Shown: positions 1 through 36,072 of the stretch, one piece after another
How the letters are laid out: every line of letters begins with the position of its first letter
Numbering within the stretch: position 1 is the stretch's first letter
From: a virus
Virus record (IMG/VR): IMGVR_UViG_3300031857_000630
Span: 1 to 36,072 of that record
Strand: one strand, 5' to 3'
Length of the DNA stretch: 36,072 bases
Program-made: the position numbers and the translations under genes
Notes under the pieces: model-generated
Databases searched by the model: none
The model's input: only the letters and a program-made list of their open reading frames with translations
Told to the model about the DNA's origin: nothing

Positions 1-212
1 TCAGAATGGGCAATAGCTGCACCTACATATACCAGATCCCCGGGTTTGATGTCAGTGACATCACTACCTACAGCACTAACCTCAAGTTTGGTATACTTAG
101 CAAGCGTCTCTTTTTCAAGAGCAGCTTCTACTTCAGGAGTTAGCTGAATGAGAGAATCTCTTTTAACAATTGGTTTCTTAATAAGAACCCTTTTACCTCT
201 GACTTTTTGCAT
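1..212 (-). CDS. GroES-like co-chaperonin (N-terminal part, cut by window edge)
   Basis: Seen: an open minus-strand frame from ATG at 212 to the window edge, about 70 residues, with no stop. The N-terminus has VRGKRVLIKKP, like the first strand of GroES. Further on, KLEVSAVGSDVTDIKPGDLVYVG-like text (EVSAVG then IKPGDLVY) matches the GroES pattern of EVLAVG followed by VKVGDIV. GroES is about 95 residues, so roughly a quarter is missing. Known: GroES caps the GroEL chamber in the cytoplasm, and phages such as T4 (gp31) carry their own version to fold the capsid protein with host GroEL. Inferred: the same role here for the capsid protein encoded at the other end of the window. It lies downstream of several small membrane-protein genes, 31 bases after the previous stop, with a hairpin in the gap. 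Confidence 0.72.
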   Translation of the reverse strand, partial: MQKVRGKRVLIKKPIVKRDSLIQLTPEVEAALEKETLAKYTKLEVSAVGSDVTDIKPGDLVYVGAAIAHS

Positions 213-213
213 A

Positions 214-237
214 ATTTGATGGTTTTAGGCATCAAAT
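214..237 (-). promoter_or_regulatory. Hairpin just upstream of the co-chaperonin start
   Basis: An 8-bp perfect inverted repeat, ATTTGATG and CATCAAAT with an 8-nt loop, fills the gap between the previous stop (244) and the co-chaperonin ATG (212). It ends two bases before the start codon, so it could affect ribosome access or be an RNA processing site. It has no U-tract, so it is not a typical terminator. The function is inference. Confidence 0.4.
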
Positions 238-243
238 ATAGCA

Positions 244-636
244 TTACTTTTCATACAAATAGTAAAATAAAATGTAGGTTGGATACTGAACACTCATATA
301 AACAGATTCAGCAATAGCATCAAAGCCTATGGTAAATTTACAGTAGGTGTTTTCCTGATCAATTGCCTGATACACAATCACCGTTTTTTCCTTAACAAGG
401 GTACCAAGAACTCGGAGATGTGTAAGGGCACTTGCATAGATTATCACTTCATCTGGTTCTACCTTGATCTTAATCTTGTCATCATAGACATGATCAACAT
501 AGGTGTACTCCGTTTCATAGGGAGCCTTGTAACCTATATAGGCCTCATCAGATAGATACCAGTCAACCTGTGCAGGGACTGTGGTAGGGACAATTACTGC
601 AGCAATAACTAGCAGTAACATAAATACTTTTTTCAT
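244..636 (-). CDS. Exported small protein, function unknown
   Basis: 130 residues. The N-terminus is a clear Sec signal peptide (MKK, then a hydrophobic run to about residue 20, with a likely cut near VPAQ). There is no lipobox cysteine. The mature part is rich in beta-branched and aromatic residues and ends YILFYYLYEK, suggesting a small beta-structured periplasmic or envelope protein. Its start codon overlaps the stop of the preceding gene by one base (TAATG), so the two are probably translationally coupled. I do not recognise the family. A role in the host envelope, such as superinfection exclusion, is possible but unproven. Confidence 0.6.
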   Translation of the reverse strand: MKKVFMLLLVIAAVIVPTTVPAQVDWYLSDEAYIGYKAPYETEYTYVDHVYDDKIKIKVEPDEVIIYASALTHLRVLGTLVKEKTVIVYQAIDQENTYCKFTIGFDAIAESVYMSVQYPTYILFYYLYEK

Positions 637-896
637 CAGTCTTTTTTAGAAGATTTATGAACCAAGTTGCACACCTCAATGTACTCTAAATGCTTAACAT
701 TCAGATAGTTATTAAGGATACGGGCTTTCTGCTCTAGATCAGCAACACTGTCCTTTAGAGCATTGTACCGGTCATTCAATTCTTTCTCATAAACCTGATG
801 TACAACAAGACCTTTCTTGCTCTTGTCTTTGTAAAATAGAACAGCTATTGCAACAGACATTCCTATTGCAACAACCAGTGTAATAAAAGTTTTCAT
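636..896 (-). CDS. Small membrane-anchored coiled-coil protein
   Basis: 86 residues. An N-terminal transmembrane segment at about residues 3-21 is followed by a basic patch (KDKSKK) and a helical, heptad-like region (residues 35-70). The layout resembles inner-membrane spanin subunits or other phage membrane coiled coils, but it sits in the early block, away from the lysis genes on the other strand, so a lysis role is not supported. It is coupled by a one-base overlap to the exported protein gene downstream. Family not recognised. Confidence 0.6.
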   Translation of the reverse strand: MKTFITLVVAIGMSVAIAVLFYKDKSKKGLVVHQVYEKELNDRYNALKDSVADLEQKARILNNYLNVKHLEYIEVCNLVHKSSKKD

Positions 897-913
897 GATT
901 GGTTTTTTAGTAG

Positions 914-1147
914 TTAGTAATCATCACGGAAATCTGCTGTTTCTTCTTCTTTACAGCTCCGGCATAATCCGGTTTCAGACAGCAGACTCTCAGTTACTGC
1001 ATCTACAGCTATGTCATCATCAGGATCCTCTACCATATCTCTGGCTTGAGCTCTGATCTGATCGATGTCACAATACCTGCAGTAATCTTCAGAATTCCAA
1101 GGAGCCCTTGGATCATTTTGTGCCCCGGTTGGTAAATTTTCTGACAT
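914..1147 (-). CDS. Small protein with two CxxC knuckles
   Basis: 77 residues with C23-x2-C26 near the N-terminus and C62-x2-C65 near the C-terminus, separated by a very acidic middle (EDPDDDIAVD). Four cysteines in two CxxC pairs suggest one zinc site and a small protein- or nucleic-acid-binding fold. It overlaps the end of the upstream membrane-protein gene by 35 bases. No family recognised; the zinc site is inferred from the cysteine spacing. Confidence 0.6.
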   Translation of the reverse strand: MSENLPTGAQNDPRAPWNSEDYCRYCDIDQIRAQARDMVEDPDDDIAVDAVTESLLSETGLCRSCKEEETADFRDDY

Positions 1148-1322
1148 TTCTTTTGTAGTAATAAAGTTTTCCCCCTATAAGAACTAGTAGGGTAATTGAT
1201 GTCATCCAGATAGCAACGGTTTTATCCAATGCCGCCTCCCAAGTGATTGCAATAATCAACATAGTAAGCAGAATGACAATATGAACAATAGTGGTCTTTA
1301 AAAACCAGATAATGAATTTCAT
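1113..1322 (-). CDS. Small two-helix membrane protein
   Basis: 69 residues from the ATG at 1322. A longer reading from 1508 exists in this frame but would run far into the upstream gene. The ATG at 1322 instead forms an ATGA overlap with that gene's stop, the usual coupling in this block. Two hydrophobic segments (residues 3-23 and 32-50) are followed by a basic tail (YYYKRNVRKFTNRGTK), suggesting an inner-membrane protein with a cytoplasmic C-terminus. Function unknown. Confidence 0.6.
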   Translation of the reverse strand: MKFIIWFLKTTIVHIVILLTMLIIAITWEAALDKTVAIWMTSITLLVLIGGKLYYYKRNVRKFTNRGTK

Positions 1323-1726
1323 TTCTTCTCCTTTTTTACATTGTTGTAATACTTTCTCAGCCAGGTATAGAAACTCTGGAAAGAGATACCAAGTATAATA
1401 GGACCTATGACAAAAACAATCATAAGGGTCCAGAACAGACTGCCTGTTAATGATAGAGCAATAGCCAGGTAAAAGCATCTGAGCATAATAAACTGGCTCA
1501 TGTGCCATCTATCAGTTAAAAACACCAGAACTGTTGAGCTAAAGGGAAACTTCTCTGGATAAGACGGTTTATACAAACCAAGGTACCACCATTGTTTAGT
1601 TTCTCCTGACTTTGTAAAGTCATACTTGTTTGTCCAATCCATTGCCTTCATTTCTTCGTCAGCAAGGGCATCAGACCATGCTTTACAGATACCGGCAGCA
1701 ATTAGGAGTAAGATAATGAGTCCCAT
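1319..1726 (-). CDS. Membrane protein, conserved-looking phage unknown
   Basis: 135 residues. It has an N-terminal hydrophobic segment (MGLIILLLIAAGI), a central aromatic region (WWYLGLYKPSYPEKFPFSS) and a second hydrophobic stretch (about residues 85-118), ending in a basic tail. The central YLxLYKP and DRWHxSQF pieces look like a family I have seen among Bacteroidota phage proteins of unknown function. It is the first of a run of small membrane-protein genes transcribed toward the co-chaperonin. Confidence 0.62.
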   Translation of the reverse strand: MGLIILLLIAAGICKAWSDALADEEMKAMDWTNKYDFTKSGETKQWWYLGLYKPSYPEKFPFSSTVLVFLTDRWHMSQFIMLRCFYLAIALSLTGSLFWTLMIVFVIGPIILGISFQSFYTWLRKYYNNVKKEKK

Positions 1727-1753
1727 AGTATCAATGTTTTAGCTAAGATACAA

Positions 1754-2032
1754 TTAATATTGAATCTCAGATGTAAGGTCATTAATACCTAAGGCTTCGT
1801 TGATAGGTAATAGTTCTTCTAGGGAACCATGCTTAACAGCATACTTACCTCTGGTGTGGATTATCCAGGCACATTGTTCAGCCTGTTCTACACTGTGTTT
1901 ACAAAAGGTAACAAGACATCTGATAACATGATCAAAGCTGTTGTGGTCATCATTAAAGACCACAATCTTAGGTTGTTGCTCTTTATCAGTATGTACTTCT
2001 ACTTCTGGTAATTCTAGAACATCAGTACTCAT
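1754..2032 (-). CDS. clpS: ClpS-like N-degron adaptor
   Basis: 92 residues, close to the usual ClpS length (about 90-106). After a disordered N-terminal arm (1-20) comes the ClpS core. VVFNDDHNSFDHVI (24-37) carries the NDD motif (N27, D28, D29), and F33 sits at the gatekeeper position (M40 in E. coli). IIHTRGK (57-63) places H59 where E. coli H66 binds the substrate amino group, and AEQCAWIIH reads almost like Bacteroidota ClpS. Known: ClpS delivers proteins with N-terminal Phe, Leu, Trp or Tyr to ClpAP, and its flexible arm slows ClpA on other substrates. Inferred: the phage redirects host ClpA/ClpC-ClpP proteolysis, either removing host factors or sparing phage ones. It overlaps the upstream small gene by four bases. 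Confidence 0.88.
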   Translation of the reverse strand: MSTDVLELPEVEVHTDKEQQPKIVVFNDDHNSFDHVIRCLVTFCKHSVEQAEQCAWIIHTRGKYAVKHGSLEELLPINEALGINDLTSEIQY

Positions 2033-2259
2033 AGCTCTGTACCTGCAAGATGTGAAATGAGATGAGCCTTAGACTCAAATAAAAGACTTTCTTTTAGTTC
2101 ATTACCGTCTTTTAGCTTATACACAATAACATAAGTTGAAGGGGCCGAACTTCCAGTTTCCAGTATGCTCTTTACATGGCTAATTGTTCCCTCTCTAAGT
2201 GTGTTACTAGAAATAAACCACACCATATCTCCTGGATCATACTTTGTTTCAAATGTCAT
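2029..2259 (-). CDS. Small SH3/KOW-like protein, unknown
   Basis: 76 residues. The pattern YDPGDMVWFI, then REGTISHVKSI, then TYVIVYKLKDG is typical of small beta-barrel (SH3/KOW-like) proteins in phage early regions, in which a GDxVW strand precedes a G-x-I turn. It is coupled at both ends: its start overlaps the helicase stop by four bases and its stop overlaps the ClpS start. This places it in one operon with helicase and adaptor. The fold is inferred from the pattern; no function is known. Confidence 0.6.
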   Translation of the reverse strand: MTFETKYDPGDMVWFISSNTLREGTISHVKSILETGSSAPSTYVIVYKLKDGNELKESLLFESKAHLISHLAGTEL

Positions 2260-3374
2260 GATATAACTTTTTTACGTTCAACCCATTTAATCTTGGACTT
2301 ATCAAACTCTGACAGAGCTGATTCTACCCATTTCTGGTCAATGGTGTTCTTGTAGCAAAGGATATGGATCTTACCTGTTTCATCTGGCTTAAGACGGAGT
2401 AACCGGCCCAATCTCTGGGAAGTAGTCCTTTCATTGCCATATGCATGCATGATAATGCCTTGCTTTAAATCAGGAATGTTTACACCCTCATTAAGCTGCA
2501 GTACAGCTGCAAGTTTAGAAACAAACCCAGCTTTAAACTTTTCAAGGTTAACTTCTGAGTCAGGGTTACCACTAAAATAGGTGTGCTCACACAACTTTGA
2601 TGCCTGCTCTTTGGTATTGGCAAACAGTAAAACCTTGTCATCAATGAAATTGAATAGCTCCTTAGCATACTTCTCCTTACTTGGAAAACTCATCAGTGAC
2701 TTCATTCTCATGAGCCTTGTCATCTTTTGCTGATTCCCGGAGGCATCATCAATAGCATTAGTCCAGAAATCATATACAGCCTGCTCGGATGTATAGTAAC
2801 CACCACCTCTCTTATTGGTCTTGTAGAGGTTCTTCTGCTTATCAAGTTCAAGCAGGTGCACATAAACCACATAGTCATTCAGAATCCCGTCATCAACGGC
2901 ATCATCAGTCTTATAGTTATAGGTAATAGGACAAAAGTCATTTACCATCTGTCCTCTAGCCGTATGCTTATACTTAGGAGGAGTTCCAGTCAAACCTATG
3001 ATGTGACCATTAAACCTGGTCAATATAGGCCGGTGACTGTCTAAAAGATTATGACACTCATCTAGGATAATGAAATTAAAAGCATTGATATCTGGTACCT
3101 TTACTAATGATCTGTAGACCACAAATGATTGGTTGATCTTGAGGTGACTAAAACCATGGTTATCACATTCATCTATCCAAGTCTTCTTAACGGTCTTTTT
3201 GGGACCGACAATTAGAACTTTACTAGATGGACCGGTTTTGTCAAGAAACTTAAGAGCTAGTAGAGTTTTACCTACACCCATGCTGATATCAAGACCAACA
3301 CGTAAACGGCCTGGACAGGAGAACAGTGATAGTAAAACAGACAGAGCATGCTCTTGGATTTGATCTTTATTCAT
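2256..3374 (-). CDS. SF2 (DEAD/DECH-box, SNF2-like) helicase
   Basis: 372 residues with the superfamily 2 motifs in order: Walker A MGVGKT (32-37), a DECH box in FIILDECHNLL (105-108), motif III GLTGTP (127-132) and motif VI QRLGRLLR (about 320-327). The domain order fits a compact two-lobe DNA translocase/helicase of the type found in crAss-like and many other phages. Likely role: ATP-driven unwinding or remodelling of DNA during replication or recombination. It is followed directly, with an overlap, by a small SH3-like protein. The length is near the minimum for both RecA lobes, so there is little room for accessory domains. Confidence 0.88.
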   Translation of the reverse strand: MNKDQIQEHALSVLLSLFSCPGRLRVGLDISMGVGKTLLALKFLDKTGPSSKVLIVGPKKTVKKTWIDECDNHGFSHLKINQSFVVYRSLVKVPDINAFNFIILDECHNLLDSHRPILTRFNGHIIGLTGTPPKYKHTARGQMVNDFCPITYNYKTDDAVDDGILNDYVVYVHLLELDKQKNLYKTNKRGGGYYTSEQAVYDFWTNAIDDASGNQQKMTRLMRMKSLMSFPSKEKYAKELFNFIDDKVLLFANTKEQASKLCEHTYFSGNPDSEVNLEKFKAGFVSKLAAVLQLNEGVNIPDLKQGIIMHAYGNERTTSQRLGRLLRLKPDETGKIHILCYKNTIDQKWVESALSEFDKSKIKWVERKKVIS

Positions 3375-3385
3375 ACAAACGGGGT

Positions 3386-3613
3386 TTACGGGTCTAACAT
3401 GTCAAACTTTTCACGGAGTTCATCATATGCTTCCTTAAGTTCACTGAACTGTTCACTCAATTTCTCATACTGATCATCTAATATCGTATAATCACTTTTG
3501 GGAACAGCATCCAACTGACTAAGCATATCTTCAACATCAACATTAATAGTTACTCTTACTTGACTATATGCCTTATCCACTGACAGACTATCAGTGTAAA
3601 TAGTAATTTCCAT
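3386..3613 (-). CDS. Small protein with C-terminal coiled coil
   Basis: 75 residues. The N-terminal 30 residues form a beta-like stretch (MEITIYTDS, then QVRVTINVDVEDML). The rest is strongly helical with heptad-spaced leucines (YEKLSEQFSELKEAYDELRE). It probably dimerises. It lies between the HNH gene and the helicase with gaps of 12 and 11 bases, so it belongs to the same transcript. No family recognised. Confidence 0.55.
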   Translation of the reverse strand: MEITIYTDSLSVDKAYSQVRVTINVDVEDMLSQLDAVPKSDYTILDDQYEKLSEQFSELKEAYDELREKFDMLDP

Positions 3614-3625
3614 TCTTCTAGGGAA

Positions 3626-4024
3626 TTAGTGATACAGACCAAGTTCTTTAGCCTGCTTTGGATTTTCATGGATCCAGGTATGACAGTTCCTACAGACAGC
3701 GATAAACTCAGTATCATCCAACATTAAATCACCGGTACGGCCCTTACTGTGGTGGATGTCATGAGCATTAAGGGAACAGCCAGGCAGGTTTGCCTCACAC
3801 ATGGGATGATGCTTTAGATACTTCTCCCGTAGGATAGAGTAAATAGCATCTAGCTTCTGCTGCTTGGAAGATTTAGGGGACAGAGGTTTCTGTTTTGTTG
3901 GTTTAATCTCTTTGCTAGAATGGCAACTCCAGCATTCTTGACAGAATCTCTCTGACCCTAATCTCTTCCAAATCTTTTTCTCTTTACCGCAGCCAGAGCA
4001 TATTTTAGGCTTGGCTTGCAGCAT
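3626..4024 (-). CDS. HNH endonuclease with N-terminal zinc ribbon
   Basis: 132 residues. The N-terminus has a zinc-ribbon-like set of cysteines (C9, C12, C28, C31, C34), then a basic linker. The C-terminal half is an HNH domain: CEANLPGCS (76-84), HDIHHSKGR (88-96, with the catalytic-type HH at 91-92), and CRNCHTWIH (111-119), which supplies the structural CxxC and final histidines. Known: such nucleases nick or cut DNA with one metal ion. In phages they act as homing nucleases or help packaging and host DNA degradation. No intron or interrupted gene lies next to it, so a homing role is not indicated. Its ATG overlaps the stop of the upstream small gene by one base. Confidence 0.85.
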   Translation of the reverse strand: MLQAKPKICSGCGKEKKIWKRLGSERFCQECWSCHSSKEIKPTKQKPLSPKSSKQQKLDAIYSILREKYLKHHPMCEANLPGCSLNAHDIHHSKGRTGDLMLDDTEFIAVCRNCHTWIHENPKQAKELGLYH

Positions 4025-4197
4025 TACTGAATCATTACAGAACCAGACCCATAACCATGGGCATGCTCAGGTGAATCACTCAGTTTAGTAGCACATTCAG
4101 ACTGCTTAGTCAGCTCCTCTAAAAGAGCCTCTTCTGTCTTACTCTCAGGAGTAAGTATGATCTTAAGCTTAGAATCAAAAATTGATACGATTTTCAT
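4024..4197 (-). CDS. 57-residue small protein, unknown
   Basis: ATG at 4197, stop at 4026-4024. Both ends form one-base TAATG overlaps with the neighbouring genes, which strongly supports this as a real gene although it is short. The protein starts with a beta-like stretch (MKIVSIFDSKLKIIL), has an acidic helix (EEALLEELT) and ends in a His/Gly/Ser-rich tail. No family recognised. Confidence 0.6.
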   Translation of the reverse strand: MKIVSIFDSKLKIILTPESKTEEALLEELTKQSECATKLSDSPEHAHGYGSGSVMIQ

Positions 4198-4505
4198 TAG
4201 AATCTTTTTTGGTAAGTTTCATTTACTTGATCAACTAAAGCTGGGTCAGCCTCTGTAATAATAGAGGCAATCAGTTCCAGCTTCTTATGAAGACTAACCA
4301 CAAAGAGATAATGTCTATCCTTGATCAGATCATTAAGATCATCATCAGTTAAATCATATCCAATGGATATGAATCCTGCTCCCATCAAATCGATCTCATC
4401 CACAACCTTTTTGGTTTTGATGATAGACTGGTACCTATTGTACTCATCTAGATTTTCAAGGTAGAGAAACAGTATCTCTTCGTTGGTTAGGTCTTGGAAT
4501 GTCAT
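4197..4505 (-). CDS. Small helical protein, unknown
   Basis: 102 residues, acidic and mostly helical by composition, with no cysteine pairs, signal or membrane segment. It overlaps the upstream gene by four bases (ATGA) and the downstream one by one base (TAATG), so it is part of a tightly coupled operon leading to the HNH nuclease and helicase. Function unknown. Confidence 0.6.
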   Translation of the reverse strand: MTFQDLTNEEILFLYLENLDEYNRYQSIIKTKKVVDEIDLMGAGFISIGYDLTDDDLNDLIKDRHYLFVVSLHKKLELIASIITEADPALVDQVNETYQKRF

Positions 4506-4975
4506 TTGTCAGACAGTTTGAAAAAGTTAAATGGTAATATCCTTTCCTCAATAAGCTTCTGGATAATATCATCCTTGGTTATACCCAAGGTTTTGAATTC
4601 CATCGTGCTAATATAATCTGGATCAGTTACTCCGGCAAACTTCTCAGTATAGTCTTTGACAATCCTGCTGTGATGAAACAGCTTTAGCATAATCTCAGCA
4701 GTGTAATGATGAGTCAGCTCTTGTTTCCAAATGTTTAGAATCTGCTGAGCTCTCTCATGAACTTTTGAGATTCTCTTGATCTTGTCCGTGTGCATCTTTG
4801 CCTTCTCCTCCTCAGTATATACAGACATACCAAACAGTGCTCTCTTATAGAGAAAGTTCTGATATGCATTGTACTTATCTCTCTCATACTCAACATGAGA
4901 CCTTTTGTACTGGTTTCCAAACCTTTGGTACTCGGCAAGTCTACCGTTGTAAACTACTTTTTGATAGGTAGGCAT
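4502..4975 (-). CDS. Conserved phage protein, helical, unknown function
   Basis: 157 residues, highly charged and rich in Tyr, Lys and Glu. Blocks such as LYKRALFGMSVYTEEEKAKM, then HERAQQILNIWKQELTH and IIQKLIEERILPFNFF, recall a family found in Bacteroidota phage replication regions, but I cannot name a function. Its position between the ssDNA-binding candidate and the HNH nuclease/helicase suggests DNA metabolism (inference). No catalytic motif is visible. Confidence 0.62.
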   Translation of the reverse strand: MPTYQKVVYNGRLAEYQRFGNQYKRSHVEYERDKYNAYQNFLYKRALFGMSVYTEEEKAKMHTDKIKRISKVHERAQQILNIWKQELTHHYTAEIMLKLFHHSRIVKDYTEKFAGVTDPDYISTMEFKTLGITKDDIIQKLIEERILPFNFFKLSDK

Positions 4976-5022
4976 TTAATAAGTTGGTTTTAGTTTGTAA
5001 TTGAATTGGTAACAGGATCCCC

Positions 5023-5490
5023 TTATAGATTAAAATCTACAGTATCCTCCTCACTAACATTGGCAGAAATAGCCTGGTTAGCACGACGAATCTCATCTAC
5101 ATTATCATGGGAAACAAACTCATCATGTTCATTTCCACCCATATTATAGAAAGTCTTTCTGAAAATAGGTTGACCTTCAACAGTACAAACAACATTGGTA
5201 CGGCCAGCAATCTTGAAGTCATTGCTAGGATCTTTCATATTGAAAGGTGTCAATGATTCTTTGATCACAATCTTACCTGGTAAGAATTGGCCAGCAACCC
5301 AGTCAAGTGACTTGAGTTCATCAACAGAACCATGGACAAGAGCACTGATCACTTTGGTATTTAACCAGCCCTTGTTGTTCATGATGGTTCTCTTCTGTTC
5401 AACACGGATGTGGCCAAACTTTGGATTTTCTTTTGAGACAATAATAGCCTCACCAGCATCATTGCCGGTAACAATAACTTGATTAAACAT
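5023..5490 (-). CDS. Putative single-stranded DNA-binding (OB-like) protein
   Basis: 155 residues. The first 20 residues (MFNQVIVTGNDAG) resemble the start of SSB (NKVILVGNLG), and the body is beta-rich with repeated short strands (FGHIRVEQKR, PGKIVIKESL, TNVVCTVEGQPIFRKTF), consistent with an OB fold. The C-terminus is acidic and ends DTVDFNL, like the SSB tip that docks partner proteins. Homologues look common in Bacteroidota phages next to helicases and nucleases, which fits here. Likely role: coating ssDNA during phage replication. The alternative is a beta-rich DNA-binding protein of another fold. Confidence 0.55.
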   Translation of the reverse strand: MFNQVIVTGNDAGEAIIVSKENPKFGHIRVEQKRTIMNNKGWLNTKVISALVHGSVDELKSLDWVAGQFLPGKIVIKESLTPFNMKDPSNDFKIAGRTNVVCTVEGQPIFRKTFYNMGGNEHDEFVSHDNVDEIRRANQAISANVSEEDTVDFNL

Positions 5491-5511
5491 TTCTAGTAAG
5501 TTGTTTAGGAT

Positions 5512-5805
5512 TTATTCTTCGAAACTGTCCAGATCTATGTCTTCATCTGGAACATCTGGAAACTCATCAGGGTAGAATTCCCTGTAATAGTCGGATAATT
5601 GCTCAGTCTCTTCAGTTTCAGTTTCTTCTTCTTCTTTATCAGGCTCTGGTTTAGTTGCCTGGTCTAACACACCTCTTCTAAATGGGTTATGTACATACTC
5701 CCCAACATTCATGGACAGCAGGAGCTGTATATCCTCGGCCGTCATATCAATGGCATCTGCAGGATCTATCCATATTGTCTTACCGTTCGGGAGCTGATAA
5801 TACAT
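5512..5805 (-). CDS. Acidic-tailed small protein
   Basis: 97 residues. The N-terminal half is folded-looking (MYYQLPNGKTIWIDPADAID, then AEDIQLLLSMNVGEY). The C-terminal half is an extremely acidic, probably disordered tail (Glu/Asp about 50 percent). NPFRRG in the middle is a possible turn. Such proteins can act as DNA mimics or binding partners for basic proteins. It lies 21 bases upstream of the ssDNA-binding candidate in the same transcript. Function unknown; similar short proteins seem common in related phages. Confidence 0.6.
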   Translation of the reverse strand: MYYQLPNGKTIWIDPADAIDMTAEDIQLLLSMNVGEYVHNPFRRGVLDQATKPEPDKEEEETETEETEQLSDYYREFYPDEFPDVPDEDIDLDSFEE

Positions 5806-5856
5806 ACCATCAAAGGTAATCTACATATAAAATAAAAACAACACTGCAAAATCCCT

Positions 5857-6084
5857 CTACAAGATAGTAGTGAGATATATAGCTAAGCCACTAGTAACAA
5901 AGGCAACAGCTGCAATGATGATTAGTATTTTATTTAAACGTTCAGTCTTAGCAGTTCTGTTGTACAATCCATTGATTGACTTCTGCATGCTAACTGTATC
6001 TTTCTTGAGCATTTCCATTTCAGTATTTGCATGTCTACGGTATTGCTCAAAGGTGCCCATATGCACCGGTCTTGTGTCTTTCAT
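5857..6084 (-). CDS. Tail-anchored coiled-coil membrane protein
   Basis: 75 residues: a cytoplasm-like N-terminal helix (residues 10-50, charged, heptad-like) followed by one C-terminal transmembrane segment (LIIIAAVAFVTSGLAIYLTTI). This is a tail-anchored topology without a signal peptide. Its start overlaps the upstream gene by four bases. The single helix with coiled coil resembles small holin or antiholin-like proteins, but the early, minus-strand location argues against lysis. Unknown role at the inner membrane. Confidence 0.58.
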   Translation of the reverse strand: MKDTRPVHMGTFEQYRRHANTEMEMLKKDTVSMQKSINGLYNRTAKTERLNKILIIIAAVAFVTSGLAIYLTTIL

Positions 6085-6557
6085 ATCAAATCTCCCACGT
6101 TTAGTCTTCCAGGACCAGGTATTGTTTTCTCAATATAAATGTGTGACACATCTATATCTCTCACAACATCATCTGGTGTAGCACCAGGTGTAGTATAAAG
6201 CTTGAATTTTATCTTGTATGGATGAAATCTGTAAGGTTTTATTTGAGATACTATACCCTTGATATACCTGTCATCGGTTTCAAGAACTTGATCATTTTCT
6301 TTCATTAGATCAAGGTCTATTGTACCTATATAGGATTTTTCCCTGTTTACATAAACAGTATCACCTACAGCAAAATCTAAGTCAGGCATCAGGTCAAGAG
6401 CCACTACCATGAGTTCATCTACAGCCTGATATCTGTCCGTAATAACATAGGTAAGATATTCTATCAGGTGCTCTCTATTAGGAAGGTTCTCCTTGAGAAG
6501 TCTATCAAACAGTTTTCTAGTGTGATCTTCTGTAAAGTTCATAAAAAGTTTACCCAT
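6081..6557 (-). CDS. Conserved-looking protein with KOW/SH3-like segment
   Basis: 158 residues. The N-terminal 60 residues are helical, with clear charged/hydrophobic alternation. The segment FAVGDTVYVNREKSYIGTIDL (about 62-82) is a KOW/SH3-like strand-turn-strand. The C-terminal part is beta-rich and carries TTPGATPDDV. A second start (Met6) is possible. It follows the tRNA-like element on the minus strand by about 14 bases, so it may be co-transcribed with it. Function unknown. Confidence 0.6.
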   Translation of the reverse strand: MGKLFMNFTEDHTRKLFDRLLKENLPNREHLIEYLTYVITDRYQAVDELMVVALDLMPDLDFAVGDTVYVNREKSYIGTIDLDLMKENDQVLETDDRYIKGIVSQIKPYRFHPYKIKFKLYTTPGATPDDVVRDIDVSHIYIEKTIPGPGRLNVGDLI

Positions 6558-6571
6558 TAATGATTAAATTG

Positions 6572-6662
6572 TCCTCTGTACAGGGATCGAACCTGTATAC
6601 CATCTGTTAGGATGGATGTTGCTCTCAAAGCCAGTATTTATTCCTGGTTACATCAACAGAGG
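6572..6662 (-). tRNA. tRNA-like element, type II-like, anticodon uncertain
   Basis: On the minus strand a perfect 7-bp acceptor stem (CCTCTGT with ACAGAGG) and a perfect 5-bp T-stem with canonical T-loop (ACAGG, TTCGATC, CCTGT) stand side by side exactly as in tRNA, with A at the discriminator position and no encoded CCA. A 5-bp hairpin (CCATC, CTAACA, GATGG) lies where the long variable arm of Ser/Leu/Tyr tRNAs sits. The D-loop candidate has A-A-C-C-A-G-G. The anticodon arm is poor: the best loops are TTTGAGA (UGA, Ser) or TTGAGAG (GAG, Leu), with mismatched stems. It is either a divergent or decaying tRNA or a tRNA-mimicking RNA. Confidence 0.5.
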
Positions 6663-6670
6663 AGCTACTA

Positions 6671-6919
6671 CTAAAGACGGATTACAACCCGGTGAGTCTT
6701 GCTCACAGCTCGGGTAATGTAGTTTCTTGAAGGATTGATCATCTTCACAGCTCTGATAGCAGCACAAACAGCATGGTTACCATTGGCACCGTATACTATG
6801 TAGTCATGCTTTTCAAACTTTTCAAGGACTGTGATGAACTCGCCAGAGTCAAATCTTTTGACATGGCCTAGCATCTTCTTTATCTTCTCAGATGATGCTT
6901 TTTTGATTGAATATTCCAT
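6671..6919 (-). CDS. 82-residue basic protein, unknown
   Basis: The protein is basic, with a Lys-rich helical N-terminus (MEYSIKKASSEKIKKMLGHVK) and a compact middle with YIVYGANGNHAVCAAIRAVKMI. The C-terminus is Arg/Thr/Val-rich. No motif I can name. It ends nine bases before the tRNA-like element, so it and the RNA are likely on the same minus-strand transcript. A nucleic-acid-binding role is possible from the charge alone, which is weak evidence. Confidence 0.55.
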   Translation of the reverse strand: MEYSIKKASSEKIKKMLGHVKRFDSGEFITVLEKFEKHDYIVYGANGNHAVCAAIRAVKMINPSRNYITRAVSKTHRVVIRL

Positions 6920-6936
6920 AGTTGGGGATTTACTAG

Positions 6937-7176
6937 TTAAGGGTAGTATAGCTTTAGTTGGCTGTACAAAATATTAAAAGTCAAAGAGTCTAGTGTTCTT
7001 GTCAACAGTACCAAACCCCTCTGCGGTGTAAGAACATACCATCCTCCTTGACTTTTAAATATACAATCTGGGAAGTTGTTGTAGAGGCAGAAGCTTCTCA
7101 GTTTCCGGGTTGTCCCTACAACATCCTCAGGATTAATATTGATATACCCTGTCTTTACATAGATATAGGTAATCAC
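6937..7176 (-). CDS. 79-residue protein, unknown
   Basis: Beta-rich small protein with many Tyr, Leu and Thr (MITYIYVKTGYININPEDVV, then GGWYVLTPQRGLVLLTRTLDS). It has two cysteines (SFCLYNNFPDCIF) but no pairs suggesting metal binding. Gaps of 9 and 17 bases to its neighbours put it in the same operon. No family recognised. Confidence 0.52.
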   Translation of the reverse strand: MITYIYVKTGYININPEDVVGTTRKLRSFCLYNNFPDCIFKSQGGWYVLTPQRGLVLLTRTLDSLTFNILYSQLKLYYP

Positions 7177-7184
7177 AATCCTTA

Positions 7185-7466
7185 TTATTTACTTTTCTCT
7201 TCTGTTTCTGCATGCTCAATGATTCTATTGGCCATCTTACGGGAGTAATCAATGTCCTCCTGTGTAACAGCACCAGTATGTGTAATACAGTGCTCAAAAT
7301 GATTATGACAAGCCCTTAGCACACCTGTATAAGTACGAATCAAAGCTCCTCTTTCAAGAAGTTCTTTTTGAGCTACTACAAGCTTTTCTGTAAGCTTATC
7401 TACATCTGATTGCAAGGCTTCAGATAAGCCTTTGTAATCAATTTTGTCAGATTTTTTCTTTGCCAT
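7185..7466 (-). CDS. Coiled-coil protein with conserved-looking C-terminal helix
   Basis: 93 residues. It begins MAKKKSDKIDYKGLSEALQSD, runs through a long heptad helix (VDKLTEKLVVAQKELLERGALI), and contains C and H residues (RACHNHFEHCITH) close enough to form a metal site. Small proteins of this pattern (coiled coil, then LRxCHNHFE) look familiar from Bacteroidota phages but have no assigned function. Its start lies inside the 3' end of the small gene upstream. Confidence 0.58.
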   Translation of the reverse strand: MAKKKSDKIDYKGLSEALQSDVDKLTEKLVVAQKELLERGALIRTYTGVLRACHNHFEHCITHTGAVTQEDIDYSRKMANRIIEHAETEEKSK

Positions 7467-7590
7467 TTACTGGTTGAAGATTAGTTTGAAGTGAAAATAC
7501 ATCACTGCCATAAGCAGCTGCTCGGGCAAATGCCAAGTCTTTGTTAGGAGTTACCATCTCCAGTCCATTAGGTGCGTAATAATGATACAT
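7447..7590 (-). CDS. 47-residue small protein, unknown
   Basis: ATG at 7590, TGA at 7449-7447, fitting neatly between the 98-residue gene upstream (stop 7596) and the coiled-coil gene downstream, whose start it overlaps by 20 bases. The sequence starts MYHYYAPNGLEMVTPNKDLA and continues with FARAAAYGSDVFSLQ. The even filling of an otherwise empty gap in this tightly packed operon is the main support. No family recognised. Confidence 0.5.
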   Translation of the reverse strand: MYHYYAPNGLEMVTPNKDLAFARAAAYGSDVFSLQTNLQPVNGKEKI

Positions 7591-7595
7591 AGGTT

Positions 7596-7892
7596 TTATA
7601 GGTCAATTATTTCAATTACTTCATAGTTAAACCGGTCTGATTTAAGAGTACCATAAGGGGGTCTAGCATTAAGTTTATCAATGCACTCTCCTACCCATGC
7701 TGGTAATTCATCTTCTACAGTATGCCAGGCAGTACCTAACCAAGACTCTCCTTTAAAAGTAGTATCCCATCCTCCTGATTCAGAAAGCATAGGACGTTCA
7801 TACATTTCTCTTACAAGAAAATGTTCCTGCAATGGCTCATGAGGATGCACAACCCGGAATGTCTGACCAGGCTCTAGAAAAATGTTTTTCAT
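7596..7892 (-). CDS. 98-residue conserved-looking protein, unknown
   Basis: Beta-rich and acidic, with several Trp residues (GGWDTTFKGESWLGTAWHTVEDELPAWVG), suggesting a compact fold with an aromatic core. PGQTFRVVHPHEPLQEHFLV forms the N-terminal strands. No signal, membrane segment or metal site. It is five bases upstream of the 47-residue gene. Function unknown. Confidence 0.56.
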   Translation of the reverse strand: MKNIFLEPGQTFRVVHPHEPLQEHFLVREMYERPMLSESGGWDTTFKGESWLGTAWHTVEDELPAWVGECIDKLNARPPYGTLKSDRFNYEVIEIIDL

Positions 7893-7924
7893 GATTAGAG
7901 ATTGATTTACTTGATCACTTATGG

Positions 7925-8161
7925 TTAATCGTTTGGGTTATCTATTTCTTTCTGAATCTCAATACCTTTCTTAAGTCCATTCTCATATGCTTCGGTATGG
8001 GTACTTATAATGATAAAGGTAATACCAGCATAAATTAGGAGCCAGCCAAAGGCATAACCGGGTCTTTCCATGTGCACTGCAAAAGGAGAAAATGTAATAC
8101 TAGTTTTAGCAATAAAAAGAAATACTAAAACACCTAATGCAAGGTAAATTAAGTTTGTCAT
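7925..8161 (-). CDS. Small two-helix membrane protein
   Basis: 78 residues with two hydrophobic segments (residues 3-22 and 36-54) and a short charged C-terminal tail (NGLKKGIEIQKEIDNPND). Both segments are long enough to cross the membrane, so this is an inner-membrane hairpin protein. Its mRNA leader holds the multi-hairpin region 8199-8340, so its translation may be controlled by that RNA. Function unknown. Confidence 0.58.
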   Translation of the reverse strand: MTNLIYLALGVLVFLFIAKTSITFSPFAVHMERPGYAFGWLLIYAGITFIIISTHTEAYENGLKKGIEIQKEIDNPND

Positions 8162-8198
8162 GTTGTTGATTTTAATGGGTTAGACAAAAGGTTGTTTA

Positions 8199-8340
8199 GT
8201 TCCTACTTACTATAACTTCAGTAGGAACCAGGTTACCATCCTATAGGATTCACACGAATGGTGTATATCCTACAAAACCTCATGCAGTGCACCTGCCATT
8301 GCTGGCAACGCTCTGAGCTTAAGCACCTATGGCTCAGACC
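8199..8340 (-). ncRNA. Multi-hairpin structured intergenic RNA
   Basis: The 183-base gap between two small membrane-protein genes holds four strong inverted repeats in a row: TCTGAGC/GCTCAGA (8312-8338, 7 bp), TGCCA-GCAA-TGGCA with a GNRA-type loop (8294-8307), TAGGAT..ACAC/GTGT..ATCCTA with a 2+2 internal loop (8244-8272), and GTTCCTAC/GTAGGAAC (8199-8228, 8 bp). There is no U-tract and no open frame across it. Four stable helices in 140 bases indicate a structured RNA, either a small RNA or a 5' leader element of the downstream gene. I cannot match it to a known riboswitch or ribozyme. Confidence 0.5.
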
Positions 8341-8344
8341 TTTT

Positions 8345-8494
8345 TTAGTCTTTTGTTCCAAGCATATCTCCAAATCCTTCACAGATTTTAAAGTATCCAT
8401 TATCATCCATATCCCATTCCCAGGTGATTAGATAAAACGGTAAACAAAGTAACAATGCAAAGATACACAGTATAATAAGTAAGACGTATCTCAT
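8345..8494 (-). CDS. 49-residue membrane peptide
   Basis: ATG at 8494, stop at 8347-8345. The N-terminus is one hydrophobic segment (MRYVLLIILCIFALLLCLPF) followed by an acidic domain (WEWDMDDNGYFKICEGFGDM). This could be a signal-anchor or signal peptide with a short exported part. It follows the strong terminator of the upstream coiled-coil gene, so it needs its own promoter or read-through. No family recognised. Confidence 0.5.
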   Translation of the reverse strand: MRYVLLIILCIFALLLCLPFYLITWEWDMDDNGYFKICEGFGDMLGTKD

Positions 8495-8533
8495 ATTCAG
8501 TTGTTTAGGGTAAAAGGTTTAAGAGAACAAAGT

Positions 8534-8573
8534 TAAAATAATACCCCTCTCCTTCGTTAAGGAAAGGGGTATC
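8534..8573 (-). terminator. Strong intrinsic terminator
   Basis: On the minus strand, GGATACCCCTTTCCTT, a short AACG loop, then AAGGAGAGGGGTAT form a 14-bp hairpin with one mismatch, followed by TATTTT. It begins 12 bases after the stop of the coiled-coil gene at 8585, so it ends that transcript. Confidence 0.85.
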
Positions 8574-8584
8574 CGCTCTAACTT

Positions 8585-8977
8585 TTAAGCATTGTTGCCA
8601 GGACCAGCAACAAAATCTTCAGTATCTGTTTGCTCAGCAATAGTCAATTGCTCTTTTAGGAAGCTAATGGTTGCCAAATGAGAATCAAGGGCCTCCTTAG
8701 CATCTTCAATTTCTTCTTTAGCTTTAACCAGCTTAGAAACATAGTGTGTACGGTCTGCAGATGTACTCATAAGAGCACCATTGTTTACAAATGCCTTGTT
8801 GAAGGCCTCTTTAGCATCTTCCACAACTTCTTCCTTGTTGATGGTTTCTGCTTCCATATTGGAGATCTGTGTTTTCAAGCCACTGATAGCTTGTTTTTGG
8901 ATCTTCAATGCACGTGACGTGTCTGTGTCACCAGTAATGTAGGCCATTGCTTGGGCCAAAAAGAAATTCTTTGCCAT
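8585..8977 (-). CDS. Alanine-rich coiled-coil protein
   Basis: 130 residues. The N-terminus (MAKNFFLAQAMAYITGD) is followed by almost continuous helix with heptad pattern (residues 25-115, Ala, Lys, Glu-rich) and a short flexible end (GPGNNA). The protein is likely an extended oligomer. It has its own strong terminator directly downstream, and its start lies 28 bases after the stop of the repeat protein, suggesting that it is expressed at a high level at the end of that transcript. No function recognised. Confidence 0.62.
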   Translation of the reverse strand: MAKNFFLAQAMAYITGDTDTSRALKIQKQAISGLKTQISNMEAETINKEEVVEDAKEAFNKAFVNNGALMSTSADRTHYVSKLVKAKEEIEDAKEALDSHLATISFLKEQLTIAEQTDTEDFVAGPGNNA

Positions 8978-9005
8978 TTTTGGGAAAGTAATTAGGGGTT
9001 AAAAA

Positions 9006-10538
9006 TTAATTGATTGAAAGCTTCTGCCTTTTAGATTTAGGCTTAAGCTGTGCTGTTGTAAAATCTGAAACAAACTCTATCTCCTTCTTCTTTACAGAAG
9101 TAGCAAGACCTGAAGGAGCATTGATGTTTTGTTGTATACTTCCAACGGTATCAACAAAACTAATTGGGGTAAGATCCCAGTTGATAGGACGTTGAGCAAT
9201 CATGTGAATGCTTATCCCCCACTTGTAATCTTTTTCAGGATCAGGATTTTCAAAATCACTTAGTTCTGGAGTATGATTGTGACTAGGATCATTGATAAGC
9301 TTCTTTGCAAATCCATCAGAAATAGGTAACCCTGCCATGTGAACCATAGCATGTATAAAGTTACCAGGAACACAACCAGGGTCACCATATTCATTAGTCA
9401 TTTCCTCAACTGTCTTGATCCTATAGCCTAAGCTAAAACTAGGAGTCTTATCAACAAAATCAGAAATGTTTTTTGCTCCACGGTGAAAATCCTCCTGTTC
9501 TTCTTTAGTAGCAAGCCTCCATTCCCTTGACTTATCAGAATATGTATTATCGTAATAAAGTTTTGTAGCTGTGCTTGCATCACCAACTTTAAACATGTCT
9601 CCTTTTTTTCTGATAGATTCACCAAGGGTTGTTAGACTTACTACAATATCACCGGGTGTAAACTTACCAAAAACCAGATCAAGTGGTGGTTTATTGGTCA
9701 ACATTTCTTTTGTTATCTGCCATGAATTGTCCTTAGTTAGTGATGGATTCTTGAAATCATTGTCATCACTTGTGGATTTTCCATTTTCAATAACAGACTC
9801 AGCAAACTCATTAGTAACAGGAACACCTGCCAAATGAAGCATTCCATAAGGATTAAAATATCCAGGAACATCAGAAAGGCTACCATATTCCTTTTCCATT
9901 TCAGGTACAGTCTTAATCCGGTAACCCTGACTAAACTTATCATAGGATGTTTCCTTAAGAGGCTCCTCGTAACTCTTAGTATGACCTACGGCTGCTAAGC
10001 TATCTCTTTCATAATTAGCACCATAGGTGTTTTCAGGATCAATACTACAAGAAGCACGATCATCTATCATTGCACCAACAAATTGATAAAGACGATCAAT
10101 CAAGGTAGTTGACTTAAAGGTTTTACCTACTTTACAAGTACCATCAACGTCAGGCAGTTTTACAACCTCTAACATACAGCCAAACTCATAACCAGGTATA
10201 AAGTCTTTTAGTCTTTTTATTGTCTGGTCTAGTTTAACAAAAGAGCTCTCTTGGTCACTAATAACCATTACGTCAGAAGCACTAAAGTTAACACGGTGTT
10301 TGTTTTCAGTATCAAATACAACTTGGTGACCTCCTTTAAGATCTTTTAAAACGGCTTCCAAGGCACCCTTACTAGTACGGGCCACAAGATCTTCACCAAT
10401 AAGATCAGTGCGTCTAATAAAACTTCCAGACACACTCATAATTTTCATCTGACAACCAGGGAAAAATCCAGGAACAAACTTCCTTATTCCCCATACAATC
10501 TCATCCATTTCTGGATCATCACCTAATTGATAGGCCAT
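9006..10538 (-). CDS. Internally repeated multidomain phage protein
   Basis: 510 residues from ATG at 10538. An upstream start at 10604 would add an odd Cys/Tyr-rich extension, so I prefer the later one. Two kinds of repeat are visible. FVPGFFPGC (21-29) and FIPGYEFGC (113-121) each begin a beta-rich unit. Residues 203-285 and 368-452 are about 83-residue copies sharing GYRIKTVxEMxxEYG, VPGxF, MxHxAGxPxxxxFA and a W-x-I segment. Between the long copies lies a beta domain (GKFTPGDIVVSL to WRLATKEEQ) of the KGDxFxV..WRxAT type seen in other phage proteins. Repeats in tandem suggest a binding scaffold. No enzyme motif is visible; function unknown. Confidence 0.68.
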   Translation of the reverse strand: MAYQLGDDPEMDEIVWGIRKFVPGFFPGCQMKIMSVSGSFIRRTDLIGEDLVARTSKGALEAVLKDLKGGHQVVFDTENKHRVNFSASDVMVISDQESSFVKLDQTIKRLKDFIPGYEFGCMLEVVKLPDVDGTCKVGKTFKSTTLIDRLYQFVGAMIDDRASCSIDPENTYGANYERDSLAAVGHTKSYEEPLKETSYDKFSQGYRIKTVPEMEKEYGSLSDVPGYFNPYGMLHLAGVPVTNEFAESVIENGKSTSDDNDFKNPSLTKDNSWQITKEMLTNKPPLDLVFGKFTPGDIVVSLTTLGESIRKKGDMFKVGDASTATKLYYDNTYSDKSREWRLATKEEQEDFHRGAKNISDFVDKTPSFSLGYRIKTVEEMTNEYGDPGCVPGNFIHAMVHMAGLPISDGFAKKLINDPSHNHTPELSDFENPDPEKDYKWGISIHMIAQRPINWDLTPISFVDTVGSIQQNINAPSGLATSVKKKEIEFVSDFTTAQLKPKSKRQKLSIN

Positions 10539-10626
10539 AGTACTAAAGTATTTATTAGATACATAAGTGCAACAGTATATAGCTAAGTAATAGGCAATAC
10601 ACAAATTGCTTTATGTATCACCTATT

Positions 10627-10917
10627 CTAGCTTACTTGTAGTAGGAGGTTTCCTGTCCGGGCTTTACAGCAAAAGCTATCCCGGGCAAGATCCTCGGACC
10701 CTTCTGGTTTATAACACACATCATAATAGACGTATAGTTCATCATTGTAATAAAATGATGCCTTGTAGTTATTTACAAAAGGGCTGGTTTGAGCAAACAT
10801 GGTTACTTTCTCACTCTCTACTAACTGCCAAAACAAACCCATAGGTAGTTCCCTATAAGAATCTTTGATAGGAGAGTTAGAAAAGTCTTTTAGGAACAAC
10901 TCTTGAGCTCTTGTCAT
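10627..10917 (-). CDS. 96-residue protein, unknown
   Basis: The N-terminal part (MTRAQELFLKDFSNSPIKD) is helical. The middle is aromatic and beta-like (NNYKASFYYNDELYVYYDVC), with three cysteines (C, then FCCKA) near the end. It ends 88 bases before the start of the repeat protein. No family recognised; the cysteines could bind metal but the spacing is not diagnostic. Confidence 0.52.
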   Translation of the reverse strand: MTRAQELFLKDFSNSPIKDSYRELPMGLFWQLVESEKVTMFAQTSPFVNNYKASFYYNDELYVYYDVCYKPEGSEDLARDSFCCKARTGNLLLQVS

Positions 10918-10920
10918 GAT

Positions 10921-11310
10921 TTATACTCCTTTGTATTCTCCAACAAACTTAAGATCAAGGTTATAGCTATTAAACAGTTTTTTCAATAGGACTTCCTTTT
11001 TAGATGAGCTGCTTCTTGAGCTATCATTTATTGAAATAGCATCCATAGCAAGAGTAGTATTTATGCGACCATTTAAAAGATAAGGGATATCCCAATCATC
11101 ACATAGATTATTTGGAACCCTTTTCTTATCTAGGTCTCTTTTAGGGATGCCTAGCTGATTACAAACAAATCCTAGACAGCACATTTGGACTCTACCCTTC
11201 TCATCCTTACTGTAGAGACAGGTAAGAAGATTACTATCTGTAAAAGTGCGTCTATTTTTCCACTTAGACCTATCAATAGTAAAGGTCTGTTCAAACTCTT
11301 TCTTTGCCAT
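10921..11310 (-). CDS. Conserved phage protein with CCLGxxC motif
   Basis: 129 residues. The N-terminal stretch has the pattern KWKNRR, then DSNLLTCLYS, then MCCLGFVCNQLGI. It is followed by PYLLNGRIN, a DSSRSSSSKKEVLLKKLF segment and a beta C-terminus (LDLKFVGEYKGV). The order CCLG-x2-C, then N, then IND, then LF-hydrophobic matches a widespread small phage protein of unknown function. Its partner at 12127 carries a related GCVVGHC motif. Both lie in the same minus-strand operon, which suggests a shared but unknown process. Confidence 0.62.
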   Translation of the reverse strand: MAKKEFEQTFTIDRSKWKNRRTFTDSNLLTCLYSKDEKGRVQMCCLGFVCNQLGIPKRDLDKKRVPNNLCDDWDIPYLLNGRINTTLAMDAISINDSSRSSSSKKEVLLKKLFNSYNLDLKFVGEYKGV

Positions 11311-11316
11311 TGGTTG

Positions 11317-11727
11317 TTATTCTTTATTGAAACGATTTTGTTCATATACCTCATATACAGTAGGTCTAGGAACATCTCTCAAGATTCCCTGGATAACTTC
11401 ATCTTCCAAGTCTTCAGGAAAATCTCCTTTAGTGATCTTGTTATACTTCATATCACCAGAAAACCTATGAACTCTGAAAGAATGGGCATCGATTATTTTT
11501 TGGAGACCACTTTCAGTAAAGAAGTCACGTTTAGGTAAATCTTTCTTAATGAATATGATACCTATATCAATCTGCCTACCTTTCTGTACCAGTGTCCAAT
11601 CAATATGATCACTAATCTGAAACTTGTTTCTTTCTTCTTCAGGAATCTCATGATGGAGAACATCTAGTAACCTTAATATGACCTCTTTACCTTCAGCACT
11701 ATTAAAGAATCTTTGGGTTCTGTTCAT
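11317..11727 (-). CDS. 136-residue protein, unknown
   Basis: Helical N-terminus (MNRTQRFFNSAEGKEVILRLLDVL), a central beta strand pair (DHIDWTLVQKGRQIDIGIIFI) with basic tail (KKDLPKRDFF), and an acidic C-terminal helix (EDLEDEVIQGILRD). It overlaps the upstream gene start/stop by four bases (ATGA), so translation is coupled. No catalytic motif or known family. Confidence 0.56.
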   Translation of the reverse strand: MNRTQRFFNSAEGKEVILRLLDVLHHEIPEEERNKFQISDHIDWTLVQKGRQIDIGIIFIKKDLPKRDFFTESGLQKIIDAHSFRVHRFSGDMKYNKITKGDFPEDLEDEVIQGILRDVPRPTVYEVYEQNRFNKE

Positions 11728-12116
11728 GATTGCTTATCAGTTTTCTTAAACTCAGGTACAAAGTAGGTCCGGCCATAATCTAGGTTATTATCCTTGATGT
11801 ATTGGGCAGACTTAGCAATAACCTCAACAACAGACTTCCATTCATTAACAGGAGCATAGTATCTCCATTGGTTGTCATCTTTCCTCCAGCCTCTCCGTCC
11901 AGTCTTTCCTATTAGTATATTGTATTTATACTTTAGGTGGGACTTACCCTCATGATCAGATAAACGGACAGATCCTATAGTAGGATTATCAAACCGGATA
12001 TACATTGACCCTGTGGTGGCCTTATGCCATAGATAACAAGGGATACCTCTTTCTACAAGAGACTTAATAATCTTTTTGGCAGCAACCTCAAGCTGAATTT
12101 TATGTACTTCTCTCAT
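11724..12116 (-). CDS. 130-residue protein, unknown
   Basis: Start chosen at ATG 12116 (MREVHKIQLEVAAKKII), which leaves a 10-base gap to the previous stop. The longer reading from 12152 would overlap that gene by 26 bases. The protein is basic, with HKATTGSMYIRFDNP, then LKYKYNILIGKTGRRGWRKDD and a WRYYAP segment, a mix of beta strands and Arg/Lys that would suit RNA or DNA binding. It ends KTDKQS. Not recognised. Confidence 0.55.
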   Translation of the reverse strand: MREVHKIQLEVAAKKIIKSLVERGIPCYLWHKATTGSMYIRFDNPTIGSVRLSDHEGKSHLKYKYNILIGKTGRRGWRKDDNQWRYYAPVNEWKSVVEVIAKSAQYIKDNNLDYGRTYFVPEFKKTDKQS

Positions 12117-12126
12117 AGCTGTAAGA

Positions 12127-12546
12127 TTACATGTAACAAAGTGGCTCTTCACCCATCATTTGAGCTTCCCAATTACCGGGCAGTCCATTTTTTAAGAGCC
12201 ATTCAATTCTACGGGCAGCACCCCCAGGGGTATTGTCTGTTGCAGCCCAGTAAGTATCAAAGCACCACATCCATTCTGGACCATGCAAACGCCACTCTGG
12301 CATGGAAGAATCAGTCTTGATAAGGCCTGTGAATTGTTCAGACCAAGTATAAAAATCAATGTTTTTACTATAAAACACCATAGGTAATTCCTCTGAATCA
12401 AGAATAGTACAGTGTCCTACAACACAGCCTATAGAATCACATTCAGGTGTTTCTTCTTGTCCACTACGGTATATGCTCATATCAAACTTTTCTTGTGGGA
12501 TGGTTCTGATATAATCAGCCATTCTCTGAAGATTTTCTCGGTTCAT
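12127..12546 (-). CDS. Conserved phage protein with GCVVGHC motif
   Basis: 139 residues. It starts MNRENLQRMADYIRTIPQEK, which matches the beginning of a widespread family in tailed phages (NLxxLADxLRxxPxxxFDM). It carries CDSIGCVVGHC (C-x4-GC-x3-HC), then WMWCFDTYWAATDNTPGGAARRIEWLL and ends in a short acidic tail. The three clustered cysteines and nearby His may bind zinc. The family is found in phages of many hosts and has no established function. It is the last gene before the terminator and structured RNA at 12.6-12.7 kb. Confidence 0.7.
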   Translation of the reverse strand: MNRENLQRMADYIRTIPQEKFDMSIYRSGQEETPECDSIGCVVGHCTILDSEELPMVFYSKNIDFYTWSEQFTGLIKTDSSMPEWRLHGPEWMWCFDTYWAATDNTPGGAARRIEWLLKNGLPGNWEAQMMGEEPLCYM

Positions 12547-12587
12547 CTTTAAATCTTATTGGTTATTAAGGTTAATGATAATTGCTT

Positions 12588-12617
12588 GTAAAAAAGCAAG
12601 GGGATGTTACTCCCCTT
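12588..12617 (-). terminator. Intrinsic terminator downstream of the 12.7 kb structured RNA
   Basis: On the minus strand AAGGGGA, a 6-nt loop and TCCCCTT form a perfect 7-bp hairpin followed by GCTTTTTT. It lies 18 bases after the end of the folded RNA (12635-12726) and 42 bases before the start of the next gene, so it ends a transcript that contains the RNA or the membrane-protein genes upstream of it. Confidence 0.82.
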
Positions 12618-12634
12618 ACTTACCCTCTGCATTC

Positions 12635-12726
12635 AGTTGTAATAGCTGGTTCTACGTTAAATCCCCTATTTAAACTCCAGTGCAGCAACTCTGTTGCATA
12701 CCTTCTTGAAGGAGACTATTACAACT
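12635..12726 (-). ncRNA. Cloverleaf-like structured small RNA
   Basis: 92 bases closed by an 11-bp perfect stem (AGTTGTAATAG with CTATTACAACT). Inside it are three hairpins: CCTT-CAAG-AAGG, GCAAC-AGA-GTTGC, and a long arm made of CTGG/CCAG around TTAAAT-AGGGG-ATTTAA. That is a four-way junction of tRNA-like size, but without T-loop, CCA or anticodon features, so it is not a tRNA. A terminator follows at once, giving a likely independent RNA of about 140 nt. No open frame of note spans it. Not matched to any RNA family I know. Confidence 0.58.
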
Positions 12727-12756
12727 GCTCACCCTTGGGAAGTAAGTTATGATGCA

Positions 12757-12966
12757 TTATGGAATGATACTTAGACTAACAAATGCTGATCCTATGCTCA
12801 TCAATGCCAGGAAAAACACAAAGACCCCGGCAATGAAGGTGATAAAGCTATCTTCTTTCTCAGCCTTGTCCAGACACTTCCGGGAAACAAAGACACAGAT
12901 AGTAGCCATACAAAGGAAGTACACAAAGGCAATGATAGAGATAATATCAGGAATGATCATGATCAT
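12757..12966 (-). CDS. Two-helix membrane protein, paralogue of next gene
   Basis: 69 residues with two hydrophobic segments (residues 2-27 and 42-68) separated by a charged loop (SRKCLDKAEKED). It aligns along its length with the adjacent 67-residue protein: IISIIAFVYFLCM versus LSVIAFIYFLYM, FITFIAGVFVFFLALMSIG versus IITFLIGAFVFLMALLSLG, and SLSIIP versus SLNIIP. It starts directly at the stop of that gene. Likely an inner-membrane protein; function unknown. Confidence 0.62.
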   Translation of the reverse strand: MIMIIPDIISIIAFVYFLCMATICVFVSRKCLDKAEKEDSFITFIAGVFVFFLALMSIGSAFVSLSIIP

Positions 12967-13170
12967 TTAGGTATTTAATGGGATGATGTTTAGACTAACC
13001 AGTAATCCTCCAAGGCTTAGTAGTGCCATGAGAAATACAAAGGCTCCGATAAGAAAGGTGATAATGCTATTATGTTTCTTAGCACTCTCATACAAGTTCC
13101 GGGAAATGGAGACACTGATATAGGTCATATAGAGAAAGTATATAAAGGCAATAACAGATAAGATGTTCAT
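12967..13170 (-). CDS. Two-helix membrane protein, paralogue of downstream gene
   Basis: 67 residues, same layout as its neighbour: hydrophobic segment, SRNLYESAKKHNS loop, second hydrophobic segment and NIIPLNT end. The pair is a tandem duplication with the second copy starting right at the first stop. Tandem paralogous membrane proteins may form a hetero-oligomer, as in some immunity or exclusion proteins, but no direct evidence exists. Transcription probably starts in 13171-13338. Confidence 0.62.
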   Translation of the reverse strand: MNILSVIAFIYFLYMTYISVSISRNLYESAKKHNSIITFLIGAFVFLMALLSLGGLLVSLNIIPLNT

Positions 13171-13277
13171 AGGGGAGTATTAGTTTAAGGGTTTAATGAT
13201 GTTTCTGTAAACTAGCTATACTATGGATACAGTAGGAACAGGATGGCTGATTTTCAAGGTTTATGGCTTGCAAAGGA

Positions 13278-13296
13278 TGAGAGGACTGTTGTCCTC
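13278..13296 (-). terminator. Hairpin after the first tailed paralogue (weak terminator)
   Basis: GAGGAC-TGTT-GTCCTC (13281-13296) forms a 6-bp hairpin 43 bases past the stop of the gene ending at 13339. It lacks a good U-tract on either strand, so termination would be weak. The rest of 13171-13338 has no gene that I can support. Confidence 0.4.
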
Positions 13297-13338
13297 CCAC
13301 CCTCACAAACCTCCCTTAATCAACTGAAATTCAATCCA

Positions 13339-13797
13339 TTAGATGTTGAATGGATCGATTCCTGGGTCAGAACCTGCATTCTCAACCTCAGGAGCCTCAG
13401 TTTTTCCCTCAGTCTTGTCTTCTACCTTATTAATAGGTGTCTGAACAGATTGACGGCTACGTGGATTGTCAAATCCGAGCTGTCCCAACAAACGGTCAGC
13501 TAGCTGTTCTTTCAGGAAGTCATACTGCCCTACAAGATTAGCTGCCTTACGTAATTGAGATGTATCAGCAACTACATTACCGTTGGTGGTAATGATCATT
13601 GGACATACCTCACCTACATAGTTTAGGCTGAACCACAGTGGTTTACCTGTCTCAGAGTCCTCACGGTACTCAGCACCCTTGGCATCTTTATATGCCTCAA
13701 GCTCTGCCTCTGTTCCGTCAACTGAATAGACAAATACGTCTACAATGTTGTTGTTCTTAGTACGTTTTGGATAGCTGTTTTGAAATACTGCTTTCAT
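13339..13797 (-). CDS. Phage protein with SSB-like acidic C-terminal tail (paralogue 1)
   Basis: 152 residues. The body (1-105) starts MKAVFQNSYPKRT and has VDVFVYSVDGTEAELEAYKDA, then ETGKPLWFSLNYVG and NGNVVADTSQL. After about residue 105 comes a low-complexity linker (Gln, Thr, Glu, Ala) and an acidic end SDPGIDPFNI. The gene at 14053 is a paralogue: VYNVFCYLVDKSNNPLAIAQLEEDIKA, EESGCLLFKTTRIVPVG and GIDPFNL line up in order. A folded domain, flexible linker and acidic PF tip is the design of bacterial SSB. A replication accessory role is inferred; DNA binding is not shown. It has a promoter-like 17-mer 71 bases upstream. Confidence 0.66.
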   Translation of the reverse strand: MKAVFQNSYPKRTKNNNIVDVFVYSVDGTEAELEAYKDAKGAEYREDSETGKPLWFSLNYVGEVCPMIITTNGNVVADTSQLRKAANLVGQYDFLKEQLADRLLGQLGFDNPRSRQSVQTPINKVEDKTEGKTEAPEVENAGSDPGIDPFNI

Positions 13798-13858
13798 GTT
13801 TGAAACTGTTTTAATTGATTTATGTGAATACTGTTTTAATAAACATTACTAGAAACAT

Positions 13859-13884
13859 AATGGAAAATTTTAAAAAAAGGAACT
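13859..13884 (-). promoter_or_regulatory. Shared 17-mer promoter element, copy 1
   Basis: Minus-strand AGTTCCTTTTTTTAAAA (13884-13868) followed after 4 bases by CCAT. The same 17 bases occur at 14573-14589 and 17227-17243, always 47-71 bases upstream of a minus-strand start codon. It does not match the host TAnnTTTG promoter, so a phage-specific middle promoter or activator site is likely (inference). Confidence 0.6.
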
Positions 13885-13925
13885 ATAATATAGTTTAAGA
13901 CTGTTTCCCCGGTTCCGTAGGATGT

Positions 13926-13957
13926 GGTAGGAGGACAGAGATAACGGTGATAGTAAA
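13926..13957 (-). repeat. Upstream element shared with 14711-14761
   Basis: The + strand has GGTAGGAGGACAG then GGTGATAGTAAA. The gap upstream of the next paralogue has AGTAGGAGGAGGACTG then GGTGATAGTAAA at 14705-14761. Both lie between the upstream gene's terminator and the shared 17-mer, so the regulatory region was probably duplicated with the gene. Role unknown. Confidence 0.45.
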
Positions 13958-13999
13958 AAGTATGTTTACATTCAGTACAGTAAAAAAAGTAACTCTGTT

Positions 14000-14037
14000 A
14001 TAAAAGAGGGACAGCTCTCTGTTGAGAGCCGCCCTCC
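14000..14037 (-). terminator. Intrinsic terminator of paralogue 2 gene
   Basis: Minus-strand GAGGG and CCCTC enclose GCTCTC-AACA-GAGAGC, with TTTTAT after the hairpin. It starts 16 bases after the stop at 14053. Confidence 0.85.
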
Positions 14038-14052
14038 TTCCTATTCAGTCTG

Positions 14053-14526
14053 TTACAGATTGAATGGATCTATCCCTGCATCCCCTTCCTCTGCATCACC
14101 TTGTGCTGCTGGTATTTCAGGTGTTTCCTCAGCCACAACAGGTCCGTGTTTCTTGCCACGTTTGTTGATGTCTGCAAGCATCTGTTCAGCCAGTGCCTTA
14201 CCTAAACCGAGGTTTGGATAGAGCTTGTCCAAGGCATTGATCTCATCCCATTTCTGGGTGTCGGCAATCCATTTACCCTTGCTGGTTCTGATGATGTCAC
14301 AACCAACAGGTACAATACGTGTGGTCTTGAATAACAGGCAACCAGACTCCTCATCAATGATGACGTTGTGACCTGCAGCCTTGATGTCTTCCTCAAGCTG
14401 GGCAATGGCCAATGGATTGTTAGACTTGTCTACAAGGTAGCAGAATACGTTGTAGACAGAACCGTCATCTTCATTCTGACGTGTGAACTTGTTACGGTAG
14501 TTAACCTTTAAGCTGTTTTTGCTCAT
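14053..14526 (-). CDS. Phage protein with SSB-like acidic C-terminal tail (paralogue 2)
   Basis: 157 residues. N-terminal domain (1-118) with KVNYRNKFTRQNEDDGSVY, then NVFCYLVDKSNNPLA, GCLLFKTTRIVPVGCDII and GKWIADTQKW. A Lys-rich turn (INKRGKKHG) leads into an acidic linker (EETPEIPA, then GDAEEGDAG) ending IDPFNL. It is a paralogue of the gene at 13339, with more divergence in the body than in the last six residues, which suggests selection on the tip. It has its own 17-mer element 47 bases upstream and a strong terminator. Possible DNA- or replisome-binding protein; unproven. Confidence 0.66.
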   Translation of the reverse strand: MSKNSLKVNYRNKFTRQNEDDGSVYNVFCYLVDKSNNPLAIAQLEEDIKAAGHNVIIDEESGCLLFKTTRIVPVGCDIIRTSKGKWIADTQKWDEINALDKLYPNLGLGKALAEQMLADINKRGKKHGPVVAEETPEIPAAQGDAEEGDAGIDPFNL

Positions 14527-14568
14527 AATAACTGGGTTTTAATTAATAATTACTAGCTACTAAATGGA

Positions 14569-14589
14569 TATATTTTAAAAAAAGGAACT
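14569..14589 (-). promoter_or_regulatory. Shared 17-mer promoter element, copy 2
   Basis: Minus-strand AGTTCCTTTTTTTAAAA (14589-14573), then TATAT and CCAT, 47 bases before the ATG at 14526. A further downstream match to copy 1 is CTAGTAAT and an AT-rich leader ending TTAAAAC, so the two copies share leader as well as core. Confidence 0.6.
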
Positions 14590-14704
14590 GATTTAGAAAT
14601 GCAATAATAGTCATTTCCCTAACTAACTGATTATCAGTTCAACCTGTTATTTCTGTTTGGTCTCCACCCCGAGATTTGTCTCACCTGTTTTACAGTAGGA
14701 TTCC

Positions 14705-14761
14705 AATAGTAGGAGGAGGACTGTGCTGCAGGATGGACTTAGGAGCAGAGGTGATAGTAAA
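14705..14761 (-). repeat. Upstream element shared with 13926-13957
   Basis: AGTAGGAGGAGGACTG and GGTGATAGTAAA, matching the element upstream of copy 1. The rest of 14590-14773 has short inverted repeats (GAGA-CAAA-TCTC on the minus strand near 14673) but no gene I can support. Confidence 0.42.
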
Positions 14762-14773
14762 TCCATAGGACAG

Positions 14774-14798
14774 AATAAAAGGGGATTGCTCCCCTCTT
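14774..14798 (-). terminator. Intrinsic terminator of the ParB-like gene
   Basis: Minus-strand GGGG-AGCAAT-CCCC hairpin extended by an A-G/T-rich flank and followed by TTTTATTC, 11 bases after the stop at 14809. Confidence 0.8.
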
Positions 14799-14808
14799 AT
14801 TACCAACG

Positions 14809-15540
14809 TCAGTTGTACACTCTGGTCAGCAGGTCAAAGATGTAACCTGAGTCATGAGGAATGTTCTTGAAGCTCTCAGCATTTTCTCTGAGTTTCTTCA
14901 GCATCTTACCGTGATCATACTTTGTAGAGTTAGTACGGTAGAAATTGATGTAAGCATTGTGGAACTTGGTACTGTCTGCTTTGATCAGAGAGCACACGTC
15001 AATCAGGTTCTGTGTCACTATCTCTGAGTCTGGTGCTCCTGCCTTGAATGATCCATTGGTAATGGAGTTCAGGCCGTTGCTTCTGATTCCTCCTACGTTA
15101 CCTGATAGGATCATGGCAGACACATTGATACTGAAGCCATACTTGATTGAATGTTCTTTTAGGGTGAAATAGTCCTTGGCACCCAGTCCACAGTATGCAT
15201 TAACATAATCAACTATAGTCCACTTTTGCTGGACATTGTTGAGTAATGCCATCATACTTACAATCTCATTGAGAGAGTCTGTCTCTACCACAAAGGCAGA
15301 GACCTTGGCTTTCCCAACCCGTTTGAGACTCTCTATAAGATGTTGACCATCTACAGTATAGAGCTCAAGCTTGCCGGTAATTGCTCTGGTCTTAACCAGT
15401 ACAGGTGCACGGAGAATACCTACTGTAGCCAATGACTTAGTAAGTTTCTTAACATGCTCTTCTTTCTTATTACGATTGAATGGCAGATCCAGGATCTTGT
15501 TTACTGGTATTGCTTCAATCTTGTGTGTGAATACTTCCAT
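14809..15540 (-). CDS. ParB/sulfiredoxin-fold domain protein
   Basis: 243 residues. The N-terminal 85 residues are a ParB-like nuclease-fold domain: IPVNKILDLPFNRNKKEEHVK (11-31), then LTKSLATVGILRAPVLVK and LYTVDGQHLIESLKRVGKAKV (60-80). DGQH (64-67) replaces the GxxR-type motif of true ParB (R in ParB contacts CTP), so CTP binding is doubtful. The rest (86-243) is helical and unknown. No ParA ATPase is seen in the window, so plasmid-type segregation is unlikely. In phages such stand-alone domains serve as DNA-binding regulators or nucleases. It has its own terminator, and it lies near the tailed paralogues, so a DNA-handling role is plausible. Confidence 0.72.
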   Translation of the reverse strand: MEVFTHKIEAIPVNKILDLPFNRNKKEEHVKKLTKSLATVGILRAPVLVKTRAITGKLELYTVDGQHLIESLKRVGKAKVSAFVVETDSLNEIVSMMALLNNVQQKWTIVDYVNAYCGLGAKDYFTLKEHSIKYGFSINVSAMILSGNVGGIRSNGLNSITNGSFKAGAPDSEIVTQNLIDVCSLIKADSTKFHNAYINFYRTNSTKYDHGKMLKKLRENAESFKNIPHDSGYIFDLLTRVYN

Positions 15541-15567
15541 TATATGAGGATTAAGGGGTTACTACTT

Positions 15568-15597
15568 AAAAAGAAAAGGGGATCACTCCCCCTTTCT
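15568..15597 (-). terminator. Intrinsic terminator after the 94-residue gene
   Basis: Minus-strand AAAGGGGGA-GTGA-TCCCCTTT hairpin directly after the stop at 15598, followed by TCTTTTT. It also lies upstream of the ParB-like gene start. Confidence 0.84.
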
Positions 15598-15882
15598 TTA
15601 TGATGCTGGATGAATATTGTCCTGATCTTCAGGACCTTTCATCTTTTGAGCCCATGCATTCATGTGCTTGGCTGCTATCTCTGCTAGTTCCTGCATTTGT
15701 TTCATTGCATGCATGTGCATTTGAATTCTGATCAGGATATCTTCTAGCTGGTCTTCAGTCTTAGCATAGAGATCATCAAACTCCTCGGTGTCAATGTTTC
15801 TACCGGACAGTTTATGCCAGTTGTGATTGATGTCATTGATAAGCTGTACTTTAGCCAAAGGTGATGCTGTTTCTGTTTGCAT
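15598..15882 (-). CDS. 94-residue helical protein, unknown
   Basis: Mostly helix: residues 10-25, 35-60 and 60-85 with Met/Gln/Ala-rich sequence (RIQMHMHAMKQMQELAEIAAKHMNAW). The start (MQTETASPLAKVQLIND) looks soluble. No metal, membrane or enzyme motif. It is a single gene between two terminators, so it has its own promoter, probably near 15890-15940. Function unknown. Confidence 0.56.
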   Translation of the reverse strand: MQTETASPLAKVQLINDINHNWHKLSGRNIDTEEFDDLYAKTEDQLEDILIRIQMHMHAMKQMQELAEIAAKHMNAWAQKMKGPEDQDNIHPAS

Positions 15883-15907
15883 TGTATTAAGGGATTATGG
15901 GTTACGA

Positions 15908-15938
15908 TGTAAAGGACAGGCTGTTACACCTGTCCTAT
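15908..15938 (-). terminator. Intrinsic terminator after the 26-residue ORF
   Basis: AGGACAGG and CCTGTCCT form an 8-bp hairpin with an 8-nt loop (15913-15936), followed on the minus strand by TTTACAT, a short U-run. It starts 10 bases after the stop at 15947. Confidence 0.7.
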
Positions 15939-15946
15939 CTGCCTGG

Positions 15947-16027
15947 TTAAAATCCTAGACAGAACATTTGAATAGCAGCCTTAGCCTCTTCTGGAGACAA
16001 GGTTGCAAGCCATTGTGCAAATTCCAT
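15947..16027 (-). CDS. 26-residue micro-ORF
   Basis: ATG at 16027, TAA at 15949-15947, giving MEFAQWLATLSPEEAKAAIQ plus six more residues. It is helical in pattern with SPEEAK as a helix cap. It lies downstream of the folded RNA at 16087-16195 and upstream of its own terminator. It could be a real micro-protein or the coding part of that RNA. Support is the position and the terminator only. Confidence 0.35.
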   Translation of the reverse strand: MEFAQWLATLSPEEAKAAIQMFCLGF

Positions 16028-16086
16028 GGCTGATCAGGGATTGGTTAAAGGATATTGCAGGCTATCCTAATGACCTATATAAAAGA

Positions 16087-16195
16087 GATGATTGGTATCA
16101 CAGGCGTACATTCCTGCTCAAATGGGAGTTTACCCAAGTGTCTCACTAGTCCCCGAAGAATAATCTTCTAGACAGGTGTTGGCATACCAATCATC
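16087..16195 (-). ncRNA. Multi-branched structured small RNA
   Basis: 109 bases closed by a perfect 12-bp stem (GATGATTGGTAT with ATACCAATCATC). Inside are hairpins GAAGA-TTAT-TCTTC (within GTC/GAC), AGTG-AGA-CACT, TGGG-TAAACT-CCCA and CAGG-AATGTACG-CCTG. The layout resembles the RNA at 12635-12726, including an AGA-loop hairpin, but the primary sequences differ. The minus-strand 3' side continues TCTTTTATAT, so the closing stem could act as part of a terminator. No protein frame of note runs through it. It does not fit a tRNA or a riboswitch I can name. Confidence 0.55.
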
Positions 16196-16237
16196 AGCTA
16201 CATAATGGATACTATTAACAAAAGAAACCTTATTGAT

Positions 16238-16271
16238 GTAATACAAGAGGCATTGCTGCCCCCTGCATTAC
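16238..16271 (-). terminator. GNRA-capped hairpin after the 62-residue gene
   Basis: Minus-strand GTAAT and ATTAC enclose GGCA-GCAA-TGCC, with a GCAA loop, nine bases after the stop at 16280. The U-tract is weak, so it may be an mRNA 3' stabiliser rather than a terminator. Confidence 0.5.
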
Positions 16272-16279
16272 TCCCTTTA

Positions 16280-16468
16280 TCAACGACGCCTGTTTCTGGA
16301 CAGGTAATCTCGGTGACTCTCAGGCTTGACAAGACTGGCTGCCTTGTCCATGTTGTGGTCATTGAAGTAACCAATCAACCTCCAACCCTGAGATACATAT
16401 TCTGCTACTACTTGGTCTACAGACTTACCTCTGTAACCAGCATTGGTTTTATTTACTGTTATTTGCAT
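16280..16468 (-). CDS. 62-residue protein with short conserved-looking motif
   Basis: MQITVNKTNAGYRGKSVDQV leads to VAEYVSQGWRLIGYFNDHNMD and a basic end (RDYLSRNRRR). The GWRLIGYF strand after a helix is a compact alpha/beta pattern found in small domains of DUF4177 type, in which a helix (V-x-EYxxQGW) precedes a beta strand. The match is visual only. It overlaps the upstream membrane-protein gene by 20 bases. Function unknown. Confidence 0.5.
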   Translation of the reverse strand: MQITVNKTNAGYRGKSVDQVVAEYVSQGWRLIGYFNDHNMDKAASLVKPESHRDYLSRNRRR

Positions 16469-16688
16469 GGCTCTTAGCTTTATTGACTTTGTAATCTACA
16501 AATACACATACCATGATGATAGTAATAATAGTCATGACTGCACAGTAACTTGGGCTACCTAGTGCTGCCTTGTAAATTGATTTGTTCCACCATATCAGTG
16601 CAACTGTTGCTGCCGGTGATACAAATACTACTGCTGCAACAAGACATAACTGTAATGTCTTGAGGATAAATACAAAAGTGTGTTTCAT
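16449..16688 (-). CDS. Small two-helix membrane protein
   Basis: 79 residues. Hydrophobic segments at 5-32 and 45-66 with a short loop between (WWNKSIYKAALGS) and a polar tail (KVNKAKSHANNSK). This is an inner-membrane protein of unknown function. Its stop lies inside the next gene (20-base overlap). Its leader contains the terminator-like hairpin of the gene upstream. Confidence 0.56.
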   Translation of the reverse strand: MKHTFVFILKTLQLCLVAAVVFVSPAATVALIWWNKSIYKAALGSPSYCAVMTIITIIMVCVFVDYKVNKAKSHANNSK

Positions 16689-16724
16689 GTTGATTTATTA
16701 AAAGGGTTATAGTTTACATAATTA

Positions 16725-16757
16725 AGGGATACCAAGGTGTTAACCCTGATATCCCTA
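16725..16757 (-). terminator. Terminator-like hairpin after the ELPF-tailed gene
   Basis: AGGGATA and TATCCCT form a 7-bp stem with an 18-nt loop that itself can pair in part, followed on the minus strand by TTAATTATG. It begins seven bases after the stop at 16764. Confidence 0.6.
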
Positions 16758-16763
16758 TAAGAC

Positions 16764-17174
16764 CTAGAATGGCAATTCATCCTGATCATTGAACAGAAGT
16801 GCCTGGTTCTTCAGTTCCCAAAACATGCTGACCCATTCAGGTGCCATTTGACCTTGCAGTTCAGCAATCTCTGCCTCCCTGACTAGGACCTGTGCCCTTC
16901 TATAGATCTGACTCAGATCCAATTGCTGCCCTGACAATGCCATGCAATAGAGTCTAATGTTAGACTTGTTCTTGCAGACATCCTGTTCATACAAGGTCAG
17001 TCTTGGCCTGCTGCCAAAATCATGCATCCAAAAGGCAGCCCAATATGCAATATGCAATAGGCTGTTCCTCTTGACAGCAAACTTGAGGATAGTTGCAACG
17101 GTTACACCGTCAACTTGCACGGGCTTAATACCGTAATTAGAATTGATACTAATTGCTTGTACACGATTGCTCAT
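16764..17174 (-). CDS. Protein with SSB-like C-terminal tip (DELPF)
   Basis: 136 residues. The body has ISINSNYGIKPVQVDGV, then TVATILKFAVKRNSLLHIAYWAAFWMHDFG and a helical end (IYRRAQVLVREAEIAELQGQ). The last nine residues, FNDQDELPF, match the acidic-PF tip of bacterial SSB (DDIPF in E. coli, DDLPF in Bacteroidota), known to dock PriA, RecO, RecQ and other partners. The body is not an OB fold that I can see. It is the first minus-strand gene at the divergent region and carries copy 3 of the shared 17-mer 53 bases upstream, so it is probably an early or middle product. Confidence 0.62.
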   Translation of the reverse strand: MSNRVQAISINSNYGIKPVQVDGVTVATILKFAVKRNSLLHIAYWAAFWMHDFGSRPRLTLYEQDVCKNKSNIRLYCMALSGQQLDLSQIYRRAQVLVREAEIAELQGQMAPEWVSMFWELKNQALLFNDQDELPF

Positions 17175-17220
17175 GTTGATAAGGGATTAATGATGATAAC
17201 ATTATCATCAACTACTACAT

Positions 17221-17243
17221 GGTCCTTTTTAAAAAAAGGAACT
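17221..17243 (-). promoter_or_regulatory. Shared 17-mer promoter element, copy 3
   Basis: Minus-strand AGTTCCTTTTTTTAAAA (17243-17227), then AGGA and CCAT, as in the other copies, 53 bases before the ATG at 17174. This is the left-facing promoter of the divergent region. Confidence 0.6.
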
Positions 17244-17323
17244 TGTATAGCCATTACTCTTTTTTCCCTAGTTTTTGCTTTTTATTCTACAGCTGCTGAT
17301 TTTTACAAGCTCTCCCAACAAGC

Positions 17324-17342
17324 AGGGGGTACACCCCTTTTT
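17324..17342 (+). terminator. Short + strand terminator inside the divergent region
   Basis: GGGG-TACA-CCCC followed by TTTTT. It lies before the first + gene, so it would end a short leader or small RNA started within the region, or attenuate the late transcript. Confidence 0.5.
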
Positions 17343-17476
17343 GGTTGACGGCCGGGGTCATGCTATGGAGGACCCATCTCTCTCTCCTATTTACATTATT
17401 GGGATTAGGTTAAATTCTTGTGGGGGATTGGATTAGCCTGAGAATCTTCGTATCTTATAGTATAACACTGAACATA

Positions 17477-18481
17477 ATGAGTACGGAAACCATTAAAGGT
17501 AAGATCTGTAAGGATTATCTTAAGAGATATCCTAAGATGCCTATTAAAACTTTAGCTAGTCTTATATACTCTGAGAATGATGGGCAGTTTAATGATCTTA
17601 AGCAGGCATATGATGTCCTAAGATATTATTCAGGTACCGCTGGAAAAAATAATAGGGCTATGGCTGGGGATAAGACAGTGTTCCGGCCGGTTCAAAAAGC
17701 AGTTGGTCCCCTTGATGATATGCCTAGATCATTTGGTATGGGCCCTGAGTTCTATGATCTCCCTCTATGTACCAAGGAGATTCTTCTTCTATCAGACATT
17801 CATATGCCTTATCATGATGAGGATGCTCTCCGGGCGGCTATCATGAAAGGCGTATCAGATAATGTTGACTGTGTGATACTCAATGGAGATTCCCTGGACT
17901 TCCATTGGCTGTCCTCATTTGATAAGGATCCATCCAAACCTAAGATGAGGGAGGAACTGGAACAAGGTAAATGGCTGATCAAGGCTCTTAGGGAAACCTT
18001 CCCAAAAGCTCAGATCTATTTTAAGATAGGTAACCATGAGGCTAGACTAGAGAAATGGCTTAGACATAAGGCCCCAGAGTGGATCGGTACGGATGAGTTT
18101 GAGCTTAAGATGCTCCTTCATCTTACTGAACATAAGATTCATCTCATTAAGAGCAATACAATCATTAGGGCCGGTGGGTTGTATATTATCCATGGCCATG
18201 AGTATAAAGGGGCCGGCACCGTCAATCCTGCTAGAAATCTTTATCTTAAGGCTAAGTCATCTGCTATCTGTGGCCACTTCCATAGAAAGTCAGAGTTTCT
18301 TACCAAGGATATCGGAGAGCAGATCCACGGAGCGTGGACCACAGGGTGTTTGTGTGAACTCAATCCGGAGTACATGCCCAAGGGTAATGACTGGGTCCAT
18401 GGGTTTGCTAGAATTTCCCTAAAAGAAAAGAACCGATTTACTGTAAAGAACTATACAATAATTGATGGGGAGATTTACTAA
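17477..18481 (+). CDS. Calcineurin-type metallophosphoesterase
   Basis: 334 residues from ATG 17477. A GTG at 17420 would add 19 residues, but the ATG has the typical AT-rich leader and a natural N-terminus. All metal-site motifs are present in order: DIH (107-109), GDSLD (137-141), GNHE (185-188), HGHE (239-242) and GHFH (266-269). The first 90 residues are a separate helical region (KTLASLIY, then FNDLKQAYDVLRYY). Known: the fold hydrolyses phosphomono- or diesters with two metal ions; phage members (lambda phosphatase, SbcD-like) act on nucleic acids or phosphoproteins. The substrate here is unknown. It is the first gene of the rightward block and its stop overlaps the next start by one base. 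Confidence 0.88.
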   Translation: MSTETIKGKICKDYLKRYPKMPIKTLASLIYSENDGQFNDLKQAYDVLRYYSGTAGKNNRAMAGDKTVFRPVQKAVGPLDDMPRSFGMGPEFYDLPLCTKEILLLSDIHMPYHDEDALRAAIMKGVSDNVDCVILNGDSLDFHWLSSFDKDPSKPKMREELEQGKWLIKALRETFPKAQIYFKIGNHEARLEKWLRHKAPEWIGTDEFELKMLLHLTEHKIHLIKSNTIIRAGGLYIIHGHEYKGAGTVNPARNLYLKAKSSAICGHFHRKSEFLTKDIGEQIHGAWTTGCLCELNPEYMPKGNDWVHGFARISLKEKNRFTVKNYTIIDGEIY

Positions 18482-18714
18482 TGGCTACTACTATTAAAGC
18501 TGGCTTATATCAGCCAGATCCTATTATTGGAGATGATGAGCAGCTCATAGCTCCTGAGGTATATATTGATGAGCTTATAGTTCAGATCAATACGCCAGAT
18601 GGTGACATGGTTCTTCAGTTTACCTATGAAGAGCTAAGAGGTATCATGGCTATCATGGCTGCTGAACAGGAAAAACAACACCTGTTTATCAGGGCCCAAA
18701 TGAAAAACAACTAA
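18481..18714 (+). CDS. 77-residue acidic protein, unknown
   Basis: MATTIKAGLYQPDPIIGDDE leads to VYIDELIVQINTPDGDMVLQF and a helical end (EELRGIMAIMAAEQEKQ). It is coupled by one base to the phosphoesterase stop (TAATG). The pattern of strands followed by a helix suggests a small alpha/beta partner protein. No family recognised. Confidence 0.58.
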   Translation: MATTIKAGLYQPDPIIGDDEQLIAPEVYIDELIVQINTPDGDMVLQFTYEELRGIMAIMAAEQEKQHLFIRAQMKNN

Positions 18715-18723
18715 CTTTGTGTC

Positions 18724-19014
18724 ATGAGGAACAAACTAGCAGGTAAATCAACTGGTAAGTCAAAGTCTGCCAAGTACTTTGCCTCACATCCTGAGGCTAG
18801 AGCAAAGAAGAATACCTATAATAAGGAGTATCATTCTTCTGAGGAAAGGAATAAGTACCGGGCCGATCTGAACAAGGCTAACCGTAAGGCCGGAACCTAT
18901 GGCAACGGTGATGGTAAGGACATGTCTCATACTAAGGATGGCAAACTGATCAGAGAGAAACAATCATCCAACCGTGCCAGAAACGGAAAAGGTAATAACA
19001 AACAAAAGAAATAA
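18724..19014 (+). CDS. Very basic small protein of a widespread phage/virus type
   Basis: 96 residues, about a third Lys or Arg. It carries SAKYFASHPEARAKKNTYN, then YRADLNKANRKAGTYGNGDG, KDMSHTKDG and NRARNGKG in order. This order (ASHPEA, then RAxLNxANR, GNGDGxDxSHT, NRARN) is one I recall from phages and giant viruses and has no known function. The charge and Gly-rich end suggest DNA binding or packing inside the virion (inference). Its stop overlaps the next start by one base. Confidence 0.66.
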   Translation: MRNKLAGKSTGKSKSAKYFASHPEARAKKNTYNKEYHSSEERNKYRADLNKANRKAGTYGNGDGKDMSHTKDGKLIREKQSSNRARNGKGNNKQKK

Positions 19015-19340
19015 TGCCACAATTACCTCTTAAAAATACCATATATCAGAACACATTAGGAGCAGGGACTACTGTTTTGTACATCTGTCCTGCTGGCTAT
19101 ATTGGTAGCATCGGTGCCATACGGTTTAATAACCCTGCTGCATATGATATCACATTTACTGTGAATAGGGTAAACCCTGCATCAAGTGTGGTTGGTTATG
19201 CCTTCACCCTTGCTGCTGGAGATGTTGTGGTAGACAGCACTTCCTACAAGCTTAATGTGGGAGATTCTATTGAGGTAAATCTTTCGGCAGCCGGTACCAA
19301 CTGCTTTTTTGAAATAACTGAAACATCCCTTACTACATAA
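19014..19340 (+). CDS. Small beta-rich protein, structural candidate
   Basis: 108 residues, nearly all Ala, Gly, Thr, Val and Asn, with alternating strands (TTVLYICPAGYIGSIGAIRF, then AYDITFTVNRVNP and DSIEVNLSAAG). The pattern is that of jelly-roll-like decoration or fibre-associated proteins. It is directly upstream of the fibre gene with one-base overlap, so it probably belongs to the same virion part. No specific family recognised. Confidence 0.6.
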   Translation: MPQLPLKNTIYQNTLGAGTTVLYICPAGYIGSIGAIRFNNPAAYDITFTVNRVNPASSVVGYAFTLAAGDVVVDSTSYKLNVGDSIEVNLSAAGTNCFFEITETSLTT

Positions 19341-21535
19341 TGGCATTTGGATTAACAGACATACAAGGTCAGGTATTCGGATTTCCTTTAGTAAGGGTAT
19401 ATGGAGCTAATGGTAAACAGAAGTTCCCGGCCGGTGGTGGAGGAGTTACATCTGTAACTGCCGTAAGCCCTATTGTATCATCAGGTGGTTTGACTCCGGT
19501 CATATCTACACTGATGAATACTAATAAGTTGATTGGTAGATCAACAGCTGGTACTGGGGTAATGGAGGAAATTACAATAGGATCAGGACTGAGTTTATCT
19601 GGTGGTATATTATCAACTACAGCAACTGGAGGAGGTATATCACATGGTACAGCTACAGGTACAGATACCTATGCTGTGACTATTGCTGGAGTTACATCAT
19701 ATGCTGATGGAGATGCTTACCTCATCAGGTTTACTAATGGTAATACTACTGGATGTACCTTAAATATCAATAGCCTTGGTGCAGTAACCCTTTACAGAAA
19801 CAATGACGGGGTTTTGATTGGTGGGGATATTATTGATGGAGCAGAAATGCTCTGCATCTACAACTCTACCATTAGTGGATTTCAAGTTATTGGTACAGCT
19901 CCTAACACCTTGCTTGGCTACGTTACTAATGCAGATTCAGTAACTATAACTAAGGGTACGGTTGTATATGCGTTTAGTGGAACAGGGGATAGAATGACTG
20001 TGAAGAGAGCAGCAAATACTGCTGATGCTACATCAGCCCAAACAGTAGGTCTGGTTCTTTCTACATCAATTGCTGCTAACCAGAAGGGATTGATCATGAT
20101 GCAAGGTCTGTTGGATGGGTTGAGTATACTACCTACTTCAACTTTTGCTGATGGTGATCCAATATATCTAGGTGCTACTGCAGGTTCCATTACTAATGTA
20201 AAGCCGTATGCTCCTAATCATCTTGTCTATCTTGGTGTTGTTACAACAGCCAGCCCGGGATCAGCAGGCAGAATGTATGTTAAGGTACAGAATGGTTATG
20301 AGTTAGATGAACTTCATAATGTACAAGCTCAAACTCCTACGGTAAATGATGTTTTATATTATTTTGGAGGAAGCCCTGGTCAATGGAAAACCGCATCTAT
20401 CTCAACAATATTAGGTTATACACCTGTACCGGATACCAGAACTCTTACAATCAATGGTGTAGCACAGGATCTGTCTGCGGATAGAACATGGACAGTTACA
20501 ACTTCTCCTGGGGTATTTACTAGTAGTATTGGTGTTGACACAAATGACCTCAATGCTAGTATTACCTCAGATGGGATCTTAACCATAACCCCTACAACCA
20601 ATTTAAAGATTACCGGTTTACAAGGAGGTGCCGCTGGCAGAAGCATTACTCTGTTTAATGGATCAGCTAACTACACCTTGTTTATTGAACACAACAGTTC
20701 AAGCAGTAGTGCAGCCAACAGGATTTTTAACCCAGACAGAAACTTCATTGTGATTCTCCCACAAGAAAGTATCCTTCTTACTTATAGAGGTGATCTCTCT
20801 TTATGGTATACACAAAGATTAGGTCTGGCTACTCAGTTTGATGATTTTAGTGATTTCCTTGTTACCGGTGTTTCTGGTAACAGTGGTAACCTTGATTGCT
20901 GGGGCCAGCTTGGTGCCGGTACCCCTAACACTGCAGCATTTGCTTTAAGGAATGGGGTACTGGGAATGACTCTGCCAGCTACTGCAGGTAACTACATTCA
21001 TGTAGGAACAGCAACAGCTACAACCACATCTATGGGAGATGCCGTTGCCGGTGTTTCCAGATACATGTGCACAAGGGTTGCTATTGCTCAGTTACCTGTG
21101 GTTACAACAAGGGACTATGAATTAAAACTGGGATTTCTCTTAGCAAAGAATGCTTCATACCTAGCTAATTCAGGAGCATTCTGGTATCTGGATAGAAACT
21201 TTGCCAACTGGCAATGTATTACAACTCCCTCTGCTGCAGGACAGACTATTGTAGATAGTGGTATTCCTGCAACAGCCGGGACAGGTGCCAGTAACTTCTT
21301 ACACCTTGGTGTTGTACAACTGGTTGGTCCATCCGGTGGATCTGTTGTGGCTAACTGCTGCTTCTTTGCCGTAGATTCAAATGGTACCATAAGCTTTGGT
21401 AGTAGATTACAGACTACCAACTTACCAACCCAGGGATATGATATATCTGCTGACTTATTTAGAGTTGCTACAGGGACCAGTGGAAACATGCTTTATATTG
21501 ACTACCTTGGATACAAGGGTAATGCATTGAGATAA
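19340..21535 (+). CDS. Tail or head fibre / receptor-binding protein
   Basis: 731 residues, rich in Gly, Thr, Ser and Asn. An N-terminal anchor (MAFGLTDIQGQVFGF) is followed by repeated short fibre motifs: VSPIVSSGGLTPVIS, SGSGLSLSGGILS-like turns, and in the middle NDVLYYFGGSPGQWKTASI then GYTPVPDTRTLTINGVAQDL. These recur in fibres of Bacteroidota phages. The C-terminal 250 residues (from about 480) form a different, globular-looking part (LYTQRL..FDDFSDFLV to DYLGYKGNALR), the likely receptor-binding end. No enzyme motif is seen. It is followed by a small gene at one-base overlap that may be its chaperone. Confidence 0.75.
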   Translation: MAFGLTDIQGQVFGFPLVRVYGANGKQKFPAGGGGVTSVTAVSPIVSSGGLTPVISTLMNTNKLIGRSTAGTGVMEEITIGSGLSLSGGILSTTATGGGISHGTATGTDTYAVTIAGVTSYADGDAYLIRFTNGNTTGCTLNINSLGAVTLYRNNDGVLIGGDIIDGAEMLCIYNSTISGFQVIGTAPNTLLGYVTNADSVTITKGTVVYAFSGTGDRMTVKRAANTADATSAQTVGLVLSTSIAANQKGLIMMQGLLDGLSILPTSTFADGDPIYLGATAGSITNVKPYAPNHLVYLGVVTTASPGSAGRMYVKVQNGYELDELHNVQAQTPTVNDVLYYFGGSPGQWKTASISTILGYTPVPDTRTLTINGVAQDLSADRTWTVTTSPGVFTSSIGVDTNDLNASITSDGILTITPTTNLKITGLQGGAAGRSITLFNGSANYTLFIEHNSSSSSAANRIFNPDRNFIVILPQESILLTYRGDLSLWYTQRLGLATQFDDFSDFLVTGVSGNSGNLDCWGQLGAGTPNTAAFALRNGVLGMTLPATAGNYIHVGTATATTTSMGDAVAGVSRYMCTRVAIAQLPVVTTRDYELKLGFLLAKNASYLANSGAFWYLDRNFANWQCITTPSAAGQTIVDSGIPATAGTGASNFLHLGVVQLVGPSGGSVVANCCFFAVDSNGTISFGSRLQTTNLPTQGYDISADLFRVATGTSGNMLYIDYLGYKGNALR

Positions 21536-21846
21536 TGAAGTACTTTATTACATCTGTAACCTTTACCAAAGATGATGGCCAGCAGACTATTCTCAAGGTT
21601 GTGAGATCTTGTGAGGATATTGATTATCCTGCTGCTCAAATTGAGGCTGCCCAGTATTTAGTTGATCAGGCCGCTAAAGAAAATCATTGGGTTACTCCTA
21701 TAGTAGATACTCCGGTATATGAGGAAATAACTCTTACAAGGTGGAACACTTTGATGAACAACAACTTGGATCCTGAGTTATATCCTACTAACTTTGTAGA
21801 AGATTTTACAATTTACACTGAATCCAATGAAGAGCCCATTCCTTAA
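21535..21846 (+). CDS. Small protein after fibre gene, possible fibre assembly factor
   Basis: 103 residues, MKYFITSVTFTKDDGQQTIL then AAQIEAAQYLVDQAAKENHW and an acidic end (ESNEEPIP). Short proteins coded directly after fibre genes are often fibre chaperones or adhesins, and its start overlaps the fibre stop by one base. This role is inference from position only. Confidence 0.5.
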   Translation: MKYFITSVTFTKDDGQQTILKVVRSCEDIDYPAAQIEAAQYLVDQAAKENHWVTPIVDTPVYEEITLTRWNTLMNNNLDPELYPTNFVEDFTIYTESNEEPIP

Positions 21847-22213
21847 ACGACTTATCAAATTCTTCCAAGAATGGGAAGGAATTTGGCTGATCCCCAGTTT
21901 GTTCTTTTTGTTCATAGGGGTATCCTCTTTTCTTATTTACATTTGGGGACCTGATGTAGGTATCTTCCGGCCGGGTTTACTCAACAAGGTTTTTCTTGCA
22001 TGCTTGGTATTTTTTGTAGGTACCACAGTAGTAAACTTTGTGATCAACTTTTATCACAGAGGTCTCTATAAATACTATTACAAAAAAGATGAGGATAAGC
22101 AGATTAAGTATGATTTTGATTTATTACCACCATGGCTAAAAGTGTTGTTTGTGCCTTTGTACTCTTTAATTTTGTTAATGCTTTTTTTCTATCTAGTTGT
22201 GAAAGTAGTGTAA
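21827..22213 (+). CDS. Holin-like integral membrane protein
   Basis: 128 residues with three hydrophobic segments (about 18-38, 51-72 and 107-127), short loops and a charged cytoplasm-like middle (YHRGLYKYYYKKDEDKQ). Three transmembrane segments and a position directly before the cell-wall hydrolase gene fit a class I-like holin, which opens the inner membrane at lysis. Family not recognised by sequence. It overlaps the previous gene by 20 bases and the hydrolase gene by 82 bases. Confidence 0.58.
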   Translation: MKSPFLKRLIKFFQEWEGIWLIPSLFFLFIGVSSFLIYIWGPDVGIFRPGLLNKVFLACLVFFVGTTVVNFVINFYHRGLYKYYYKKDEDKQIKYDFDLLPPWLKVLFVPLYSLILLMLFFYLVVKVV

Positions 22214-22779
22214 CAGCAACTAGATCTGTAAAAGCATCTATAACCGTAGACACTCTTGTAGAGGGTGAGCCGGAGGTATTTGATATTGAGCCTGAAATAC
22301 AGGAACAAGAAGATCAAGACAAGGTAAGAAAACTACTGAGAAGAAGCTATAGATCTCAGATAGGAGTAAGGGAAGCAACCGGTAAAAATGATGGCAAGGC
22401 TGTAGCAAAGTACCTGAGATCGGTAAACCTTGGAGAAGGTTATGCCTGGTGTGCTGCTTATGTGAGATGGAACTTTGATCAGGTTAATGTAAAGACAACT
22501 ATTACAGCCTGGTCACCAACTGCTGAGAATAAAAAAAACATTGTATACAAAAACGGTGTTTTTAGAAAGGATGCTAAATACGGAGATGTAATAACTTTGT
22601 ATTATCCTAAGAAAGGCAGGATAGGTCATACTGGATTTTTTGATAGCTTTGAGAGCGAAACACTGATCTCAACTGTTGAGGGAAACACAAATGACAGAAA
22701 ATCAAATGAAGGTGACGGTGTTTATGTTGTCTTCAGACCAATAGGAACAATACATTCAATATCATCATGGATAGAGTAA
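22132..22779 (+). CDS. CHAP-type cell-wall hydrolase, lipoprotein (endolysin candidate)
   Basis: 215 residues. The N-terminus is a lipoprotein signal (MAKSVVCAF..FFLSSC, with lipobox cysteine C23) and an acidic linker (33-62) leads to the catalytic domain. Domain motifs of the CHAP/NlpC type are clear: GYAWCAAYVRW with the nucleophile C107, GRIGHTGFF with H166, and STVEGNTND (181-188) typical of CHAP amidases. Likely role: cutting peptidoglycan cross-bridges at lysis. A lipid anchor on an endolysin is unusual and could hold it at the membrane until holin action. It overlaps the holin-like gene by 82 bases. Confidence 0.8.
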   Translation: MAKSVVCAFVLFNFVNAFFLSSCESSVTATRSVKASITVDTLVEGEPEVFDIEPEIQEQEDQDKVRKLLRRSYRSQIGVREATGKNDGKAVAKYLRSVNLGEGYAWCAAYVRWNFDQVNVKTTITAWSPTAENKKNIVYKNGVFRKDAKYGDVITLYYPKKGRIGHTGFFDSFESETLISTVEGNTNDRKSNEGDGVYVVFRPIGTIHSISSWIE

Positions 22780-23129
22780 TGAAAAGATGGAGGCTTATCT
22801 TGTTTATCATCATGGCTTTTGCCCTGATTGTAATGTACAGGTATGCCTCAAATCAACGTCAAGCTTACAAGAAGGAGCTTGAATACCAACTTACTAAAGC
22901 TTACCAAGACAGCATTTCTATGCGTAGGTTGATCAGATACAAAGATGATGAGGCCTTCAGATACAGAGATAGTCTTAGACAAGAAAAGATTAACTACATA
23001 AAGTTGCAAAATGAAAAACAACGTGTTAAGATCATTAGGGAGATTAAGTCTATTGCTACTGCTTCTGATAGCAGCAGAGATGACGTATGGCTCAACTCAT
23101 GGGCTACAGAGGACAGTCTTATCTACTGA
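22767..23129 (+). CDS. Inner-membrane spanin-like protein
   Basis: 120 residues: one N-terminal transmembrane segment (RLILFIIMAFALIVMYRYA) and a long, charged periplasmic helix with heptads (QRQAYKKELEYQLTKAYQD and on). This is the i-spanin (Rz-like) layout. It follows the hydrolase with a 13-base overlap, and another lysis-type gene lies nested in its 3' end in another frame. Known: i-spanin and o-spanin fuse inner and outer membranes as the last lysis step. The identity here is by topology and position. Confidence 0.6.
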   Translation: MDRVMKRWRLILFIIMAFALIVMYRYASNQRQAYKKELEYQLTKAYQDSISMRRLIRYKDDEAFRYRDSLRQEKINYIKLQNEKQRVKIIREIKSIATASDSSRDDVWLNSWATEDSLIY

Positions 23130-23574
23130 TAGTGTGTCCCCAGGATTCCGGGATACTCTGGACATTCTACGCAGACCTCCTAAAAGATTGATCTATCAAA
23201 AAGAAAAGGGAGTATTCCTAAATGAACTCCAAGAGCAAGTTACTCTGGAGAAGCTTTTATGGAAAGAGGTATACCGTCAGGATGCCGTGGCCATGTATTG
23301 GATTAATGTTGCTCTTGAAGAAAGAAACAATGAGTTAATTAATCGTAATCAGAAACTTCAAGAGGATCTAGACAAGACTGAAGTAGAGGCTCTCAAGTCT
23401 GTAGCAAACATGGAACATTACCGAGGATTGTACAAGAGCTATGAATCACAGAACATTTCTCTTAGGGAAGAGAATGGAAAGATTAAACTCAAGCTCTGGG
23501 TATGGAGAGGTATTGGTGTCACTGCTACTGGAGGCTTTGTTTATTTAGCAGGAAAACAGTTGTTTTTTAGATAA
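23011..23574 (+). CDS. Second spanin-like protein, overlapping, with C-terminal membrane segment
   Basis: 187 residues. Signal-peptide-like N-terminus (LSLLLLLLIAAEMTYG), central coiled coil (residues 95-155) and a C-terminal transmembrane segment (WRGIGVTATGGFVYLAG). Its first 119 bases lie inside the previous gene in another frame, the arrangement typical of Rz/Rz1 spanin pairs. It lacks the lipobox cysteine expected of an o-spanin, so anchoring at both ends or a different type of lysis protein is possible. Start by ATG at 23011. Confidence 0.55.
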   Translation: MKNNVLRSLGRLSLLLLLLIAAEMTYGSTHGLQRTVLSTDSVSPGFRDTLDILRRPPKRLIYQKEKGVFLNELQEQVTLEKLLWKEVYRQDAVAMYWINVALEERNNELINRNQKLQEDLDKTEVEALKSVANMEHYRGLYKSYESQNISLREENGKIKLKLWVWRGIGVTATGGFVYLAGKQLFFR

Positions 23575-23593
23575 ATTTGCTTATCTTATAGAT

Positions 23594-23698
23594 ATGGGAC
23601 TCGGGAATAATAACTACCAATCTGGATCAAAGAAATCCAACTATGCATATCAATTGAAAGTGCTAAAGTTGCTTCAAAGAATCCTTAATGCATTATAA
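23594..23698 (+). CDS. 34-residue mini-protein, copy of the next gene's N-terminus
   Basis: ATG 23594, TAA 23696-23698. It begins MGLGNNNYQSGSKKSNYAYQ and ends with LKVLKLLQRILNAL. The next gene begins MGLGNGNSNEGNKGSNFNYE then LKTLQLLEAIA, the same module. The protein is therefore a stand-alone copy of the fibre-like protein's N-terminal anchor, either a decayed duplicate or a functional short peptide. Confidence 0.5.
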   Translation: MGLGNNNYQSGSKKSNYAYQLKVLKLLQRILNAL

Positions 23699-23700
23699 CA

Positions 23701-24276
23701 ATGGGACTAGGGAACGGAAATTCAAATGAAGGTAACAAAGGCTCTAATTTTAATTATGAGCTCAAAACCCTTCAGCTGTTAGAAGCAATTGCTATTGCAA
23801 TTGAACAAGGAGGTGGCCCTGGAGGTCTTACCTGTACAACTATTGCCAACTGTGCAATTATCCAAGGTTTACAGCAAGATGTAACTGATGCTACTGCAAA
23901 ACTAGCTGATGTAGACTCTGCTTGTTTTTCACCTACAATGACTTCTTCAACTGATCCTATCAATAAATCCTTTGGTCAGTATCAACGTGTGGGTAACATT
24001 GTTACATGTACTGTTTATTTCCAAATCACTGGTGCAGTAAGCTCTGATGCGATTGTTACCATTGATGTTCCTATTCAAGATCCTGCATCAGACTATAGTG
24101 CTGCTGATGGTTTAATCATGGGATCTTTGACTGCAAGTAACATTGAGTTTTGGAGAAACCTTGACTTTGGTGGTGGTGTTACTAACGGTATCACTTTTTA
24201 CATGCGTAATACTGGTGTTGTTGATGGAGATTTTACTGCCCAGTTCTCATATGCATACGATACGTCACTTTGTTAA
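23701..24276 (+). CDS. Virion fibre-like protein with MGLGN anchor
   Basis: 191 residues. An anchor of about 36 residues (MGLGNGNS to ELKTLQLLEAIAIAIEQ) is followed by a Gly-rich hinge (GGGPGGLTC), a helical segment (GLQQDVTDATAKLADVD) and a beta domain of about 110 residues (VGNIVTCTVYFQITGAVSSD, then TFYMRNTG, then TAQFSYAYDTSLC). This order (anchor, short coil, globular beta end) fits a short fibre or decoration protein that binds the virion by its N-terminus. A 34-residue copy of its anchor lies just upstream. Confidence 0.6.
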   Translation: MGLGNGNSNEGNKGSNFNYELKTLQLLEAIAIAIEQGGGPGGLTCTTIANCAIIQGLQQDVTDATAKLADVDSACFSPTMTSSTDPINKSFGQYQRVGNIVTCTVYFQITGAVSSDAIVTIDVPIQDPASDYSAADGLIMGSLTASNIEFWRNLDFGGGVTNGITFYMRNTGVVDGDFTAQFSYAYDTSLC

Positions 24277-24288
24277 ACTTTTATATCA

Positions 24289-24657
24289 ATGGAAGTAACC
24301 TCACTAACATTTAACATCAAGGACGTAGTTACTATTGTCATAGGTATTGGTTCCTTTCTTGGATTCTACTATGCCTTGAAATCTCAGGTAGAGAAAGTAA
24401 AGTCTAATGTGGATGAGCTAGAGAAGAAGCAAGAAAAGGACCATCAAGCAGTAATACAGGCCATGAAAGATCACAAGGATGACTCAGACAAAAAGGAAGA
24501 ACTTGTCTACAAGAGAATCAATGAGATCAGAGATGAGCAAAAAGATGCTCATGGTAAGCTTGAGCAAAAGATTGATGCCATGGCCAAAGATCTGTCTACA
24601 ATGAATACAAATCTCTCTGAGATTGCTGGATATATAAAAGCTAAAAAGGAAGGTTGA
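24289..24657 (+). CDS. Membrane-anchored coiled-coil protein, holin-like
   Basis: 122 residues: N-terminal amphipathic part, one transmembrane segment (VVTIVIGIGSFLGFYYAL) and a very charged long coiled coil (residues 32-110). This topology occurs in holin-associated proteins (BhlA/XhlA types). It is the last gene before the terminator at 24.7 kb, so it closes the fibre/lysis unit. Role by position and topology only. Confidence 0.55.
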   Translation: MEVTSLTFNIKDVVTIVIGIGSFLGFYYALKSQVEKVKSNVDELEKKQEKDHQAVIQAMKDHKDDSDKKEELVYKRINEIRDEQKDAHGKLEQKIDAMAKDLSTMNTNLSEIAGYIKAKKEG

Positions 24658-24693
24658 TCGCCTTCTGTTTTGGTTCAGTTTATGGGTTAAGCT

Positions 24694-24730
24694 AAAAAGC
24701 CTGGGTTTATGCTCAGGCTTTTCTTTTGTT
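24694..24730 (+). terminator. Strong intrinsic terminator ending the fibre/lysis unit
   Basis: AAAAGCCTG, a 10-nt loop, CAGGCTTTTCTTTT: a 7-bp GC-containing stem extended by A/T pairs and a U-run. It lies 37 bases after the last stop (24657) and just before a promoter. Confidence 0.9.
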
Positions 24731-24734
24731 TAAC

Positions 24735-24765
24735 TTTGTAAAGTTTAAACTTTATATTATATTTG
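24735..24765 (+). promoter_or_regulatory. Host-type promoter (TTTG-N19-TATATTTG)
   Basis: TTTG at 24735-24738, a 19-base spacer, and TATATTTG at 24758-24765. This is an exact fit to the Bacteroidota -33/-7 consensus TTTG-N19-21-TAnnTTTG. The spacer contains TAAAGTTTAAAC, which is shared with 33685-33696. It drives the unit starting at 24790. Confidence 0.82.
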
Positions 24766-24789
24766 TCTTACAATTTAAAAACCAACATC

Positions 24790-25041
24790 ATGTCAGAAAC
24801 ACAAGCACATGTTTCCCCTGAGGAAATGGCAGCAAGACAAGCTGAAATCAAGGCTTATTATGAGAGCCAGATTCCTTTCCTAGAAGTACAGAAACAGTAT
24901 GAAACTCTTATTACAGAGTTACAGGAATTAGAAGCTCGTAGAGCAATGGCAACAATGAGAGTTGCTCAGATTATGGCTCCAAGTCAAGAGCCATCTAAAG
25001 ACACACCAGAATCAAAAAGAACACTTAGAAAAGAAGAGTAA
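24790..25041 (+). CDS. 83-residue small helical protein, unknown
   Basis: ATG at 24790 (MSETQAHVSPEEMAARQAEI). A TTG at 24763 would start inside the promoter -7 element, so the ATG is preferred. The protein is helical with a charged end (SKDTPESKRTLRKEE). It leads the operon that contains the HU/IHF-like protein, nuclease, TerL and portal. Its stop overlaps the next start by one base. No family recognised. Confidence 0.6.
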   Translation: MSETQAHVSPEEMAARQAEIKAYYESQIPFLEVQKQYETLITELQELEARRAMATMRVAQIMAPSQEPSKDTPESKRTLRKEE

Positions 25042-25412
25042 TGGCACTAGTTAATCAAGTACGGAAAAATGTTAAGATGGACCTCTGGAGCATTGTAAAG
25101 TTTCAGTTGGCTGTGCATTGCCATCTTAAACAGATGAACGTATCTGATCAAGACTTGTCATGTTTGACTTTCCTTGCTCTTTCTGGTGAGAAAGAACTAA
25201 CTGATTTTTGTGAGACTGCTACCAAGAACAAGATTTTTGGTAGTAGTCAATCAGTTAGAAATGCTGTGACTAAAGCAGAAAAGAAAGGTCTTATTGTAAA
25301 GAACGGAAAATCAAAGAAGACAATTCTCTTGAACCCGGATATGAAGATTCAGATTTCAGGTAACATCCTATTAGATTATAAGATTGTCCATGTTGAACCC
25401 AAAGAAAGCTAA
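25041..25412 (+). CDS. Winged-helix-like conserved phage protein
   Basis: 123 residues. Helical N-terminus (residues 10-40), then SQSVRNAVTKAEKKGLIVKN, the helix-turn-wing pattern of a winged helix (KKGLIV entering KxxKTILLNPD). Proteins of this pattern precede HU/IHF-like genes in crAss-like phages. Likely DNA binding, perhaps in the control of late genes or the packaging machinery (inference). Its end overlaps the next gene by 23 bases. Confidence 0.6.
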   Translation: MALVNQVRKNVKMDLWSIVKFQLAVHCHLKQMNVSDQDLSCLTFLALSGEKELTDFCETATKNKIFGSSQSVRNAVTKAEKKGLIVKNGKSKKTILLNPDMKIQISGNILLDYKIVHVEPKES

Positions 25413-25797
25413 TGACCTCTACAAGGAGGCAGCCGATGAGCTAGGTATGTCTGAATCAGATGTTTCAGATATTGTGTCTTTCTACTGGAGTTCTCTCCGG
25501 AAGAAGATGGAAAACATGGATGATGCTTATATTCTCATAGAGAACTTTGGTACTTTTTACGTCAGGCTGAAGAACTTGCAGCAGGAGATTGAAAAGAACC
25601 AGATCTACTTAAAAGGAATAAACCCTAAGAACTATGACAAGTATCCCTTCTACAAGGTAGCAACCCATAGACTTACCAAGTTTAATGGTCTTAAAGAACA
25701 GATACTCAAAGAGTTACAAAAGAAAAAAGAACTTAAAACCAAACGATATGGCAAAGACATTTCTGGAGGCATGGAAACAAAAGGGACAGATTCTTGA
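25390..25797 (+). CDS. HU/IHF-family DNA-bending protein
   Basis: 135 residues from ATG 25390 (a TTG six bases earlier is less likely). KKANDLYKEAADELGMSESDVSDIV matches the N-terminal helices of HU/IHF, and DAYILIENFGTFYVR (about 50-64) matches the characteristic strand IxxFGTFxxR. The C-terminal part is longer than in host HU (about 90 residues). Known: crAss-like phages carry IHF-like genes near TerL, and the proteins bend and condense DNA. Role inferred: genome compaction or packaging initiation. Its end overlaps the next gene. Confidence 0.82.
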   Translation: MLNPKKANDLYKEAADELGMSESDVSDIVSFYWSSLRKKMENMDDAYILIENFGTFYVRLKNLQQEIEKNQIYLKGINPKNYDKYPFYKVATHRLTKFNGLKEQILKELQKKKELKTKRYGKDISGGMETKGTDS

Positions 25798-26062
25798 GGG
25801 AATTAAGAATGCTGTATTCAAACAAGAGCACATTGAAGAAATTGCCTCTAAAAGAAATGAGGTATGCCAGTCATGTGATCTTATAGACAGAACCGGTGAC
25901 AAATGCTTTATGGCTGGTACTCAACCCTGTTGTGGAGTCTGTGGCTGCTCCTTACAGTTTTTGCAGAGATCTCTTTCCTCAAAATGTGAGGCAGGTAAAT
26001 GGGATGCTGTGCTTACAGATGAAGAAGACGATGATCTAACAGAATATTTAAACAATGAGTGA
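25748..26062 (+). CDS. Cysteine-rich zinc-binding protein
   Basis: 104 residues from ATG 25748 (MAKTFLEAWKQKGQIL), which overlaps the HU/IHF-like gene by 50 bases; the earlier start at 25685 would overlap by 113. The cysteine pattern is dense: EVCQSCDLI, DKCFM, TQPCCGVCGCSL and SSKCEAG, enough for two zinc sites. The end is very acidic. Such proteins occur in phage packaging regions with unknown role. Function unknown. Confidence 0.66.
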   Translation: MAKTFLEAWKQKGQILEGIKNAVFKQEHIEEIASKRNEVCQSCDLIDRTGDKCFMAGTQPCCGVCGCSLQFLQRSLSSKCEAGKWDAVLTDEEDDDLTEYLNNE

Positions 26063-26297
26063 TAGATCGTTTGTATTATACACAGGAAAAGAGGGTTACG
26101 ATCTCTTTATTAAAGCCCTTGATAAAGCTAATTTAGTATCCGTTATTGACTATCTTTATGAAGATGGTGGCTTACTAGAGGCTGAAAGAGACAGACTTGT
26201 ACAGATGGTTAATTCAGATGACCCTGGAGACTTACTTATTGCAAAATTGATTTTAAACACACAACATGGCTATACTTTTTCTACCCCAGGAACATAA
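26055..26297 (+). CDS. 80-residue protein, unknown
   Basis: MSDRSFVLYTGKEGYDLFIK then DKANLVSVIDYLYEDGGLLE and a LLIAKLILNTQHG end. It is helical and acidic, and is coupled to both neighbours (8-base overlap upstream, 32-base overlap with the nuclease gene). No family recognised. Confidence 0.58.
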   Translation: MSDRSFVLYTGKEGYDLFIKALDKANLVSVIDYLYEDGGLLEAERDRLVQMVNSDDPGDLLIAKLILNTQHGYTFSTPGT

Positions 26298-27075
26298 ATA
26301 CATTAACATAGATCCTTCTGAAAAGATTGAATGGACCAGTGTTACAAGTATTATCTCCAAGTTCAAAGAACCATTTGATGCTGATGCTATTGCAGCAAAG
26401 ACGGCAAAGAACAAAAAGAGTAAATGGTATGGTCTTGATCCTGAGGTAATCAAGGAAGCCTGGAAAAATGAGGCATCAAAAGCAGTAAATCTTGGGTCAT
26501 GGTACCATGCTCAAAGAGAACGTGACTTACTTTCTTGTAGTACAATTAGTGTTGAGGATTGCATTATACCTGTTGTACCTTACATTGAAAAAGACGGGAT
26601 CAAACAAGCTCCAGTACAAAAGCTTGAGAATGGTATCTATCCTGAGCACATGGTTTATCTTAAATCAGCCGGCATCTGTGGCCAGGCCGATAGGGTAGAA
26701 GTCATTAATGGTACAGTCAATATCTATGACTACAAGACCAACAAGGAAATCAAATCCGAGGGATTTACCAACTGGGAGGGTATTACAAAGAAAATGTTTG
26801 CTCCTCTTAATCATCTGGATGATTGCAATCTAAACCATTACAATATCCAATTGAGTATCTACATGTACATTATTCTCAAGCATAATCCTAAGCTTAAACC
26901 TGGGAAGCTTGTGATTGAACACATTCAGTTTAAAGAGGCTGGCCGGGATGCCTATGATAATAGGGTTGTGCTCTATGATGACAAAGGGGAACCGGTTGTA
27001 GACAAGATTGTACAATACCACCTACCTTTCCTAAAAGAAGAAGTAATTAGTATCATAAATTATTTGAAGAGCTAA
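26266..27075 (+). CDS. PD-(D/E)XK family nuclease
   Basis: 269 residues. Motifs in order: GSWYHAQRE (78-85, histidine before the core), YPEHMVY (126-131, E127), GICGQADRVE (136-145, D142), IYDYKTNKE (153-161, D155-x-K157) and HYNIQLSIYMYIL. The D-x15-D-x-K spacing is the RecB/Cas4-like nuclease core. Known: crAss-like phages carry such a nuclease near TerL. Likely roles are processing of branched or concatemeric DNA before packaging, or recombination. It overlaps the previous gene by 32 bases and the next by one. Confidence 0.82.
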   Translation: MAILFLPQEHKYINIDPSEKIEWTSVTSIISKFKEPFDADAIAAKTAKNKKSKWYGLDPEVIKEAWKNEASKAVNLGSWYHAQRERDLLSCSTISVEDCIIPVVPYIEKDGIKQAPVQKLENGIYPEHMVYLKSAGICGQADRVEVINGTVNIYDYKTNKEIKSEGFTNWEGITKKMFAPLNHLDDCNLNHYNIQLSIYMYIILKHNPKLKPGKLVIEHIQFKEAGRDAYDNRVVLYDDKGEPVVDKIVQYHLPFLKEEVISIINYLKS

Positions 27076-27716
27076 TGACTAAATTGAATAGCAACATAAA
27101 GCTTTTTAAGTGTTATGTGAGATTATCACATTTCACTAAAAATGATGATGATTCTAAGAAGTTTCATAATGCTTATGCTTTTGGTATTCAGTCTATTGAG
27201 GGTAAAATTCTTACCTTTCATGTTATGACTGATTATGGAATGCTCAGATCAAGAGTTCCTATATCTGAAATTTTCTTGAAAGTGCCAACTTTAGATATCC
27301 CGTTTCATTTTAAACAGCTTTGGGATTGTTTTTCAGAGAACGTGACTGTCACAAATTTTGATTATTTATGTGACAAAAGATGTGAGGTTTTGCTTAGAGA
27401 CGGTAGTAAAGTTTGGGCAACCTATATGTTTACAGTAGACTGGTATAATAATTCATATTCAGATGAACCTTCTGATTACAAGTGTGGTCATATTTTAGTG
27501 GCTGATGATGGTTATTTACTATGTCAACCTAACAATAGATTATATTGGAGAGATTCAAACTGGATTACTACAAAATTTCCAATTGAACCAAAAGCTATAA
27601 AAGTAGATACAACCTTACTAAGTGTGGAAGCCGTATCAGATAGATGGATATCTGAAGATACTGATTCATACTATTATAACATAACTAAAACTACAGATGA
27701 CAATCAAACTATTTGA
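27075..27716 (+). CDS. Conserved phage protein of unknown function
   Basis: 213 residues, rich in Tyr, Trp and Asp. It has strong blocks (ILTFHVMTDYGMLRSRVPIS, then FHFKQLWDCFSENVTVTNFD, ATYMFTVDWYNN, DEPSDYKCGHILVADDGYLLC, SDRWISEDTDSYYYN) that I recognise as a family in phages of Bacteroidota and others, without assigned function. It is all-beta in look. Between the nuclease and the TerL genes, a packaging role is possible but unproven. Confidence 0.68.
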   Translation: MTKLNSNIKLFKCYVRLSHFTKNDDDSKKFHNAYAFGIQSIEGKILTFHVMTDYGMLRSRVPISEIFLKVPTLDIPFHFKQLWDCFSENVTVTNFDYLCDKRCEVLLRDGSKVWATYMFTVDWYNNSYSDEPSDYKCGHILVADDGYLLCQPNNRLYWRDSNWITTKFPIEPKAIKVDTTLLSVEAVSDRWISEDTDSYYYNITKTTDDNQTI

Positions 27717-28215
27717 TATACAAGGGGGTAAGGTTGTTCCTACGGAGCACTGTTATACTCTAAAGACACTCAAGAAAATCATGGATGATTATCCAGAAGA
27801 TTATATTAAAATCTATGAGTATCTGTTTTATATGACCTGCCCTAATCCAGATTTGAATCCTTTTTTCCATTTGCTTGACTCTGAAAAAGAGGATATCATT
27901 ATCAATGAGATTAATGCTGAATTTAGTACAGAAGACCCTGTTATTCTTGTTGCTTTGGACTTCTGCCGGAAAATGTATGAAACCCCTACAAGCAGGGCAT
28001 ATGAGGGTATCAAGATAGCTCTAGATAACATTGCAAGTTACATGAGAAATACCAGAATTACCGATGGTAGGGATGGTAATATTGGCCAGATAAGAGCTAT
28101 GGCCAAAGACTTTGATGATATTAGACAATCATTCAAAGGTGCCTACAAAGATCTTCAAGAAGAACAAAAAGGCCGTGTCCGTGGAGGAGCTGGTCTTGCA
28201 TATGACCAAATGTAA
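27697..28215 (+). CDS. Helical protein upstream of TerL, possible small terminase
   Basis: 172 residues. MTIKLFDIQGGKVVPTEHCYTLKTLKKIMDDYPED-like start, then mainly helix (YEYLFYMTCPNPDLNPFFHL, EINAEFSTEDPVILVALDFC, KGAYKDLQEEQKG) and a Gly/Arg-rich end (GRVRGGAGLA). The family seems to recur next to TerL in Bacteroidota phages. Small terminase subunits are helical DNA-binding proteins coded just before TerL, which fits, but no clear helix-turn-helix is visible. It overlaps the previous gene by 20 bases. Confidence 0.5.
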   Translation: MTIKLFDIQGGKVVPTEHCYTLKTLKKIMDDYPEDYIKIYEYLFYMTCPNPDLNPFFHLLDSEKEDIIINEINAEFSTEDPVILVALDFCRKMYETPTSRAYEGIKIALDNIASYMRNTRITDGRDGNIGQIRAMAKDFDDIRQSFKGAYKDLQEEQKGRVRGGAGLAYDQM

Positions 28216-28658
28216 TGAGCAAACTAGCAAATCCTTTTTTCTGTATTATACAAATACCCTTGTATAAACAGAATGTAATGATATCAGTCAATCAAACTGA
28301 TGATCAATTGTTGAGTTCTATAGTAAGAACTTCTTCTGTATGGCCTAAGGGAGTTAAACGAACCAAGGATAAAATAACACATCTACTTGAGGCATTTGAT
28401 GATGTTAGTTCTACTAATGATGGTAGAACGGTATTGTACGACTCTGGTATTATCATGGTTAGGTTGTACAAGGTAGAGTCTATCTATATTCCAGAAAATC
28501 TTGGAACATTCAATCATGAGCTTTTTCACGTTGTATCCTTTATTGCAAAAAAGAAAGGGCTAGTATTAAATGACGGCTCTGAAGAAGCATTTTCATATCT
28601 TACTGGCTATATTACAAGTGAATTTTTTAGGATATACCAAAAAAAGAATCAGCTCTAA
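28215..28658 (+). CDS. HExxH zincin-like metalloprotease candidate
   Basis: 147 residues. FNHELFHVVSFIAKKKGL contains HELFH (H101, E102, H105), the zinc-binding HExxH. GSEEAFSYLTGY (121-132) offers a third ligand glutamate (E123 or E124) at the distance usual for gluzincin-like small proteins. The N-terminal 60 residues look like a separate basic region. Directly before TerL (one-base overlap), it could process a packaging or capsid protein; equally it may have lost activity. No other proteolytic motif is seen. Confidence 0.66.
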   Translation: MSKLANPFFCIIQIPLYKQNVMISVNQTDDQLLSSIVRTSSVWPKGVKRTKDKITHLLEAFDDVSSTNDGRTVLYDSGIIMVRLYKVESIYIPENLGTFNHELFHVVSFIAKKKGLVLNDGSEEAFSYLTGYITSEFFRIYQKKNQL

Positions 28659-30877
28659 TGGATCCTTACTTTTACACTGACATACCCGTTTATGATAATG
28701 GGACCTGGACTACCACTAGTTTTTCTAGTAGGGATGACTTCCGTGACTTTGCTGTAAGTATTTTTAAAGAGCCAGGGGAATACCAGTTTAATGATACCAC
28801 ATCTAAGATCTTTAATGAGCAGGCTACAGTCTTTAGACAACAAGGCTTCTACTGTTCTGCTCCTGAAGGGACTAAAGACTTTAGGAAGTATTGGGAGGAT
28901 CAGAAGACTAAGAATCGTAAAGGAGTTATTGTAAAGGATGGTAATCTTGAATGGTATCTTACCCGGGATTACTACATGTGGTTAAACTTCTTGCCTATCT
29001 TCAACAAGGAGATTCAGAAGTTTGGATTTGCTGACATCAGGGATGCCCAGTATCATATAGCCTTGTATGAGCTTCTGGCCGAGCTTCATTATCAGCATTC
29101 ATCTATTCTAAAGAAACGTCAGATTGCTTCATCATACTTCCATGCTGCCAAACTGATCAATCAGATCTGGTATGAGGAAGGGGTAACCCTTAAGATGGGG
29201 GCTAGTCTCAAAGATTACATCAATGAAAAAGGTACATGGAAATTCTTGAATGAATATGAGGCTTTCCTCAATACTCATACAGCATGGTACCGGCCGATGA
29301 ACCCTAACAAGGTTCTTTTCTGGCAGCAAAAGATTGAAACTGAAACATACTTTGGTGGTAGAAAACGTAAGTCTGAGATAGGTCTTAAAGGGGTTATCCA
29401 GGGGATGTCTTTTGAGAAAGATCCTACAAATGGTGTCGGTGGTCCAGTTAAATACTTCTTCCATGAGGAAGCAGGAATTGCTCCTAAGATGGATCAAACC
29501 TATGGTTACATCAAGCCGGCCTTAAAATCAGGTTTGATAACTACAGGTATGTTCATTGCTGCAGGATCTGTCGGTGACCTTGATCAATGTGAACCTCTTA
29601 AGGACATGATCATGAACCCCGATGGCAATGACATTTATGCTGTTGAAACCAATCTTATTGACGACAAAGGTACTATTGGTAGAAGTGGATTGTTCATTCC
29701 AGAACAATGGTCTATGCCTCCTTTTATCGATAAGAATGGTAACTCTCTTGTAGCAGAGGCCCTAGATGCTCTTAATAAATATTTTGAGGACTGCAAGAAG
29801 AAAATGAGTCCTGAAGCTTACCAGCTTGAGGTATCTCAGCATCCTCGGAATATCAAAGAGGCTTTTGATTTTAGAACTCTATCAGTATTCCCATCTCACC
29901 TTATCTCAGCACAGCTTAGGAGAATTGAAGAAAAAGAGTACTCCTATGAGCATTTGGACATCTACAGAGGCACTGATGGTAGTCCGGCCGTAGCAGATAC
30001 AAACAAACTCCCTATAAGAGAGTTTCCGATAACCAAAAACACGGAGGATAAAACCGGATGTTTGGTTGTCTGGGAAAGACCAGTAAAGGATCCGGAGTTT
30101 GGAACATACTATGCATCAATTGACCCTGTTGGTGAGGGAAAGACAACAACCTCAGAATCATTGTGCTCTATCTATGTTTACAAGACAGCCATAGAGATTA
30201 CCAAGAATAACGGAGAAAAGGTAGAAACCTACATTGAACAAGACAAGCTTGTGGCTGCCTGGTGTGGCCGTTTTGATGATATCAATAAAACCCATGAAAG
30301 ACTTGAGTTAATCATTGAATGGTACAATGCCTGGACTATTGTGGAGAACAACATTAGTCAGTTCATCAACCACATGATCTACCGGAAAAAGCAGAGGTAC
30401 CTAGTACCCCGGTCACAGATCCTCTTCCTAAAAGATATTGGGGCCAATGCCAATGTATTCCAGGAATATGGATGGAAAAACACAGGTACCTTATTTAAAA
30501 GTCACATGCTCAGTTATGCCATTGAGTTTGTAAAAGAAGAGTTAGATACTCTTACTGATGATAATGGTAAACCACTTAAGACTATATTTGGCATTGAAAG
30601 AATCCCTGATCCCATGCTTCTAAAAGAGATGATGGCATACAGAGATGGTGTCAACGTCGATAGACTTGTATCCTTTGCTGCATTGGTTGCTTTTGCAAAA
30701 GTTCAGCAAGCCAACAGGGGTTATAAGAAACGTTATGAAGAAACTGGTAGCAAAAAGTTGGATAACAGCAGGAATTTCAGTAAATTAAATAGTAGTCCCT
30801 TCCGTCACATAGGAGGGTCTAATGATAGATTCCCAGGAATGAAATTACCCAGGAATGCATTTAAAAATTTAAGGTAA
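28658..30877 (+). CDS. terL: Large terminase subunit
   Basis: 739 residues, in the range of crAss-like TerL. ATPase part: an atypical Walker A KKRQIASS (152-159), and Walker B FFHEEAG (267-273) with the catalytic E pair. Nuclease part: YYASIDPVGEG (D at about 488) and TIVENN (E at about 563) supply the RNase H-like metal ligands. The first 70 residues are an N-terminal extension. Known: TerL pumps DNA into the prohead and cuts the concatemer. It is followed by the portal gene after one base. The Walker A differs from the usual GxxxxGK[ST] but keeps K/R-Q-x-x-S as in related phages. Confidence 0.93.
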   Translation: MDPYFYTDIPVYDNGTWTTTSFSSRDDFRDFAVSIFKEPGEYQFNDTTSKIFNEQATVFRQQGFYCSAPEGTKDFRKYWEDQKTKNRKGVIVKDGNLEWYLTRDYYMWLNFLPIFNKEIQKFGFADIRDAQYHIALYELLAELHYQHSSILKKRQIASSYFHAAKLINQIWYEEGVTLKMGASLKDYINEKGTWKFLNEYEAFLNTHTAWYRPMNPNKVLFWQQKIETETYFGGRKRKSEIGLKGVIQGMSFEKDPTNGVGGPVKYFFHEEAGIAPKMDQTYGYIKPALKSGLITTGMFIAAGSVGDLDQCEPLKDMIMNPDGNDIYAVETNLIDDKGTIGRSGLFIPEQWSMPPFIDKNGNSLVAEALDALNKYFEDCKKKMSPEAYQLEVSQHPRNIKEAFDFRTLSVFPSHLISAQLRRIEEKEYSYEHLDIYRGTDGSPAVADTNKLPIREFPITKNTEDKTGCLVVWERPVKDPEFGTYYASIDPVGEGKTTTSESLCSIYVYKTAIEITKNNGEKVETYIEQDKLVAAWCGRFDDINKTHERLELIIEWYNAWTIVENNISQFINHMIYRKKQRYLVPRSQILFLKDIGANANVFQEYGWKNTGTLFKSHMLSYAIEFVKEELDTLTDDNGKPLKTIFGIERIPDPMLLKEMMAYRDGVNVDRLVSFAALVAFAKVQQANRGYKKRYEETGSKKLDNSRNFSKLNSSPFRHIGGSNDRFPGMKLPRNAFKNLR

Positions 30878-30878
30878 T

Positions 30879-33629
30879 ATGCAGATATATAATGCAATGC
30901 AACTCAAGGCTGGTGCCAAAGTAGAGTACAACAAGATGGGTACTCTTAACCAGCCTATTCAGTTTATTCCTAGGAAAGAAAAGGACAATGACTGGACAGC
31001 ATGGAACCTTGATTGGCTAGAATGGAAAGGCCTTCAGCATGTCCGTAGAAATGCTCGTAGGCTTATGAAGAATTATAAGCTTGCAAAAGGTATCATAGAT
31101 AAAGGGGACTACATTGTTGAGGAAGACAATGAGTATGCAGACCTTATTGAAACCCTTACCAGAGAGGATGCATCAGCATTGGAACTGAAGTTCTACCCTA
31201 TTATTCCTAACGTAATCAACACTCTTGTATCTGAGTTTGCTAAAAGATCTAGTTCTGTATCATACAGAGCTGTAGATGAGTTCTCATACAATGAGTTTCT
31301 TGAGCTTAAAAAAGAACAACTTCAGCAGTCATTGGTACAAGATGCTGAGAGAAAACTTATGCAAAGACTTGTTGAAGATGGAATGGATCCTCAATCAGAG
31401 GAGTTTCAACAAGCAATGAGTCCTGAGAATGTTAAGAGTCTCCCAGAGATTCAAGGCTTCTTTGATAAAAAATATCGATCTATTCCTGAACAGTGGGCAG
31501 CTCACCAGCACAATGTTGACCAGGAAAGATTTGGAATGGAGGAATTAGAGGAGAGAGCTTTTAGGGATATGCTCATTACAGATAGGGAGTTCTGGCATTT
31601 CCGTATGCTTGAGGATGACTATGATGTTGAGCTCTGGAATCCTGTTCTTACCTTCTACCATAAATCTCCAGATGCCCGTTATATCAGCCAAGGCCAATGG
31701 GTTGGTAAGTTTGATATGATGACTGTAGCTGATGTTATTGACCGTTATGGATGGTTGATGACAGAGGAGCAGATGGAAACACTTGAGCAGATCTATCCTG
31801 TACGTTCAGCCGGTTATCCTATCCAAGGTTATCAGAATGACGGTAGTTACTATGATGGTACCAAGTCACATGACTGGAATACAAACATGCCGTCCCTGGC
31901 ATACCGTCAGTACACTTCTATGTGGGATAATACCCTCAGAGGTGGTGACATTGTAAACTGGATCCTTTCAGACAGTGAAGACTGGTTTGATATGGGTATG
32001 ACTAACCTTCTCCGTGTAACTACAGCTTACTGGAAGTCACAACGTAAGGTTGGACACTTGACTAAGATTGATGATATGGGTCAGGTAACTACTGATATCA
32101 TTGATGAATCATATGTAGTAACAGACAAGCCTGTCTATAACCTGGATTTGTTTAAGAACAAGTCTAGACAAAACCTACTCTTTGGTGAACACATCGATTG
32201 GATCTACATCAATGAGGTTTGGGGTGGAGTAAAGATTGGACCTAACCACCCAACATACTGGGGTACAAATAACCCAGGTGGTATTAATCCTATTTATCTT
32301 GGGATCAATCAGAATAACATGGGCCCTCTTCAGTTTCAATTTAAGGGAGATGACTCATTGTATGGCTGTAAACTTCCGGTAGAGGGATCTGTATTCTCAG
32401 ACCGTAATACCAGATCAACCTCTTTGGTTGACCTGATGAAGCCGTTCCAGATTGGTTACAATATCGTAAATAACCAGATTGCAGATATTCTTGTAGACGA
32501 ATTAGGAACTGTAATCTTGCTTGACCAGAATGCTTTACCTAGACACTCATTAGGAGAAGATTGGGGAAAGAACAACCTGGCTAAAGCATACGTGGCAATG
32601 AAGAACTTCCAGATGTTGCCACTGGATACATCGATTACCAATACTGAGAATGCCCTGGCCTTCCAGCATTATCAGAAGCTTGACCTTGAACAGACAAACC
32701 GTTTGATGTCAAGGATTAATCTTGCTAACTATTTCAAATCTCAGGCCTTTGAGGTAATTGGTCTTACTCCACAAAGATTAGGACAACAGATCTCACAGCA
32801 GACTGCTACCGGTATTGAACAATCGATTAATGCCAGTTATGCTCAAACAGAGGTTTACTTTATTCAACATAGTGACTATCTGATGCCACGTGTGCACCAG
32901 ATGAGGACAGACCTTGCCCAGTACTACCAATCTAATAAACCTTCTGTAAGGTTACAGTACATCACCAATACTGAACAAAGGAAGAACTTTGAGATCAATG
33001 GTACCAAGCTGTTGTTGAGAGACCTCAATATATTCTGTACTACCAAGGCTAACCATAGAGCCGTTGTTGAGCAGCTTAAACAGCTTGCCATTAATAACAA
33101 TACAACTGGTGCCAGCATCTATGATCTTGGTCAATTGCTTATTGCTGATAATCTTCCTGATGTTAATGAGGTTCTTAGAACTGCTGAACGTAAGCAGAAT
33201 GAGATACGTCAACAAGAAGCTCAGCAAGAACAAGCAATGCAACAAGAAATGATTGCTGCCAAAGCTGAAGAGGAAAGACTCAAGAGAGAGTTTGAGGCTG
33301 TTGAGAATGATAAAGATCGTGCTAATCGTATTCAGGAGGCTCAGATTAAAGCTGCTGGGTTTGGTTCAACCGTTGACATCAATGAGAACCAACAAAGTGA
33401 CTACATGGATGCCCTAAAAGAAATCAACCGGACTAATGCTCAGTTAGACAATATCAGTCTACAGAGAGAAAAGGAGATCAATAGACAGGCAGAAGTGAGT
33501 CAAAACATCAGCATTAAGCAACAGGAGTTGAATACTAAGAAAGAAATTGCCCAAACTCAGCTCCAAATTGCAAGGGAAAACAAGAATAAGTTTGACAAAA
33601 AGAGCACAGAAAACAAGAAGAAAAAGTAA
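30879..33629 (+). CDS. Portal protein with long C-terminal coiled coil
   Basis: 916 residues, the size typical of crAss-like portals. It has an N-terminal region (RNARRLMKNYKLAKGIIDKG), a core with repeated aromatic blocks (PVLTFYHKSPDARYIS, then GDIVNWILSDSEDWFD), a stretch on ring contacts (PFQIGYNIVNNQIADILVDE) and QISQQTATGIEQSINASYAQ like portal clip/stem regions. From about residue 770 it is Gln/Glu/Lys-rich helix (QQEAQQEQAMQQEM and on) of about 140 residues, likely inside the head or a crown. Position between TerL and scaffold/capsid genes confirms. Function: DNA entry and exit channel. Confidence 0.9.
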   Translation: MQIYNAMQLKAGAKVEYNKMGTLNQPIQFIPRKEKDNDWTAWNLDWLEWKGLQHVRRNARRLMKNYKLAKGIIDKGDYIVEEDNEYADLIETLTREDASALELKFYPIIPNVINTLVSEFAKRSSSVSYRAVDEFSYNEFLELKKEQLQQSLVQDAERKLMQRLVEDGMDPQSEEFQQAMSPENVKSLPEIQGFFDKKYRSIPEQWAAHQHNVDQERFGMEELEERAFRDMLITDREFWHFRMLEDDYDVELWNPVLTFYHKSPDARYISQGQWVGKFDMMTVADVIDRYGWLMTEEQMETLEQIYPVRSAGYPIQGYQNDGSYYDGTKSHDWNTNMPSLAYRQYTSMWDNTLRGGDIVNWILSDSEDWFDMGMTNLLRVTTAYWKSQRKVGHLTKIDDMGQVTTDIIDESYVVTDKPVYNLDLFKNKSRQNLLFGEHIDWIYINEVWGGVKIGPNHPTYWGTNNPGGINPIYLGINQNNMGPLQFQFKGDDSLYGCKLPVEGSVFSDRNTRSTSLVDLMKPFQIGYNIVNNQIADILVDELGTVILLDQNALPRHSLGEDWGKNNLAKAYVAMKNFQMLPLDTSITNTENALAFQHYQKLDLEQTNRLMSRINLANYFKSQAFEVIGLTPQRLGQQISQQTATGIEQSINASYAQTEVYFIQHSDYLMPRVHQMRTDLAQYYQSNKPSVRLQYITNTEQRKNFEINGTKLLLRDLNIFCTTKANHRAVVEQLKQLAINNNTTGASIYDLGQLLIADNLPDVNEVLRTAERKQNEIRQQEAQQEQAMQQEMIAAKAEEERLKREFEAVENDKDRANRIQEAQIKAAGFGSTVDINENQQSDYMDALKEINRTNAQLDNISLQREKEINRQAEVSQNISIKQQELNTKKEIAQTQLQIARENKNKFDKKSTENKKKK

Positions 33630-33685
33630 AATAGGGGGTACTTTGCTATAAACTCACTCTATTCTAAAATGGCTTGTGAATTTAT

Positions 33686-33707
33686 AAAGTTTAAACCTAT
33701 ACTTTTG
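33686..33707 (+). promoter_or_regulatory. Likely late promoter before scaffold/capsid genes
   Basis: TAAAGTTTAAAC (33685-33696) matches the spacer of the 24735 promoter exactly, and TACTTTTG (33700-33707) fits the -7 consensus TAnnTTTG. The -33 TTTG is missing (CTTG at 33673-33676 with a 23-base spacer). The leader before the ATG (AAAACCAACAATTA) resembles the other unit's leader (AAAAACCAACATC). It drives the unit beginning at 33737. Confidence 0.62.
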
Positions 33708-33736
33708 TGTATATTGTATTGTAAAACCAACAATTA

Positions 33737-34978
33737 ATGGAAGATAATAAAACAGCATCTACTGCTGCTGAGACTACTCAGATTGAGCAAGTAGATATGG
33801 ACCTAGATAGTTTAGACTTTCTAGGAACACCGGGAGCAGAAAACGTCCTGCTTCCTGAGGAACAGAAGCCTAATGTATTTACAAAGCCTTCTGTTGACCT
33901 CTCCTTTATTGACAAAGACTCTGATGAACCAGGCTCAGAGCCAACAGAAAAAGTTGAGATTGATGATGTCATCGGTGAAGTAGACCCTGAAGCTGACTTT
34001 AGAAAGAAGGAAGATAAACCTGAAGAAAAGAAAGCTGGCAGACCAAAGGTTGAAAAGAATGGAATGGCTGAGGTAGTTAACAAACTTATTGAAGCCGGTA
34101 AGATTGTTCCATTTGATGATGACAAACCTCTTGATGAGTACACTCTCAATGACTACCAAGAATTGCTTGAGGCAAACTTTGCAGAGATTGAAAACAAGGT
34201 ACGTCAGGAAACTCCAGTAGAGTTCTTTGATAGCCTTCCACAAGAACTGCAGTATGCTGCTAAGTATGTAGCTGATGGTGGTACAGACCTTAAAGGATTA
34301 TTCAAGGTTCTTGCTTCTGCAGAAGAGGTAAGAGATCTTAATCCAGCTCAGGAGTCTGACCAAGAACAGATTGTTCGTGAATACCTCAGAGCTACAAACT
34401 TTGGTACCATTGAAGAAATCAATGAAGAAATTGATAGCTGGAAAGACAGAGGAGATCTTGAAGCAAAGGCATTGAAGTTCAAGCCAAAATTGGATGCAAT
34501 GCAAGAACGTGTAGTTCAAAGTAAACTTGCTGAACAAGAAAATCTCCGTAAACAGCAACAAGCTGCAGCACAACAGTATATGGAAAATGTCTATAATACT
34601 GTAGCCACTGCAGAGATCAACGGACTGAAGTTGGATAAAAAGACCCAAGGCTTATTGTATAATGGTCTTGTACAACCTAACTATCCTTCTATCTCTGGAA
34701 GACCTACAAACTTGCTAGGCCATCTTTTAGAGAAGTACCAGTATGTTGAGCCAAATCACGGATTGATTGCTGAGGCTCTTTGGTTACTTTCTGATCCTGA
34801 GGGATACAGAGGTAAGGTTAGAGAACAGGCTAAGGTTGAAACTACTGAAAAGGTAGTAAGACAACTTAAGACTGAACAGGCCAAACTTCAGAGCAGTGCA
34901 CCGGTCATTGAGAAAGATGAAGTAAAAGAAAGAAGAATACCACGTAATACAACAGGTGGAGGATTCTTTAAACGATAA
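33737..34978 (+). CDS. Acidic scaffold-like protein upstream of capsid gene
   Basis: 413 residues. The first 110 residues are acidic and disordered-looking (DLDSLDFLGTPGAENVLLPE, then KSDS-rich). The middle is helical (GMAEVVNKLIEAGKIVPFDD, NDYQELLEANFAEIENKVR), and residues 250-300 form a Gln/Lys helix. The C-terminal end is basic (ERRIPRNTTGGGFFKR). Acidic helical protein with a basic C-terminal tip, placed between portal and major capsid, is the classical scaffold layout. Identity by layout only; in crAss-like phages the corresponding protein has no well-fixed role. Confidence 0.62.
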   Translation: MEDNKTASTAAETTQIEQVDMDLDSLDFLGTPGAENVLLPEEQKPNVFTKPSVDLSFIDKDSDEPGSEPTEKVEIDDVIGEVDPEADFRKKEDKPEEKKAGRPKVEKNGMAEVVNKLIEAGKIVPFDDDKPLDEYTLNDYQELLEANFAEIENKVRQETPVEFFDSLPQELQYAAKYVADGGTDLKGLFKVLASAEEVRDLNPAQESDQEQIVREYLRATNFGTIEEINEEIDSWKDRGDLEAKALKFKPKLDAMQERVVQSKLAEQENLRKQQQAAAQQYMENVYNTVATAEINGLKLDKKTQGLLYNGLVQPNYPSISGRPTNLLGHLLEKYQYVEPNHGLIAEALWLLSDPEGYRGKVREQAKVETTEKVVRQLKTEQAKLQSSAPVIEKDEVKERRIPRNTTGGGFFKR

Positions 34979-35009
34979 AAAAATTAACCTCTAAGTTAAA
35001 TAAGTAAAC

Positions 35010-36072
35010 ATGGCAACTCCAGTTTTAAACAATGGTATATTTCTACGAGATACCAATTATGCGGCTAGTTCGCACGTAGATTCATACCACCTGGTAAACA
35101 TGCTGAAGAATGCAGAACCTATGGACCTTGGTCCTGTGGACCTTTGGGCTATGGCTCAAAAGGTAGAAATGCCTCTCTATCAGATGTCTTCCTTTGGTGG
35201 TAAGAATGTAATTAACGTTGACAATGCACGTGGTGAGTACAAATGGCAAACACCAGTTGTACAAGATCTTCCATACATTGTTGATTCACAAGAAACCGGT
35301 ACTGTAGGTATCGATGGTCAAACCTTCAAGATTAAACTTTCACGTAGAGAGTTTGGTCATGGTGACATCATCACCTATGACAAGTACAATGGTTTTGAGA
35401 TGTACATCACTGCAGATGACATCATTCCTTTGGGTGATGGCTTCTTGTATACTGTACAGCTTGTAAACAATGATACTGGTAACGGTATTGATGCTGATAC
35501 TTACTTGGTATCTGGTACTAAAATCTTCCGTAAAGGTTCTGCACGTGGTGAATATGGAGAACGTTTCTCTGACATCATCACTGCTACAGGTTTCCGTGAG
35601 TTCTACAACTTTGTAGGAGGAGCTGAAGCACACGTACATTACTCTGTATCAAGCCGTGCTGATCTTATGATCAAAGGTGGTATGAATGCTGATGGTACTG
35701 TACCTGTAACTGAGATCTGGAGAAACTTTGACAAAAACGTAGATCCAGCAGTTGCTAACCTTGAAACAATGGTTAGCCGTATGGGTAAGGACTATGTTAA
35801 ACGTGCAATGTCAAACGGTTCATTAAGCCGTACATTCTTGACCACAATGGAAGCTGCTCACTTGACTAAAGTAGCAACTGACATTGAGACTTACCTCATG
35901 TGGGGACAAGGTGGTAGAGTACGTCAGGATGGTCCAGATGATGTACGTCTATCTGTCGGTCTTTGGAAGCAGTTGGATAACTCTTTCAAACGTGTATACA
36001 ACAAGTCTGGTTTCAACCTTGATTTGTTCCGTTCAGAAATCTATAACTTCTATGCTGGTAAGGTTGAGTTCA
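35010..36072 (+). CDS. Major capsid protein (N-terminal part, cut by window edge)
   Basis: Open frame from ATG 35010 to the edge, about 354 residues, no stop. It starts MATPVLNNGIFLRDTNYAAS and carries KLSRREFGHGDIITYDKYNGF (about 109-129), IIPLGDGFLYTVQLVNND, FRKGSARGEYGERFSD and FNFVGGAEAHVHYSVSSRAD, blocks that I associate with the HK97-fold capsid protein of crAss-like phages. The gene lies 31 bases after the scaffold-like gene with no terminator between them, so they share the 33.7 kb promoter. Codons are the most regular in the window (CGT, GGT, AAC), as expected of a highly expressed gene. The rest lies beyond the edge. Confidence 0.85.
   Translation, partial: MATPVLNNGIFLRDTNYAASSHVDSYHLVNMLKNAEPMDLGPVDLWAMAQKVEMPLYQMSSFGGKNVINVDNARGEYKWQTPVVQDLPYIVDSQETGTVGIDGQTFKIKLSRREFGHGDIITYDKYNGFEMYITADDIIPLGDGFLYTVQLVNNDTGNGIDADTYLVSGTKIFRKGSARGEYGERFSDIITATGFREFYNFVGGAEAHVHYSVSSRADLMIKGGMNADGTVPVTEIWRNFDKNVDPAVANLETMVSRMGKDYVKRAMSNGSLSRTFLTTMEAAHLTKVATDIETYLMWGQGGRVRQDGPDDVRLSVGLWKQLDNSFKRVYNKSGFNLDLFRSEIYNFYAGKVEF

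Follow-up and report, generated by a model that had tools for sequence, protein, structure and literature searches.

Three leftward genes of a crAss-like phage, encoding proteins that we denote A, B and C, share an upstream element that is found nowhere else in the analyzed record, and the proteins end in acidic tips with a Pro-Phe dipeptide. A and B are paralogues, and the order of the three genes and their common upstream mark are retained in related phages. We give about even chances to the explanation that A and B are phage SSB-like factors with phage-specific docking tips, that C copies the host SSB tip and that one element marks all three genes.

Three tip-bearing proteins and their relatives

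The DNA analyzed here, hereafter the window, is an entire virus record of 36 kb (36,072 nucleotides). Its terminase and portal protein match the PHROGs terminase and portal, and the terminase is about 25% identical to those of Crassvirales. We regard the source as a crAss-like phage; given this affinity, the host probably belongs to Bacteroidota. A divergent junction lies near 17.2-17.4 kb, and the leftward arm starts beside it. The first sizeable leftward gene encodes protein C (136 aa; 16764..17174, minus strand), and within 4 kb it is followed by the genes for B (157 aa; 14053..14526, minus strand) and then A (152 aa; 13339..13797, minus strand). The A-B-C order, together with its surroundings, is kept in three IMG/VR contigs, L001 (113 kb), L006 (119 kb) and L005 (120 kb), and likewise in L050; a copy of C is present in L016. 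In the window, the interval from C to B includes the gene for a ParB-N-like protein (14809-15540, minus strand), whereas the counterpart stretch of L001 contains small ORFs only. Downstream of A, L005 and L006 encode a protein of some 465 aa that is assigned to DUF7788/DUF2828 (7511-8902 in L005, with a Pfam E of 1.5e-52, and 7371-8774 in L006).

The first-pass annotation of the window had pointed out the ends IDPFNI, IDPFNL and DELPF in these proteins and had taken them, following acidic linkers, for the signature of the bacterial SSB tip. The ends themselves are as described (SDPGIDPFNI in A, GDAGIDPFNL in B and NDQDELPF in C), and three ends of the DPF/LPF type among the non-overlapping ORFs of the window compare with 0.19 expected; in a 113-kb relative, such ends occur in exactly the three A/B/C orthologues. 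Acidic linkers are present in A, with a tail of net charge -3 that is disordered over about 40 residues in the structural model, and in B, with a tail of net charge -8, whereas in C the acidic stretch is confined to a short end (net -3 over the last 11 residues). The SSB signature proper, that is, a terminal Phe with Pro and acidic residues before it, is present in C from all six phages in which this protein was compared and in none of the ten A/B sequences of the close clade.

A and B are 28% identical (E 3e-10) and, hence, paralogous. Orthologues of A were found in 4 close phages, and the A/B family, joined through two contig scans and profile searches, extends to about 17 phages, usually with two neighboring copies in each. 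Comparison of 30 family members with Pfam and PHROGs yielded scattered weak matches only, and PDB sequence profiles gave nothing convincing; a tblastn search of INPHARED with A, B and two distant members produced no match, and relatives of A sought in bacterial genomes were not found. All ten close-clade sequences end in [DN]-P-F plus 1-3 residues (for example, DPFNI, DPFKED and DPFA), with bodies that are 14-28% identical to one another; three alignment columns are invariant in 10/10, and two of these are the Pro and Phe of the tip. In other phages, the two paralogues carry different but matching tips, such as LGDL/LGDL, IGDL/IADL, AEEL/AEEL, LKDL/LKGL, VDGF/VDGF and TIF/TAF. Sharing of tips between the paralogues of one phage exceeds expectation across 13 phages (permutation p = 5e-5) and also when only the six phages with distant paralogues are considered (p = 0.0056); because the signal persists among distant paralogues, recent duplication is an unlikely cause. 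Family members lacking a matched or acidic tip are those of L062, L077, L095, L102 and L105.

The bodies of C are mostly 16-39% identical across six phages, apart from one close pair at 70%, and the proteins end in DELPF, DELPF, DGLPF, DDLPF, DDLPF and EELPF, that is, invariably in -LPF-COOH. Only 5 of the 121 gap-free columns of the alignment are invariant, and 3 of these 5 are the terminal L-P-F (hypergeometric 3e-5). Among 80 Bacteroidales SSBs, fetched with an approximate query sequence and with the tips read from the genomes themselves, 46 end in DDLPF and 68 in PF. The sequence of C thus fits well with a true mimic of the host SSB tip. Comparison with crAss-like relatives shows that the tips of A, B and C are held by selection, being the best-conserved part of proteins with bodies that have diverged greatly. 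Free variation of the tips among homologues had been named as an observation that would refute the first-pass annotation; LPF is constant in C, and the A/B tips do vary between phages, although the two tips of a phage mostly change together.

The hijacking of SSB-interacting host proteins by the whole group, as envisaged in the first-pass annotation, agrees with the acidic Pro-Phe tips of all three proteins, their common upstream element and the host-type tip of C, so that the three proteins might all be mimics of the host SSB tip that act together to hijack or block its partners. We consider this joint action unlikely, and for A and B it is not supported. Partners of SSB bury the C-terminal Phe and anchor its alpha-carboxylate, and loss of the Phe abolishes binding (PMC10164576); the 1-3 residues that follow the Phe in the close-clade A/B proteins therefore argue against docking in the canonical pocket. 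Moreover, the A/B tips are replaced in other phages by LGDL, AEEL or VDGF, while the host tips are largely constant. The proposal holds best for C, the tip of which matches those of Bacteroidales SSBs. For A and B, the largely concerted change of the two tips in each phage suggests a partner that is specific to the lineage, and the simplest reading is that both would dock on one shared partner that differs between phages and is probably phage-encoded.

The shared upstream element

The same 17-mer had been noted upstream of exactly these three genes, and our searches bear this out. The element AGTTCCTTTTTTTAAAA has three exact sites in the window, all on the minus strand, at 13868..13884, 14573..14589 and 17227..17243, which places them 70, 46 and 52 nt upstream of A, B and C, respectively, compared with 0.04 expected by chance, and no fourth site appears in the window even when 2 mismatches are allowed. 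An unbiased scan for 11-mers common to at least three separate upstream regions of the window recovered this element only, before A, B and C only; the gene for protein D (see below) has no 17-mer upstream.

The element marks the group also in relatives. In the 113 kb of L001, its counterpart, TTYATATTTACTTAAA, occurs four times, always within the A-B-C stretch and twice before C. The L006 version, ATGCCCWTYTCT, was found four times in 119 kb, once ahead of each of the three genes and once ahead of a small membrane ORF (69 aa, 3943-4152 of that contig). That of L005, TTGCCCTTN{0,1}CCT, precedes the three genes alone, with three occurrences in 120 kb. The L006 and L005 patterns were built from these very upstream regions, so their informative part is the absence of further sites. 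Thus, the sequence of the element varies between phages, and the same three genes are marked in four phages, with 3-4 copies per 113-120 kb genome. An element common to A and B is present also in L086, L062, L076 and L102, where it was unmatched in 60 shuffles; none was seen in L077, L066, L081, L032, L020 and L105. In most phages the element is rich in pyrimidines, and it is located mostly 30-80 nt ahead of the start codons. Its natural explanation would be a promoter or the binding site of a regulator, evolving together with its reader, and the position of the genes suggests that A, B and C are expressed early.

T4 gp32 regulates its own mRNA, and by analogy A and B could be phage SSBs, with the element serving as an autoregulatory leader site that evolves with their binding surface and, therefore, differs between phages. 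The location and pyrimidine richness of the element would suit such a site, as would the lack of further sites in L001 and L005 and the single extra site, before a small ORF, in L006. However, C carries the element as well although it is no relative of A and B, the leaders of A and B show no unusual RNA structure when folding is compared with shuffles, and a plain promoter accounts for the same facts, which makes autoregulation distinctly improbable. In the leader of C, a short distance ahead of the start codon, there is a palindromic sequence, GATGATAA-(4 nt)-TTATCATC (17180-17225, minus strand), that is nearly conserved in L001 (5940-5985); the whole C leader of the window folds better than 200/200 shuffles, unlike the C leader of L001.

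Protein bodies and other tailed proteins

The statement that the bodies differ from SSB is upheld by profile comparison. A and B show no match to the Pfam SSB family (PF00436), and hhalign comparison with Bacteroidales SSBs yields less than 5% probability for A and B and, likewise, for the body of C, without profile similarity. Profile comparison of C with A/B revealed no relation, a PHROGs search with C gave scattered weak matches only, PDB sequence profiles nothing convincing and tblastn against INPHARED no match.

An AlphaFold2 model of A from a 4-sequence input was poor (pLDDT 52) and was replaced by one from a 30-sequence input, in which the body is confident up to residue 100 (ten-residue blocks at 87-96) and the tail is disordered. 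The predicted order is beta1-beta2-long helix-beta3-beta4-beta5, and two helices accompany this beta-beta-alpha-beta-beta-beta body. A Foldseek search with this model returned no match at E <= 0.001, with T7 gp2.5 and the Enc34 SSB outside the top 50; along with many unrelated proteins, the weak matches included ssDNA-binding ones, namely PrgE, the Pf3 SSB and an SSB of a Thermus phage. Because no match was significant, an SSB-like function of A and B is, judging from the model, a lead rather than a result. The body of A is acidic (pI 4.8) and not obviously DNA-binding, and those of B and C are basic. The basic bodies and acidic tails of B and C, along with the acidic tails of T7 gp2.5 and T4 gp32, which reduce DNA affinity (PMC5686142), might suggest that the tips are autoinhibitory, covering a nucleic-acid-binding surface in cis instead of serving for docking, but this is very unlikely, given that the invariance centers mostly on the Pro-Phe of the tip rather than on net charge, and that tips are common to paralogues with bodies only 14-28% identical.

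The 113-kb relative G001 encodes DnaB, primase, PolB, a PD-(D/E)XK exonuclease and an AAA_24 ATPase, which we take to be Sak4-like; a Pfam search of this one genome detected no SSB. Two further families have acidic F-x-L tails (DFNL, GFTL, NFEL, DFEL). Protein D (155 aa; 5023..5490, minus strand) belongs to a separate conserved family and has the acidic aromatic tail VDFNL, as reported in the first-pass annotation. Protein E, of 230-246 aa, is encoded between the AAA_24 gene and primase (contig coordinates: G001 35581-36321; G002 115992-116684; G003 40222-40914) and ends in NFEL or DFEL. A relationship of D or E to A/B is unsupported by hhalign, and D compared with Bacteroidales SSBs likewise stays under 5% probability; PDB sequence profiles gave nothing convincing for D and E, and tblastn of INPHARED with a D relative and E gave no match. 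D and E may be the main phage SSB candidates; that E, encoded beside the AAA_24 gene, may be the principal SSB of the phage speaks against an SSB-like role of A and B. A 370-aa protein of G002 (4167-5279) and G003 (33994-35106; contig coordinates) has a Lys/Pro-rich tail with the end PLPF or SIPF; the end of its apparent G001 counterpart differs and carries no such tip.

A putative docking system and its precedents

In the explanation to which we give even chances, a single dedicated upstream element, a promoter or operator, would mark three tip-bearing proteins. A and B would be, most likely, small paralogous SSB-like factors associated with ssDNA or the replisome, and the docking peptide at the end of their flexible acidic tails, Asp-hydrophobic-Asp-Pro-Phe-x, would bind a single partner, common to both and probably phage-encoded, in the setting of a replication and recombination module with the Sak4-like AAA ATPase, DnaB, primase and PolB. 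With a C-terminus that copies the host SSB tip, C could engage host SSB-interacting proteins, and its tip would occupy, recruit or titrate RecO, RecQ, PriA, RecG and others. A broader proposal, which we put forward tentatively and with some doubt, is that of an undescribed interaction code: a phage-private promoter would co-express the A/B hub pair and the host-tip-bearing C, combining the phage's own hub with capture of host partners, and the sequences of tip and promoter would each be renewed in step within a lineage.

In the maintenance of bacterial genomes, SSB tips are a central docking code. A host tip on a non-SSB body, as in C, would naturally compete for the partners of the host SSB. 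The co-variation of paired A/B tips offers a route to the partner, and the unnamed A/B family would account for some of the unannotated arm in environmental crAss-like phages. Phage SSBs are also known to trigger the defense systems AbpAB, Retron-Eco8, Hachiman, Nhi and Hna (PMC10732053). In the literature covered, mostly open-access, we found no description of phage proteins that mimic the SSB tip on a non-SSB body; the novelty lies in the combination of features.

Among known systems, the bacterial SSB C-terminus (DDDIPF in E. coli, DDLPF in Bacteroidales) resembles C in the acidic LPF-COOH end, with Pro before the terminal Phe, whereas C lacks SSB profile similarity and A and B carry residues beyond the Phe. 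The hallmark of T7-type SSBs is the order strand-strand-long helix-three strands (PMC5686142). Like these proteins (T7 gp2.5, Enc34 ORF6/DUF2815), A ends in an acidic tail and, in the predicted model, has a long helix that directly follows strand 2; unlike them, A has no significant Foldseek match, and A and B are two paralogues with a private promoter-like element. In phage HK620, the SSB has a six-residue SSB-like tip, NDYPPF, that is required for the phage partner Sak4, and most sak4 genes adjoin an ssb gene (PMC5928155). As in HK620, an acidic SSB-like tip coexists in the crAss-like phages with a presumably Sak4-like AAA_24 ATPase; the difference is that the HK620 SSB adjoins sak4 and ends in NDYPPF, whereas A and B are encoded far from the AAA gene and end in DPFxx. 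The HK620 tip is thereby a direct precedent for the use of such a tip with a partner encoded by the phage itself.
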